Shown: positions 1 through 64,000 of the stretch, in pieces
How the letters are laid out: each line of letters begins with the position of its first letter
How positions within the stretch are numbered: the first letter of the stretch is position 1
NCBI GenBank assembly: GCA_002796835.1
Contig: LUGL01000016.1
Coordinates: forward strand, 1-64,000
Source of the DNA: Elainella saxicola E1
Lineage (GTDB): Bacteria; Cyanobacteriota; Cyanobacteriia; Elainellales; Elainellaceae
Direction of reading: 5' to 3'
Length of the DNA: 64,000 nt
Translations under genes and position numbers: made by a program
Notes under the pieces: generated by a model
Told to the model about the DNA's origin: nothing
Database searches by the model: none
What the model saw: only the letters and a program-made list of their open reading frames with translations

Positions 1-280
1 CACTCTCATAGTGGGTTTTCGCTCCACCCCCATGACGACGAGTGAGTGCGCTCAACCCGTCGGTGTTGAATCGTGCCACCAGTTGCCCGACTGCATCCCC
101 TGAACGTCGTCCACTGGTTTGGGCTGCTGCAGTATAACTCTGTCCCTCAGCAACGGCTAGCAAAGCTTTCGCACGTGCCACACGGTCTGCGGACTCACTG
201 GTGGCACGTACAATTCGTTCGAGTTCTCGACGTTCTTCGAGGCTCAGATCGCGGAGGGGATGTTTTTGATGGCGGGTCAT
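1..280 (-). CDS. N-terminal part of a helix-turn-helix transposase-like protein (IS630-like), truncated by window edge
   Basis: Reverse strand reads [86 protein letters not shown]..., open to the window edge; resembles the HTH N-terminus of IS630-family transposases. Confidence 0.6.
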
Positions 281-422
281 AGTCAGAAACCAAGAGACTT
301 TGTTTTATCATCACAGAGTTCCCCAAAAATGGCTATCTACATGCCAAATGACCCACTAGTTCTACTCAGTTCCAAAATGCAAATCATCTAGCTATGGCAG
401 AAGAGAGGTTTGGACTACAGCA

Positions 423-1955
423 ATGGACAATGATCAAGCTGATACTACAAAATCTTCTAGTGAATCCTGGTTAACGATCGATATACTACGTGAAACGGTT
501 AGAGGCAAAGTTGAAAAAGAACTTCAAAGCAGTGTTTTTCAATCTCTACAAAGAATTACTACTGAATCGCTAATCATTTACTTGATTACAATAAACCTAG
601 AACCTATTTTGCAGGCTTATCAGGAAAATCCTGTTGAAGTTGATGCTTTGGTTCAAACAGTTTGGGCTTCCAAGTATTCATTAGTAGAAGATAGTTTATT
701 TAAAAAGCTAAACTTAAACCAATTGGCTTTGTCTCTTGAGAAGCTTATAGAGACAGATAGAATAGCCACAAAACTACTAGAAAACTTATTAATATTTTCC
801 GAGGCTATTTCCACAGTTGAGGAGGTGTTTCATAGTAAAGAGTGGCTCTTATGGCAACTTCGTAGTGAGTTAAAAAAATGGCATAAGCAAGGAAAATTTC
901 AACGAATTGAGATAACTATTCCCTCTCAACAATTTTCCCCTCCTACAATGCTGAGGGGGGATTTGCATGTTAGGGTTTCAGCTTCTAAACCAACAGTTGT
1001 TGCTGGACAAGAATTCTCAGTTTTCGTCGTAGTTAACAATCCCTTTGAAGTTCCAATCACACTCTATTCCGTAGAGACTCAAATTCCAGTAGAAATTGTT
1101 GACATAGTAGAAAAACAACGTCGTCGGTCAGCCTTGATTAAGGAATACAACTCTTTCAAATTAAAACGGCAAAAAAGCAGTTTTTTAAGCCGTATACTTC
1201 GTTTAGCTTTAAATGGATGGGAAATTGGTAGAAAGCTTGAAAATGAGCCAGATAATAGAATCGCTCAAGCAGTATCTACATCTGAAGTGAGTAGTTCGAA
1301 AAAAACTATTGACCTTAGTTTTCAAATTGAGTCAATGACGGTTGACAGATTTATAGGAGCACAGATAGAAAACTTCCAAACCCTTGACGTCAATATCGAT
1401 AGCATTTCTCCTCAGCATCTAGATAGCATATTGTGGAGATTTGAAGCCTCAAAAAGGGGCGTGATTCCTATAGTTTTACAACCAGGCAATTCAGTTGTAA
1501 AGCAGTTTATCTTTAGAACTCGTTCTTGGCTATTTTTTACTCCGCTTACACATAAATTACAAATTCAAGTTCAATATGGCGTTGATGAGCGTGATCATCT
1601 GTATACTGTACCTTTCGATTTGACCATTCAAGCGGAAATCAAAGCAGTTATGACTGGTGCTGTTATAGGAAGTGGCATTGGAGGGATTGCTAGGCTTCTT
1701 AGCGACATCAAATCTAATTCAGGTGCAGTTTCAGCAAACGCAGGTTTTCTAAGTATTCTCCTAGCCATAATTCTCAGCGCTATTACAGTAGTTTCCTTTG
1801 CTAGGAAGAGCGGGGCTCAGCAAATTGTTTCTGTTGAGGATTTCTGGGGTGGATTATTTCTTGGTTTCTTGATTGGTTTTCTAGGTCAAGAATTTGCTCT
1901 GAATTTGATTACTCCAAATACTTCAGGAGAAGTTTCACCCACACCTTCTTCTTGA
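423..1955 (+). CDS. hypothetical protein with C-terminal membrane segments
   Basis: 510-aa ORF, two hydrophobic stretches near the C-terminus (AGFLSILLAIILSAITVVSFA; GGLFLGFLIGFLGQEFAL). Confidence 0.75.
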   Translation: MDNDQADTTKSSSESWLTIDILRETVRGKVEKELQSSVFQSLQRITTESLIIYLITINLEPILQAYQENPVEVDALVQTVWASKYSLVEDSLFKKLNLNQLALSLEKLIETDRIATKLLENLLIFSEAISTVEEVFHSKEWLLWQLRSELKKWHKQGKFQRIEITIPSQQFSPPTMLRGDLHVRVSASKPTVVAGQEFSVFVVVNNPFEVPITLYSVETQIPVEIVDIVEKQRRRSALIKEYNSFKLKRQKSSFLSRILRLALNGWEIGRKLENEPDNRIAQAVSTSEVSSSKKTIDLSFQIESMTVDRFIGAQIENFQTLDVNIDSISPQHLDSILWRFEASKRGVIPIVLQPGNSVVKQFIFRTRSWLFFTPLTHKLQIQVQYGVDERDHLYTVPFDLTIQAEIKAVMTGAVIGSGIGGIARLLSDIKSNSGAVSANAGFLSILLAIILSAITVVSFARKSGAQQIVSVEDFWGGLFLGFLIGFLGQEFALNLITPNTSGEVSPTPSS

Positions 1956-1970
1956 TCACAAGGTGACTGT

Positions 1971-2055
1971 GTCTAACAACGCTGTTTCAGAGGACTACCG
2001 CAAGATTGACGAAGATGTAAAGGTTTATTGCAGCCGCTGAACAGCAACGTTAGGT
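1971..2055 (+). repeat. attC-like imperfect palindrome (site A)
   Basis: GTCTAACAACGCTGTTTCAG ... CCGCTGAACAGCAACGTTAGGT; outer boxes fit RYYYAAC and GTTRRRY, inner arms pair imperfectly; starts 16 nt after the preceding stop. Confidence 0.55.
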
Positions 2056-2178
2056 AGCTTGAGCTACTGATCGGGTTCCGAGCCAACTTCCACCTATCTC
2101 TATCCTCTATCAAGAAGGAGCCTGTGAATCAGGTGACTGCGATCGCCAAACCAAGGATCTAAAATTTGATGATTAGGT

Positions 2179-2766
2179 TTAACTGCGGTGTCGCTCTAGT
2201 AACGTCTCTACTAAAGATTGTGCTGTTTTCAGTCGATTAGGATCATTCGACTGTGCAACCCAAGCTGCTAAATCATTGAGCGAACCATTAACCAGGTGAG
2301 CAAAACCCTCTGCATCGATTGTATTTAGCTCGCCCTCAGTGACTGCAATCTGAATAGACTCACGGAGCAAAGCAAAGCCATACTGATCCATTTCAGCCAA
2401 GTCATCTGCTGCCAAAACTGCTGGAGCTTCAACGAAAACTAAACGTCGCAGTTCCTCCTGGTGAGCGACTTCGAGAAATGCCTGACAGCCAATGATGAGT
2501 TGCTGCCAATTGGTGTCTAAGGGCTGAATTTTAGCCTGGATGTAGCCCGTGATCTCACCGTAGGCTTCAACGATGACCGCCTTAAACACGCCCAACTTAT
2601 CGTTGAATTGGTGATACAAGGCTCCCCGCGTAATCCCTAATTCGCTGATGATTTCCTCGGTTCCCGTAGCGGCATACCCTTTTGTAGAAAACAAGTGACG
2701 GGCTCGATCCAGAATGGCGCGGCGAGTGCGACGAGTTTGTTCTGCTTTGGTCAACTTAGCAGGCAT
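2179..2766 (-). CDS. TetR/AcrR family transcriptional regulator
   Basis: RRAILDRARHLFSTKGYAATGTEEIISELGITRGALYHQFNDKLGVFKAV HTH signature. Confidence 0.93.
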   Translation of the reverse strand: MPAKLTKAEQTRRTRRAILDRARHLFSTKGYAATGTEEIISELGITRGALYHQFNDKLGVFKAVIVEAYGEITGYIQAKIQPLDTNWQQLIIGCQAFLEVAHQEELRRLVFVEAPAVLAADDLAEMDQYGFALLRESIQIAVTEGELNTIDAEGFAHLVNGSLNDLAAWVAQSNDPNRLKTAQSLVETLLERHRS

Positions 2767-2791
2767 GATGAATCGCTCAATTTAACATTCA

Positions 2792-2857
2792 GACAGTATG
2801 TATCTTGACAAGAGGGATGCACTCTCGCTACTTTAAGATACATACAGATTGTATCTT
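2792..2857. promoter_or_regulatory. Putative TetR operators in divergent intergenic region
   Basis: AAGATACA-TACAGAT-TGTATCTT inverted repeat at 2835-2857; the half sequence AAGATACATAC recurs on the minus strand at about 2797-2808. Confidence 0.6.
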
Positions 2858-2886
2858 TATGTGAGGGATTTCCTCAAAGGGGTTTT

Positions 2887-3585
2887 ATGTTAGCCACCCT
2901 CAGCACTCGCAAAGCAACCATTGCTGATATTCCATTCCTCGCCCAAATTGAGTACGAAGCTTCTTTGCCGCCATTCGATCACTGTTTTTGGGAAGATCTG
3001 TTAGAGGGGACTGGAACGACTGCCTTGCAATTTATCGAGGCAGAACTGAGGACAGATGCTTCTAATTGGGGCAATGTTGAAGATTTCCTGATTCTGGAGG
3101 CTGAAGGTCAGCCCGTTGCTGCCGCAGCAGGTTATGTGCCCGATACAGAAGACTATTGCCCGTTGCGCCTGTCCCATTTAGAGGCGATCGCCCACGAGTT
3201 GAAGTGGTCCAGGGAAACCTTAAGCATCTTTCGTGATCGCTATCTGGCACTTTGGGGAGGCGATGTGCGCCCCTTTTTCCTCACACCTCAAGCAACCTGG
3301 ATTATTGAAAATGTTGCCGTGTTACCAGAAGCGCGGGGGCGAGGCTTTGGTAAAGCGTTACTCAGAGCCTTAATCGAGGAGGGGCGATCACAGCAGCATA
3401 GCTTTGCTGGAATTATGGTGATCAACGGCAATGATATCGCTCGCCACACCTATGAGTCCATCGGGTTTAAGCCCTATCAAACCTTCCACGCCGATTACTT
3501 CTTAGAACAATTCAACATTCAGTTTCCAGGAGTGACCAAGTTTGGTCTGCGGCTCAATGAACAGGAGAAAAGCGATGTCTTTTAA
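2887..3585 (+). CDS. GNAT family N-acetyltransferase
   Basis: IIENVAVLPEARGRGFGKALLRALIEEGRSQ acetyl-CoA binding motif. Confidence 0.88.
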   Translation: MLATLSTRKATIADIPFLAQIEYEASLPPFDHCFWEDLLEGTGTTALQFIEAELRTDASNWGNVEDFLILEAEGQPVAAAAGYVPDTEDYCPLRLSHLEAIAHELKWSRETLSIFRDRYLALWGGDVRPFFLTPQATWIIENVAVLPEARGRGFGKALLRALIEEGRSQQHSFAGIMVINGNDIARHTYESIGFKPYQTFHADYFLEQFNIQFPGVTKFGLRLNEQEKSDVF

Positions 3586-4270
3586 GACCATTCTGGTCGC
3601 AGGAGCCAGTCGCGGCATTGGGCTTGCCGTTGCAGAACATTTGATAGACCAGTGCGATCGCCTATTAGCGGTGTCACGAACTGTGGCTCCGGTAGGTGAA
3701 TGGGTACAGGCAGATTTGTCTGACCTGGCAGGAATCGAAACGGTGATCAACGCGATCGGGGATGATGCCTTAGATGCGTTGCTATATATGGGTGGGGTCT
3801 GGGAAACCCACGCATTTACCCCTCAGTATCGCTTTGAAACTTGTTCTGATGAAGACATTATTCGCGTGATTGCCGTCAATCTGGTCGCTCCCATTCGCTT
3901 GGTAAAAGCGTTACTGCCTGCCCTGCGGCGATCGGATAATCCCAAAATCATTTTTATGGGAGCGCTCTCAGGTCGAGATAACTTTCCAGGGCGGGAGGTT
4001 GCCAATAGTGCATCCAAGTTTGGACTGCGGGGAGTGGTGCATTCCTTACGGGAAGAATTGCGATCGCAGCAAATTGGCGTAACCGTGATTAACCCTGGCA
4101 ATGTCGGCACACCCGAAGTTCTAGCAGATCTGGCAGCAGCCAATCTGACGGGCGGTGAAGCCATTCCTCTGAGCGATCTTTTTGCCATCGTTGACTGTAT
4201 TCTCTCATTGTCACGAGCTACTTGTATTAAAGAGATTGATGTACCTGCAATGCTAGGTGAGGGAGCTTAA
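3575..4270 (+). CDS. SDR family NAD(P)-dependent oxidoreductase
   Basis: MSFKTILVAGASRGIGLAVAEHL, NSASKFGLRGVVHSLREEL (YxxxK-like region as SASKF). Confidence 0.88.
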   Translation: MSFKTILVAGASRGIGLAVAEHLIDQCDRLLAVSRTVAPVGEWVQADLSDLAGIETVINAIGDDALDALLYMGGVWETHAFTPQYRFETCSDEDIIRVIAVNLVAPIRLVKALLPALRRSDNPKIIFMGALSGRDNFPGREVANSASKFGLRGVVHSLREELRSQQIGVTVINPGNVGTPEVLADLAAANLTGGEAIPLSDLFAIVDCILSLSRATCIKEIDVPAMLGEGA

Positions 4271-4338
4271 TGGAGCTTAAATTGATGATACTGGCGATTA
4301 GTTGTGGCGATTATTGAACGAGTTGCTAGTTGCCCGCC

Positions 4339-4424
4339 ACCTAACAACCGTGTTGTAGCGGGCGATACAAAACCTTGGTTGTGACGCAAAGGCTCCTTGC
4401 CACTGCTGAACACGAACGTTAGCC
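4339..4424 (+). repeat. attC-like imperfect palindrome (site B)
   Basis: ACCTAACAACCGTGTTGTAGCGGG ... CTGCTGAACACGAACGTTAGCC; right arm closely similar to site A (GCTGAACA(GC/CG)AACGTTAG). Confidence 0.5.
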
Positions 4425-4473
4425 AGCAGACCTTCAAAGCTCAGTTCATCAGGAGTTATGGAGTAAAGTTCTA

Positions 4474-5034
4474 TTGTTTTCAGTAGATTTCCTTCCCCAA
4501 TCAACTGAACGGCTGACTCTACGTCGGTTTATCGATCTAGATCTGGATCTATTTCTTTCCTACCGTCAGGATCCTCAAGTAGCTCAATTCCAAAGTTGGT
4601 CAATCCCTTCCCACGATGAAGCTCGATCTTTTATCAGTGAAATGAACACAGCAGCAATCGGGATACCCGGTGAATGGTTTCAAATCGCGATTGCCCACAG
4701 ACAGTCCAACTTGCTGCTCGGCGACATAGGAATGCAGCCTTATCTTGAAGATCCAGGAATGGTGGAAATTGGGTTTACTTTGAGTCGTGAATCGCAAGGG
4801 AAAGGATACGCTAAAGAAGCGGTTCAGGCTCTCATTGACTCACTGTTTGACCTTGGAAGGATTCACAAAATTGTCGGCATAACCGACAGGCGAAATGAGC
4901 CTTCTGCCCGCCTGCTGAGACGTTTGGGAATGAAGCTGGTTGCATCTGCCGAGGTGGAATTTAGAGGTGAATTGTGTGTTGAACAAACGTTTGAACTAGA
5001 CAAAAAAGATTGGTTGTTTAGCCAAGCAGGCTAA
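4474..5034 (+). CDS. GNAT family N-acetyltransferase (RimJ/RimL type)
   Basis: TERLTLRRFIDLDLDLFLSYRQDPQVAQFQSW ... GFTLSRESQGKGYAKEAVQALIDSLFDLGRIHKI; TTG start. Confidence 0.9.
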   Translation: MFSVDFLPQSTERLTLRRFIDLDLDLFLSYRQDPQVAQFQSWSIPSHDEARSFISEMNTAAIGIPGEWFQIAIAHRQSNLLLGDIGMQPYLEDPGMVEIGFTLSRESQGKGYAKEAVQALIDSLFDLGRIHKIVGITDRRNEPSARLLRRLGMKLVASAEVEFRGELCVEQTFELDKKDWLFSQAG

Positions 5035-5131
5035 CCATTCTGGTGTAGCGGATTGCTTGCAATCGTTGGACTAGATATAAGTTGGACTAGATATAAAAAG
5101 GAGGAGCAACCGCTGACCAGAGCCGTTAGCT
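5030..5131 (+). repeat. attC-like imperfect palindrome (site C)
   Basis: GCTAACCATTCTGGTGTAGCGG ... CCGCTGACCAGAGCCGTTAGCT; the arms pair over about 20 nt with mismatches; overlaps the stop of the upstream GNAT gene. Confidence 0.5.
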
Positions 5132-5239
5132 TGCTTTCAGCACAGTGCGATTGAGTGCGATCGCCATCACCTATGAAGCAATAGTTTAATGGCAGTGAGA
5201 GATCGGGCAATTACTGTTTGTTGAAGGTGTCAGTACATT

Positions 5240-5518
5240 TTGCAGAATAGTGCATCAAATAATGTATTTTATAACTACATACCTATAAGAATATTGATGA
5301 AGAATTTTTTATCTATATTGGTGTTCCTGGTTTGTTCAATTGTCGGAGTTTTCATCTCAGTAAAGATAGCTTATCCAATCGCTGAAGATGCTGATAAGAA
5401 CTGGGGTGGACTCCTATTTTCCCCTGGAGATATGGTAATTCTTAAGGCCGCTTTTTTGGGTGGGTTTGGCGGTCTATTCGTTGGTTTCTTCGTTCGCAAA
5501 TATTTTATTCGTATCTAA
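5240..5518 (+). CDS. small hypothetical membrane protein
   Basis: 92-aa ORF with two hydrophobic segments; true start may be the internal ATG MKNFLSILVF. Confidence 0.5.
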   Translation: MQNSASNNVFYNYIPIRILMKNFLSILVFLVCSIVGVFISVKIAYPIAEDADKNWGGLLFSPGDMVILKAAFLGGFGGLFVGFFVRKYFIRI

Positions 5519-5645
5519 CTTCTAGTATGGCTAAGTGCAAGGGAGACCGAAAATAATTGCCGTTTATCCCTGGAATTCGATCGACTCTCACCCTCAAAAC
5601 CCCCATCCGTAATCTAGCGGCAGTCAACCCAGTTCATTTATCGTC

Positions 5646-6188
5646 TCATTCTAACGGTATTGGCTTTGTATCGTAGAAGAAGCGTTTGGCAGCATCGCTA
5701 TAGAGGAGACGCACCGCTAGAAATCCTAGAAGCATTGCCGGTAAAATATCTAAGACAATCCTTTGCACCATCTCTGGATAGCTTGAGTAACCACAAGATC
5801 GGCTGATGTACGATAAGCCATCCTCTTTCCAACATTCATAGGAAGCGGGTAAGGATTGCCCCTGAGTGACAGAAGTATAAATGAGTTGGAGCAAGGGACT
5901 TTGGGCGATCGCCACTATCATGCTGCCAATTAGGAAACTCACTGCCAACCACTTGCTGTAGCGTTTTCTTTTCTGCAATCCCCAAAAAGTCAGTCCTAGC
6001 AGAACAAGAATCAAGCAGCCAGTCACAAAGGATGCAATTTTAGGAAAGGATGAACAGCTTTGGATTTGCCCAGATGTAAAACATTGAACCAATCCAGCAG
6101 GTAGCGCGATCGCCAAGTTCCCAAAGGTCAGCACCAAAAGAATTTGGGTAATCCATACACTAGGTGGACGATATATATGTTGATTCAT
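5646..6188 (-). CDS. hypothetical membrane protein
   Basis: From MNQHIYRPPSVWITQILLVLTFGNLAIALP; several TM segments; longer upstream start would overlap the next gene. Confidence 0.6.
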   Translation of the reverse strand: MNQHIYRPPSVWITQILLVLTFGNLAIALPAGLVQCFTSGQIQSCSSFPKIASFVTGCLILVLLGLTFWGLQKRKRYSKWLAVSFLIGSMIVAIAQSPLLQLIYTSVTQGQSLPASYECWKEDGLSYISRSCGYSSYPEMVQRIVLDILPAMLLGFLAVRLLYSDAAKRFFYDTKPIPLE

Positions 6189-6267
6189 CTTCCCAAAGAG
6201 GGTGATGGAGTCAGCAGCTTCAAGCATTTTGGGGGATTGAAGATCGCCAACTCCGCTGTTTCGCAAC

Positions 6268-6702
6268 CTAGCTGAAATCCCGCAGCATTTTCTTAATTTC
6301 GAGATTATGCATTTCTTCCTGGCCAATCATCGATCGGGCAAATTCCTCCAAATAAATGCTGGCATCCGCTACAACTTCCAGCAGCTTTTTATAGAGGTCG
6401 AGGGCGCGTCTCTCATGATTCAAGCTTTCCTGCAAGATATCCTGGACAGAATGCCGATGGGTTTCCTCAATTGGGGCAATTCGCAGAGAAGGATGCCCTT
6501 CTAGACCGGTCAAAATTTCACCCACCTGTTGGGCATGCAGCAGCGACTCAGACGCTTGAGCCTTAAAGAAAGCGACGATTGGAATGCGATTCGGGCCGAT
6601 CACCATCAGGGAATAGTGGGTATAGCGCACGACGCCCGCTAACTCAAATTCCATGATCGCATTAAGCAAATCTGTGGTTTGTTGAACATCTAGGTCTTTC
6701 AT
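6268..6702 (-). CDS. ferritin-like / bacterioferritin-family protein
   Basis: MEFELAGVVRYTHYSLM ... HAQQVGEIL ... SLNHERRALDLYKKLLE ... MIGQEEMHNLEIKKML four-helix metal-binding pattern. Confidence 0.8.
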   Translation of the reverse strand: MKDLDVQQTTDLLNAIMEFELAGVVRYTHYSLMVIGPNRIPIVAFFKAQASESLLHAQQVGEILTGLEGHPSLRIAPIEETHRHSVQDILQESLNHERRALDLYKKLLEVVADASIYLEEFARSMIGQEEMHNLEIKKMLRDFS

Positions 6703-6838
6703 GGGTTTAGGGGATAAGAGCTTCCAGCCCTTTAGCTTATCACCCCCTTATTGCAAATGTTCGCAATAATCCCCTTTCTTAACCTTTCAACGCAGATCGA
6801 TTGAATGCCGATCGATCGGCCCCTGCAATCGCCATGCG

Positions 6839-7567
6839 TTACTGCTTCACCAAGGTCCATTCCAGAATGTGAATGGGAGCTTGTTGGAGGGCTTCTACTA
6901 AAGCCTCACTACTTTCAAACTTCAGTTCAGAAAGATAGGTAGCCTCCACATTCACCGTAAAGGACTTTTCCTCAAATGGCCAGGGTTCAACAGTCAGTTT
7001 GCCATCCGGCAGTTCTCGGATGTCGTAGCGCTGGCCATCAATGCCGCTGGTAATCTCCAACGCGCGTCCAGCCTCAGGAACTTTGCGCTGCGCCAAAATC
7101 AGCGAAAACCGATCGCACCACCGCATAAACTGGTAAGCCCGTTCGGCTTCCTCTGGCGTAATTCCCAACGCTTTGCGGTACTCCTCCTGCAAGTCGAGCT
7201 GCTCATCCAAAAATTCATCCCAGTCTTTGGACTGGCCGCGTTGATGTTGATTCAAAAAGCAAATGTGTTTGGAAGTTAAAAATGTGACCCAACGACCTCG
7301 ATAACGGGCGCTGGTCAATTGCTTCCTGAAAGGCTCGATCGAATCTCCATGCTGCAACGTAAAATCCAAGGGCGCACCTGCTTCTGTAATCGCGTTGCCT
7401 TCCCACTCGCGGGCTAAATCATCATGGTGAGAAATGGCAGCAATGGTTTCGTACAGGCGTTCTGGAGCGTTCGATCGTTGCCAATGTCCGGCGATCTGAG
7501 CTGCTAATAAGGCATGCGCCCGATGATAAATCACTTCCCAGCCATTTTCGACTAAATTGACGATCAT
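6839..7567 (-). CDS. DUF3891 family protein
   Basis: MIVNLVENGWEVIYHRAHALLAAQIAGHW ... ISHHDDLAREWEGNAIT; start chosen at the internal ATG. Confidence 0.75.
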   Translation of the reverse strand: MIVNLVENGWEVIYHRAHALLAAQIAGHWQRSNAPERLYETIAAISHHDDLAREWEGNAITEAGAPLDFTLQHGDSIEPFRKQLTSARYRGRWVTFLTSKHICFLNQHQRGQSKDWDEFLDEQLDLQEEYRKALGITPEEAERAYQFMRWCDRFSLILAQRKVPEAGRALEITSGIDGQRYDIRELPDGKLTVEPWPFEEKSFTVNVEATYLSELKFESSEALVEALQQAPIHILEWTLVKQ

Positions 7568-7653
7568 TTCTGTTGTTCCTTCAGTTGATTGATTTGTATT
7601 TCCGGCAAAAAGGGCCTGGTTTCCCAAGCCCTGCAAGTTCAACGAATTCGAAA

Positions 7654-10600
7654 TTAAGACGAGGCCAGGGTGCCTCCGACTGCTGCCGCAACTGCTGAAA
7701 CCAATGCTGTTGCAAACAGCCACCAAGCGGCTACAGAAGCGGCCTGACGGGTTTCTTCGAGCTGACGTTGGGCCTGGGCTTTCACGGCTTCCAAACGACG
7801 TTGGGCTTCGAGCTGAATCTGCTCGGCTCGCTGTAACACGCTTGTTCTGGCTCCTTCGATCTGGTCCAGAATCCGGTTGACATCGGCCTCTGACACATCT
7901 TCACGGGAACTCAGCACCGCCACCAATGTATTGCGATCGAACTGACTCAAGCGGTGACGCAGGGCTTCAAAGCCTGCCTGCGGATCGTCGAGTAGCTGCC
8001 GCACATCCTGTCTGATGCCTTCGTAGTTCAACTCTGGTCGATTCAGTGAATTGAGGTAATCTCGAATGCGAGCCAGAATGTTATCGATCACAGATTGGAT
8101 ACGGGTTTGCACCTTATTAAGCTGATCCAACATTTGATCGCGCACGGCTTCAACTTGTGCCACAATCTGCTCTGCTTCTGCTTCAGACATATCTTGGCGT
8201 TGGGAGAGCAGGGCAATCAGCGTTGACCGATCCATGCGAGAGAGCCGATCGCCCAAATTCTGTAATCCCAGCCGAGGCGATTCCAGTAAGTAACGGAGGT
8301 CACGTTTAATCCCTTCTGGATTTAACTCTTCCTTATTCGTGTTACGCAGATATTGTTCCAAATTGTCTTGAAAATCAGTTACCGTTTGCTGCGTTCGCAA
8401 AGCCAGCCGTCGCGGAGCTTTCACCATTTGCTGAATGCTTCCCAGCACTTGATCGATCGTCCGATTCACTTGCGCTTCTGATAGATCACGGCGTTGACTC
8501 AACAATCGCACCAGCGTTTCGCGATCGATTCGAGATAGGCGGCGTCTCAATGCAACGGCTCCTTCTTTCGGATCATGCAAGAGCTGCTGCAAATCTCGCT
8601 GAATTCCGTCTGGGTCAAGTTCTTCTAAATTCGTGCGTCGTAAATAGTCCGCCAGGGTAGACAGCGTTTGATCATATTGATCTTTGGCGGCATGAGCCAC
8701 TGTACTCGGCGCATGTGTGAAGTTATACCAATTGGATTCAATTTGATCGACAATTCGATTGGCTTCTGCCTCACTCAAATCTTGCCGCTGACTGAGTAAG
8801 CCTACCCAAGTTTCGCGATCGAACTGAGCAGCCCGATGCCGCAGCGCCGAGATTCCAGTAGACGGATCGTTGACCAATAGTTGGAAATCGCGTTGAATGC
8901 CTGCTGGATCCAGCTCTGCTTTGCCCGTATCCCGTAGATGAGCCGCCAATCTGGATTGAAAATCGCTATAGCGTTGCTTGGCCTGTTCTCCCAGCGATCG
9001 CGATTCAAACAAAACCTGGTTGCGGCTCCGTTCCAAAACATCCAGAATGGCATTGCGTTCAGACAAAGTCAGGTCTTGGCGCTGTTGTAAAATCTGCTCT
9101 AACCTGGAGCGATCGTAAGGCAAGAAACGTTGCTGCAAAGTCTCAAAATCTGCATCCTCGTCTTTTAGTAATGCCTCAAAGGCAGGCAACCGCTCCGGCG
9201 TAACGAGTTGCTCTTTAGGAGTCAAGGTTAGATAAATATCAATACGCTGCCGCAGATCAGCTGAAATTTCTCGTTCTTGTTCCGCTTCAACTGTTCGCAA
9301 CACCTCTTGCCGCACTGCCTCCAGCTGATCGGCAATTTCCTGAATCCGCTCTTGGGTAAACACACCACGCGAGGCCAAAAGCTGAACAAATTGATTGCGA
9401 TTGAGCTGTGACACAGACGCCCGAACTGCGTCAGCATCGGCACCCGGATCATAAAGCACATTGCGAAACTCACGGGCAACAGTTGCTTGATCCATTTGCC
9501 AGGAATAGGTTGTCAGCAGATAATGCTCCACATCGGCCTGAATCGGGTTATAGGCTGGCTCGCTGATCACTTTTGCGGTGACGGTCTGGGTCTGATCGGT
9601 CACTGTTGAAGAAACCGATTTGATTCGATCGATGATTTGCGACAGATTCAAATCCGATAGATCTGTACGACCCATCAACAGGCCGATCGCGGTTGTTAAC
9701 CCCGATTGCAAGGTTTGTTGCATCCCGGATCCGCTAGCGTTGCCTGCATTTGCCGTTCTGGGTTCCCGTTGTTCCGCTAACAGGCGATCGAGCTTAGCAT
9801 TCAATTCCTCCACTCTAAGCTGACCTGATTGAGTGTTACGCAGATATTCAACCAGTTCTCCTAGGTTATCTGAACGGCGACGCTTGCCCAACGTACTGGT
9901 CCAAACGGCCTCCAGGAGGTCCACTAGGCGATTGACTTCCTGCCGCGATAAATCGGTACGTTGGCTAACTAAATCTGCAAAAGTATTGCGATCGATCGAT
10001 TTGAGATTACCGCTATCTGCCAGTTCCGCAATTTCTGGATCGTTCAGCAAATTTTCTAAATCTGCCTGCACCCGCTGTAAATCGAGACTGGGCAGCTTTA
10101 AATTTCCCAGATAGCTTTCAACAGAATTGCGCAGGCTACCTGGATCGATCGCTGACCCCAACTCATTGCGGACTGCTGAGACCACCGCTTCTGCGGTTGA
10201 CACAACCTGCTGTTTAGCTGCCTGACCACCGATCGCAGCCGTTGCTGTTCCCCAAACAGCTTGAAATCCTGAAGTTGCGGCCTGTACCACTGAACCAACC
10301 AGCGATCCGACCGTGGTTGAACTGACCCACACCAGCAGCGAGAAATAAGCCGCCCAAATCACCAAACTGATGATGGCTCCAAGTCGCGGACTGGTTAACA
10401 AACTAAGCTGAACGGCTAGATAGCAAGCAAAGAACAAGGCGACAGTTACGGTGATCAGGGTCCACAACCCTACACCAAAGCTAATTTTGCGGATCGTGGT
10501 TCCAACGCCACTGCCCTCTTCGCGATCGCGATCGTTGTGGCTTGGCTTGGACAAATTGCCCAGGAGAGAAATCCCTGCCGCGACCGAAAAGTTAGTCAGC

Positions 10601-10803
10601 AAAAGCTGAATGGCAAAGGCTAGCAGAATTCCTGAAATTAATGCAATAAAAAATTGCGGTCCAGAGAACAGAACAGAAGCAGCCTCTGGTGTTTCGATTT
10701 GATTTGAATCAGGAATTTGAGCAAACCATGTTGTCCAAATTCCAAATTCAGGTCTTAATAATATGCTTAAATCCATATTCTCTCCTGTTTCTGAACCATT
10801 CAA
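7654..10803 (-). CDS. large membrane-anchored protein with multiple ~100-aa helical repeats
   Basis: N-terminal TM segments, then repeated modules such as LEQYLRNTNKEELNPEGIKRDLRYLLESP...LSRMDRSTLIALLSQRQDMSEAEAEQIVAQVE, and a C-terminal TM helix. Confidence 0.85.
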   Translation of the reverse strand: MNGSETGENMDLSILLRPEFGIWTTWFAQIPDSNQIETPEAASVLFSGPQFFIALISGILLAFAIQLLLTNFSVAAGISLLGNLSKPSHNDRDREEGSGVGTTIRKISFGVGLWTLITVTVALFFACYLAVQLSLLTSPRLGAIISLVIWAAYFSLLVWVSSTTVGSLVGSVVQAATSGFQAVWGTATAAIGGQAAKQQVVSTAEAVVSAVRNELGSAIDPGSLRNSVESYLGNLKLPSLDLQRVQADLENLLNDPEIAELADSGNLKSIDRNTFADLVSQRTDLSRQEVNRLVDLLEAVWTSTLGKRRRSDNLGELVEYLRNTQSGQLRVEELNAKLDRLLAEQREPRTANAGNASGSGMQQTLQSGLTTAIGLLMGRTDLSDLNLSQIIDRIKSVSSTVTDQTQTVTAKVISEPAYNPIQADVEHYLLTTYSWQMDQATVAREFRNVLYDPGADADAVRASVSQLNRNQFVQLLASRGVFTQERIQEIADQLEAVRQEVLRTVEAEQEREISADLRQRIDIYLTLTPKEQLVTPERLPAFEALLKDEDADFETLQQRFLPYDRSRLEQILQQRQDLTLSERNAILDVLERSRNQVLFESRSLGEQAKQRYSDFQSRLAAHLRDTGKAELDPAGIQRDFQLLVNDPSTGISALRHRAAQFDRETWVGLLSQRQDLSEAEANRIVDQIESNWYNFTHAPSTVAHAAKDQYDQTLSTLADYLRRTNLEELDPDGIQRDLQQLLHDPKEGAVALRRRLSRIDRETLVRLLSQRRDLSEAQVNRTIDQVLGSIQQMVKAPRRLALRTQQTVTDFQDNLEQYLRNTNKEELNPEGIKRDLRYLLESPRLGLQNLGDRLSRMDRSTLIALLSQRQDMSEAEAEQIVAQVEAVRDQMLDQLNKVQTRIQSVIDNILARIRDYLNSLNRPELNYEGIRQDVRQLLDDPQAGFEALRHRLSQFDRNTLVAVLSSREDVSEADVNRILDQIEGARTSVLQRAEQIQLEAQRRLEAVKAQAQRQLEETRQAASVAAWWLFATALVSAVAAAVGGTLASS

Positions 10804-11081
10804 GGGGCATCAAACAGCAGTCATCGATAATCGTCTCTTTACGAACTGCTCTGTCGTCTAAGATCCTTCTGTTTGGAGAGATTTCACATCTTTCTCTGGA
10901 GGGAAACCTGCCTTTTCATCGCAGTAATCTACATATTTATAGAGATTTAGTTCCTTCATCTGGCAGAGGTTAGAAGCAATACATTTGTCTAGCTTGCTGA
11001 TTAGAACATTCATGGTAATCAGCAGAATCAAGCAAAGAGTCAAACAAGCATCAAGCAGACGTTAATGTTGGAGGATAAATC

Positions 11082-11330
11082 ATGCTGGATTTGGAAAACC
11101 TGCCACAGGATGTGAAGGAATCGTTGCCCCAGGAAGCCCAAAAGCTTTACATTGCTGCCTACAACAGCTTTTTAGACAATTCCCACAATGAAGAAGCTGC
11201 TGCTCGGGTGGCATGGCAGACGATCGAACGTAACGAACATTACTGTCGAGGGGAAGATGGCAAATGGTATCGTCAGGATAGTGATGGACCAGAACACCGG
11301 GGCCCCTTAGGCTCTATGCCCGGTTCCTGA
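11082..11330 (+). CDS. ChaB family protein
   Basis: LPQDVKESLPQEAQKLYIAAYNSFLDNSHNEEAAARVAWQTIERNEHYCRGEDGKWYR. Confidence 0.85.
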   Translation: MLDLENLPQDVKESLPQEAQKLYIAAYNSFLDNSHNEEAAARVAWQTIERNEHYCRGEDGKWYRQDSDGPEHRGPLGSMPGS

Positions 11331-11377
11331 TTAGATCTTGGCAAAACTTTTGGGGAGAACTTTTCGGGAGAACGAAC

Positions 11378-11584
11378 ATGCCTTATCGCCAATTAAGCGA
11401 TTTGCCTGATTCAGTCCGATCGCATTTACCCAAACATGCCCAAGAGATCTTCCAGGCCGCTTTTAATAGCGCTGAGCAGGAATATGCTGAAGAGGAGCGG
11501 GCCTTCCGAGTTGCCTAGAGTGCCGTCAAACATCAGTATGAAAAAGGTGAAGATGGCAATTGGCATGCCAAGGCTGAATTCTGA
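11378..11584 (+). pseudogene. second ChaB-like gene interrupted by in-frame TAG
   Basis: MPYRQLSDLPDSVRSHLPKHAQEIFQAAFNSAEQEYAEEERAFRVA*SAVKHQYEKGEDGNWHAKAEF*; TAG at 11516-11518 sits where the paralogue has Trp (RVAW). Confidence 0.75.
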
Positions 11585-11598
11585 TCGGCGATCGGCTC

Positions 11599-12066
11599 TT
11601 AACGGATCAGCTGCAAGATTTGAGGTCGCGTAAAATCGATCAGCGCCTTTTGTTCAGGCCAGTATATATAGGGAAGTTGGTTGAGCAAAAACCAGGCCAT
11701 CTCATTTCCGGGCTCTAACCTTGCTATATTGGCCTGAATTTGATGCGTTCGAAAGAGGAAATAGTACACTTTCTTCCAGCGCCGCTTGGAATAGCTGAGC
11801 CGTTCCCTGGAACCCAAATCCAGCAGTAATTTCAGTTCAGTCAACCCTGCCTCTTCCGCAATTTCTCGATGGGCTGCCTGCTCGATCGATTCTCCCGGCT
11901 CCAACCGTCCTTTCGGCAACACATATCCGGGTGCGCCTTTTTCTCGAATTAGGGCTACATAATGGTCTGATCCTTGCGTTCTGACCACGATTCCGCCTGC
12001 CGAGACTTCTTCTTCAACATTGGGGGGACGATGATACCAACTGTCATCGATCGGGGGAAACTCCAT
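11599..12066 (-). CDS. NUDIX hydrolase
   Basis: GYVLPKGRLEPGESIEQAAHREIAEEAGL matches GX5EX7REUXEEXGU. Confidence 0.93.
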   Translation of the reverse strand: MEFPPIDDSWYHRPPNVEEEVSAGGIVVRTQGSDHYVALIREKGAPGYVLPKGRLEPGESIEQAAHREIAEEAGLTELKLLLDLGSRERLSYSKRRWKKVYYFLFRTHQIQANIARLEPGNEMAWFLLNQLPYIYWPEQKALIDFTRPQILQLIR

Positions 12067-12152
12067 CCTGAACCCTACTCCTGCCACTGAACCACGCTAT
12101 TCTGAGAAAAGTAGAATTGTTGTGCTACCTTGCTCAGAACCATTCACACTCT

Positions 12153-13010
12153 ATGCTAGAACTGCACTGTCATACAACCTATTCGGATGGAACGCTGACC
12201 CCTCAGCAGTTGGTTAGCGCAGCGGTTGAGGCAGGTGTGAAAATCCTGGCCATTACCGATCATGACTCAATGGCGGGTTGGGACGAAGCCATTACAGCGG
12301 CACAAACCCATGCCTTAGAGATTGTGCCCGGTCTGGAACTAAGTACGGTCTATCGGGAGCGATCGATGCATATTCTGGGCTTTTATCCCGATCGCAGCCG
12401 ACTGGAAGCGCCACTACAGGAACGTCTGGCCGGACGACACCGCCGCGCTCAACAAATGCTGGAAAAACTGGCGGCTTTAGGATATCCGATCGAACTGGTC
12501 ACCGATAGCGAGATGGCTCCCGGACGACCTCATATTGCAGCGGCATTAGTGCAGGCAGGCTATGTTCAATCCTCACAAGAAGCGTTCGATCGCTGGCTGG
12601 GAGAGGGCAAATCTGCCTATGTTGCCTATGAAAAGTTTTCGGCCATGGAAGGCATTCAGCTTTTACGGCGATGTGCTGCGGTGCCAGTGTGGGCACATCC
12701 TTACTTATTTCGGGGGGGAACGGTTGAAACGGTGCTGCCCGAACTGATGGCTGCCGGACTAATGGGGCTTGAGGTTTATCATCCTAGCCATTCCCCTAGC
12801 CAGGTTCGTAAGCTAGAGGAACTCTGTGAAGAACATCGTTTAATCGCGACAGGTGGCAGTGACTATCATGGTCCAATTCAGGGTTCTGCCAAAGAGGTCG
12901 ATCGTCATGGCGGACTGAATCACCTGCATTTATCCGACAAGCTATTACCTCCTTTAAAACAAGCCGCGCAGCAGCTTTTGTCAGAATCTGGTTTAACGGT
13001 AGTCCAGTAA
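12153..13010 (+). CDS. PHP domain-containing phosphoesterase
   Basis: MLELHCHTTYSDGTLTPQQLV ... ILAITDHDSMAGW ... ATGGSDYHG PHP metal motifs. Confidence 0.92.
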   Translation: MLELHCHTTYSDGTLTPQQLVSAAVEAGVKILAITDHDSMAGWDEAITAAQTHALEIVPGLELSTVYRERSMHILGFYPDRSRLEAPLQERLAGRHRRAQQMLEKLAALGYPIELVTDSEMAPGRPHIAAALVQAGYVQSSQEAFDRWLGEGKSAYVAYEKFSAMEGIQLLRRCAAVPVWAHPYLFRGGTVETVLPELMAAGLMGLEVYHPSHSPSQVRKLEELCEEHRLIATGGSDYHGPIQGSAKEVDRHGGLNHLHLSDKLLPPLKQAAQQLLSESGLTVVQ

Positions 13011-13134
13011 GCGGGATTTCGATCGCTTGCTTTTAAGCGGAATTCTGACGCTAGACAGACGCTGTTTCAATTGGAGAAGCGTTACAAGAGAAACAGGAAA
13101 GCATCAGGCTGGCTGATTCAGGAGGGAGGCTGTC

Positions 13135-13212
13135 ATGAACGAACTACGATTGTGGTTAGGGCTGTTGACTACATTGATTCTGTTCTGGGCTTTAGTGAAC
13201 TGGCTAGTATAG
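13135..13212 (+). CDS. 25-aa single-TM peptide (putative)
   Basis: MNELRLWLGLLTTLILFWALVNWLV preceded by GGAGGGAGG; absent from the ORF track because of size. Confidence 0.45.
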   Translation: MNELRLWLGLLTTLILFWALVNWLV

Positions 13213-13317
13213 TCCGATCGAAATTTCAAGCACTCTAATATAGGCAAGGACTGGCAAAACGTTGGTCTGATGACTCGATCAAGTTATGTCAAAACCAACA
13301 ATTTCAAATATCGATCG

Positions 13318-13764
13318 TTAGTCTACGATTAGCCCAGAAATTTCTTGAGTATTCACCTCATTCATATTGAAGCTGGACTCAGAGGCTGATTCTTCTAAGA
13401 CCCGTTGAAGGCGATCGAGGCTGGCTTGCAAATCTTCGCGTAGATGGGATAAGGACACGAGTTTTTCATCGGTTTCTTGCAATCTCTGCTGCAAGATTTC
13501 GATTAGCGCCTGCAAGTGACACCGATTAGAAAGTTCCTCAAAGTAAAGAGGCAGCATGTGTGCAATTTCCTCAAGGCTAAAACCCAATGCCTTTAAATCA
13601 TTAATTTTTTGCAAGCGAGTCAGCGCGACTTGCGTGTAATATCGAAACCCGCTTCCCTGCCGCTCACTAGGACCCAGTAATCCCAAACTTTCGTAATACC
13701 GCACGGTTCGAGGAGTCACTCCTGCTAAATCTGCTAACTGTCCAATTCGCATTTTTTCGCTCAC
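13318..13764 (-). CDS. MerR family transcriptional regulator
   Basis: MRIGQLADLAGVTPRTVRYYESLGLLGPSERQGSGFRYYTQVALTRLQKI. Confidence 0.93.
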   Translation of the reverse strand: MSEKMRIGQLADLAGVTPRTVRYYESLGLLGPSERQGSGFRYYTQVALTRLQKINDLKALGFSLEEIAHMLPLYFEELSNRCHLQALIEILQQRLQETDEKLVSLSHLREDLQASLDRLQRVLEESASESSFNMNEVNTQEISGLIVD

Positions 13765-13780
13765 GCCGTATCACCTTTCA

Positions 13781-13802
13781 ACTCTAACGTTAACGTCAAG
13801 TA
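13781..13802 (-). promoter_or_regulatory. Putative MerR-type operator/promoter upstream of merR gene
   Basis: Minus strand ACTTGACGTTAACGTTAGAGTT: ACGTTAACGT palindrome next to a TTGACG -35-like box. Confidence 0.4.
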
Positions 13803-14712
13803 ATTACCCGATTAGTGACATTTAAATCTATTGTTGCGATCGCGATTGATTTTGAATAGCTTTGATTTCTTATCAAATTAATATGTGTGTTTTAATCCCT
13901 GAATCTTTCTATTCTTATCCCAGATAAGCTCTATAGACCTTGCAAAAGCTGGGCATGTAGGAATTGTGGGATGTGGGTGATTAACCATAGAAAATCAGTA
14001 ATGACATTACCTCAATCTTCTTGATACCTACCTGGAAAACCCCAGGTCTTGATCCATAGAACTTTTACTCTATTAACGAGTGAGTTGGTTCTATGCAGTT
14101 TTTGGGCAAACCCAGAAATAATGGCTGTAATCCAGTCAGGAAAAGGCTTTTAATAAAACATGGCAATTTAACCGCATGCTTCTGTTTTGGCAAGAACCAT
14201 AGAGATTTACTATTTTCTTATCGATTTTATTTGGATTTTTTCTATAATTTTATCGATCCCCTACTAGACGGAGGGGGATCAGAGACAGTAATCTTTGTTC
14301 ATCAACGTAATTTGCACAACAAATTGTTCCTGGAAAGAGATCGGCAATATTATCGTCTATTTTCGGCGAAGTAGTATTGTACGAACGGCTTTCTTCTAGA
14401 TCGGAATTATAGAGAAACTTGTCAACTCTGAAGATCGCGAGGTCAGGCCAAACTTATTCTTTCCGGGTGCGAATCGAATCTGAAAAGCGAGGCTCTCATC
14501 AAAATAGTTTGAAAAGAGTCTGTTAGCATTCCTGTTCTCGATCGCTTTTCAATTCCAAATCATTTTCTAGTCGCAATTGTTGTATGGCTTTTAGCCTCAA
14601 TTTCTGCTGGCTAGAAACTGGTGGCCCTAAATTTTCCAAAACACAAGCTGTTGTCAGTAAAGCAGGCGTTCTTCTCTCGCTGCTCAGGAGTCTCAACGTT
14701 TAGGAGGTACCA

Positions 14713-16077
14713 ATGACCGATTTTTCTCAGTTCACACGGCGTCGATTTATCGCAACGGCTGGCGCAACGGCTGCGACTAGCATCCTTTTGAAAGGCTGTT
14801 TGGGGAATCCTCCCAGCGACAGTGCTACTGCAACACAACCCAGTCCTGCTGCCTCATCGGTCAATGTCAACAGCAATGAAGCCCCCGAAATTACCACGGT
14901 GAAATTGGGCTATATTCCGATCGTCGAAGCAGCTCCCATCATCGTGGCTCAGCAAAAGGGATTCTTCGCCAAATATGGCATGACGGGTGTAGAGGTCTCG
15001 AAGCAGTCCAACTGGGCTTCCGCACGGGACAACATCGTGAATGGTTCAGCAGCAGGTGGTATTGATGGGGGGCAATGGCAAATGCCGATGCCTCATCTGA
15101 TTACTGAAGGGTTAATTACCAATGGCCGCAAAACTCCGATGTATGTTCTGGCTCAATTAGTCACGAACGGCAATGGCATTGCAATTTCGGGTAAGAATGT
15201 TGGCAAAGGCATTGGCTTGAAGATTTCAGATCCGGACTACATCAAAGGATTCCAGAAAACCGAGGGTCGGAAATTCAAAGCAGCCTACACCTTCCCGAAT
15301 GCTAACCAGGATTTCTGGATTCGTTACTGGCTAGCGGCTAGCGGCATTGATCCAGATAATGACATTGACTTGTTGGCTGTTCCGCCTGCCGAAACGGTGC
15401 AGGGTATGAAAACGGGTACGATGGATGCGTTCAGTACCGGTGACCCTTGGCCCTACCGGATCGTTGCGGATGACATTGGCTTCATGGCTGCCTTGACGGA
15501 GCAAATTTGGCAGTTCCATCCTGAAGAATATTTGGCCATGCGGGCTGACTGGGTTGACAAGTATCCCAAAGCTACAAAGGCAATTTTGAAAGGGATTATG
15601 GAAGCTCAGCAGTGGTGTGACGATCCGGCCAATCGCAAGGAGCTGGTGACGATGCTGTCTGGACGGAACTTCTTCAACTTGCCTGAAGCTGTGCTGACCC
15701 CACCCTTTGAAGGACGCTATAAGCTGGGCGACGGCAAGCCAGATATCGATAATTTCAAATCGGGGCCGCTGTACTGGAAAGATGGCGTTGGCAGTGTCTC
15801 TTATCCTTACAAGAGTCATGATCTGTGGTTCTTGACGGAGACGATGCGCTGGAATTTCCACAATGGCGCAATTAAAGATTTTGATATGGCGAAGAAGTTG
15901 ATCGATCAAGTCAATCGCGAGGATCTGTGGAAAGAGGCGGCCAAGGACGCAGGAATTGCCGCAGCCGATATTCCGACTTCGACTTCGCGTGGCGTTGAAA
16001 CCTTCTTCGACAAGGTGAAGTTTGATCCAGAAAACCCAGAGGCTTATCTCGCCAGCCTCAAGATCAAAAAAGCTTAG
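14713..16077 (+). CDS. cmpA: ABC transporter substrate-binding lipoprotein, CmpA type (bicarbonate) of the NrtA/CmpA family
   Basis: [27 protein letters not shown] Tat/lipoprotein leader; [45 protein letters not shown] ... [19 protein letters not shown] reads as CmpA rather than NrtA. Confidence 0.85.
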
Positions 16078-16349
16078 TCTTCAGTTGATCTGCTCTGTGA
16101 AAATGGGCAGTCCTGAAACTTAGAACCTCGAAGCTAACCCGGTTTGAACATCATTGCGGTTGCAGTGAAACGGTTGAAGCGGGTTTCCTTCGGAACCTTT
16201 AGGCGGATGGGGCACGTAGCAGCGCACCCCACCCAGGTCGGCTCAGTGCGTATCGACCCTAGCAAATGGTACAGAGGGCGATCGCAAACCGATACCGAAT
16301 AAGTCAATTCTTGCACTTCTTGTACTTTATTACTTCATTCAGGATAGCT

Positions 16350-17201
16350 ATGGTTGCAAATGCAGGAACCCGGACCTCCGGGACAAATTTTTCGGAGTCG
16401 CTGCGATCGTTTTGGAAAAAGAATGGTGAGAATATTGTTCTCCCTATTATTGGGATTCTGGGATTTCTCGTCATCTGGCAGTTCGCATCCATGGCTCAGC
16501 TCACCAAACTGCCGCCTCCCACTTCACTGTGGACCGATAAGCAAACTCAAGAGCTGTTGCTCTATCCCTTTATGGATCGGGGTGGCTTAGATAAGGGTCT
16601 GTTCTGGCAAACCTGGGAAAGTTTGAAACGGGTGGCGCTAGGCTATACTGCCGCTGCGATCGTCGGCATTGGACTGGGTATTCTCGTGGGTACCCAACCG
16701 AAGGTAAATAAAGCGCTGGATCCACTGTTCCAGTTCTTGCGAATGATCGCCCCTCTGGCCTGGGTTCCCATCACCTTGATTGCGCTGCCGAACGTCCAAA
16801 CTGCTGCAATCTTCGTGATTTTCATTACCTCCGTTTGGCCGATTCTGATCAACACCACGGTGGGTGTGCAGCAAATTCCTCAGGACTACAAAAACGTGGC
16901 TCGCGTGCTGCAAATTTCTCCGACCAAATACTTCTTCAAGATTCTGATTCCTTCAGCCTTGCCCTACATCTTCACTGGATTGCGAATTGCGATCGGTCTA
17001 GCTTGGTTGGCAATTATTGCGGCAGAAATTGTGATGTCTGGTGTAGTTGGGATTGGCTTCTTCATCTGGAGCGCCTATCAAAACAACTATGTAAGTGAAG
17101 TGCTGCTGGCGGTTGTGTATATCGGTGCGGTGGGTCTGTTGCTCGATCGGTTCATGGCCTTCCTGCAACACAAGATTCTGCCAACGGACTCTCGTAGCTA
17201 G
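16350..17201 (+). CDS. cmpB: ABC transporter permease, CmpB/NrtB family
   Basis: FLRMIAPLAWVPITLIALPNVQTAAIFVIFITSVWPILINTTVGV; IGLAWLAIIAAEIVMSGVVGIGFFIW. Confidence 0.87.
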   Translation: MVANAGTRTSGTNFSESLRSFWKKNGENIVLPIIGILGFLVIWQFASMAQLTKLPPPTSLWTDKQTQELLLYPFMDRGGLDKGLFWQTWESLKRVALGYTAAAIVGIGLGILVGTQPKVNKALDPLFQFLRMIAPLAWVPITLIALPNVQTAAIFVIFITSVWPILINTTVGVQQIPQDYKNVARVLQISPTKYFFKILIPSALPYIFTGLRIAIGLAWLAIIAAEIVMSGVVGIGFFIWSAYQNNYVSEVLLAVVYIGAVGLLLDRFMAFLQHKILPTDSRS

Positions 17202-17232
17202 AACCCGCACTGACATTAGAGGATGAAAGATC

Positions 17233-19245
17233 ATGACAGCATTCGTATCAGTTGATCAGGTTGATAAAGTATTTCCACTGGGTGGTGGCAATGAATATGT
17301 GGCGCTGAAAGGCATCGATCTCAGCATCAAAAAAGGGGAATTTATTTCCCTGATCGGCCACTCTGGCTGCGGCAAGTCTACTTTACTCAATATGATCGCA
17401 GGTCTGGATTTGCCCACCGATGGTGTTGTATTGCTGGATGGGGAAAGCGTCAAGCGGCCCGGTCCCGACAAGATGGTGGTGTTTCAAAACTACTCTTTGC
17501 TGCCCTGGATGACCGTGCGGGAAAATATTACCTTGGCCGTCGATGAGGTGATGCGCGATATCCCTAAGGCTGAACGGGACCAAATTGTGCAGCAGCATAT
17601 CGATATGGTGGGTCTGCAACCCCATGCCGATAAACAGCCTGCCATGCTCTCTGGGGGACAGAAACAGCGGGTAGCGATCGCTCGTGCTCTGGCAATTCGG
17701 CCTAAGCTGCTGCTGCTGGATGAACCGTTTGGCGCATTGGATGCCTTAACGCGCGGTAACCTGCAAGAGCAGTTGATGAGAATCTGCGAAGAGAATCATG
17801 TGACTGCGGTGATGGTGACGCATGATGTCGATGAGGCGGTGTTGCTGAGCGATCGCATCGTCATGTTGACCAACGGACCCGGTTCCAACATTGGTGGCAT
17901 TCTGGAAGTCGATATTCCGCGTCCCCGCAAGCGCATGGAAGTGGTGAAGCATCCCAGCTATTACAGTTTGCGGAGTGAAATCATCTATTTCCTGAATCAG
18001 CAGAAGCGAGTCAAGAAGATCAAAGCCCGCAAGGTTTCGGTGATTGCGCGGCATGGTTTGGAAAAAGTGAATCTGGACATTGGCTATGTGCCGCTGACGG
18101 CCTGCGCTCCGGTGGCGATCGCCAAAGAGAAAGGCTTCTTCCAGAAACATGGTCTGGATGAAGTGACGCTGGTGCGGGAAACGAGCTGGCGCGGCATTGT
18201 CGATGGTCTGGTGGGCGGCTATCTGGATGCGGCGCAAATGCCTTCTGGGATGCCGGTCTGGTTGAGCACAGGTGGACACCAGGAAAAACCAATTCCCGTG
18301 GTGAGCAGCTTGACCATGACCCGGAATGGAAATGCCATCACGCTCGATCGCAAGTTTTATGAGCAGAATATTCGCACGGCTGCTGACTTCAAGCGGTATC
18401 TGCGCGAAACGCCCAATCAACGGCATACCCTGGGTATGGTCCATCCTTCTTCGATGCATAACATCCTGTTGCGCTACTGGTTGGCCGCAGGTGGTATCGA
18501 TCCCGATCATGATGTGCAGCTCAAGACGATTCCTCCGGCTCAAATGGTGGCTGACCTGAAAGCTGGAACGATCGATGGATTTTGTGTGGGTGAACCCTGG
18601 AATGTGCGGGCTGCCATGGAGGAAATTGGCTTTACCGTAGCGACTGACCTCGACATCTGGGTGGGACACCCCGGCAAGGTGCTGGGCGTGCGGGAAGATT
18701 GGGCGAATGCTTATCCCAATACTCACATTGCGTTAGTCAAAGCGTTACTGGAGGCTTGTCACTTCTGCAATGATCCCAATAATGCAGCTGAGATTCGGCA
18801 AATCTTGGCAGGCCCAAATTATGTCAGCACCAGTCCAGACTATATTCACCTCACCGATCCGATCGATTTTCGACGCGATCCAGAGCATCCGTTGAGTGGC
18901 TATGCCCATCACCAGTTCTTTGGCCAGGGTGTTAACCGTCCCAGTCGGACTGAAACGCTGTGGACCATGACCCAATTGGCTCGCTGGGGAGATACTCCTT
19001 TACCGCGCAACTGGATGGAAATTATTGAACGGGTTTGTCGAGTCAGCGTGTTCAGCATTGCGGCACGAGAATTGGGCTTCCTGGATATTTCCACCTTTAG
19101 CCGTGGGCCGATTCAGTTGTTTGATGGCACGGTCTTCAAGTCTGATACAGACCCGATCGACTATCTCAACAGTCAGGCCATTAAGCGGGATTTCAGCGTC
19201 GCCGAAGTGGTTTTGGATGCCCGTCCTACCCCTCGCGTTGCTTAG
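17233..19245 (+). CDS. cmpC: ABC transporter ATPase fused to substrate-binding-like domain, CmpC/NrtC family
   Basis: Walker A GHSGCGKST, LSGGQKQRVAIARALA, then a C-terminal CmpA-like domain (DIGYVPLTACAPVAIAKEKGFFQKHGLDEVTLVRE). Confidence 0.88.
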   Translation: MTAFVSVDQVDKVFPLGGGNEYVALKGIDLSIKKGEFISLIGHSGCGKSTLLNMIAGLDLPTDGVVLLDGESVKRPGPDKMVVFQNYSLLPWMTVRENITLAVDEVMRDIPKAERDQIVQQHIDMVGLQPHADKQPAMLSGGQKQRVAIARALAIRPKLLLLDEPFGALDALTRGNLQEQLMRICEENHVTAVMVTHDVDEAVLLSDRIVMLTNGPGSNIGGILEVDIPRPRKRMEVVKHPSYYSLRSEIIYFLNQQKRVKKIKARKVSVIARHGLEKVNLDIGYVPLTACAPVAIAKEKGFFQKHGLDEVTLVRETSWRGIVDGLVGGYLDAAQMPSGMPVWLSTGGHQEKPIPVVSSLTMTRNGNAITLDRKFYEQNIRTAADFKRYLRETPNQRHTLGMVHPSSMHNILLRYWLAAGGIDPDHDVQLKTIPPAQMVADLKAGTIDGFCVGEPWNVRAAMEEIGFTVATDLDIWVGHPGKVLGVREDWANAYPNTHIALVKALLEACHFCNDPNNAAEIRQILAGPNYVSTSPDYIHLTDPIDFRRDPEHPLSGYAHHQFFGQGVNRPSRTETLWTMTQLARWGDTPLPRNWMEIIERVCRVSVFSIAARELGFLDISTFSRGPIQLFDGTVFKSDTDPIDYLNSQAIKRDFSVAEVVLDARPTPRVA

Positions 19246-19252
19246 TTCAGAT

Positions 19253-19290
19253 CTGTAGGAGTGGTATTCACTCCGGTGAGTCTCCTACAG
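19253..19290 (+). promoter_or_regulatory. Stable hairpin in cmpC-cmpD intergenic region
   Basis: CTGTAGGAG ... CTCCTACAG, extendable to AGATCTGTAGGAG / CTCCTACAGGTCT with one G.U pair; no T-run. Confidence 0.55.
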
Positions 19291-19315
19291 GTCTACTAAC
19301 TTCTCAGTTAATTGC

Positions 19316-20308
19316 ATGGATCCATATCTCAATCATTCTGGCAAGATGGAAAACATGGCATCACTTAACTCTGCAAATTCGGCCCTGCATTTTGAAACTG
19401 AACCGAATTACGGAAATAGAATATCCACGAATGGAACGTTAGGAATGACGCAAACAGTACAGCCCGATATACAAAAAACTCGCAAGATTAGTGAACCAGG
19501 TCCAACCTCAGTAGATCCCAATGGTTTCTTAGTGGTTGATAATGTCACTAAGGTTTATCCAACCGCGAAAGGTCCATTTGTCGTACTTGATGGAATTAAC
19601 CTGACCATTAACGAAGGAGAATTTATTTGCTTGATCGGCCATTCCGGCTGCGGCAAGACTACGCTTCTCAACATGGTTTCTGGCTTCAATACCCCATCTA
19701 CTGGGCAAGTGCGGCTGCAAGGTCAACCTATCACCAAACCTGGTCCCGATCGCATGGTGGTGTTCCAAAACTATGCGCTGCTACCCTGGATGACCGTTAC
19801 TGATAATGTATACCTGGCTGTTGATTCGGTGTATCCTGACAAGCCTGAAGTCGAAAAACGGGAGATTGTGCGGGAACATTTGGCGATGGTTGGTTTAACC
19901 GAAGCCGCAGATAAGAAAATCACCCAAATTTCAGGTGGGATGAAACAGCGGGTGTCGATCGCTCGTGCCTTGTCAATTCGCCCGAAGTTGCTGATTCTCG
20001 ATGAACCGTTCGGGGCATTGGATGCGATCACCAAAGAGGAACTGCAAGAAGAGCTGCTGAAAATTTGGAGTGATCATCGCTGCACAGTTTTGATGATTAC
20101 CCACGATATTGATGAGGCTCTGTTCCTGGCCGATCGACTCGTGATGATGACCAATGGTCCTAGCGCCAAAATTGGTGAAGTGATGACGATTCACTTTCCG
20201 CGTCCGCGCGATCGAGCTCGCATTATGGAAGATCCAGAATATTACGATCTGCGCAACTACGCTCTGGATTTTCTCTACAACCGCTTTGCCCACGACGACG
20301 ACGAATAA
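19316..20308 (+). CDS. cmpD: ABC transporter ATP-binding protein, CmpD/NrtD family
   Basis: GHSGCGKTTLLNMVSGF, ISGGMKQRVSIARALSIRPKLLILDEPFGALDA; true start may be internal. Confidence 0.87.
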   Translation: MDPYLNHSGKMENMASLNSANSALHFETEPNYGNRISTNGTLGMTQTVQPDIQKTRKISEPGPTSVDPNGFLVVDNVTKVYPTAKGPFVVLDGINLTINEGEFICLIGHSGCGKTTLLNMVSGFNTPSTGQVRLQGQPITKPGPDRMVVFQNYALLPWMTVTDNVYLAVDSVYPDKPEVEKREIVREHLAMVGLTEAADKKITQISGGMKQRVSIARALSIRPKLLILDEPFGALDAITKEELQEELLKIWSDHRCTVLMITHDIDEALFLADRLVMMTNGPSAKIGEVMTIHFPRPRDRARIMEDPEYYDLRNYALDFLYNRFAHDDDE

Positions 20309-20336
20309 GTTGGATCGAGACACAATTGCCTTGGTT

Positions 20337-20362
20337 AAGGGTGGGTATTCCCCACCTTTTTT
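20337..20362 (+). terminator. Rho-independent terminator after cmpD
   Basis: GGTGGG-TATTC-CCCACC followed by TTTTTT. Confidence 0.7.
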
Positions 20363-20430
20363 CTTGCTGTCTTTTGAGCCAAAATTGGTATAGAGCAAAC
20401 TATAGAGTGAAACTTAAAAACTCAAATAGG

Positions 20431-20916
20431 ATGGAAAAAGCAACGTTTGGTGCAGGCTGTTTCTGGGGCGTTGAAGATAAATTTTGCGCAGTTCAGGGCG
20501 TGATTGCAACTTCAGTTGGATACATGGGCGGACATTTTGAAAATCCCAGCTACCTCGATGTGCTCTCTCGCATCACCGGTCACGCCGAAGTTGCACAAAT
20601 TGAGTACGACCCAAGTGTCGTATCCTATAACGCTCTCCTGACTATTTTCTGGGATATCCATGATCCGACCAGCCTGAATCGCCAGGGACCCGATCGCGGA
20701 GAACAATATCGATCGGTAATTTTTTATCACACCCCGGAGCAGCGGCTTGCCGCAGAACAATCTAAACAGACACTGCAACGATCTGGTCGGTATGACAAAC
20801 CAATTGTCACCCAAATTCAACCTGCTTCCGCTTACTGGTTGGCAACTGAAGACCATCAGCAATATTTGGCCAAGAGACGCCTTGCCAAAGCAGCATCGAA
20901 TACAGCATCAAATTAA
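20431..20916 (+). CDS. msrA: peptide-methionine (S)-S-oxide reductase MsrA
   Basis: MEKATFGAGCFWGVEDKF ... GYMGGHFENPSYLDV ... GHAEVAQIEYDP. Confidence 0.95.
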   Translation: MEKATFGAGCFWGVEDKFCAVQGVIATSVGYMGGHFENPSYLDVLSRITGHAEVAQIEYDPSVVSYNALLTIFWDIHDPTSLNRQGPDRGEQYRSVIFYHTPEQRLAAEQSKQTLQRSGRYDKPIVTQIQPASAYWLATEDHQQYLAKRRLAKAASNTASN

Positions 20917-20970
20917 GGGCTGCCAATCCTGATTCGATCGGCAACCCTTTGCTCTGAAAATCCAGCAGGT

Positions 20971-23900
20971 TTAACCCACCACCATCACTTCACCCTTTAA
21001 CATGCGCTGAGCTGCATCCAGCAACATTTCTTCCAGATAGGGTTTAGTGAAGTACCCTTTTGCACCCAATTGAACCGCCATTTGACGGTGACGATCGGCC
21101 CCACGAGAAGTCAACATCGCGATCGGCAGGTGGCTGAGATGGGGGTCTTTTTGGATGCGGGACAGCAGTTCTAAACCATCCATTCTCGGCATTTCAATAT
21201 CGCAGAATACCAGGTCGCAAGGTAAGCCCGATCGCAGTTTCTCCCAGGCTTCCTGACCATCCCGCGCTTGCTCAACCCGATAGCCAACTTTGCTGAAGGT
21301 CATCGACAACAGTTCACGCACCGTAATCGAGTCATCCACAATTAGCACCGTCGGTTCGCTGGCAACCACGGGTTCGGGTGGCAGTTGTTCACCCTTATCC
21401 CACAGCAGTGAACCTGGTTCTCGGCGAATGCGACCCTGCCACAGATCGATCAGTTCCAACACGTCGGCGATCGGCATAATTCGCCCATCCCCTAATACGG
21501 TGGCCCCTGCTACGCCAATTGGTTTCGGCACGGGTCCTTCTAGCTGCTTGATTACAATTTCCTGTTCGCCCAACACCTGATCGACTTGCAGAGCCAAGAA
21601 ATTGCCAGCACTTCGCAGCACCACGATCGAAATAATGTCTTCTTCCTGGTTGCCACCGTAAACACTGCCTCGGCCTAAGACCCGGTTGTAGCGTAACAAT
21701 TCTGCCAGAGGTTGGAATGGCAGCAAAATGTCGCGCCATTGAATACATTGCCGTCCTTGTTCATCGGTCTGGATCCGCTCTTTGGGCACGTCCAGCATGT
21801 CTTCAACCCCATCCATTGGGAAGGCGATCCGAGCTCGGTTGCTGATGCAGCAGAGTGCTTTCGAAATACTTAGTGTCAGCGGTAGCCGGATAGTAAATGT
21901 TGTGCCCTTGCCAATTACAGAGTCAATGTTGATTGTGCCGCGAATCTCATTCAAGTTATTCCGCACCACATCCAAACCCACGCCGCGACCGCGTAAGTCA
22001 TCAGCCTGATCGACCGTACTAAAACCATGATGGAAAAGCAGATCGTAAGTATCCAACCGCGACATTTCACGCGCTTGCGTTGCGGTGATCACTCCTTTAG
22101 CTAAAGCTTTAGCCCTAACCGTTTCTGGATTGATGCCTGCCCCATCATCGCTGACCGAAATCACGGTTTGGTTCCCTTGGTGGAAGGTGCGAATCGTAAT
22201 GCGGCCCGTGGGTGACTTGCCTGAGGCAATCCGCTGTTCGGGCGTCTCAATGCCGTGGGCGATCGCATTATTAACCAAATGGGTCATGGGGTCATACAAC
22301 AACTCCACGATCATCTTGTCGATCAGGGTGTCGCGGCCTTCGATCACCAGTTCAGCTTGCTTACCATATTTCAACGAGTTATCTCGCACCCCACGCGGTA
22401 GACGATCGGCAGTTTGAGAGAACGGTACCATTCGAGAGCGGGTCAGCCCCTCTTGCAGTTGCGTAGTAATCTGCCGGAAGTTGCGCGTCACCTGATCTGT
22501 TTCTTCCACCACGAAGTCAATGTCAGACGCAGACTCTCGCACTCGCACAATCAGCTCGATCATCTCTTGCGAGAGAGTATGGAAGCCAGTAAACCGATCC
22601 ATTTCCAGGGCGTCAAAACTTGCACCTGTGGCATGGTTGGTCTGTCCGGACGGGCTAAAGCCACTAATTGGCGTAAAAACTGGCTGACCTCGGCGGCTAG
22701 AAAGCAAAGAACTTTCCAATAAAGACCGTTCATATAGATCGCGCATTCGCTGACCCACATCGCTCAGTTGTTGCACCTGATAGAGCAAATTATCAAGGAA
22801 TTGCCGTAACCGTTCTTCTGCCTGCTCCAAGCTGTTGCGGTTCACCACCATTTCCCCAACCAGGTTGTTGAGGTTATCCAGATGTTTGACCGAAACCCGC
22901 ATGGTTTGTTCGCTGAGGCCACTGCGACGATTGGGACGGCGATTTGCGGCAGCGGGAGATTTGCGTGCCGGAGAAGATCCCATTCCTAGCGTTTGATCGG
23001 CATCCTGAAGTAAGGCTTCCAGATCGCTAAACTCATCTTCCACTTCGGCTTTAGCGCTAGCTGGGACAGGAGGAGCCAGGGTGACTTCGGGTGGCAGTGC
23101 AACAGGCGGTGTGTCCTCTAATAAAGCATCCAAATCAGCAAAGTCATCGGTTTCAGCAGCAATTTCTTCCGGTGGATCTTCATGGATGGCGGTTACCGGA
23201 AAACTATCTTCTGCGAGGACAGCCTCTAAATCATCGAACGCAACTGGCTCAGCTGCATCCTGCTCAGATAACAGCGCATCCAAATCATCCATTTCGCTAG
23301 ATTCATGGGTGAGCAGCGCATCCCAATCCTCTAAATCGCTATTCGACAGCCCTGTATCAGCAGCGATCGATAAATCCGGAGATTCCAGATCCAGAAATCC
23401 ATCCAGATCTTCTAATTCCGGTTCCAGGACGATCGGTTCTGCCAATTCTGTGGGTTCAATCTCGACTGCTTCTGGTTCGAGGTCAGCTAATCCGAAGTCT
23501 AGTTCTGAGAGCGCTTCATTATCGCGATCGGCTGATTCACTCAGCAGAAAATCAGCATCATTCAATTCACCTGAGGCATCTGCGAAATCAAAATCATCGA
23601 TCGAGTCATTGGCAGTCGCATTTGCTGCAAAGAATGCAGAACCGGCAGCTAAACCTAAACCGGCGATGCCCAACCCAGCAAGATCGTTCGATTCATCTGC
23701 GCTAGGCAGGGATGATTCTGCATCATCACCTGAGTCATCACCAAAGTCATCAAAGCTCAACTCATTGAGATCGAATGTGGGTTCGGTTTCTGCCAATTCG
23801 GTGTCAAACAACGAATCTGCCGTAAATTCTGTAGAGGTTGCTTGATCGAAGTCCAAATCATTCAGCTCTAAAGATGCCTCATCTGCTCCAGCAGCAGCAT

Positions 23901-26900
23901 CCGAGAAGAGATCTAGATCAGAACCACCAGTTTCCCCTTCCAAGAAGAGATCTAGACCAGAATCACTAGCTTCCCCTTCCGAGAAGAGATCTAGATCAGA
24001 GCCGCTAGTTTCCCCTTCTGAGAAAAGTTCTAAATCAAAATCACTAGTTTCCTTATCAAAGAGCAGCTCAGCCGCTGGACTTTCCTCTGGCTCTGCACCC
24101 AGCTCCAGATCAAAATCAGAGGTGAACTGATCTGCTGCTACGGCATCTGATTCTGAGCCCAAGTCGAGCTCAAACTCTTCTGTCAAATCACTGGGCTCAT
24201 TTCCAAAGCCCAGGCCAAAACCATCTGTCAGACTGTTGGCGTCATCAGCGTTTAAGTCCAGGCCAAAACTATCTGTTGCATCATTGGAAGTTTCAGTACC
24301 CAGCTCCAGATCAAAATCATTATCAAAACTACTTGGCGCTTCAGCACCCAAATTCAGATCAATGCTGTCTGTTGGCTGAGCCGCATTCAGGGATTCGACA
24401 TCATCCGCACCAAAATCTAGATCAAAGCTATTGGCTAGGCTGTCTGAATCCGCAACTCCCAAATCCAGATCAAAACTATTGGTTAGGCTATCTGGATCCG
24501 CAGCTCCCAAATCCAGATCAAAATCATCAGCTGCAACTTCAGCTTCAGTGCTTGCCTCGAAGTCAAAACTATCTGTCAGGCTACTTAGGTTCAGGTCATC
24601 TGCATGATTAGCATTGGGATCTAAGTCAAAGCTTGAAGCTAAGCTATCTGCCTCACCAGTCCCAAAATCCAGTTCAAAGTTATCGGTTGTCCCTTCTGCT
24701 TCAGAACTTAAATCCAGCCCAAAGTTATCGGTTGTCCCTTCTGCTTCAGCCCCGAAATCCAGCTCAAAGCCGTCTGTCAGGTTCGCTAAATCTAGATCGT
24801 TCGCAGCATTAGAAATGTCCGGCTCGCCCTCAAACAAATCTAGGCTCGTTTCAGTTGGCTCTAAATCAAAGTCTGCCAATTCTGCCTCTGCTGCCCCTTC
24901 TGTTTCAAGCTCTGTTTCAAGCTCTGTTTCGAGCAACACTGGATCAACTGTCTCATCCAGCCCAATGTCATCAAAATTAAGACTTGGCTCGGTTGCATTT
25001 TCATCCGACTCGTCGGAAGTAAACCAGTTGAAACCATCTCCTGAGCGATCGCTATCGATGCTTAAATCGGCGAGGTCATCCGAAAGCTCAAACTCTGCTA
25101 AATCGATCGACTCAGCAGGGATCGCATCTGCATCTGCAGCTAAATCCAGGCCAAATGCGTTGTCTAGGCCAACCGACTCAAAGGCAATATCTTCTTCTAC
25201 AGCCATGTTTTGGGCAGCGGGTTCTTCGTTATCGGCGAACCAGTTGAGATCCAAATCTGAGGGCAGGGGAGCGTTGCTTAGCTCATGATTTGGCTCGATC
25301 GCAGCAGACCAGGCGTCCATTCCCAGCTCATCTGACAAATCAAGGTTCAGAGTTTCGGAAGCATCAGCTGCTTCTGTCAAACCAGGGATGTTGAAATCAG
25401 CAGACTCGCTACTATCGGTCAAAGCCTCGAAGCCCAAGTCATCCGATCCAATTTCGGGATCCTCTAGATGGAATGCCACCAACTCAGAGCTGTCTAAAAG
25501 CTCCTCATCACCAAGGTCAGTGACATCCAGGGCAAAGTCTGCCAGATTCAGTTCATCTGTTTGATTCAATGCAGCTTCAGGCTGAACAAACGGATTGTCA
25601 TCCTGCCAATTCAGGTCAGCGACAGAGTCCGTAGTCGATGAATCAAACGAGAATAGGTCGGCTATCTCACTAGCGGGTTGACCCCATTCCGCTGCTTCGC
25701 TGGCTAAGCTGTTGAATTCTTCTGTATCAGCATCAGACCAAGGATCAGAGAGTGGTTGCGGCACAAAGGAATCAGATGTCGCTTCTTCCTCTGGTTGCTC
25801 TAATTCTTCTGATGCCGCTAGTTCTGGAATGTCGATCGCATTAGAGGAATCTAGAAATGTATTATCTGGATCCGTTGCAAACCCTAAATCATCGAAGGAA
25901 TTTTCTGAAAAGTTGAGATTGGCTTCCTGATCGCCATTGTCAGGATTCAAATCATCAAGATTCAGCTCGCCAAAATTGAGATCGCCACCTAACTCAGAGT
26001 CAGCAAAGTTCAGGTCAGAAGGTTCAGCAGTGGTTTCCGAAGTTTCTGAGCCAAATAGATCGAGATCATTGGCTAGATCGATCGTTGGAGATCCTTCAGC
26101 CTCTAGATTCAGTTCAGGCATGTCTAACGCATTAGAGCCACCGAGTTCTGAATCTAAATCAAATTCAGGCAACGCTGCCGCATTGAGATCGCCACTTAAA
26201 TCCAGATCTGAGAAGTCCAGGTCAGAGGGTTCAGCGGCAGTTTCTGAGCCAAATAGGTCGAAATCATTGGCCAGATCGATCGCTGGGGATTCCTCGTTTT
26301 CTAGACTCAGCTTAGGGATATCCAGATCGTTAGAGCCACCGAGTTCTGCATCTAAGTCAAATTCAGGTAAGGTTTCTGCGTCAGTAACACCAGAGGTTAA
26401 CCAGTCTTCAGTAGAACTTTCGTTCAATGCGATATTTTGTTCCAGGGTTTCCGACGTGCTTGCTAACCCAGAATCAGTTAATTCAGAATCAGTCAACTCG
26501 GAATCACTGAGGTCAAAACCATCGAAGGCAGAACCATCAAGATCTGTAAAGAGTGCATCGAGATTGGGTGATCTATCCTCTCCCTGATCTGACCCCAAGT
26601 CAGCCGCTTCATTTTCTGCCGCAAACATTGCAAACGGATCGGTATCATCTGAAGTCGCGGGTTCCAATCCAGATAAATCAAGAAACAGGTCATCCTCTGG
26701 AGCAATTTCCTCATCGGTGCCAAAGTTGAAGTCGATCGATTCTGTGTTCTCTGGTGGAGCTAGCTGCATGCCGTTCAGCAAACCAGACAAATCTTCTGTC
26801 TCTTCCAACAGCAGATCTTCTGATTGCTCCTGAAACAGCAGATCGGAAAGATCACTTTCTTCCTCAAAACTTGGTTCAGCGGATGGTTCTATGATTTCTG

Positions 26901-28134
26901 GCAGCACTTCCTCTTGCCAGGTCAATTCAAGGTTAGGTTCTTCCCCTTCAAACAGATCGGCCAGGGAATTCAGTTCTGCCATGCCGACTTCAGGTCCGGG
27001 CTGATGGCTGAGCAGTCCTGAACCCATTTCATCTTCAGACGCATTAAACTCAAACGCCTCAAACCCGGCATCTGTATCAGGTGTACCAAACCCTAATGCA
27101 TCAAAATCCAGGCTTAAATCGGAATTATCTTCGGGTAATTCATCAAAAGACAGTTCAGGCAGAGTCATTTCCTCTACACCTGCAAACATCTCTGAATCCA
27201 ATAGGCCTAGATCATTTTCCTCAGCAGTACCAAACAGATCAGTCAGCTCGGCATCTTCCAACGCAGTTTCGGCGATCGTCGCTTCTTCAGGCAGGAGAGC
27301 AATTAATTCGTCACTGGCCGCAACGTCTGTATTGCCTGTCAGGATCTGTTCTTGGGCTCGCTTAATGTCTTTAATAACGAGAGGAGCCAGCGCTTTGTAG
27401 GAATGGTCAGAATTGCCGATCGCTCGTTGGGCAGTTGCCATGAGGCTACACCAACTGGATAGATCAAGCTGTTCGCCGGATTGAGCCAACCCCTGACAAA
27501 TATTCTGAATTTGCTGCCGACTGGCAGGAGTATCTGCCTGCTTGAACAGTTGCAGCATTTCTCTGAGGCGAGCAGGCACATCGTTCTGGAAAATGAACCG
27601 TAGCGCACTTTCTTCGCTGGTGACCTGAGAAAGGGGAATGGCAGGTTGGGGTGCGGCAGCAGGACTTGAGATGGTATTTAAATTGACATCTGCAGGCGGC
27701 TGTGCCCCAGATTGACCGACCAGTTTGCCTAAATGCTGATTAATCTCCGCAAAAACAGGCTCAACTGCTGTCATTGCCTCTTCTGCTTTATCGTCAGTCA
27801 GGCCAAACGGACCTTGGAGGTGCTCAAGTAACTCCTGAAGCGTGTCGTAGACCCGGAGCAAGAGGGTTTCAAGCTTTTGATCGATCGTAACGGGACATTC
27901 TTTTAAAACTTTGAAATAATCTTCAAGCCGGTGGGCTGTGTTTTGAATACTGGCCAGACCCAACATGGCAGCGCCACCTTTGACCGAGTGTGCTGCACGG
28001 AAAAGTTCATGCACCATTTCTGGATCTGCAATGGTTGCCTGTAGGTTTAGCAAACCCTGCTCGATGGTATTGAGGTGGTCCTTGGCCTCCTCAATGAAAT
28101 AGCCCATGATGCGCTGTTGTTGTTCCGACAGCAT
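20971..28134 (-). CDS. CheA-like hybrid histidine kinase (Hpt, long acidic linker, HATPase, CheW-like, C-terminal receiver)
   Basis: Hpt AAHSVKGGAAMLGL; VNNAIAHGIETPEQR; VSDDGAGINPETVRAKA; RGRGVGLDVVRNNL; CheW-like domain; REC VLIVDDSITVRELL ... FCDIEMPRMDGLELL; ~1450-aa D/E/S/L-rich linker. Confidence 0.93.
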   Translation of the reverse strand: MLSEQQQRIMGYFIEEAKDHLNTIEQGLLNLQATIADPEMVHELFRAAHSVKGGAAMLGLASIQNTAHRLEDYFKVLKECPVTIDQKLETLLLRVYDTLQELLEHLQGPFGLTDDKAEEAMTAVEPVFAEINQHLGKLVGQSGAQPPADVNLNTISSPAAAPQPAIPLSQVTSEESALRFIFQNDVPARLREMLQLFKQADTPASRQQIQNICQGLAQSGEQLDLSSWCSLMATAQRAIGNSDHSYKALAPLVIKDIKRAQEQILTGNTDVAASDELIALLPEEATIAETALEDAELTDLFGTAEENDLGLLDSEMFAGVEEMTLPELSFDELPEDNSDLSLDFDALGFGTPDTDAGFEAFEFNASEDEMGSGLLSHQPGPEVGMAELNSLADLFEGEEPNLELTWQEEVLPEIIEPSAEPSFEEESDLSDLLFQEQSEDLLLEETEDLSGLLNGMQLAPPENTESIDFNFGTDEEIAPEDDLFLDLSGLEPATSDDTDPFAMFAAENEAADLGSDQGEDRSPNLDALFTDLDGSAFDGFDLSDSELTDSELTDSGLASTSETLEQNIALNESSTEDWLTSGVTDAETLPEFDLDAELGGSNDLDIPKLSLENEESPAIDLANDFDLFGSETAAEPSDLDFSDLDLSGDLNAAALPEFDLDSELGGSNALDMPELNLEAEGSPTIDLANDLDLFGSETSETTAEPSDLNFADSELGGDLNFGELNLDDLNPDNGDQEANLNFSENSFDDLGFATDPDNTFLDSSNAIDIPELAASEELEQPEEEATSDSFVPQPLSDPWSDADTEEFNSLASEAAEWGQPASEIADLFSFDSSTTDSVADLNWQDDNPFVQPEAALNQTDELNLADFALDVTDLGDEELLDSSELVAFHLEDPEIGSDDLGFEALTDSSESADFNIPGLTEAADASETLNLDLSDELGMDAWSAAIEPNHELSNAPLPSDLDLNWFADNEEPAAQNMAVEEDIAFESVGLDNAFGLDLAADADAIPAESIDLAEFELSDDLADLSIDSDRSGDGFNWFTSDESDENATEPSLNFDDIGLDETVDPVLLETELETELETEGAAEAELADFDLEPTETSLDLFEGEPDISNAANDLDLANLTDGFELDFGAEAEGTTDNFGLDLSSEAEGTTDNFELDFGTGEADSLASSFDLDPNANHADDLNLSSLTDSFDFEASTEAEVAADDFDLDLGAADPDSLTNSFDLDLGVADSDSLANSFDLDFGADDVESLNAAQPTDSIDLNLGAEAPSSFDNDFDLELGTETSNDATDSFGLDLNADDANSLTDGFGLGFGNEPSDLTEEFELDLGSESDAVAADQFTSDFDLELGAEPEESPAAELLFDKETSDFDLELFSEGETSGSDLDLFSEGEASDSGLDLFLEGETGGSDLDLFSDAAAGADEASLELNDLDFDQATSTEFTADSLFDTELAETEPTFDLNELSFDDFGDDSGDDAESSLPSADESNDLAGLGIAGLGLAAGSAFFAANATANDSIDDFDFADASGELNDADFLLSESADRDNEALSELDFGLADLEPEAVEIEPTELAEPIVLEPELEDLDGFLDLESPDLSIAADTGLSNSDLEDWDALLTHESSEMDDLDALLSEQDAAEPVAFDDLEAVLAEDSFPVTAIHEDPPEEIAAETDDFADLDALLEDTPPVALPPEVTLAPPVPASAKAEVEDEFSDLEALLQDADQTLGMGSSPARKSPAAANRRPNRRSGLSEQTMRVSVKHLDNLNNLVGEMVVNRNSLEQAEERLRQFLDNLLYQVQQLSDVGQRMRDLYERSLLESSLLSSRRGQPVFTPISGFSPSGQTNHATGASFDALEMDRFTGFHTLSQEMIELIVRVRESASDIDFVVEETDQVTRNFRQITTQLQEGLTRSRMVPFSQTADRLPRGVRDNSLKYGKQAELVIEGRDTLIDKMIVELLYDPMTHLVNNAIAHGIETPEQRIASGKSPTGRITIRTFHQGNQTVISVSDDGAGINPETVRAKALAKGVITATQAREMSRLDTYDLLFHHGFSTVDQADDLRGRGVGLDVVRNNLNEIRGTINIDSVIGKGTTFTIRLPLTLSISKALCCISNRARIAFPMDGVEDMLDVPKERIQTDEQGRQCIQWRDILLPFQPLAELLRYNRVLGRGSVYGGNQEEDIISIVVLRSAGNFLALQVDQVLGEQEIVIKQLEGPVPKPIGVAGATVLGDGRIMPIADVLELIDLWQGRIRREPGSLLWDKGEQLPPEPVVASEPTVLIVDDSITVRELLSMTFSKVGYRVEQARDGQEAWEKLRSGLPCDLVFCDIEMPRMDGLELLSRIQKDPHLSHLPIAMLTSRGADRHRQMAVQLGAKGYFTKPYLEEMLLDAAQRMLKGEVMVVG
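23909..24051 (-). repeat. Coding 39-nt tandem repeat (LFSEGExSGSDLD)
   Basis: Translated LFSEGETSGSDLD / LFSEGEASDSGLD / LFLEGETGGSDLD / LFSDAA within the kinase linker. Confidence 0.7.
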
Positions 28135-28528
28135 AGCAGTATTCCTCTAAAACTCTGGGCAAATGCCCATAACAAAGTGTATTAATTGAAAGCACCCGCT
28201 GCAGAATTGGCATCAAGTTTGAAAAAGGTTGAAACCAATTGCTACATCATCATCTAAAGCAACTTGATGAAACCTTAATGGACCTAATGTACCCGATTCC
28301 TCCATTATCGACATCAAAATCCATCGAAAACCGCTTGCGAACTCTACCCAGATAGGTTAATCGCTCGATTCGAATATTGAATTCTGGCTCAATGAAATGA
28401 CCTACAGCCATTCGATTTGGAGCTGAGAATTCGCTTCATTTTAATCAAATCTTTTGCTAGCGCGATCGAAGATTAAACAAACTCAGTAACACTGCAAAAT
28501 TAGCGACTAAGAAAAGTAATAAAAGCGG

Positions 28529-28891
28529 TTACGAAGATTGCCAATCTGGGCAATGCTCATCTTGCACACCATAGGGATGCATGCCACAAACTAAGAAATT
28601 GCCGCCATAGGTTTGGCCATGATAGTGGTCACAGCCTTCACAAGCTTTCGGCATGGGAGGGGATGAAACCCGTTCCTGATTGATCTGTCTCAGAAATTCC
28701 AGGTAGGCTTCGGCATCGGCTAATCGACTTTTCTGTCGCCGTTTGCGTTCCAGCACATAAGTTGTTGTGGTGTAGCTCAGCAATCCAGCCCCTACCGCAG
28801 AGGCAGCAATTTGCACAGATTGGTTTTGAACACGCACTGCAACCAATAAGGCGATCCCTGCGCAGAGGCTTCCGAATGCTGTCTTACCCAT
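28529..28891 (-). CDS. hypothetical protein with N-terminal TM and Cys/His-rich C-terminus
   Basis: 120-aa ORF; CEGCDHYHGQ...LVCGMHPYG...HCPDW. Confidence 0.65.
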   Translation of the reverse strand: MGKTAFGSLCAGIALLVAVRVQNQSVQIAASAVGAGLLSYTTTTYVLERKRRQKSRLADAEAYLEFLRQINQERVSSPPMPKACEGCDHYHGQTYGGNFLVCGMHPYGVQDEHCPDWQSS

Positions 28892-29002
28892 AGTGATTTT
28901 TGCGATCGATTAGCAGCAATGGTCAAATGATTAGCAGCTACTTCTATTCCTAGACTAACCGCCTGGTTCAGAAAACGCTATCGCGATTCAGCCAATTCGG
29001 AC

Positions 29003-30658
29003 TTAGGATGCAGGAGGACTTTGGAGAATGGGGGCTAGTTGTTTTAAGTAATCGGTCCAAGCTGCGAGGGCAGTGGGATCAGAAGCCGATCGCCGCCGCA
29101 ACAGCACAACCCCATCTTGAAAATCGATCAATCCATACTGCTTGGTAATCAAATCTGAAACTCGTGCCGCTGTCTGAATCAAACTTTTCCGGTAGTCTGG
29201 AAAAGCGACTTGATACTGTTCTAAATACCAGAGGTCTGCGATCGCGTAATCGATCCGAATGACTTGATCTGCATCATTTCGTAACCGCAGCATGGGAAAC
29301 CGCAGTACTTCTCGCCGATCGGATAGATGCGCCACAATATGGTCGGTTGCCGTGACGCTAGCATCAGCAGGAATTTGCCTTAAGAGCGATCGAATCGCCT
29401 GACTATGTTGGATCTGGCGAGCAGGTGATACATAAACCCAGGGCTGAAACGAATCGGGAATTAGAAAAGACAAGGCTCGATTGGGGTTTGAGGTAACTGT
29501 AAAGAAAAGTGACAATACAATACACAAGGCCCAAAAGCGACGAAATCTCAGGCGTCGGAATAAGTTGGGATGATGGCTCCACCAGAGAACCGCTCCATAA
29601 AACAATCCCGGCACCAGCGTCATGGCATAGCGTAAGTGCAGCGACAAGGAAGTAATCACCTCGCGCTGAATCAGAATTTTGAGGGTGGGAAATCCAGCAA
29701 GCAGCCACGCTTCCGGTGAAATAATCGTAATAAATGCTAGAGGCATCCATTGGCCAGATAGATAGCGTACAGTTTGATTCAACGGAGTGAAAATCTCGAT
29801 CAGCAGTCGTCCAGGATTGCTGAGAATTGCCCACAATACTTGCAGGGTTGTTGCTTCTTCGGTATCCACAAACTGCCCAAACTGCTCGATCATGAAGCGT
29901 TCGGAAATATCGGTAGAAAAGAGCGGCATCACCAAATTGGTCAGCAGCAGCATGTAGGTCAGACTTAAGCTACATAGACCAACGCCCAAAAACAAATGAC
30001 GACGGCTAACGGCAAAGTAGAAGCCAATGCCAAACAGCACAACTCCACTGTCTTCTCGGACGAGCAGCGTCAGGATCGCGAGCAGCCCTACCAGCCACCA
30101 TCGCCGTTTTTCGATCGCCCAAAGCAACCCGAAAATGAACAGCGGAATCTGACAAATATCGTGAAAATTGGCCAGGGTAGGGCTAATGACGGCAGTGGCG
30201 GCGTAAAAGCTAATAGTTAACCAAGCTGCTAATTGGGGTGGGTGATAATGCCGTGCCAAAGCATAGAAGACAAGTCCTGATAAAGTCACCAGCGACACTT
30301 GCAGAACGGATAAGCCTGCGGGCGAAGGCCAGATTGCATAAAAGGGTAACCACAGCAGCAGGGCGGGGGTGAAGTGCTGCCCCAACCGTCGGTAGGCCAC
30401 ATCTGGAACTTCCCCCTGCATCACCAAACTCGATTCTGTTGAGGAAAGGGAACTTTCGAACCAGCGCCCATGTAGATTGTTCCAAAATACCTGGTTAAAG
30501 ATACCCTGATCGAACGAGACGTAGGTTGGGTAAAAGTTGTAATAGCGTTGCAGCACCAATCCACAGCAGATGATCCAAAACAGTGCTGCTGCAATCATCA
30601 CCCATCGCAACTCCGCTGATTTGGTTAAATTCAACCGCAGATCGCGCCAAAACACCAT
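29003..30658 (-). CDS. DUF2079 family polytopic membrane protein
   Basis: YYNFYPTYVSFDQGIFNQVFWNNLHGRWFESSL ... LGQHFTPALLLWLPFYAIWPSP. Confidence 0.85.
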   Translation of the reverse strand: MVFWRDLRLNLTKSAELRWVMIAAALFWIICCGLVLQRYYNFYPTYVSFDQGIFNQVFWNNLHGRWFESSLSSTESSLVMQGEVPDVAYRRLGQHFTPALLLWLPFYAIWPSPAGLSVLQVSLVTLSGLVFYALARHYHPPQLAAWLTISFYAATAVISPTLANFHDICQIPLFIFGLLWAIEKRRWWLVGLLAILTLLVREDSGVVLFGIGFYFAVSRRHLFLGVGLCSLSLTYMLLLTNLVMPLFSTDISERFMIEQFGQFVDTEEATTLQVLWAILSNPGRLLIEIFTPLNQTVRYLSGQWMPLAFITIISPEAWLLAGFPTLKILIQREVITSLSLHLRYAMTLVPGLFYGAVLWWSHHPNLFRRLRFRRFWALCIVLSLFFTVTSNPNRALSFLIPDSFQPWVYVSPARQIQHSQAIRSLLRQIPADASVTATDHIVAHLSDRREVLRFPMLRLRNDADQVIRIDYAIADLWYLEQYQVAFPDYRKSLIQTAARVSDLITKQYGLIDFQDGVVLLRRRSASDPTALAAWTDYLKQLAPILQSPPAS

Positions 30659-30701
30659 GCTTCCTCACTTAAATCCTTGCTCAACCGTCTCATGTCTTGA
30701 T

Positions 30702-30752
30702 CGATTTCTTAAGCAAACCGATTTCTTAAGCAAACCGATTTCTTAAGCAAAC
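30702..30752. repeat. Three perfect 17-nt tandem repeats
   Basis: (CGATTTCTTAAGCAAAC)x3, followed by a degenerate fourth copy CGGTTCCTCAATCAAAA. Confidence 0.9.
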
Positions 30753-30870
30753 CGGTTCCTCAATCAAAAAGAGGCACGATCGATCGCGCCTCCGTTAGCA
30801 ATTGTCCAATTCAGTCTCAGCATCTCCCAAAGTGGGCTGAGGGAAAGCAAGAACTGAGCGAAATATTCAG

Positions 30871-30981
30871 CTATTTCAAGATGCCAAAGTAAAATGCCGC
30901 GACCAGAAGATTACCTGCAAGCAGCAACAGTGCCCATCCGGTGCGGAAAGTATAAGCAGGTTTGCTAGTTTTGGTTGCCAT
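30871..30981 (-). CDS. psaX: Photosystem I subunit PsaX
   Basis: Reverse strand MATKTSKPAYTFRTGWALLLLAGNLLVAAFYFGILK, 36 aa, single TM, matches PsaX pattern; missing from the ORF track. Confidence 0.85.
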   Translation of the reverse strand: MATKTSKPAYTFRTGWALLLLAGNLLVAAFYFGILK

Positions 30982-31203
30982 AGGAATAAACTCTCTTTGT
31001 TCTTACTTAACGCTGGAGTCAATTTTTTAATTGACTTAATTATTAATTAATTATCGAGCAGAGCGTACTCCATCTCACCGCAAGATTTGAAAAACTTAGC
31101 ACCAAACTCTCAATTTTTTTGAAACCTGTTTCTTCAGCGATCGCGTCCCTGAATGTCAAGCGCTTTAGGTATAGAAATGTCCAATAATCGGGCAGTTTGG
31201 CTT

Positions 31204-32139
31204 CTACTCTGCTTCACCTGCATGATAGGAACTGCGGACTAAAGGTCCCGATCGCACATGAGAAAATCCCATCTCACGAGCAATTGTTCCCAGTCGATCG
31301 AACTCTTCTGGCGTCCAATATTTTTGCACAGGCAGATGCTCTAGCGAAGGCCGCATATATTGGCCCAGGGTCAACCGATCACAATCGACCGATCGTAAGT
31401 CCTGCAAGGTTTCGATCACTTCAGCTTCTGTCTCGCCGTGGCCCAGCATCAAGCCTGACTTAGTTGGAATCTGAGGATTGAGTTCCTTCACCCATTTCAA
31501 GACCCGTAACGAGCGATCATATTTGGCTCCGCGTCGCACGACCCCTTGCAGGCGATTTACCGTTTCAATGTTGTGGTTATAGCAGGCAGGTTCCGATTGG
31601 ACGACCGTTGCTACCCGCTCATACTGACCTGTTTCGCCCGTAATTCCGCCCCAAAAGTCAGGCGTCAACACTTCAATCTGGATCTGCGGATCGACTTGGC
31701 GAATGGCGACCATCGTTTTCACAAACCAACTAGCTCCCTGATCGGGCAGGTCGTCGCGGGTCACAGAGGTGAGCACCACATAACGCAACCCCAACAATTC
31801 AACGGCTTCTGCTACTTTGCGTGGCTCATCCGGATCAAGCGGCATTGGCGCATGACCTTTGTCTACTTGACAGAACGCGCAAGCCCGCGTGCAAGTAGGC
31901 CCCATAAGCAGAAATGTTGCAGTTCGTTGGGCATAGCACTCGCCCCGATTTGGGCAGCGCCCCTCTTCACAGATCGTATGAATTTGGCGTTGTTTGATAA
32001 TTTGCTGAACCGTGGAAATTTCACTCGCTTTGCCGATCGAACGTCGTAACCAGTCCGGTAATCCTTGTACGATCGATTGCCGAGGACGTTGCGGAGTTTC
32101 AGGGGTGGGTTTAGTCGATTGAGTCTCAGGAAGTTGCAT
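31204..32139 (-). CDS. lipA: lipoyl synthase
   Basis: [39 protein letters not shown] radical SAM/auxiliary cluster motifs. Confidence 0.95.
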
Positions 32140-32530
32140 CACAAATGAGAGCGATCGCGCTAGAAGATTGAGGCATAAGTGCCACAAAAAACGAGTTAGA
32201 GCAGGTTGGGTACTGCGACAAACTCAACTTCCTATCTTAGAAGGTAAAGATAAATTTTCGAGAGGCTGGGGAATAGTAAGACTGGCGATCGCTGTTATCT
32301 CAAGCTAAGATTCTGACTACATCTTTATTCTTATCCTTAAACCTATACAAGGTAAGTCATGTTTGCTCAGGACAGCTTCAGCCAAATCTGCCTAGCTTTT
32401 TCCTGGCTTTAGATCTGATTGAGCAATGGTTTGATTGAGCAATCAGTGACTTTTGCTCTCAGGAATCAATAATATTGAGTGTAAGCGCAGCTCGCTTTTT
32501 TCGTTCCTACACCAACCCGAGGAGTCCACC

Positions 32531-33073
32531 GTGGCAAGTCATAAAATCCTGGTTATTGATGACAGTCGAGTCATCCGCAATATGGTACGGGACATGTTGC
32601 CCAAAGGAAATTTCCAGGTTCTGGAGGCAAAGGACGGCGTTGAAGGACTCAACTGCATCCGCCAAGAGCGTCCTAACCTGATCATGTTAGATTTTCTGCT
32701 GCCCCGTATGAGTGGCTGGGAAGTTTTTCAGCAAATTCAATCTCAGACTGATCTTCAAAGCATTCCTCTTGTCTTAATGTCGGGACGCCGGGAAGAAGTT
32801 GCCGAAAAGATTCCTGAACCCTTTGAGTATTTCGAATTTATTGAGAAACCCTTTGAGCAGAAAGAGCTGATTGAGGCGATTAAATCTGCAATGGCAAAGG
32901 CGAGACTGCCTCGACCTAGAGCCGCCACGAGTGCAACACCAGCAGCAGCGGCAACGGGTTCGGCTGATGTGGATGCATTGAATCAAAAAATTCAGAAAAT
33001 GCAGGCTGAAATTGATGCATTGAAGAAACAAATGGCGCAGTTGCTAGCCTTTGTGAAACAAAAACTGAAATAG
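32531..33073 (+). CDS. CheY-like response regulator with C-terminal coiled-coil tail
   Basis: GTG start; KILVIDDSRVIRNMVRDML ... IMLDFLLPRMSGWEVF ... IEKPF; tail DVDALNQKIQKMQAEIDALKKQMAQLLAFVKQKLK. Confidence 0.88.
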   Translation: MASHKILVIDDSRVIRNMVRDMLPKGNFQVLEAKDGVEGLNCIRQERPNLIMLDFLLPRMSGWEVFQQIQSQTDLQSIPLVLMSGRREEVAEKIPEPFEYFEFIEKPFEQKELIEAIKSAMAKARLPRPRAATSATPAAAATGSADVDALNQKIQKMQAEIDALKKQMAQLLAFVKQKLK

Positions 33074-33205
33074 AGCACAATGCTTTTGCCAATTCATTGG
33101 CATCTTCAAGGCGTGCATGATCAGTCAGACACGCCCTTCATTTACTTTTAAAAACTTAAGAAAATTTCTGAATCAGCTGACCCAAGCCTCCAGGAGTTGT
33201 GTGGC

Positions 33206-34003
33206 TTACAGGGGCTTTTGGGTGGGCACGCCGATCGCCCGTGGGTAAATTGCAGGCGTTGGCTTCACTTTTTTCAGATGCACACAGTGGCGGATACTGT
33301 GGCTAAAGGGAGTTGTAAAGGGATCGACTCGATCGATCTGGCCGCCCAAGCGTTCAACTGCCAATTCAAGTGCCTCTGCTTCTTCTGCTAGCCACTGACC
33401 TCGATACAGAACGGCAGTGCCCCCTAGCTTAAGTAAAGGCAGCGTGTATTCCGCACAAACGGATGCTGTTGCAACTGCCCGAATGAGGGCCAGGTCATAT
33501 TGCTGGCGATGCTGCTGCGACTGTCCTGCCTGTTCTGCCCGATCGACCTGCGTGTTGACATTGGATAGCTCTAAAGTGGCGATCACCGCTTCTAGAAACG
33601 CAATTTTTTTGCGTGTAGAGTCTAATAAAGTCAATTGCCATTGAGGACAGGCGATCGCGACAGGCATACCCGGAAAGCCACCGCCTGTACCCACATCGAT
33701 CACTCGCAGCACTGTCCCCTCTGGCTGACTCAACCAGGGTTGAATTCCCCGTAGCGAATCCCACAAATGCTTCTCCCAAAACTCTTGAGGCTCGGTAATG
33801 CGAGTCAGGTTCAGCTGTTGATTCCCCTTGAGGATTTCATCATAGAGATGCTGATAGTTGGCTTGCTGCCTAGCAGTGGGTTGCCAGGAAAGGGTTTGTT
33901 GCCATATTTCCTGAAGTTCAGGCAGGACTGGATCTAAATGCTGTTGCACTACGGTGATGAATGACTTGGGCAATGATTTGGGCAATGATTTGGTCAGGAG
34001 CAA
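33206..34003 (-). CDS. rsmG: 16S rRNA (guanine(527)-N(7))-methyltransferase RsmG
   Basis: NLTRITEPQEFWEKHLWDSL ... VIDVGTGGGFPGMPVAIACP. Confidence 0.95.
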   Translation of the reverse strand: MLLTKSLPKSLPKSFITVVQQHLDPVLPELQEIWQQTLSWQPTARQQANYQHLYDEILKGNQQLNLTRITEPQEFWEKHLWDSLRGIQPWLSQPEGTVLRVIDVGTGGGFPGMPVAIACPQWQLTLLDSTRKKIAFLEAVIATLELSNVNTQVDRAEQAGQSQQHRQQYDLALIRAVATASVCAEYTLPLLKLGGTAVLYRGQWLAEEAEALELAVERLGGQIDRVDPFTTPFSHSIRHCVHLKKVKPTPAIYPRAIGVPTQKPL

Positions 34004-34054
34004 CTTGTGGTGAATGGCTTTACTTCAATTCTCCTTAGTCTGAGCTTTTCCGAT

Positions 34055-34744
34055 TCAGAATCCTGCTTTTAGCTCAGCACTGGCTGGCGAAGTCTGCCTG
34101 GTAGCTAACGTGGCTGGATCTGCGACAGATAGAACGCCATGATCGAGTGTCCAACAGCGATCGGCAATGCCAGCCAGTTCCCCCGGTTCATGAGAGACGA
34201 TCAGCAATGTCCACTGTTGCTTCAGTTGAGTTAGCAGACTGATCACCTGTTGCCGCATCGACCAATCTAATCCTGCGGTTGGTTCATCAAGCAACAACAA
34301 ATAGGGCTGACGAATCAATTGCACAGCCAAGGCCAAACGGCGTTGTTGTCCGCCACTGAGCGATCGAGGAGCCGTCGAGAGCGGCAAATGAGCTAATCCA
34401 ACCGCCTGCAAAGCTTGATCAATCCGCTCCTTGCTCAACTCAGGATGGCCCAGCCGCAATTCTTCTAACAAAGTATGGCCACAAAAATGCCGTTCCGGAA
34501 ACTGGAACACCAGTCCTGCCAACTGTTGTAACTGATCGGGGGCCAATTCCTGATCTCGCCACATCACTTTACCTGCCGTTTTCTGAGCGAGTCCAGCTAA
34601 CACTTCCAGTAGCGTACTTTTTCCAGAACCGCTGGGACCGATCACCAACCCTAATTGCTGAGGGGCAAGTTCAAGATTGAGGGCCTTGAGAATTGCGATC
34701 GGAGTCGCAGCAGGGTGATAGGTCAGATCTTTGAGATAGAGCAT
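34055..34744 (-). CDS. ABC transporter ATP-binding protein (ECF/CbiO-like)
   Basis: IGPSGSGKSTLLEVLAGL, VFQFPERHFCGHTLLEEL, LSGGQQRRLALAVQL. Confidence 0.88.
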   Translation of the reverse strand: MLYLKDLTYHPAATPIAILKALNLELAPQQLGLVIGPSGSGKSTLLEVLAGLAQKTAGKVMWRDQELAPDQLQQLAGLVFQFPERHFCGHTLLEELRLGHPELSKERIDQALQAVGLAHLPLSTAPRSLSGGQQRRLALAVQLIRQPYLLLLDEPTAGLDWSMRQQVISLLTQLKQQWTLLIVSHEPGELAGIADRCWTLDHGVLSVADPATLATRQTSPASAELKAGF

Positions 34745-35018
34745 TCGGGCAGGCGCAGCAGCTCAGTAGGGTTGCAGTGAATCTTTTCCTTTATAGCAGT
34801 TAGCTTAACCTTGAAGGTTGATGGATGGAACCTGAGATAGTGCAATCCCGTCATAATCCCTCGGCTCATTGACGCAAATTTAACCGCTCAGGTTAGATTA
34901 CAGAGTGACAGCTTTGTCTTGTTTCTACAGTGTCTTGTTTCTACAGTCAGTTCTGTTGATTTGCAGAATTCCTCCTGTTAACCCGCACCATTGATCGTTC
35001 GTTCCTTCACAATCTGTC

Positions 35019-36011
35019 ATGATTCATTTGAACCTATTTCCTTGTGCTCAAACCTTGCGATCGCCCCGTTGGTCTGCTGGTCAGTTGAGTTTGCGACGTT
35101 CTGCTGCGATCTTCACCAGTGGATTCACTCTGGCCTGGAGTCTGGTCGCGAACCCTGCTTTGGCTGATCCTTTTCGATCCAATAATCCGCATCAAATTGG
35201 CGATCAAACCGAGCAGGCCTTCAAAATGATGTTTGAGCAAGGAGACTATGTGCAGGCCGCTCAAATTTTGCAAACCGCAGAAACGAATGAGCCTTTGGCC
35301 TATGCTATGAAAGCTGCATTGGCTTATATCGACAAGAATTGGGATGTGATGGGAGAAAATGCCCGCTTAACCCGCGAAACGGCTGAGCAGCTTCTCACGA
35401 CTGACCCGCTGCGAGGCCACCTCTATGTTGCTGCTGGCCAATTTCTGGAAGGAGCCTATACCCTTTCCACTCAAGGGACTGTGCGGGCCACTCCAGCCCT
35501 TCTCGGCAAATTACAGCAGGTGTTTGACAATTTAGAAGCCGCTGAAAAAATCGATCCCCAAGATCCTGAGTTGAATTTGATGAAGGGCTATATGGATTTG
35601 ATGCTGGCAGTCAACTTGCCGTTTTCCAATCCCGATCAGGCGATCGATCGACTACAGACTTATGCTTCTCCGGATTATCTAGCCCAACGCGGGATTGCAA
35701 TTGCCTACCGAGATCTGGATAAACCCGATCAGGCCCTGGTTGCGGTTGATAGTGCAATTCAACAAACGCCCAACAATCCAGAACTCTACTATCTCAAAGC
35801 CCAAATTTTGAGAAAGCAGGGCAAAGAGCAAGAAAGTTTGAGATTTTTTCGGCAAGCCTTAGCGAAACAGAGTCAACTGCCCAGCAATCTGGCCTATCAA
35901 ATTGCCTGGGAACAATGCCGCACCGTGAATCAAGTCCGAAATCGCGATCGGGATTGTTCGGTAGTGGCACAGCGGCGATTACAAGAGCCTGATACTCAAG
36001 TCGAAGAGTAG
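35019..36011 (+). CDS. TPR-repeat exported/periplasmic protein
   Basis: Signal-like N-terminus (FTLAWSLVANPALA) and TPR-like segments (ALVAVDSAIQQTPNNPELYYLKAQILRKQGKEQESLRFFRQAL). Confidence 0.75.
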   Translation: MIHLNLFPCAQTLRSPRWSAGQLSLRRSAAIFTSGFTLAWSLVANPALADPFRSNNPHQIGDQTEQAFKMMFEQGDYVQAAQILQTAETNEPLAYAMKAALAYIDKNWDVMGENARLTRETAEQLLTTDPLRGHLYVAAGQFLEGAYTLSTQGTVRATPALLGKLQQVFDNLEAAEKIDPQDPELNLMKGYMDLMLAVNLPFSNPDQAIDRLQTYASPDYLAQRGIAIAYRDLDKPDQALVAVDSAIQQTPNNPELYYLKAQILRKQGKEQESLRFFRQALAKQSQLPSNLAYQIAWEQCRTVNQVRNRDRDCSVVAQRRLQEPDTQVEE

Positions 36012-36173
36012 AAGCTTGAAGAGTAGAACACCGAAGATCTGGAGTGCAAGAGGCTTAATCTTGATCGATTGACCTTTTCTTGATTCATATCTTGTTTCAT
36101 AAAAAAGTGGGCGGGAGAAAAACCTGCCCACATCGCAATGAATTTTCAAAGATCTCTAGTTCAAAATATCTGA

Positions 36174-36890
36174 TTACCACAACGCCGGAACACTACGGGA
36201 TGGTGTAGTTGGGGCGGGTGTGACAGGTGCAGGAGTTTCGTTGAGGAAAGGCTGGGATTGAGTGGATTGGGAAGAGCTTTCTCCACCGGGAAGAGGTTGT
36301 AACGGAATTTCCTGACCTTCTGGAATAAAGCTGGGCAGCACTTGCCTTGGACGACTGCTGGCAGCAATGCAGGTGGTCATCATTTCTGTGGTTGAGAAGG
36401 TTTTAACCTGATTGGCTAAACCAACGACACAGTTTGAGAAGCGCAATGGCAATAGGCTACGACGGCAGTAATCTAACACATCAAGAGCCTGAGTCCCGTC
36501 CGTGCTAATGCCAGTAATCCCGACCACACAGCTTGCTAACTCAACCGGACGACGAACTCGCCGACAGCCTGACAACGCATCTGCTGCTGCGATCTCGGTT
36601 TCTGCATCAATCGTGGTTACGCAAGATGACAAAGCTTGGGGATAGAGAGCACCTGCACAGGCCGCTGCTGCATCATCTGCTGACAAACCTGTACTTAACA
36701 ATCCTGCGGCACAAGCGTCGTAGTCTTTAACAGAGCTGCGGTAAGGGGGAGGATTGTAGTAAGTCGCTGCTGCAACGGGAATGGGCAAAGCTGCCAAAAG
36801 GCAACTGCCAATCAGGGTAGGAATAAGAGCGATTTGAGTAATTTTCATTCTGCAATCGAGCTGAGGCGATCGCACATTAGAAGTATGCAT
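36174..36890 (-). CDS. secreted hypothetical protein with repeated Cys-containing segments
   Basis: Signal peptide IGSCLLAALPIPVAAA; repeated YDACAAGLLSTGLSADDAAAACAGALYPQALSSCV / LSGCRRVRRPVELASCVVGI / LDYCRRSLLPLRFSNCVVGL. Confidence 0.7.
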   Translation of the reverse strand: MHTSNVRSPQLDCRMKITQIALIPTLIGSCLLAALPIPVAAATYYNPPPYRSSVKDYDACAAGLLSTGLSADDAAAACAGALYPQALSSCVTTIDAETEIAAADALSGCRRVRRPVELASCVVGITGISTDGTQALDVLDYCRRSLLPLRFSNCVVGLANQVKTFSTTEMMTTCIAASSRPRQVLPSFIPEGQEIPLQPLPGGESSSQSTQSQPFLNETPAPVTPAPTTPSRSVPALW

Positions 36891-37339
36891 GGTTAAATCA
36901 CGAGCACGTCAACGAGGGCTTGAAACGGCAGTGAGATCACTACCTTCAGCGGCAAGATCTGGGCTGATTCTCTCATACTTACCCGAATCTGCCACTATGT
37001 ATAACTCAAAACTTAAGTTCTGCCTAGCAAAAGGCAAAGTTCATTGGTTTATCCCGATGCCATCGTACCCAGTTGGATTCGCCAAACTGAAACATGAATA
37101 GGGCGATCCTTACATGCAATAATACTTCTAGAAGATCTGTAAACATGGCGTTTACTCGATTGCTTCGGTCATTACGATCGAGCCGAGTTTGCGGCGTGCC
37201 TACTCTCGAAGCCGGAATTGAAATTTGTTTGTCATCTCATAAAAAATCGGCAAACTTAAAAAATTTTGAGTGTAGAGTAGTGATTCTTAAAACTTCTTTT
37301 CACTTAAACCACTCTCAAATTCCTACCTCTGCTTAGATC

Positions 37340-37882
37340 ATGGCTCAACTTTCTGGAACTCCTGATGTCCCTGATTTGGGGCGACGCCAATTCATGAACC
37401 TGTTGACCTTTGGTGCGGTGACAGGAACTGCCTTAGGCGCGCTCTATCCGATCGTGAAGTATTTCATTCCTCCCTCTAGCGGGGGAGCGGGTGGCGGTGT
37501 TACAGCCAAGGACGCGTTGGGTAATGACATCGTCGTCAAAGATTTTCTGGCAAGCCACAAAACAGGCGAGCGCGTTTTGGCACAAGGTTTGAAAGGCGAC
37601 CCAACCTACATTGTGATTGAGAACTCCGGCGAGATTGCGGACTATGGTCTCAATGCCATTTGCACTCACCTGGGCTGTGTTGTGCCCTGGAATGCGAGCG
37701 AAAACAAATTTATTTGTCCCTGCCATGGCTCTCAGTACAACAGCCAGGGTAAGGTCGTACGCGGTCCTGCTCCGCTGTCTTTGGCGCTCGCTCATGCAAG
37801 TGTCACCGAAAATGACAAGATTTCCTTCACACCTTGGACTGAAACCGATTTTCGTACAGGCGACGATCCCTGGTGGGCGTAA
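37340..37882 (+). CDS. petC: cytochrome b6f complex Rieske iron-sulfur protein
   Basis: [28 protein letters not shown] Rieske cluster motifs. Confidence 0.97.
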
Positions 37883-37959
37883 TGCTCTAAGTTGCGCGAT
37901 CGACCGCGCATTTGTCTTGCTTCCTGTCCGCATCCTTTGTTACTGAACATCCGTTAACA

Positions 37960-38946
37960 ATGAAGTCTACTGTTTGGTCTATTCGATTTCCCCAAGGCGG
38001 CACCTTATTTAAACGGGCGCTTGTTCTGGTCGCTGCGATCGCGATCTGGATCACCACTGATCTAGCCTTGCCCCAAACTGCAAACGCCTATCCTTTCTGG
38101 GCTCAACAAAACTACGAGAGTCCGCGTGAAGCCACCGGACGGATCGTCTGTGCCAACTGCCACTTGGCAGCTAAGCCAGTTGAAATTGAAGTGCCGCAAG
38201 CCGTTCTGCCGGATACCGTTTTTAAGGCAGTGGTGAAAATTCCTTATGACACTCAGGTTCAGCAAGTCCTGGGTAATGGGGAAAAAGGCCCTCTGAATGT
38301 GGGAGCTGTGCTGATGCTGCCAGAGGGTTTTAAAATCGCACCTGACGATCGGATTCCAGAAGAGCTGAAGGAAGAGGTGGGTCCCAGCTACTTGTTCCAA
38401 CCCTATAGCGAAACCAAAGATAACGTTGTGATCGTTGGACCGTTACCAGGCGATCAGTATCAGGAAATTGTTTTCCCAGTGCTCTCCCCCGATCCAAACG
38501 CCGATAAATCGATTCATTTTGGTAAATACCAAATGCACCTGGGTGGTAACCGGGGACGCGGACAGGTTTATCCGACTGGCGAAAAGAGCAACAACGGTGT
38601 GTTTAATGCTTCTGTAGCTGGAACGATCGCATCGATCGCCAAAGCAGATGATGGTAGCTACGAAGTCAGCATTCAGCCCGAATCTGGCAGCGCAGTTGTC
38701 GAGAAAATTCCAGCTGGCCCTGAACTGATTGTTTCGGAAGGTCAAGAGGTTGCTGCGGGTGCTGCGTTGACCTCCAATCCTAACGTCGGTGGCTTTGGTC
38801 AAAAAGATGCTGAGATTGTGTTGCAAAGTCCCAATCGCATCAAAGGGCTGGTTGCTTTCTTAGCTGCGGTCACGCTTTCTCAAATCATGCTGGTTTTGAA
38901 GAAGAAGCAAGTTGAGCGGGTTCAAGCGGCTGAAATGACTTTCTAA
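37960..38946 (+). CDS. petA: cytochrome f
   Basis: [45 protein letters not shown] (CxxCH), C-terminal TM anchor. Confidence 0.97.
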
Positions 38947-38994
38947 TTCACTCAGTCCTGCTCCCATTCGAAGAATTCAGTTTAAAAAAGATAG

Positions 38995-39023
38995 AAGACA
39001 CTCCATCTCTCGGAGTGTCTTTT
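38995..39023 (+). terminator. Rho-independent terminator after petA
   Basis: GACACTCC-ATCTCTC-GGAGTGTC-TTTTGC. Confidence 0.75.
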
Positions 39024-39295
39024 GCTATGGACCCTTGCATGAGGAAATTATATTCTCTGCTGACTAAAAAACAACCTGAATCAAGTAAAGAATTGTGCAA
39101 GCCAGTGAAATAGGCTGGGAATATTATCTTTAGGCCCTAATTTCGGTATCTGTATGCCAGATGTGTCAAAGATAACCCTGAAATTGCCTCAGTGGACCGG
39201 AATAACTCTAAAGGGGAAGATCATCCTCTTGTAAACCTAGATATCTCCTCTGTGCAAAAGCTATGCAGGCTTGAAAACAGACAGGTCAAAAGAGG

Positions 39296-40378
39296 TTGCA
39301 ATATGAGGAATCCAAATGGAGCATGGTACGCATGGCAGATCAGGAGCATGTAACGGTACTCAAACGGGGAGTGGCAATCTGGAACGATTGGCGACAACAT
39401 CATACCCATGTGAATCCCAATCTCAGTCAAATTAATCTGGAGCAAATTAGTTTACGTGAAATCTGCCTAACCCAAGCCGATTTACAAGAAGCACACCTCT
39501 CACAAATTGATTGCTGCATGGCAAATTTTAGCCGTGCTGATTTGCGGCGTGCCCATCTGGACGCTGTTACTTTGTATACCGCTAATCTGGAAGAAGCTGA
39601 TTTACGTGGGGCAAGTTTGATCGAGACTGATCTGCGAGAGGCCAATTTACAAGGAACCGATCTTCGCTATGCCAATCTTTCCCATTCATTGCTTTGCACC
39701 GCCAACTTAAAGCACAGCAATCTCCGAGAAGCGACCTTAAAGGAAGCCAATCTCAGTTATGCCTCCTTGTGCTACGTCGATGGCTGTTTAGCGGATTTAA
39801 GGGGAGCGCTGATGGAACATGCCGATTTGCGGTTTGCCCGACTTTACACTGCCAATTTGAGTCAGGCCAACCTGTATGCTGCCGACTTCCATCAGGCTGA
39901 CTTGCGAGAAGCCACATTCAGTCAGTCCAATTTGCGGGAGGCTAATTTCCGAGAAGCCGATCTTTGCATGGCTGTCTTTTGTGTTGCCAACATGATTGGT
40001 ACCACCATGTACAAGGCAAATTTGACACGCGCGAATTTGAGCATGGCCAATCTCTGCATGTCTAATATGAGCCATGCAATCTTAGAACGATCGATCTTGA
40101 TTGGCGCGAATTTGATTGGGTCTAATCTGCAGGGGAGCAACCTCATAGAAGCCAACTTAGCAGAGGCCGATCTGCGAGAATCCGCTCTGCGGGGAGCCAA
40201 TCTGCAAGGGGCTAATTTATCTCGCGTCAACTTTGGCATGGCTAATTTATCAGGAGCCAATCTCGGAGGGGCTGATTTAAGCTATGCCCATCTCCGCCAA
40301 GCCAACCTCTGGGAGGCTAATTTGGAAGGAGCCTGCTTGACAGGGGCAGTCATGCCAGATGGTGAGGTCTATGAGTAG
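39296..40378 (+). CDS. pentapeptide repeat protein
   Basis: Continuous A(N/D)LxxA repeats; start may be internal MVRMADQEH. Confidence 0.92.
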   Translation: MQYEESKWSMVRMADQEHVTVLKRGVAIWNDWRQHHTHVNPNLSQINLEQISLREICLTQADLQEAHLSQIDCCMANFSRADLRRAHLDAVTLYTANLEEADLRGASLIETDLREANLQGTDLRYANLSHSLLCTANLKHSNLREATLKEANLSYASLCYVDGCLADLRGALMEHADLRFARLYTANLSQANLYAADFHQADLREATFSQSNLREANFREADLCMAVFCVANMIGTTMYKANLTRANLSMANLCMSNMSHAILERSILIGANLIGSNLQGSNLIEANLAEADLRESALRGANLQGANLSRVNFGMANLSGANLGGADLSYAHLRQANLWEANLEGACLTGAVMPDGEVYE

Positions 40379-40558
40379 TGGCCTGTCCGTTGTAAAGGTG
40401 CATTAAGCAACAGAAATTACATCAAACAGAATTTCTTGTGGGGTGGACATCTTGTCTGCCTGGACAGTTCAAGGAACCGCTGCCCATGATGAACTCCATA
40501 ATCTTAAGCGAAAGATGAGATCACAAGTGCGGCGTTGAACCTTGGTGCTGCCCTAGAT

Positions 40559-41782
40559 CTATCGCACCTGAATCTTAGCCAATGACACCCCTGTGTAGTA
40601 GTGGAGCAGAATTTGCTGATAATTCCAATTCTGTTGGGCTAACCGATAGGCTCCGTACTGGCTCAAGCCGACCCCATGACCATTCCCACTGCCTGTGATG
40701 CGGAAGCGAGCCGGATTGGAAGACACACTGCCAATACTAGCCACCTGATTTTGGTCAGCATCGATCGAAAATAAGGTACTTCTCAAACCGAGTCGATCGC
40801 GCACGTCTTCACCTTCGACCGTCATTGAGCCAGCCGTGCCTTGAATATTGAGAGCACCAACTCGGCCATTGTCATGACGTTGAACTGAAATTGCAGAAAT
40901 TGTGCCGTCATACCCTAACTCGTCACCCAATTGACTAGCTGTTAAGGTGATGGGATCCCATTGACATTGAGGAAAATCCCGATCAGGACTTTCAACGGCT
41001 CGCAGATAAGGTAAAGGGCTTGACCAAACATCTTCCACATTTTCCGTATACCCCCCGGCACAGGAGTGAAAGACGGCATTAATAATTTGGCCACTGTACG
41101 TTAAAACCTGACCTGCTGTTGCATCGACCGCTGCCCGAGTGCTAGGGGCTTCCTTTTCCAGCCCTCCATAAACTTGCCAAGCCGTGGTGTCACCGACATC
41201 AAAAATGGCGTTACTGCTGTGTTGCCGCTGGTATAAGGCATAGGAACGGGCTGCGACTGCTTGAGATTTTAAAGCCTCTAAGCTCCAGCTGGCTGGCATT
41301 TCAGCACCGACCACGCTGTAGAGATACTGTTCCAAATCGACATAGTTAATTGCTGTGATGCCGCCATCAGTGGGCACAACCAGCGTCCGACCGCGATACC
41401 ACCGATCGTCAATAAATACATAGCCATCCTCACTCGTTGGCTCTACCCAAAGCTGACTTGTTTCGAGCTGATTGACCATGACCTTGCCGTCTTTCGCCTC
41501 AGCCACGACTGCATTCATGGCCGGAATTTGAGCTAAGGTCTGACCGGAGCCATCGCGCAGAACCGCTTCAGTCGATCCGCCAACCTTGACTGAACCAACA
41601 TCCTGTTCGATCGCCACGCGCAACTCCAGCGCTGCCCAAGCAGGTGCGATCGCCCATAACCAAAATAAGAACGTTAGCCATCCAGTTTTTTTACCGAAGT
41701 GCAGCATCAGCCGCATGACCTGCTGAAATCGAGAGACACGACCAACCTGTGCGTCTCCAGCAGTGCGGAAATGATCTGTCAT
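40559..41782 (-). CDS. SpoIID/LytB domain-containing protein
   Basis: YLYSVVGAEMPASWSLEALKSQAVAARSYAL ... GSGNGHGVGLSQYGAYRLAQ. Confidence 0.9.
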   Translation of the reverse strand: MTDHFRTAGDAQVGRVSRFQQVMRLMLHFGKKTGWLTFLFWLWAIAPAWAALELRVAIEQDVGSVKVGGSTEAVLRDGSGQTLAQIPAMNAVVAEAKDGKVMVNQLETSQLWVEPTSEDGYVFIDDRWYRGRTLVVPTDGGITAINYVDLEQYLYSVVGAEMPASWSLEALKSQAVAARSYALYQRQHSSNAIFDVGDTTAWQVYGGLEKEAPSTRAAVDATAGQVLTYSGQIINAVFHSCAGGYTENVEDVWSSPLPYLRAVESPDRDFPQCQWDPITLTASQLGDELGYDGTISAISVQRHDNGRVGALNIQGTAGSMTVEGEDVRDRLGLRSTLFSIDADQNQVASIGSVSSNPARFRITGSGNGHGVGLSQYGAYRLAQQNWNYQQILLHYYTGVSLAKIQVR

Positions 41783-42114
41783 GTTGGTAAGCTCCTCACA
41801 CTGGCAAAATTGCAATCGAAAAAGTTTTATTGGGCAAGTATTTAACGATCAAGGAATGCTTAAAGTTGAATCAAACAGGTTTCCAATTGCCAACTTTGCA
41901 TAATATTAAGCTAATTTTCAGATGCTTAGGGAAAAAGCACCAGTCAACTCAATATTTTTTGACGAAAATTTATTTCACAATGGATTTTTCCCTGCCAAAG
42001 TCAGGTATGCCCATGGGATGGAGATAGCAGTCCCAGGGAAAGAGATCATCCCCTGCCGAGTTATGTCAGTATAGTTGGATGAGAAATTGCCCTAGCATTT
42101 AGGCGAGTTGCCCC

Positions 42115-43071
42115 TTGCAAATCACATTTTTAGGAACCAGTTCTGGTGTGCCAACCAGAGCACGAAATGTTTCCAGCGTTGCCCTGCGATTACCTCAACG
42201 AGCAGAAATCTGGCTATTTGACTGCGGGGAAGGAACCCAGCATCAAATTCTGCGCAGCGATCTCAAAGTTAGCCAAATTACGCGAATCTTCATCACCCAC
42301 ATGCATGGCGATCATATTTATGGTCTGATGGGGTTGTTGGCGAGCTGTGGATTAGCGGGAAATCCGAGCCGCATTGATATTTATGGGCCACCTAAATTAG
42401 AGGAATATCTGAAAGCTTGCAGCCGCTATTCTCAGACTCATTTTTCTTATCCGGTCAAGGTCCACACCGTCAAGCCAGGGTTGGTTTTTGAGGATGAGGA
42501 CTTTATGGTGGATTGTCAGCCTTTAACCCATCGAGTTCCGGCGTTTGGCTATCGGGTGGCTGAGAAAGATAAACCAGGCCGATTTGATGTGGAGCGGGCG
42601 ATCGCCCTCGGAATTCCGGCTGGCCCAATCTATGGCCAGTTGAAACGGGGAGAGGTGATTACCTTGCCCGATGGACGGGTGATTAATGGCGCAAACCTCT
42701 GTGGGGAAACGCAAATTGGCCGTAAGTTCGTCTACTGCACCGATACGATTTTTTGCGATAGTGCTGTGGAATTGGCTCATGATGCAGATGTCTTGGTGCA
42801 CGAAGCCACCTTTGCTCATCAGGATGCTGAACTGGCCTATCAGCGGCTCCATTCAACTTCCACCATGGCAGCTCAGGTTGCCTTAAGTGGTCAAGTGAAA
42901 CAGTTGATCATGACTCACTTTAGTCCACGCTATGCTCCGGGAAATGCGATCGGACTAGATGATTTGCTGGCCGAGGCAAGAGCCATTTTCCCAAACACCA
43001 TCATGGCTTATGACTTCTTGACTCACGAAATTCCACGTCGTCACTCTGAGGCGTTAGCGGCTGTTTCTTAG
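42115..43071 (+). CDS. rnz: ribonuclease Z
   Basis: [17 protein letters not shown] ... [17 protein letters not shown] ... HFSPRY. Confidence 0.95.
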
Positions 43072-43161
43072 GCAAAGGAATTCAAATAAACATTGGGCGA
43101 CTAAGTTCATTAGAAAGGGAGAGAGTATAATCTTGTCGATCAACGGCTAAAAATAATCGCT

Positions 43162-43800
43162 TTGCCTGTTTTGACCCTCGACTTTCCTCTCTTTCTGCGA
43201 ACCTTCAAGGTGAATGTGGCTGCTCCAACCCAACTGATGTGGGCGCTAATTGGTCTAATTCTGACGATTGGCGGCACCCTACTGGAAGCTTTTATTACCA
43301 GTCCTCCCTGGAACTGGGGACAACATGGTCTTCAAGCCTACTCATTGGGAGTAAACTGCCAAATCGCCGCAGTGCTCTTAGCTGGCTGTTTGGGAGGCCG
43401 GAATGCGGCTGCGATTTCCCAAATTGCCTATCTAATTTTGGGGCTCACTTGGTTCAATGTTTTTACGTTAGGGGGTGGGGTTGAATATGTATATCGCCCT
43501 AATTTTGGCTACCTGCTAGGCTTTGTACCGGGCGCTTGGATTTGTGGTTGGTTGGCATTTCGGTTTCCAGTCCGACTTGAGTATTTAGCGTTGAGTTGTT
43601 TAATGGGTCTTGCCACGATCCACACAGCAGGCATTAGCTATATTTTGCTGGCCCATGCGGTTAAATGGCCGGGGTTTGCTGGATTGTCCATTCCAGAGAC
43701 CCTATCGACTTGGTCGATCGAACCGCTTCCAGGTCAGTTGGTTCTGGTTTGCGCCGTCACAGTTTTGGCATCGCTTTTGCGACGTTTGATGCTTTACTGA
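43162..43800 (+). CDS. bioY: biotin transporter BioY
   Basis: Polytopic; YRPNFGYLLGFVPGAWICGWLAF; BioY-like domain. Confidence 0.85.
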   Translation: MPVLTLDFPLFLRTFKVNVAAPTQLMWALIGLILTIGGTLLEAFITSPPWNWGQHGLQAYSLGVNCQIAAVLLAGCLGGRNAAAISQIAYLILGLTWFNVFTLGGGVEYVYRPNFGYLLGFVPGAWICGWLAFRFPVRLEYLALSCLMGLATIHTAGISYILLAHAVKWPGFAGLSIPETLSTWSIEPLPGQLVLVCAVTVLASLLRRLMLY

Positions 43801-43856
43801 GGGATGGAGACTGCATACAGCTATGGGCTTACTCGCCCCGTTTTTATTGTGTGACT

Positions 43857-44342
43857 ATGATCTTGAAAAATCGCCTTTTTTGGGTTGCTGCCTGTGTAGG
43901 TCTCATTGCTGATCAGGTCACAAAATTTTGGATCATGCACAGCTTTGAGCTGAATCAAACTTTGCCGCTATGGGAAGGGGTTTTTCACCTCACCTATGTG
44001 ACGAACAAAGGCGCTGCATTTAGTTTGTTCAGCGAACGAGGAGAATGGCTGCGCTGGCTCTCGCTGGTTGTCAGTTTAGGTTTGGTTGTGCTGGCTCTGT
44101 TCTCTCGGATGAACCGCTGGGAACAAATTGGCTATGGCTGCATCTTGGCAGGCGCACTGGGGAATGGCATCGATCGCTTTTTGTTTGGGGAAGTCGTCGA
44201 TTTCTTAGATTTCCGGTTGATCCGCTTCCCCGTTTTTAACTTAGCTGATGTCTCGATCAACGTTGGAATCATTTGTTTACTGATTGCGGCTTTTGTCCAC
44301 CCTGCCTCAGCGAATGGCAATAGCAAGCGTCCTCCTGGTTAA
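43857..44342 (+). CDS. lspA: lipoprotein signal peptidase
   Basis: AACVGLIADQVTKFWIM ... VTNKGAAFSLFSE ... GALGNGIDRFLFGEVVDFLDFRL ... FNLADVSINVG. Confidence 0.95.
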   Translation: MILKNRLFWVAACVGLIADQVTKFWIMHSFELNQTLPLWEGVFHLTYVTNKGAAFSLFSERGEWLRWLSLVVSLGLVVLALFSRMNRWEQIGYGCILAGALGNGIDRFLFGEVVDFLDFRLIRFPVFNLADVSINVGIICLLIAAFVHPASANGNSKRPPG

Positions 44343-44496
44343 GAAAGCGGTGGATCAGTAGACAGGACAATTGGGCTGAGTGATCTCTCGATGGGAAGCG
44401 ATCTCTCAATTACGAAGTGTCACTATATGTCATAATCTTTAACAGAGTTTCTAATAATTGCTGCCCCAAGTTTTGTAGTGTGGCTCAGTACCTCTC

Positions 44497-44832
44497 ATGA
44501 CTACGGACTCTCTCGATCCAAAAACGCTCGATCGGTACGAATGCAAGACTTGCGGCTATATCTATGAACCTGTCAAAGGGGATGATAGCAACGATATTCC
44601 AGCAGGAGTTGCCTTTGAACAACTGCCAGCAACCTGGCGCTGTCCAGTTTGTGGAGCCCGTAAGACGGCATTTAGTAACCTTGGTCCGGTGGGGAACCCA
44701 TCCGGCTTTAAGGAAAATCTGTCCTACGGTCTCGGCGTTAACACGATGACACCTGGGCAGAAAAATCTTCTCATTTTTGGTGCGTTGGCGCTGGCATTCT
44801 TATTTTTCATTAGTCTATACGGTCTGCATTAA
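44497..44832 (+). CDS. rubA: membrane-anchored rubredoxin
   Basis: YECKTCGYIYEPVKGDD ... WRCPVCGARKTAF, C-terminal TM; upstream of ycf48. Confidence 0.93.
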   Translation: MTTDSLDPKTLDRYECKTCGYIYEPVKGDDSNDIPAGVAFEQLPATWRCPVCGARKTAFSNLGPVGNPSGFKENLSYGLGVNTMTPGQKNLLIFGALALAFLFFISLYGLH

Positions 44833-44913
44833 TTGCTCACTCACATGCAAAAGTGGCTATTCTTGCGGCTGGGTTTCATGCGATTTAGTTAGTTGGTATC
44901 TCATAAGGATTCG

Positions 44914-45915
44914 ATGCGTTCATTTCTGAGGTCTATTCAAACCGTTGTCATTCTCGTTGTCGCAGTCTTGCTTTGCAGCAGCTGTGCTCGGAATTTTTTA
45001 CCTTCAATTAGCAACAACCCTTGGCAAGTCGTACCCCTGCCAACGGAAGAAACGCTTTCGGATGTTGCCTTCATCGATGATAATCACGGCTGGCTGGTTG
45101 GTAAGAATGCAACCCTGCTCGAAACGCAAGATGGCGGAAATCACTGGGAAGAACGATCGCTCGATTTAGGCGAGAACCAGATTGTTAGCTTCCTTTCGGT
45201 CAGCTTTGCTGGAAATGAGGGTTGGATTGTGGGTCAGCCTAATGTTTTGCTGCATACAACAGATGCGGGAAAATCCTGGTCTAGAATTCCCTTGAGTGAG
45301 AAGCTGCCAGGAGCACCCTATACCATTACTGCGTTAGCGAATCAGTCGGCTGAAATGACGACCGATGTCGGGGCGATCTATCAAACCAAAGATGGCGGAA
45401 AAACCTGGCAAGCCATGGTTCAAGAAGCTGTTGGCGTTTTGCGGAACATCTACCGCTCCGATGATGGTAAATATGTTGCAGTTTCCTCGCGGGGCAGTTT
45501 CTATTCGGTTTGGGAACCGGGCATGACTGCTTGGGAACCCCACAACCGGACAAGCTCTCGACGGCTTCAAAATATGGGCTATGGCAAAGATGGTCAACTT
45601 TGGCTATTAGCTCGTGGCGGGACCGTGCAGTTTAGTGAACCCGGTAGCGCAGAAGAATGGGCAGATCCAATTAGCCCTGAATATTCTACAAGCTGGGGAT
45701 TGTTGGATTTGGCTTATCGCACCCCTGAAGAGATCTGGGTATCTGGGGGCAGTGGCAACCTGCTGGTGAGTTTTGACGGAGGGCAAACCTGGCAGAAAGA
45801 CCGCGAGGTAGAAGATGTTCCTTCTAATCTTTATCGGGTCATTTTTATGAATCCGGAAAAAGGATTTGTTTTGGGACAGCGTGGCACTTTATTGAAGTAC
45901 CAACAGCCTGCATAA
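44914..45915 (+). CDS. ycf48: photosystem II assembly factor Ycf48/HCF136
   Basis: [47 protein letters not shown]; lipoprotein Cys; location upstream of psbE. Confidence 0.95.
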
Positions 45916-46086
45916 ACGCAGGAGAAATTGTCTGTTAGGAGTGCGTTGATCGAGGATGCAATCGATCGAATTGAGGTCCAACAACTGTCCGGTCAGCAAA
46001 TCGAAACCAGACTTTACTTGTGACTCTTTACGCACTCCCGTATGATATAGATTAGGCTTTCAATTGTCATTCTGGGAGGAGAATCG

Positions 46087-46338
46087 ATGGCAGGAACAAC
46101 TGGTGAAAGACCGTTTTCTGATATTGTTACAAGCATTCGCTATTGGCTAATTCATAGCATCACTATTCCTGCTCTATTTGTTGCAGGCTGGCTTTTTGTG
46201 AGCACAGGTTTAGCCTACGACGTATTTGGAACGCCTCGTCCAAACGAGTATTTTAATCAAGAGCGTCAAACCGCGCCTGTGGTTAGCGATCGTTTTGAAG
46301 CGAAGCAGCAAATTGAAGAGTTTTTACAGCAAAAATAG
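46087..46338 (+). CDS. psbE: cytochrome b559 subunit alpha PsbE
   Basis: [56 protein letters not shown]. Confidence 0.97.
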
Positions 46339-46376
46339 ATTCCATTGTTGAACTCTGAAACACTGTAAAACTCTGA

Positions 46377-46517
<141 letters not shown>

Positions 46518-46526
46518 GAGAGACCC

Positions 46527-46754
46527 ATGGCTTTGGAACGAAGTGCAAACCTAAACAAACAGCCTGTTAAATTAAACCAGACTTCCCTTTATCTCGGTTT
46601 GTTTCTAATCATTCCTGCTTTACTTATTGCAGGTTGGCTTTTTGTGAGCGCAGGTTTAGCCTACGACGTATTTGGAACACCTCGTCCAAACGAGTATTTT
46701 AACCAAGGGCGTCAAACCGAGCCTGTGGTTAGCGATCGTTTTGAAGCGAAGTAG
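46527..46754 (+). CDS. Chimeric ORF: PsbL N-terminus fused to PsbE C-terminal half
   Basis: [28 protein letters not shown] (PsbL) + [47 protein letters not shown] (PsbE), ended by TAG replacing the PsbE CAG codon. Confidence 0.85.
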
Positions 46755-46804
46755 CAAATTGAAGAGTTTTTACAGCAAAAATAGGTTCCATTTCTGAGCT
46801 CTGA

Positions 46805-46945
<141 letters not shown>

Positions 46946-46954
46946 GAGAGATTC

Positions 46955-47080
46955 ATGGCTTTAGAACGGAGCACAAACCCAAACAAGCAGCCTGTTGAAT
47001 TAAACCGGACTTCTCTTTATCTCGGTTTGCTTCTCATCTTTGTTTTGGGCATTTTATTTTCCAGCTATTTCTTCAATTAG
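46955..47080 (+). CDS. psbL: photosystem II protein PsbL
   Basis: [41 protein letters not shown]. Confidence 0.96.
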
Positions 47081-47111
47081 TTTGCACAAGTAGTATAGGA
47101 GGTACACAGCA

Positions 47112-47231
47112 ATGTTGCAGTCTGGCAGAATTCCCCTCTGGGTTGTGGCAACGGTTGCAGGCACAGGTGTTTTAGTAGTCGTCGGGCTCTTCTTCTACGG
47201 TGCATATGCAGGTTTAGGATCTTCGATCTAA
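47112..47231 (+). CDS. psbJ: photosystem II protein PsbJ
   Basis: [39 protein letters not shown]. Confidence 0.96.
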
Positions 47232-47273
47232 TTTCAATTGCTTAAATTCACTAATGTGAAATAAGTCATGCAG

Positions 47274-47302
47274 CCTCATCCTTGCAATCAGGGTGAGGTT
47301 TT
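47274..47302 (+). terminator. Probable terminator after psbJ
   Basis: CCTCATCC-TTGCAATCA-GGGTGAGG-TTTTGC. Confidence 0.6.
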
Positions 47303-47352
47303 GCATTTGGGCGATTTCTACTTGTGGTTACAACTAAAAATGTGACTGCGAC

Positions 47353-47380
47353 TAAAAAACCGCCCCAAATCAGGAGCGGC
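47353..47380 (-). terminator. Probable minus-strand terminator for the 47471-47680 gene
   Basis: Minus strand CCGCTCC-TGATTT-GGGGCGG-TTTTTT. Confidence 0.6.
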
Positions 47381-47470
47381 TCTCTATGCTTAAAACTTAA
47401 GTACTTACTCTAAATAAAATAAGTCCAATTCAATGGGCTGAAAAAAGCCCTTTCAAGGGATGCTTGGGTT

Positions 47471-47680
47471 TTATTTAAGGTCAGCCATCTCTTTGGTCAA
47501 TGTATTCACGGGGATAACCGTTAGAGATTGCGTATTTGCACGCTGAGTAAACCAATTCAAACCAACGACTGTGAAGGACTCTGAATTGTGATTTTGGAAC
47601 GTATCACCAACGCCCAATGTCTTTTCGCTAATGAGCGTGCCTAGGGGTCTTTGATGGGTATCAATCAACAAATAATGCAT
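47471..47680 (-). CDS. small hypothetical protein
   Basis: 69-aa ORF MHYLLIDTHQRPLGTLISEKTLGVGDTFQNHNSESFTVVGLNWF with a strand terminator downstream. Confidence 0.65.
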   Translation of the reverse strand: MHYLLIDTHQRPLGTLISEKTLGVGDTFQNHNSESFTVVGLNWFTQRANTQSLTVIPVNTLTKEMADLK

Positions 47681-48547
47681 ACAACACCTCAGAATTTACA
47701 GTCAAAACAATAATGACGGCCAAACAATCAAATGAGAAAAACAACACCTCAAGGTAGAACTGAACGGCTTATCTACCTATCTCAATCCCGATCGAGTGCA
47801 TCAACATAGGCTAATAATCTATCAGATTCAAGGAACAATTTTCGTCGATTTAGAAATTTGTTCTGAAGTTAATAACCCTTATTCCGCTGATAGATAGAAA
47901 CTGATCGATCGTCAACAATTCGAACTAAAAAGATGAAGATCGTAACCTAAACTTAAGCACAGAAAACTTGCCCCAGCAGAGGAATCCAGAAGATCTGCAT
48001 AAGGACAAAACTAATTCATCAGGAGAAAACTTCACAAGGCTTAGCTGAGTAACATGAACCAAAAACTTTCCAAAAACTATTTAATCTTTCTCAAATAAAA
48101 CTACAAAATCACTTATTTATTTTTAAGTGAAAGCAGTTTGGATCTGAAAGATGAAATAGCTCGGAAAGGCAGTTTTTGAAGAACCTTAGAACTGATTTCA
48201 ACCTGTCTGTTTAGTGACTCCAATTCTTATAACATGTCTTCTCTGAAAATGAGCAGGTTTTGAGAAATTTATTTCCCTTTTATCTTTCATTAAGAATTCG
48301 CTAAAGCTGTTGCTGCATTAGGCTTGGATCAATTCTTAAATACTCTGATAAGAGAATATTTATTGCCTTAGAACTGCCTCAAAAGGATAGCGAATATTTG
48401 ATTTTTTACCTGCCGTATAGGCCATTTTTTATGGGTCATTTTTCCATACTCCATGACAGAGAAAATGACCGTTGGCAACGCAGTAAAAAAGGTGAGTCAC
48501 AATGGACCCACCCTTGCTTAATGCTTCAGATTGGCTCGATCGGCCTG

Positions 48548-49837
48548 TTAGAGCGTTAAAGATTGAGCATCCGTTTCAATCAATTTAGCTAGATCCTTCA
48601 AGAAGGCGGCAGCATCTGCCCCGTAAACAATCCGGTGATCGCAGGTCATATTCACCTGCATTTGCGTCCGGACGCCAAACATGCCATCAGTGGTGGCAAC
48701 GACCTGGGGACGAGAAGCACCCACTGCCAGAATTGCCCCTTGACCGGGCGGCAGAATGGCATCAAACCGATCGACCCCAAACATCCCTAAGTTGGAGATG
48801 GTGAAGCCACCCGTGCTGTACTCATCCGGCTGGAGCTGTTTCGATCGCGATCGGTCTACCAGATCTTTCCAAGTGCGCGATAGGGTGTAGATATCAATCT
48901 GATCGGCATTTTGCAGTACTGGCGTGATCAAGCCACCGTCATCCATGGCAACTGCAATCGCCACATTAATGCTCGATCGATAGTTAATGCCCTGTTCGGT
49001 GTAGTAAGCATTGAGGATCGGATGTTTTTTCAGGGTCACTGCCACAGCCTTCGCCAGCAGGGCCGTCATCGTCACACCCTTCGACTTAATCTGCTTGTAA
49101 AGCTTATCCAAACCATCGGTTGTAATTGTGTACCCAACGCGGAAGACGGGCACCTGCAAGCTGGCGTTCATGTTGCGCACCACAGCCTGCTGCAACGTAT
49201 TCAACGCCACAACCTGGCCAGGCTGAGCCGGAGGTGCCACAGGAGCCGGAGCTTTTGCAGCCACTGGCGGAGCAGATACTGCTGGCGCAGCAGGTGCCAC
49301 AGGAGCCGGGGCTGTTGGAGCCGCACTCACCTTACCTGCCGCTGCTTCCACATCTTCGGCCACAATCCGACCATGGGGACCGCTCCCTTTCAACGTCGCC
49401 AGATCTACTTTCAGCTCTTTGGCCAATTTTCGTGCGCGAGGGGAGACGATCGTCCGACCACTGCTAACTGTCGCGCCATTCGCACCATTGCCGTTGGTGG
49501 CTACAGCGACTGGTTCAGGGGGTTTAGACACCGATGCTGCCGCAGGGGCCGGAGCCGCTTGAGATTGACCTTGCTGTTTGGCCTGTTCGATCTCAGCTTC
49601 CGTTTCCGCGACCAGGGCGATCGCCGCACCCACCGCAGCGCTTTCACCTTCAGGCACCATGATCGTGGCCAGATAGCCTTCGTAGAAAGACTCTACGTCC
49701 ATATCGGCTTTATCGGACTCAACGATTACGACCGTCTCACCTTTTTCGATCTTGTCTCCCGGAGCTTTTACCCAAGAGACGATTTTGCCCTCAGTCATGG
49801 TTGAACTCAGAGCAGGCATGAAAATTTCATTGATCAT
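48548..49837 (-). CDS. dihydrolipoamide acetyltransferase (pyruvate dehydrogenase E2)
   Basis: Lipoyl domain ETVVIVESDKADMDVESF; E3-binding VSPRARKLAKELKVDLATLKGSGPHGRIVAEDV; MTCDHRIVYGADAAAFL. Confidence 0.95.
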   Translation of the reverse strand: MINEIFMPALSSTMTEGKIVSWVKAPGDKIEKGETVVIVESDKADMDVESFYEGYLATIMVPEGESAAVGAAIALVAETEAEIEQAKQQGQSQAAPAPAAASVSKPPEPVAVATNGNGANGATVSSGRTIVSPRARKLAKELKVDLATLKGSGPHGRIVAEDVEAAAGKVSAAPTAPAPVAPAAPAVSAPPVAAKAPAPVAPPAQPGQVVALNTLQQAVVRNMNASLQVPVFRVGYTITTDGLDKLYKQIKSKGVTMTALLAKAVAVTLKKHPILNAYYTEQGINYRSSINVAIAVAMDDGGLITPVLQNADQIDIYTLSRTWKDLVDRSRSKQLQPDEYSTGGFTISNLGMFGVDRFDAILPPGQGAILAVGASRPQVVATTDGMFGVRTQMQVNMTCDHRIVYGADAAAFLKDLAKLIETDAQSLTL

Positions 49838-49839
49838 GG

Positions 49840-50289
49840 CTACACGTCTCCCCGAATTTCTTCTACAATCCCGTCTCGCAGCAACACTTCGACCTGCATT
49901 TTCCGAATCAGGTTATCTCCCGTCTCGATCCGGAAGAATCCTTCAATCTGGCCCTGATTCACTTCCTGGTCCATTTCCAGCGTTTGGACTTGCTGGAGTT
50001 GCTGCAGGATTTGATTTTTCTTCTCTAGAATTTCGCTTTTGCGCTGATTGACCTGATTTTGAATGCCTGAAACTTGCTGCATCATGGCAGGATCAGCCGC
50101 AGATGGGCTTTGCTTTTGCAATTCAGCAATCATTCGCTGCCCTTGGGTCTCCAACTGTTGCAATTGCCCATCCAACTGATTGATCTGACCTTGCAACTGT
50201 TGCTGTGCCTCCTCTTTCCAGCGAGGAGTGACCACGGCTTTCACATTAATAGCTCGCTTTAAAAGCAGATGAGGCTTGGAAATTTCCAT
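49840..50289 (-). CDS. YlqD-like coiled-coil protein
   Basis: LLLKRAINVKAVVTPRWKEEAQQQLQGQINQLDGQLQQLE; adjacent to the PDH E2 gene. Confidence 0.75.
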   Translation of the reverse strand: MEISKPHLLLKRAINVKAVVTPRWKEEAQQQLQGQINQLDGQLQQLETQGQRMIAELQKQSPSAADPAMMQQVSGIQNQVNQRKSEILEKKNQILQQLQQVQTLEMDQEVNQGQIEGFFRIETGDNLIRKMQVEVLLRDGIVEEIRGDV

Positions 50290-50408
50290 GAATGGAGATT
50301 GAAGTACTATAGGGTATGCAAAACGATTGAAGAATTAAAACCACAACGTGAAAAATTAAAAAGGGTTTAAGCCTGCTTCTAATTCTCCGTTTTTACCTTT
50401 TAATTGCT

Positions 50409-52328
50409 TCAATCAAACATCTCGTCAATCATACCGCGATAGCGATCCGTCACGACGGCTCGGCGGATTTTTAGCGTCTGGGTCAATAACCCATTCTCGA
50501 TCGAAAAAGGTTCTGTCAATAATCGGAAAGGGCCAACCCGATCGTCCGCTCGATACCCCGGTCGATTTTTCACCTCCCGGTTCAGCTCTTGCCGGAACAG
50601 ATCTTGAACGGTTTTATCTTCTAAGCCAATTTCTTGCAGTCCAACAGGGGTAGGCTTTGATTGATCTGGGGGCTGAACGAAGCTGCCTTGAGTCGCAGCC
50701 CATTGTTGCAATGCTTCTAGATTCGGCACAATCAGCGCCCCAATCACCTTTTCATCCTGGCCCACCAGCATAATCTGATCGATATAAGGACTGCGGAGGC
50801 ACGCATCTTCGATCGGCTGAGGTTCAATATTTTCGCCATTGGTGAGGACGATCGTATCTTTAGCGCGTCCGGTAATGATCAGATCATCCTGAGGCGTCAC
50901 CCAACCTAAGTCGCCGGTATCAAACCAGCCATCGGGCGTAATTGCTTTTTGGGTTGCCTCCGGATTTTTGTAGTAGCCCTGCATCACCTGCAGGCCGCGA
51001 ATCATCACTAACCCCTGTTTACCCGCCGGTAAGGGATTCTGAGTTTCCAGATCGACAATGCGGGTCTCCGTGTGGGGTAGCGGTTGACCATCGCCACCGC
51101 GAATATTACGCCAGGGTCGCCGCACATGGGTAATCGGTGAAGTTTCGGTCAGGCCATAGCCGCCCAAAATGGTGATGCCGACCACTTCAAAAAAATCTTC
51201 CAGATGCTCCGCGATCGATCCGCCCCCACTCACCAAAAACTTGATGGCACCGCCTGTCCCCTGGCGAATTTTTTGATAGACCAGCCGATCGCCCAAGGCA
51301 TGCACAGGGGCTAAAACAGCTGCTTGCCCTGCTGCCGTGAGTTTTTCCATGAAAGAAGGATTCAGATTTTCCAGATTCAATCCCTGAACCGTGCGATGAG
51401 CTTTAATGTAGCGATCGCCCTGAGTTAGGAAGAAATTGGCAATCCGCTGCGTCTTTTCTGGCTGATCGCGCAATTGTTTTTGAATGCCTTCGTAGATCGA
51501 CTCCCACAGCCGAGGCACCCCTACCATATAGTTGGGCTTGAATTCTTTAATATCCTTCTTGACGTAGCGAATATTGGTGTAGATCTGGGTGCAGCCATAG
51601 GCCAGCGTGAAATATTCAAAGGTGCGTTCATAGCAATGCCAGATGGGCAAGATGCTGAGCACCCGATCCCCTGGTTGAGGTTGGGCTACGGCATAGGCTC
51701 CAGAAATCTGAGACAGCAAATTCTGGTGGCTGAGCATTACGCCCTTGGGTTGGCCAGAAGTGCCAGATGTGTACATCAGCGTGGCGGTTGTCTCGCGGGT
51801 TAAGCGAGCCGGTTGCAGGGCGTGCGTTTGGCCCAACTCCAGCAAATGGCTAAAGTTCAGCGTTTTGGCTCCTTCGATCGCAGGCGGTGTTTCATCGGTC
51901 AGTAACACCACAAACCGGATCGGCAAATTCAGCACATAGCCTTTCACTTTCTCCAACGTAGCCAGGTCTTGCACAATCAAGCCAATGCTGTCGCTATGGC
52001 CCAGAATGAAACCCAACTCTTCGCGATCGGCCTGGGAACCCCGCACCGCATTAATGGCTCCAACCGTCATCACCCCTTGATCGGCAATCAGCCAACGCGG
52101 CCCATTATCGGAAAACTGAGCCACATGCTCACCGCTTTGCACCCCTAAAGCCTGCAATCCTGCTGCAAATTGCCGGATTTGCAGGTGAAGCTGAGCATAG
52201 GTGATTTTCACCTCAGGTGTACTGTGGGGGGCATGCAGCGCAATTCCATTGGCGGCTTCTGGATGCTGAGCAATGATGGACCAGATTTCTGGCAGAGCTT
52301 GAACCTGGCTGTAGTCGAGTTGAGTCAT
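50409..52328 (-). CDS. long-chain acyl-CoA/acyl-ACP synthetase (AMP-binding)
   Basis: TATLMYTSGTSGQPKGVMLSHQNLL ... GYGLTETSPITHVR ... GWFDTGDLGWVTPQDDLIITGRAKDTIVL. Confidence 0.93.
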   Translation of the reverse strand: MTQLDYSQVQALPEIWSIIAQHPEAANGIALHAPHSTPEVKITYAQLHLQIRQFAAGLQALGVQSGEHVAQFSDNGPRWLIADQGVMTVGAINAVRGSQADREELGFILGHSDSIGLIVQDLATLEKVKGYVLNLPIRFVVLLTDETPPAIEGAKTLNFSHLLELGQTHALQPARLTRETTATLMYTSGTSGQPKGVMLSHQNLLSQISGAYAVAQPQPGDRVLSILPIWHCYERTFEYFTLAYGCTQIYTNIRYVKKDIKEFKPNYMVGVPRLWESIYEGIQKQLRDQPEKTQRIANFFLTQGDRYIKAHRTVQGLNLENLNPSFMEKLTAAGQAAVLAPVHALGDRLVYQKIRQGTGGAIKFLVSGGGSIAEHLEDFFEVVGITILGGYGLTETSPITHVRRPWRNIRGGDGQPLPHTETRIVDLETQNPLPAGKQGLVMIRGLQVMQGYYKNPEATQKAITPDGWFDTGDLGWVTPQDDLIITGRAKDTIVLTNGENIEPQPIEDACLRSPYIDQIMLVGQDEKVIGALIVPNLEALQQWAATQGSFVQPPDQSKPTPVGLQEIGLEDKTVQDLFRQELNREVKNRPGYRADDRVGPFRLLTEPFSIENGLLTQTLKIRRAVVTDRYRGMIDEMFD

Positions 52329-52637
52329 AAAACAAGGCTCCTCACGGCGGAAGCAGAGTAAACAGGACTGAACGCAGAGCGCAACGTAACCTTAATGCTT
52401 TTAAGTGTGCCACTTCAGAAGCCCATTCGCGCCCAAACTAAGATTGAAACGCGCTAGGCTAAGCATTGGGATTTCCTTCTAACCTGGCCTGCCGATCGTT
52501 GGAGTGGAGGCGGTGAGGGACAGATCCTGATCTGTCAGACGGTTGGATCAGCGCATGTTTGATTGATTCACCCAGTTCTGTCAGATTGAACCTGATTTGT
52601 TGTAATTCCCAATAGGTGATTTATTAAGGAGTTCATC

Positions 52638-52922
52638 ATGCCCAAAGCAACCTGGAACGGCGCAGTTTTGGCCGAGAGCGATCGCTGCGAGGTCGTTGAA
52701 GGCAACTACTACTTTCCACCGGATGCCATCCGCTCAGAATATTTCAAGCCTAGCGAGACTCACACCACCTGTCCCTGGAAAGGGATTGCCAGCTACTACA
52801 CGATTGATGTGGATGGTAAAGTCAATCCGGATGCTGCCTGGTATTACCCGCAAACGAAAGATGCCGCCAAGAAAATTGAAGGTTATGTTGCCTTCTGGCG
52901 AGGCGTGACGGTTGAGAAATAG
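52638..52922 (+). CDS. DUF427 domain-containing protein
   Basis: VLAESDRCEVVEGNYYFPPDAIRSEYFKPSETHTTCPWKGIASYYTIDVDG. Confidence 0.9.
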   Translation: MPKATWNGAVLAESDRCEVVEGNYYFPPDAIRSEYFKPSETHTTCPWKGIASYYTIDVDGKVNPDAAWYYPQTKDAAKKIEGYVAFWRGVTVEK

Positions 52923-53123
52923 ATGTGACGGTTGAGAATAGATAAAAATTACGGATATCTTGTCTGCGATCGCAGCGTTTGGGCAAACTAAACTTGTTAG
53001 GAGAGACGGTCAGTCCGATTTCTAGCGGAAGTGCTAGGATATGAGACTGGCTAGTCTCTCTTCATGCTGCGATTGCAACGCCGATAGTTTGCTACAATTC
53101 TGCTGACTTTTCTTGCGAGGGAC

Positions 53124-53732
53124 ATGCAACTCACCAGTCATCCGCCCACTTCATCCGTGTCTATTCTGCTTGATGCTCTGCCAAATCCAAAAGTTGTTGA
53201 TGGCGTTTGTCCACGTCGTGCCCGTCAGCAACTCGATTTCTTGCTGCTTGCGATCGAAGCACTGGAGCTGGGTGGTTCAGAAGCATTTCTCGACGATATC
53301 AAGGAGTTAGGGCTCCAAGAGATTGTTAAAAACCGGGTTGTCCTCTGGCGAATTCGGGCGACTAACTCGCTGCGGCGCAACAACCAGCGGCGACCTTTAA
53401 CCCTTCAAGAGGCTAAGGCCCTTTCGATTATCATTTGTCATCGTGCTAAACGGCTAACTGTGCTGATTCGGCAGTTGTTGATGGTTTATGACCAATTGCT
53501 GGAAAAACAGCTTTCTCCAGACCATCACCTGCGGCTCTCAAATTACCTGGAGCGCTTTCGGGCTCATTTTCGATCGCGCATGAATCCCAAGCGGGCTGGG
53601 GTGATTGCCTATAGCAGCAACGAGAAATTAGACGACTTAGCACTCACCCTCTTGAGCCAATTGCTATTTTGTACCGGGACAGCTGGAACCCAACGGCTCT
53701 GGAGTAGTTTGTTTGATGGAGATGTGGAATGA
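53124..53732 (+). CDS. DUF3038 family protein
   Basis: CPRRARQQLDFLLLAIEALELGGSEAFL; start overlaps no other gene, stop overlaps the next start. Confidence 0.8.
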   Translation: MQLTSHPPTSSVSILLDALPNPKVVDGVCPRRARQQLDFLLLAIEALELGGSEAFLDDIKELGLQEIVKNRVVLWRIRATNSLRRNNQRRPLTLQEAKALSIIICHRAKRLTVLIRQLLMVYDQLLEKQLSPDHHLRLSNYLERFRAHFRSRMNPKRAGVIAYSSNEKLDDLALTLLSQLLFCTGTAGTQRLWSSLFDGDVE

Positions 53733-54934
53733 CGATTCAGCGTCAGTATAGTTTGCCAAATTGCAAGCTGATATTGCAGGGCTTGAATAATAGTGCTGAT
53801 ATGGGCAGCCGCCCCCTCCTCTCGATGGTAACGAATGTTGAGTGCTATCTTGCAGGTCAAAAAGACCCCTTAACGGGTGGGCGGGAATTTCTGGAAAGCT
53901 TGGCTACTGCGGTGAGTAACTACGCCCAAAGTTATCTAAGCGGCATTCAGCATCTACTGCGTCGGGATCAACAGAACCAAGCCGGACAAGTCTCAATCGA
54001 ACAAGTCGGCGAGAATTTGCATCGGCTCACTGTGAAATCAGATGCGGGTCAATCTGCTCAACCGATGGAAGTAACGCTGACCACGGTTCAGTTTTTTGAT
54101 CTGGTTGAGGCGATCGATCAACTCTTTGCAGATGGTCAAACGTTGCCCGAATTAGGGTTGAAGCTCGATCCGCTGCCAAAGCGGTATGTTGTTTCTCAAG
54201 AACCTTTCTTCAAACGGGCAACCCCGCCTGCCTTGGGATTAGCTGGATTGGCGACTGCAGCTGCATTGATGTTCATGATTCCTCTGCCAGAAGCACGACG
54301 ACCGACTCAGACAGCAGAAGGCACAACCACTACTGAACAGGCCTCCCCCACTCCTTCTCCCGGTTCCTCTGCGGCCTCCCCACCTCCCCCTAGTCCTTCT
54401 GCGGCAACCAGTCCATCGCCAACAACGGCCTCATCGCCAAACTCGACCAGTTCTTCCAGCCCTTCAGTAACCTCAAATGCCGGTGCAGGGACCGATCTGG
54501 CAAACACGCCTAACATTACGGATGCAGCAGAACTCGATCGGCTCACCGTACAGCTCTATGACAAACTCGATCTGGCTTGGAAAAAGACCCCCACCTTTGA
54601 TGGCGAGTTGATCTATCGGGTTGGAGTCAATCAGAACGGTGATGTGATTGGCTATAAGTATGCCAACGATGCCGCATTGACCTATGTGACGGATACTCCG
54701 CTAGCCGATCTACGGTTTAACACGCCAGCCAGCAGTTCCTCTAGCAGTCCTGAGGCGACAAACTCTAGCCCTGAACCAGCTAGCTCTCCCAACTCAGGCT
54801 CTACCAGTTCACGGACAGCACTTGCCCAATTCCGGGTTGTGTTCAAATCGGATGGGGTGCTAGAAGTCAGTCCCTGGGATGGTCAACCTGGCAGCACTCC
54901 CTCCAATAGCCCAGCTAGCAGCCCTTCCCCTTGA
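53729..54934 (+). CDS. DUF4335 family protein with Ser/Pro/Thr-rich linker
   Basis: MTIQRQYSLPNCKLILQGLNN; ATGA overlap with upstream DUF3038 gene; low-complexity linkers. Confidence 0.8.
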   Translation: MTIQRQYSLPNCKLILQGLNNSADMGSRPLLSMVTNVECYLAGQKDPLTGGREFLESLATAVSNYAQSYLSGIQHLLRRDQQNQAGQVSIEQVGENLHRLTVKSDAGQSAQPMEVTLTTVQFFDLVEAIDQLFADGQTLPELGLKLDPLPKRYVVSQEPFFKRATPPALGLAGLATAAALMFMIPLPEARRPTQTAEGTTTTEQASPTPSPGSSAASPPPPSPSAATSPSPTTASSPNSTSSSSPSVTSNAGAGTDLANTPNITDAAELDRLTVQLYDKLDLAWKKTPTFDGELIYRVGVNQNGDVIGYKYANDAALTYVTDTPLADLRFNTPASSSSSSPEATNSSPEPASSPNSGSTSSRTALAQFRVVFKSDGVLEVSPWDGQPGSTPSNSPASSPSP

Positions 54935-54950
54935 TGTAATTGGGCGCAGA

Positions 54951-55661
54951 TTAGGCGCAGAAGTAGCTCTGGGGACCCGACCAGTGATTGGCGAATTGAC
55001 CAAATCCGATCGTCCGATCGTCTGGGGCACAGGTTGTTTGTCCATCGGCATCCACGATGTATAGCGGCCATTCTGTTTCGCCCATATTGCCAGCTCGAAA
55101 CAGTACCCGGTCTGGTTGAGCTTGGCTCCAGCCTAGCAACACTGCATTGCTATATTGCACTTGGGTTGGCGCTAAGGTATAAGTTCGCTTTGAGTTGCGT
55201 TCCCAAATCACGGCAAAATCAGAGGCGAGACCGCTGCCAAACATAGACTCGAACTCGCGGGCCAGCAGCCGATCGCCATTTTCTGACCAGGCAATAGGAA
55301 TCAAAATCGCGATCGTGCCGGGTTGTTGAACCATTGCATCTGCCACAAAGGGATTATCTGAAAAAGGAGCGGCCGGCAGAATGGTTTGCAGCTCTCCAGT
55401 CTGTAAATTTTCGACAAAGAGAATGCTGGCAACCCGGTTTTGCGTGAAATCTGAAGAAGACTGTAGCTGAATCCGGCTGTAGGCAGCATAGGTTTCATCT
55501 GGAGAAATGAGAGACTGGCTGCGGTAATACCGAAATGTCGGGCTGGTTGAGGCTTTTTGTTCAGAGAGTGTTGCCATCACCCAATTCCAGGGAACGGGGT
55601 AAGGACTGTTAAGCGGATCAAAGGAAACAGATTGCGCAGGAAATGACATCATGACCAGCAC
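54951..55661 (-). CDS. hypothetical protein
   Basis: 236-aa ORF with typical composition. Confidence 0.65.
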   Translation of the reverse strand: MLVMMSFPAQSVSFDPLNSPYPVPWNWVMATLSEQKASTSPTFRYYRSQSLISPDETYAAYSRIQLQSSSDFTQNRVASILFVENLQTGELQTILPAAPFSDNPFVADAMVQQPGTIAILIPIAWSENGDRLLAREFESMFGSGLASDFAVIWERNSKRTYTLAPTQVQYSNAVLLGWSQAQPDRVLFRAGNMGETEWPLYIVDADGQTTCAPDDRTIGFGQFANHWSGPQSYFCA

Positions 55662-56218
55662 CCGAAAAGAGAGCGTGTAGAAAACCAGCAGAAAAGAGTG
55701 AAAAAATAACCAATTGTGGTTTTGGCCATCCTGATCGGACGCAACAACCGAAGACCGATCGAGTAGGGAAACCAGGTCACCCTACATCAGCCATCCAGTC
55801 AATTGGCTCATTGCAAAATTTTTATGACAAAGTAGGGCAGCCCTGAAACACGGTCATCACCCTTCACACCATGATTCGATCGAAAAACTCAAGGAACAAC
55901 CTCAACGAGGATCTACCTAGATTTAGCGTTCTGGTTGCTCTCTGTTTCTCTACCTCTGGTATAGCAAGTTCAATCCTTTTCAGCACGTCTCTCAAAAAAG
56001 TTTTTATTTGACAGCATTTTGTAACAAAAAACACTTGACAGTTGATTTGTGATGCGTGGAAGTCCAAAGTCACAGGCGATCGGCCAGGACCCGCAACCTC
56101 TGATCCAGACACTCCCGCTTATAATCGAGGACGGCTGTGATTAAGGTTTTGGGAAGCCAAATTTTCCTTTTTCAAGAGACAAGTTAGGATCCCATCAACG
56201 CGCACCTGAGGTGAGTTC

Positions 56219-57115
56219 ATGACTAAATCGCCTACCACTTCATCCCCCACTTTGCCCCAATCAGAGGCTGTTTCTCCGGCTCGCTGGAGTTGGGGACGAG
56301 CATTTTTGACCTTATTGTTTCGTTTGCTGCTGCTGGGAGTAGGCGGCAGTTTGGCAGCAGCAGTGGGCATTGCAGTGGCTCAGCTTTACTCTGGCCAAAT
56401 CCAAGAACCTCCCTTGGCCGAAAAACTGCTGCAAAGCACCCAATCTCTAATCGGCAGCATTAAACAACTCCCCAATGACTGGCAGGGTCAGCCTGAGACA
56501 GCTCCCTCCCCCAGCGCCTCTAGCATTTCTGCTGCCCCATCAGAGGCCACTCCGCTTTCAGCCACCGAGCGTCAGCAGCTTCAAACTGAGCTGACCCAAC
56601 TCCAAGCAGAACTGCAAACGCTGACCAGTAATTCTGCTGAACCACTGGCCGATCGCGTTCAGCCCATTCAGCAGCGAATTCAGGCGATTCAATCTAGGCT
56701 CAGCACTTTTACTAGCGCACCTGCAACTTCGGAAACCTTTATTGCCCCGACTAGCAGCAACAATCATCAACTCATGGTGACTTTACCCAGCGATGCGTTG
56801 TTTGGAACCGGGCAAACTTCACTAAAACCGGGTACAGAAGCCATCTTTAATAGCATTTTGACTGATTTGCAGCGCTATCCCGGCGCAACCATTCAGGTGG
56901 GTGGACATACCGATAATCAGGGCGATTCCACTGCCGATCGTCAACGATCGACCGAACAAGCCAAAGCCGTGCAGCAGTTTCTGGCAACTCGGTTAGGGGA
57001 AGATATTCATTGGGTGACAGTGGGCTATGGTGCGAATCGTCCGCTGGCTGCCAACGACACGCCAACTAATCAACAGCGCAATCGCCGCATTGAAATTGTG
57101 ATCGAGCCCAAGTAG
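56219..57115 (+). CDS. OmpA family protein
   Basis: TM anchor, then LPSDALFGTGQTSLKPGTEAIFNSILTDLQRYPGATIQVGGHTDNQGDSTADRQRSTEQAKAV. Confidence 0.92.
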   Translation: MTKSPTTSSPTLPQSEAVSPARWSWGRAFLTLLFRLLLLGVGGSLAAAVGIAVAQLYSGQIQEPPLAEKLLQSTQSLIGSIKQLPNDWQGQPETAPSPSASSISAAPSEATPLSATERQQLQTELTQLQAELQTLTSNSAEPLADRVQPIQQRIQAIQSRLSTFTSAPATSETFIAPTSSNNHQLMVTLPSDALFGTGQTSLKPGTEAIFNSILTDLQRYPGATIQVGGHTDNQGDSTADRQRSTEQAKAVQQFLATRLGEDIHWVTVGYGANRPLAANDTPTNQQRNRRIEIVIEPK

Positions 57116-57124
57116 TTGCTAAAC

Positions 57125-58141
57125 ATGAGTGATTCTGCCTCCCCATTGAAACTAATTTTTTTCGGCACGCCCCAATTTGCTGTCCCTAGTTTAGAAAAAT
57201 TGCTGGCTCATGAAGCCTTTGAGGTGCTAGCTGTTGTCACTCAACCCGACAAACGCCGGGGACGGGGAAACGAGCTTTCTGCTTCACCGATCAAAGCGAT
57301 TGCGACAGAACATCAGGTACCGGTATGGCAACCGCGTCGCGTTAAAAAAGATGCTGAAACGCTGGATTTTTTACGATCGGCAGAAGCAGATGCCTTTGTT
57401 GTAGTCGCTTATGGCCAAATCCTGTCGCAGGAAATTCTAGACATGCCGCGCTTGGGCTGTGTGAATGGTCACGGCTCGATTCTGCCGCGCTATCGAGGCG
57501 CTGCGCCAATTCAATGGTGCATTTACCATGGCGAAACCGAAACGGGCATTACCACGATGCTGATGGATGCGGGGATGGATACGGGACCAATGCTGCTGAA
57601 GGCCACCACGCCGATCGGCCTATTTGACAATGCGATCGATCTGGCTAAAACCCTGTCGCACATCACTGCTGATCTGCTAGTTGAGACGCTCTTGGGATTA
57701 GCACAAAATTCGATTACCCCCCTTCCTCAGGACAATGAGCAGGCCACCTATGCTCCGTTGATCCAAAAAGCAGATTACCAGATTGACTGGCGGCGATCGG
57801 CCCTGGAGCTGCATCATCAGGTGCGCGGCTTCTATCCAAATTGCGTCACGACTTTGCGAGACAATTCGCTGAAGGTCATGGCCACCGTGCCGCTCGGCAG
57901 CGCTGATTTAGCACTTTTGCCGCCCGAAATTCGATCGACCGCCGCTGAATGGTCTGCTTGGATGAAGACTGGCGTGGTTGGGGCGATCGTCGGACTGCTG
58001 AAAAACCAGGGAGCGGTTGTGCAAACTGGGGATGGATTGCTGCTGCTGAAAGAGGTGCAGCTTGCTGGAAAACGGTCTCAAATGGGCTGGGATTTTGTGA
58101 ATGGCACCAGATTGCAGGTTGGAGAAATCCTTGGAGCATGA
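57125..58141 (+). CDS. fmt: methionyl-tRNA formyltransferase
   Basis: [18 protein letters not shown] ... [47 protein letters not shown]. Confidence 0.96.
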
Positions 58142-58210
58142 GTTGCTCGCCTGATTTTTTCAGTATGTTCCAGATTCAATATGAGCTGGGCTAAAACTCG
58201 ATCGTGCCAG

Positions 58211-58582
58211 CTAGCCGACTAATTCCTGGCGTTGATAAGATCGGCATCCTTCACAAGGACCGGTGGGATTGACTGCACAGCGCACCAGCTCAGAATGGGC
58301 GTTATAAATGCAGGTGGCGTCCCCCACGACCCGATGTCCGTCTACGACACTCCACTCTTCTGGACGCTTGGCAGATTGGACATACAGGGCAATTTTATGC
58401 AGTCGATATTTGCCAGATTTGAACTGATAGCGGTGCCGTCGCTCCAGTACGGTATAGGTTTTGCCTTCTAGATCAAGATATGCTCCGGGTTGTGGCTGCC
58501 AATCCAAACGCACATTCCCGATCGTCTGGCGTGGATGGCTAAGGATCACCTCGGTGGGTAGTGACTCTGGCTCCATAAGCAA
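58211..58582 (-). CDS. conserved hypothetical protein (DUF6464-like)
   Basis: ILSHPRQTIGNVRLDWQPQPGAYLDLEGKTYTVLERRHRYQFKSGKYRLHKIALYVQ ... CAVNPTGPCEGC. Confidence 0.7.
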   Translation of the reverse strand: MLMEPESLPTEVILSHPRQTIGNVRLDWQPQPGAYLDLEGKTYTVLERRHRYQFKSGKYRLHKIALYVQSAKRPEEWSVVDGHRVVGDATCIYNAHSELVRCAVNPTGPCEGCRSYQRQELVG

Positions 58583-58811
58583 GTGTATTGCTGCCTACAC
58601 ATCATGACTACCCATTATAAGGATGGGATCGCATTCGTTGGCATTCGTTCACATTCGTCAAACCAGACTTCAGGAAACTTTGTGATTCAGCATGGGGCAG
58701 ACTGCAAAAGTCTCATCTATGCTTTAAGTCTTAATCTATGCTTTTAGACATTGATCGCCTATCCTGAAGTCAAGCATCTACTGTGTTTGTTCCCAATTCA
58801 TTTGTTAACCC

Positions 58812-61800
58812 ATGGTTGACACTGTGCCCAGCCCCAACTTTGCATCTGCCTCTAACACCCGCAAAAACGATCTTTTCATTGCTTATACGATCGAAGATAT
58901 TGAATTTGTTAAAAAGCTGGATACCGCGCTACGTGAACTGGGACGCAACCCCTGGCTCGATTTAGAGGATATTCCTTACAACATCAATCGGACGCCTGAG
59001 GAAACATGGCAACATATCCACGAAGGTATTCAAGAAGCGGATGTCTTTGTATTCGTCATTAGTCCTAATTCCATTCAATCAGCGAAGAATCTCAAAGAAT
59101 TAGAATTTGCGATTCACAACCAAAAGCCGATTATTCCAGTTGTTTGCCATTCGGTTGGCGATCTTGCCATTCCTGATGCTCTGCAAGATGAGGCCGCTTG
59201 GATTCAGATTAACCTCAACGATCCCAACGATCCATTTGAGCCCTTAGCCACTCGCATCACTTATATCCACATTTATGAGCGGCTACGCCAGCGTGCGCAA
59301 GAATGGGTTGCTGATAAAACCAATACGGATCTGTTACTCTATCGTAGCGATCTGGAATCTGTAAAAGCCTGGATTGGCCAAAATACTTCCGAAAAGCTGG
59401 GTTTGACTGCCCTGCAAACTGAGTATTTTGAGGCAAGCAAACAAGCAGAACGGCGACATCTCCTCCCTTATCAACCGGATGTTTTTGTTTCCTATTCTCG
59501 GCGCGATAAAGAATTTGTTGCAGCCCTATGTCAGGCCTTAAAGCAAAACAAGGTCAAGATCTGGGTGGATTGGGAGAACATCCCGGTCGCAGCCCCTTGG
59601 CGAGAAGAATTGAAAGAAGGCATCCGCAACGCCGATAACTTCTTGTTTGTCATGAGTTCTGATTCTGTGGCTTCTCGGTATTGCCATGAAGAAATTGAAC
59701 AAGCTGCTGCCTATAAGAAGCGGGTGATTACGATTTTGCTTAACAAAGATTATGACCGTAACCAGGTTCATGATGCTGTTAAGGAAAGAAACTGGATTGT
59801 CCTGAATTCGGCGGGTGAACTAGATGCCACAATGCCCAAACTGCTGGAAGCGATTCAGCGGGATGAAAAGCATGTTAAAACCCATACGAATCTTCTGTTG
59901 CGGGCGATCGAATGGGATGAGCACAAGCGCAAAGAGGAATTTTTGCTACGGGGGAACAAGCTGCGTGAGGCGCTGCAATGGTTGAGAAATAGCCAAAGTA
60001 CAAGAGATGGAGAACCGAAGGAGCCCCGGCCAACCGACCTCCAGCGAGACTTTCTGCAAACCTCCCATAAACATCGTCGTCGAACCCGCCTGATTCGCGG
60101 ATTAGCGATCGGCCTCACTTCAGTTGGTTTGGTCAGTGCCTTAGTAGTAATTGCAGTGAAAACGCTCGGAGAAATCAAAGCGCTGGTTTCTTCATTAGAA
60201 GGCAAACAGGAACTCGATGCGCTGATGGTCAGTCTCAAAGCAGGCCATGATTTAGAACGGCAGCGATTCAGCAGCCTGCTCAACTGGGTTAACCTCAATC
60301 CCCAAGCTCAAGTGGTGACAGCTTTACATCAATCGATCGATGATTTGAACGAGCGTAATCGGTTAGAACGTCATCAAGGTCGCATTTATCAGGTGAGTTT
60401 TTTAGAAAGCACGGATTTGATTGCCTCAGCCGGACAGGATGGCACGATTCAACTTTGGCAAAAGGACGGGACGCCGATCGCAACTCCCTTGTTTGGCCAC
60501 ACCGATGATGTTGTTGCCATTGACTTTTTCCCCGAACAGCAACAGCTCGTCTCGGCTAGTTACGATGGCACCGTCAAACTCTGGCAAATCCTGACCAATG
60601 TGGATGGTTCAATCAGAGTCAAATTCATCAAAACATTGACTAGCTTTGGGCGTACAGGCTTGAGTCATGACGATTGGGTCTATGATGTGAAATTCAGTCC
60701 CGATCACAAATACATTGCCTCAGCCAGTCAGGATGGCACCATTAAGATTTGGACTGTGCAGGGTGATTATCAAGCCACTCTGCCCGTCGGCCAACCTGTT
60801 TACAACATGGCTTTCAGTCCAGATGGACAAACGCTTGCTTCAGCCAGCAATGATGGGATTCGCCTTTGGACCGGCAAAAATTTTTCACAAGTGAAATTGC
60901 TGCCAGATACAGAGTCCAGTTTTTGGGTGAGTTTCAGTCCCGATGGGAAACGGCTTGTTTCTTCAGGCAACAATGCTCAGATCAAACTTTGGCAACCGAA
61001 TGGTACGTTAATCGCAACTCTGAAAGGTCATGAGGCTGCGGTTTATCGGGCTGTTTTCAGCCATGACAGCAAGGTTTTAGCTTCGGCAAGTGGGGATAAT
61101 ACTGTCAAACTTTGGAATGGTAAAACTGGCGACTGGCTGCGGACACTGAGTGGACATCAAGATGCGGTGTATCGGGTGAAATTTAGCCCAGACGATCGCA
61201 CTTTGGCTTCCGCTGGAGCAGATGACACGATCCGCCTATGGCAGCCCCAAGGGCTTCTGAGTTCTCCCACCAAAGAGACTGTTGAGTTTTGGGCCCAAAA
61301 AGATAATGGCTCTTTGCTCAAAACTTTAACTGGACACCGCAATGCCATTCTCGATATTGATTTTTCGAAGGATGGGGAGACTTTGGCTTCGGCCAGCGCA
61401 GATGCTAGCATTCGGCTGTGGCAAACCAACAATGATACGGTGCCCAGATTGCGCCATGACTTCCCTGTGACAGATGTGAGCTTTAGTAGCAGTGGGCAGT
61501 TTTTAGCCTCTAGTAGCTCCGCCAATCTGTTTTTTTGGCAACCCCAGGGAACGCTGATCGGACAAATCAAGAATGCGGGTGGCAAAGGCAAAATCAATAC
61601 CTTGAGTTTCAGTCCCCAGGGCAATCTGCTAGCAACTGCCGGTGAAGATGGCGTCCAACTTTGGCACCTTCCGTTAAACTCAGCTGGACAACTTCAGCCT
61701 CCTTGTCCTCAAAAACAGTCGAATCCTCGGTTATTCTGGGAAATTGAGCTGGAGCAAAGGCGATTGCAAACAGAATGTCCGTCATCGTTGCTCACCTTCC

Positions 61801-62630
61801 TGCTGCAAGCCCAGAATGAGAGCCAGCCTAAGGCAGTTTTGAGCCTCAGCTTCAGTTCAAACGGTCAGTTTTTGGCGATCGGAGGAGAAGAACCGTTTGT
61901 GCGGATCTGGGAGCAGACTGATCAGAAGATGCAAAAGCTCTCCGTGCAGGGCATCACAACAAGTCTCACCTTCTATCCTTTAGACGATCGCTTCTTAGTT
62001 GCCGCTGGAAAACGCAACGCTCCTTCTAGTCCTGCACCCGGTATTGTGCTGCTGCAACGACAAACTGATCAACCGATTCAAACCATTCGCCAGTTTCGTG
62101 ACGAAGTGCTAGGCAACATCAACAGTGTGCGCTTTAGCCCGGATGGCAAATTTTTAGCTGCTGCGGATGAAACCAACAATTCCATTCGCTTGTGGAGCGT
62201 GAGCCGATCGCAAAATCAGTTGCATTTTGAGCCCTTTAAAACCCTGCAAGGACACACCGCTCCGGTGTTGCAGCTAACCTATAGCAGTGATGCCGAGAAC
62301 CCTTTGTTGGCCTCTGCCAGCCAGGATGGCACGGTCAAATTGTGGACGGCGACCGGCAGTGAAATTATTACCTTCCGGAAACACCGCCGCGATGTCTCTG
62401 GGGTGAGCTTTAAACCCGATGGTTCGATGTTGGCTTCGGCCAGTGTCGATCGCGATGTCTTGCTCTATTCTCTCCCGGCTGGCTTCAGTGATGAGGCGCT
62501 TCAAGTGCTGATTCGGCAGGGGTGCGAACTGGCAAAGGACTATCTCAAAATCGATCGAGTTAACGAAATTTATGGCCAGGAAGAGTTCTCTCAAATCCAG
62601 CAAAATAAAGAAGCCTGCAAAGCCGAATAA
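58812..62630 (+). CDS. Tandem TIR domain / TM / WD40 repeat protein
   Basis: TIR1 NDLFIAYTIEDIEFVKKLDTALRELGRNPWLDLEDI; TIR2 PDVFVSYSRRDKEFVAALCQALKQNKVKIWVDWENI; TM LIRGLAIGLTSVGLVSALVVIAV; many LASAsxDgTIkLW repeats. Confidence 0.92.
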   Translation: MVDTVPSPNFASASNTRKNDLFIAYTIEDIEFVKKLDTALRELGRNPWLDLEDIPYNINRTPEETWQHIHEGIQEADVFVFVISPNSIQSAKNLKELEFAIHNQKPIIPVVCHSVGDLAIPDALQDEAAWIQINLNDPNDPFEPLATRITYIHIYERLRQRAQEWVADKTNTDLLLYRSDLESVKAWIGQNTSEKLGLTALQTEYFEASKQAERRHLLPYQPDVFVSYSRRDKEFVAALCQALKQNKVKIWVDWENIPVAAPWREELKEGIRNADNFLFVMSSDSVASRYCHEEIEQAAAYKKRVITILLNKDYDRNQVHDAVKERNWIVLNSAGELDATMPKLLEAIQRDEKHVKTHTNLLLRAIEWDEHKRKEEFLLRGNKLREALQWLRNSQSTRDGEPKEPRPTDLQRDFLQTSHKHRRRTRLIRGLAIGLTSVGLVSALVVIAVKTLGEIKALVSSLEGKQELDALMVSLKAGHDLERQRFSSLLNWVNLNPQAQVVTALHQSIDDLNERNRLERHQGRIYQVSFLESTDLIASAGQDGTIQLWQKDGTPIATPLFGHTDDVVAIDFFPEQQQLVSASYDGTVKLWQILTNVDGSIRVKFIKTLTSFGRTGLSHDDWVYDVKFSPDHKYIASASQDGTIKIWTVQGDYQATLPVGQPVYNMAFSPDGQTLASASNDGIRLWTGKNFSQVKLLPDTESSFWVSFSPDGKRLVSSGNNAQIKLWQPNGTLIATLKGHEAAVYRAVFSHDSKVLASASGDNTVKLWNGKTGDWLRTLSGHQDAVYRVKFSPDDRTLASAGADDTIRLWQPQGLLSSPTKETVEFWAQKDNGSLLKTLTGHRNAILDIDFSKDGETLASASADASIRLWQTNNDTVPRLRHDFPVTDVSFSSSGQFLASSSSANLFFWQPQGTLIGQIKNAGGKGKINTLSFSPQGNLLATAGEDGVQLWHLPLNSAGQLQPPCPQKQSNPRLFWEIELEQRRLQTECPSSLLTFLLQAQNESQPKAVLSLSFSSNGQFLAIGGEEPFVRIWEQTDQKMQKLSVQGITTSLTFYPLDDRFLVAAGKRNAPSSPAPGIVLLQRQTDQPIQTIRQFRDEVLGNINSVRFSPDGKFLAAADETNNSIRLWSVSRSQNQLHFEPFKTLQGHTAPVLQLTYSSDAENPLLASASQDGTVKLWTATGSEIITFRKHRRDVSGVSFKPDGSMLASASVDRDVLLYSLPAGFSDEALQVLIRQGCELAKDYLKIDRVNEIYGQEEFSQIQQNKEACKAE

Positions 62631-62709
62631 GACTCTACAGGCAACTTAGTTAAGTTTTAGCAAGATTCGTTTTGGGTGATCGAAACCTGAATCAAACCAG
62701 AGCAAGCTC

Positions 62710-62880
62710 TCAGCAAGATTGAGGATCGTTCGGGTTGCAGCGCGCCTGTGCAACCAACGTCTCACCAGAATTTGTACCAGGATTTGTGGTAGAACGAGCT
62801 GTCTGTTTAACTTGTGTCAACACTGGCGCAAGCGTTACTGACGCAAGCAGTAAGCTAACTACCAAACAATAAGGTTTCAC
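62710..62880 (-). CDS. small secreted peptide (putative)
   Basis: GTG start; VKPYCLVVSLLLASVTLAPVLTQVKQTARSTTNPGTNSGETLVAQARCNPNDPQSC; signal-like N-terminus. Confidence 0.5.
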   Translation of the reverse strand: MKPYCLVVSLLLASVTLAPVLTQVKQTARSTTNPGTNSGETLVAQARCNPNDPQSC

Positions 62881-62992
62881 AGCTATACACCACCTTAGAT
62901 GAAAAGATTACCTCTGCCCTCATTTTACTGATCTGCCCTAATGCTGTCTAGCATTTTGTTGCAATTCTTGTGCAGGTCTTGAATCCAGTAGA

Positions 62993-63748
62993 TTACCGTC
63001 TGCTGATGTCTTCCGTGCGGTTAAACAGCTTCTGAGAGGCAATCTGACTGACATAGCCTTCCACATCGCTTTGGATAATTTCTTCAATTTGATTGGCAAA
63101 GGCTGGAAATGCCTCTTTGTGGCCGGTTTGGGCATAGGTGATATAGGGGCCGCTCAGCTCAAAAAACTGCCAGCCTTGCATTTTTAATAACTCAGCCGTC
63201 GATCGATAATGTCGCCAGCGATCGCCAAACTTAAAGAGCTGATCGACTGCGGCCAGAATCGCCACCAGTTGACTTAAGCCCAATCCACTAAATAGGCAAA
63301 ATCGGTACCAAAACAAAGCATCCAATCCATCAATTTGACCTGGAAAAGCAGTCGCAGTAGAGGGGAAGGTGCGATCTTCGATGGGTATCTGGTCGGATCG
63401 AGCTGTTCCGTTCAAGCCAGAAAATTGCAGCCAGAGGACATGGGCATATACACTGCCCAAGCTAATTAGTGCAGGCACCAAAATGCTGCCAATAATGGTA
63501 GTGACTCGAACCCAGTAAAACCAATCGCGATAAAGCTTTGCCTTGTTACTGAACCAAATGATCTGATCGAGCCAGCGCTGTTGTAAAAATTCTCGTTCTA
63601 GAAAAGAAAGCTCCTGGAGTTCAGGAGAATCAATGATGCGAGCATACTTTTGTCGCGTTCGCTCTGCGGCGCTTAATTTTGCCGGATGCTCCAATTTTGT
63701 GGCCACATGATTTGCTCCAATCAAACTGATTTGTTGCTTATCCCCCAT
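62993..63748 (-). CDS. DUF4231 domain-containing two-TM protein
   Basis: FLQQRWLDQIIWFSNKAKLYRDWFYWVRVTTIIGSILVPALISLGSV ... FCLFSGLGLSQLVAILAAVDQLFKFGDRWRHYRSTAELLKMQGWQFF. Confidence 0.82.
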   Translation of the reverse strand: MGDKQQISLIGANHVATKLEHPAKLSAAERTRQKYARIIDSPELQELSFLEREFLQQRWLDQIIWFSNKAKLYRDWFYWVRVTTIIGSILVPALISLGSVYAHVLWLQFSGLNGTARSDQIPIEDRTFPSTATAFPGQIDGLDALFWYRFCLFSGLGLSQLVAILAAVDQLFKFGDRWRHYRSTAELLKMQGWQFFELSGPYITYAQTGHKEAFPAFANQIEEIIQSDVEGYVSQIASQKLFNRTEDISRR

Positions 63749-64000
63749 GCCTGTTCTGCTCTATGCCCTTGCAACTATTATCCAGAGCAATTGAAAATGC
63801 AGCACCATAAACTCGAAAAATCTTTCAAATCTCTGTGCCTCATGGGATCGAACTCAATCGCCCATCGCAACTGCCCATTGCATAGGGTCATGCTACTTGA
63901 TGTTGTGCGACTTTGATGCAGCCTCACCGCATGGTCAACATGACATGGGTTTTATGAAATTCTCTAGAATTTACGCATTCAGTTTGGGTTGCAGCCCTTG

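Follow-up and report, generated by a model that had tools for sequence, protein, structure and literature searches.

Are three palindromes lying close together near the start of a cyanobacterial contig the recombination sites of mobile gene cassettes, and if so which integrase might act on them? The first-pass annotation had described three attC-like palindromes (A, B and C) in one orientation, with shared CTAAC...GTTAG outer boxes and inner pairing arms, and had offered two readings, a cassette cluster lacking an integrase or a dispersed attC-derived repeat. The window, i.e. the whole stretch of DNA analysed, comprises bases 1-64000 of the 91-kb contig C88 from an 8.7 Mb genome in 284 contigs. 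All three palindromes are present where they had been placed, except that C starts at 5029 and not at 5030; each has the boxes and arms described, and all are in + strand sense, the orientation of the genes. We conclude with high confidence that A, B and C are attC sites and that the locus is a CALIN, i.e. a cluster of attC sites without a local intI. Its features are as follows, gene functions being predicted at the level of the protein family.

423-1955, + strand: ORF1, 510 amino acids, no family match; its stop lies about 15 bp before attC A
1971-2055, + strand: attC A, with R'' GTCTAAC, L'' GCTGTT-T-CAGAGG, L' CCGCTGAACAGC and R' GTTAGGT; the extra top-strand base is T
2179-2766, - strand: TetR-family regulator, divergent, in the A-B segment
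2887-3585, + strand: GNAT acetyltransferase, in the A-B segment
3542-4270, + strand: short-chain dehydrogenase (SDR), in the A-B segment
4339-4424, + strand: attC B, with R'' ACCTAAC, L'' CGTGTT-G-TAGCGG, L' CTGCTGAACACG and R' GTTAGCC
4474-5034, + strand: GNAT acetyltransferase, the sole gene of the B-C cassette, attC-flanked in other cyanobacteria
5029-5131, + strand: attC C, with R'' GGCTAAC, L'' TTCTGGT-G-TAGCGG and R' GTTAGCT
5065-5096, + strand: 16-bp tandem duplication, an exact copy (GTTGGACTAGATATAA), in the variable loop of attC C

The three sites are built on a common plan: the R pair is CTAAC/GTTAG, the spacer has 3 nt, and the L stem of 12 bp carries one extra base on its 5' (L'') arm, which is T in A but G in the other two. 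The features that define an integron attC are accordingly there: R boxes with the AAC/GTT core, paired L boxes with an unpaired spacer between R and L, and an extrahelical base in the L'' arm that gives the site its strand polarity. R and L pair at 16-17 of 17 positions, which is better than in many other sites of the same genome. A fits both halves of the GTTRRRY/RYYYAAC consensus while B and C, as had been remarked, differ from it at one or two letters. GTTAGCC and GTTAGAC, however, rank with the commonest R' boxes of this attC family, also near intI genes. Site C is longer because of the exact duplication in its loop and would otherwise measure 87 bp.

A, B and C were the three top hits of an R/L-box scan of the window (scores 15.5, 14.0 and 13.0; the maximum in five shuffled windows was 12.5). 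A scan of the window against Rfam matched no family, and since no Rfam attC model matched we built covariance models of our own. Seven sites of this genome, found at first by a 3'-arm pattern and box scans, gave model R1, and 23 model-selected sites gave model R2. With R2, A, B and C all score (70.5, 77.5 and 58.6 bits), partly by construction because they are among the sites from which R1 and R2 were built, while elsewhere on C88 nothing exceeded 12 bits except the reverse strand of A. Neither of the findings that the first-pass annotation had named as fatal to an attC reading, i.e. no covariance-model hit and no unpaired spacers or extrahelical bases, was made. Independent support for the identity of the sites comes from covariation, from other sites in this genome and its relatives, and from linkage to intI. 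Folding energy is by itself weak evidence: relative to shuffles, z for the single strand is about -0.6 for A, where it is uninformative, about -2 for B and about -3.7 for C, and when B is folded with its flanks the predicted minimum-energy structure differs from the attC hairpin.

Counted genome-wide, as had been proposed, similar sites number more than 30 at E below 1e-3 in the R1/R2 search, which is a lower bound because the best 150 candidates were scored per genome. Inside each of the clusters on C45, C58, C61, C88 and C107 the site orientation is uniform. In the seven own-genome sites 89.8% of cells are paired (82.3% when shuffled) and six pairs show changes on both sides. An alignment of 91 distinct sites from about 24 genomes contains 248 compensatory cells compared with 76 after shuffling, and the covariation score is 0.418 against 0.120 for shuffled and at most 0.093 for slid alignments; the alignment was fitted to the structure by the covariance model, which favours pairing, yet the sliding control still stays below 0.1. 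Searched with R2, neither 424 kb of DNA from other bacteria nor 16 non-cyanobacterial genomes (E up to 0.1) yielded a match. The window is taken to be cyanobacterial because GCGATCGC occurs 33 times, where 1.1 occurrences are expected, and because of the relatives of the cassette gene given below.

A CALIN as defined in IntegronFinder (PMC9024848) has at least two attC within 4 kb, in one orientation and without a local intI, and the layout is identical here, with gaps of 2.3 and 0.6 kb. The locus as seen is not a complete integron: intI lies on C8 and not on C88. The contig end truncates the cluster on its left, so that a link to an intI beyond this point might exist. The first-pass annotation was right for the window in calling this a cassette cluster lacking an integrase, as there is no intI anywhere on C88; its remark that no integrase is visible does not extend to the genome, in which the intI search it had suggested revealed one intact gene and a broken remnant on C61. 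The intact gene (C8:60228-61169) encodes a full-length integron integrase (TIGR02249, 470 bits, cut-off 265) that aligns over its whole length with the integron integrase IntI4 (2a3v; E 2.4e-91). Its catalytic residues are present (R138, K163, H269, R272, H295 and Y304), and the positions that contact extrahelical bases, taken from PMC3053210, are filled (K148, R160, K211, Y212, W221, P234, H242 and H243). An attC of the A-C family (L010:18102-18207) is located about 4 kb upstream of this gene on the opposite strand. More generally, 20 regions around intI in this and related genomes contain 30 sites in 13 regions, and in 13 of 13 these are all upstream and on the opposite strand (sign test P = 2.4e-4). 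Integrons are normally laid out in this way, which links the site family to IntI. An initial, folding-based site search near the intI genes had returned nothing, probably due to too strict conditions.

Some other elements were seen around the intI genes. Between the C8 gene and its nearest attC, IS66 transposase and RNase_H_2 domains, fused or adjacent, occupy one 746-residue frame (L010:14862-17102). Upstream of the broken intI on C61, beside a probable membrane acyltransferase gene, there is a palindrome of about 60 bp, GCCCAACAAG...TTGGGCGTTAGCT (L012:9194-9253, i.e. G000:C61, about 43.59-43.65 kb), which by eye resembles a proteobacterial attC. Moreover, imperfect short repeats that differ between copies lie upstream of intI genes or fragments (L010:14080-14260, L012:7600-7920 and L014:3290-3480), and these may be attI sites.

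The B-C segment has one gene, the GNAT acetyltransferase. The nearest relatives of its GNAT gene are nearly all cyanobacterial, with 62-74% protein identity in Scytonema, Nodosilinea, Pseudanabaena, Obscuribacter, Phormidesmis and others. In Nodosilinea (L100) and an Obscuribacter MAG (L102) the gene is attC-flanked on both sides with the spacing seen in the window, and in Scytonema (L099) an attC is immediately upstream of it. Nucleotide homology to the window (blastn) runs from 4417 to 5053 and stops at the cassette ends; specifically, in L100, L103 and L104 it begins at 4417-4419 and is over by 5055, although upstream of the L103 copy we found no recognisable attC. When six species are aligned, their common sequence starts at the crossover triplet GTT (GTTAGCC; GTTAACC in L102 and CTTAGCC in L104), with unrelated DNA upstream, as it would if IntI cut between G and TT. 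On these comparisons the crossover in attC B would be placed between G4418 and T4419, and the B-C GNAT gene is, judging by the sequence, a mobile cassette.

The attC anatomy, the covariation, the orientation, the intI linkage in other cyanobacteria and the B-C boundary at the crossover triplet are computational observations, and the following mechanism is proposed alongside them. The bottom strand of A, B and C would each fold into a hairpin recognised by an IntI-family tyrosine recombinase, the cut in the R' box falling between G and TT; A-B (TetR, GNAT and SDR) and B-C (GNAT) could then leave as circles and insert at other places. The integrase acting in trans would most likely be the intact IntI on C8, which we infer to be active and to act on A, B and C. 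The cluster presumably became separated from intI when it was inserted in trans, when intI was lost or when the DNA was rearranged; the published routes for such clusters are off-target insertion, intI loss and rearrangement (PMC8618304), and in PMC11389934 insertion at non-classical sites is attributed to Loot et al. 2024. In principle, CALIN cassettes are open to mobilisation in trans (PMC9668308, PMC11389934), and what sets the present locus apart from described CALIN is its cyanobacterial host and the separate intact intI in the same genome.

We consider that the cluster is probably still mobile in this strain. The main alternative, a fossil cluster that has lost its intI or been parted from it by rearrangement, with sites that no integrase in this cell recognises any longer, is unlikely but has points in its favour: C88 is without intI and starts in an IS-like gene, intI remnants are common in this genome and its relatives, and 37 of the 84 attC-bearing genomes in a sample of the class (see below) have no intI match at 1e-30. 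Against it, the same genome carries an intact intI, the R and L pairing of A-C is nearly full, and the B-C cassette recurs in distant cyanobacteria. That the GNAT gene instead spread by ordinary horizontal transfer or common descent, with attC nearby by coincidence, fits its homologues in Calothrix and Oculatella, which are without an R2 match nearby, but is very improbable in view of the doubly flanked genes in Nodosilinea and Obscuribacter and of a conserved leader that starts at the crossover base. A dispersed palindromic repeat (REP- or MITE-like, or a terminator hairpin) resembling attC by chance is less credible still and was rejected on polarity, intI linkage and cassette boundaries: the sites are scattered on many contigs and A and C lie, terminator-like, directly downstream of genes, but the asymmetric extra base on the 5' arm, the fixed spacer and the R boxes are integron features, the position relative to intI is constant, the homology boundaries fall on the crossover triplet, and A-C are without the T-run of intrinsic terminators. 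The earlier suggestion of a dispersed attC-derived repeat was half right because the sites are indeed scattered over many contigs; they behave as cassette attC, not as non-mobile repeats.

Returning to the putatively mobile cluster, ORF1 is the probable gene of the first visible cassette, the left boundary of which is not seen as the contig begins at window base 1. A helix-turn-helix (HTH_29/HTH_28) reading frame at 2-289 on the - strand probably encodes an N-terminal portion of an IS630-type transposase and is the likely cause of the assembly break; the left boundary of the cluster is hidden because of this IS-like gene. Relatives of the same genus share the chromosome only to the right of about 6268, where they have no attC; when an empty site was sought in them none could be defined, the left flanks being unrelated.

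The A-B segment, with 2.3 kb and three genes of which one is divergent, would make a large cassette and may represent two fused cassettes minus a lost attC. In a genome of another genus (G020) the TetR-GNAT stretch is 92% identical and is positioned behind a different gene with its own attC, while two genomes of that genus (G045 and G046) have attC-less operons with 74-78% identity. In these and several other genomes taken together, the TetR-GNAT-SDR operon without attC nearby is 70-78% identical; in one of them (G018) an attC is located about 1.4 kb from it. The difference between the 92% copy and the 70-78% of the attC-less operons suggests, at the level of sequence, that the attC-bearing TetR-GNAT form moved between genera. 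The operon (L206-L210 compared with window 2179-4270) is attC-less in several genera and attC-bearing here and in G020. Possibly a chromosomal operon gave rise to a cassette here, and the two forms side by side offer a case for studying how an operon becomes a cassette.

The extrahelical bases distinguish the family from most known attC, which have G at the second extrahelical position (PMC3053210). In the 91 sites this position is top G (bottom C) in 88, and the first, six nucleotides away, is top A (bottom T) in 83, counts to be read with the models having been trained on such sites, so that other attC types could be missed. A model-independent script found G at the second position in 83/91, and with the side left free the extra base was on the 5' arm in 84/91. 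The same script applied to the aadA1 attC, the orientation of which was checked in an annotated plasmid, gave top C (bottom G), as published, with the extra base also on the 5' arm. While the family consensus is T-N6-C, A has T-N6-A, B has C-N6-C and C has T-N6-C; A and B thus depart from it, A being without the family's usual extrahelical base, and none of the three has the T-N6-G of the described majority. In PMC3053210 blaVIM-2 is singled out as the one cassette whose second extrahelical base is C, although dfrA1 is also described as A-N7-8-C; the blaVIM-2 attC shares the bottom C with the present sites, but as an isolated case, unlike the near uniformity seen here. If the T-N6-C signature holds, it provides a natural test of how integrases read extrahelical bases, previously studied on mutants of one site (PMC3053210).

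We then consider the class as a whole, using an even sample of 116 members; counts over 115 high-quality genomes stand in brackets. Sites of the A-C type (R2, E up to 1e-4) are present in 84/116 (83/115), and an intI match at 1e-30 in 50/116 (49/115), 39 of these above the family cut-off; 47 genomes have both, 37 attC only and three intI only (Fisher P = 2.7e-6). The genomes without sites are mostly small, but a few sites-free genomes have 4-6 Mb. According to IntegronFinder 2.0, 93% of complete integrons are in gamma-Proteobacteria (PMC9024848), and sites in 83 of 115 genomes despite that figure make the class-wide result weightier than the locus, itself an ordinary integron cassette cluster. 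Tentatively, the class may have an attC type of its own, with bottom-strand C in place of G as second extrahelical base; most genomes larger than about 4 Mb would contain dozens of small clusters of it that lack an integrase, together with few and often decayed intI. The integron would then be a cassette pool scattered over the genome, in place of a single array behind a single integrase, and its recognition code would differ from that of Vibrio and class 1 integrons.

Earlier work described cyanobacterial integrons (PMC2426708, PMC8618304), and Ghaly et al. 2021 provided an attC covariance model for cyanobacteria (PMC8352920), so the system is of an already known kind; the class-wide prevalence and the extrahelical-base signature go beyond these sources. 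The cyanobacterial sites were already distinct enough to receive a model of their own in PMC8352920, in which the main text is silent on extrahelical bases, unlike the present analysis. With the VCR arrays of Vibrio (sedentary chromosomal integrons) the sites share a near-uniform length, mostly 84-90 bp, and a partly conserved loop, and intI is likewise divergent from the array, but here many small clusters are spread over the genome in place of one large array, and the signature is T-N6-C in contrast to T-N6-G.

Two arrangements in one of the other genomes (G006) may be added. At L173 (G006:C1:1685001-1705000) at least nine attC in one orientation lie beside an intI remnant (1685491-1685733, - strand), which is consistent with integrase decay producing a CALIN. 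At L174 (G006:C1:5195001-5212000) two attC arrays converge, the first on the + strand from 3736 to 11630 and the second on the - strand from 13217 to 16945.
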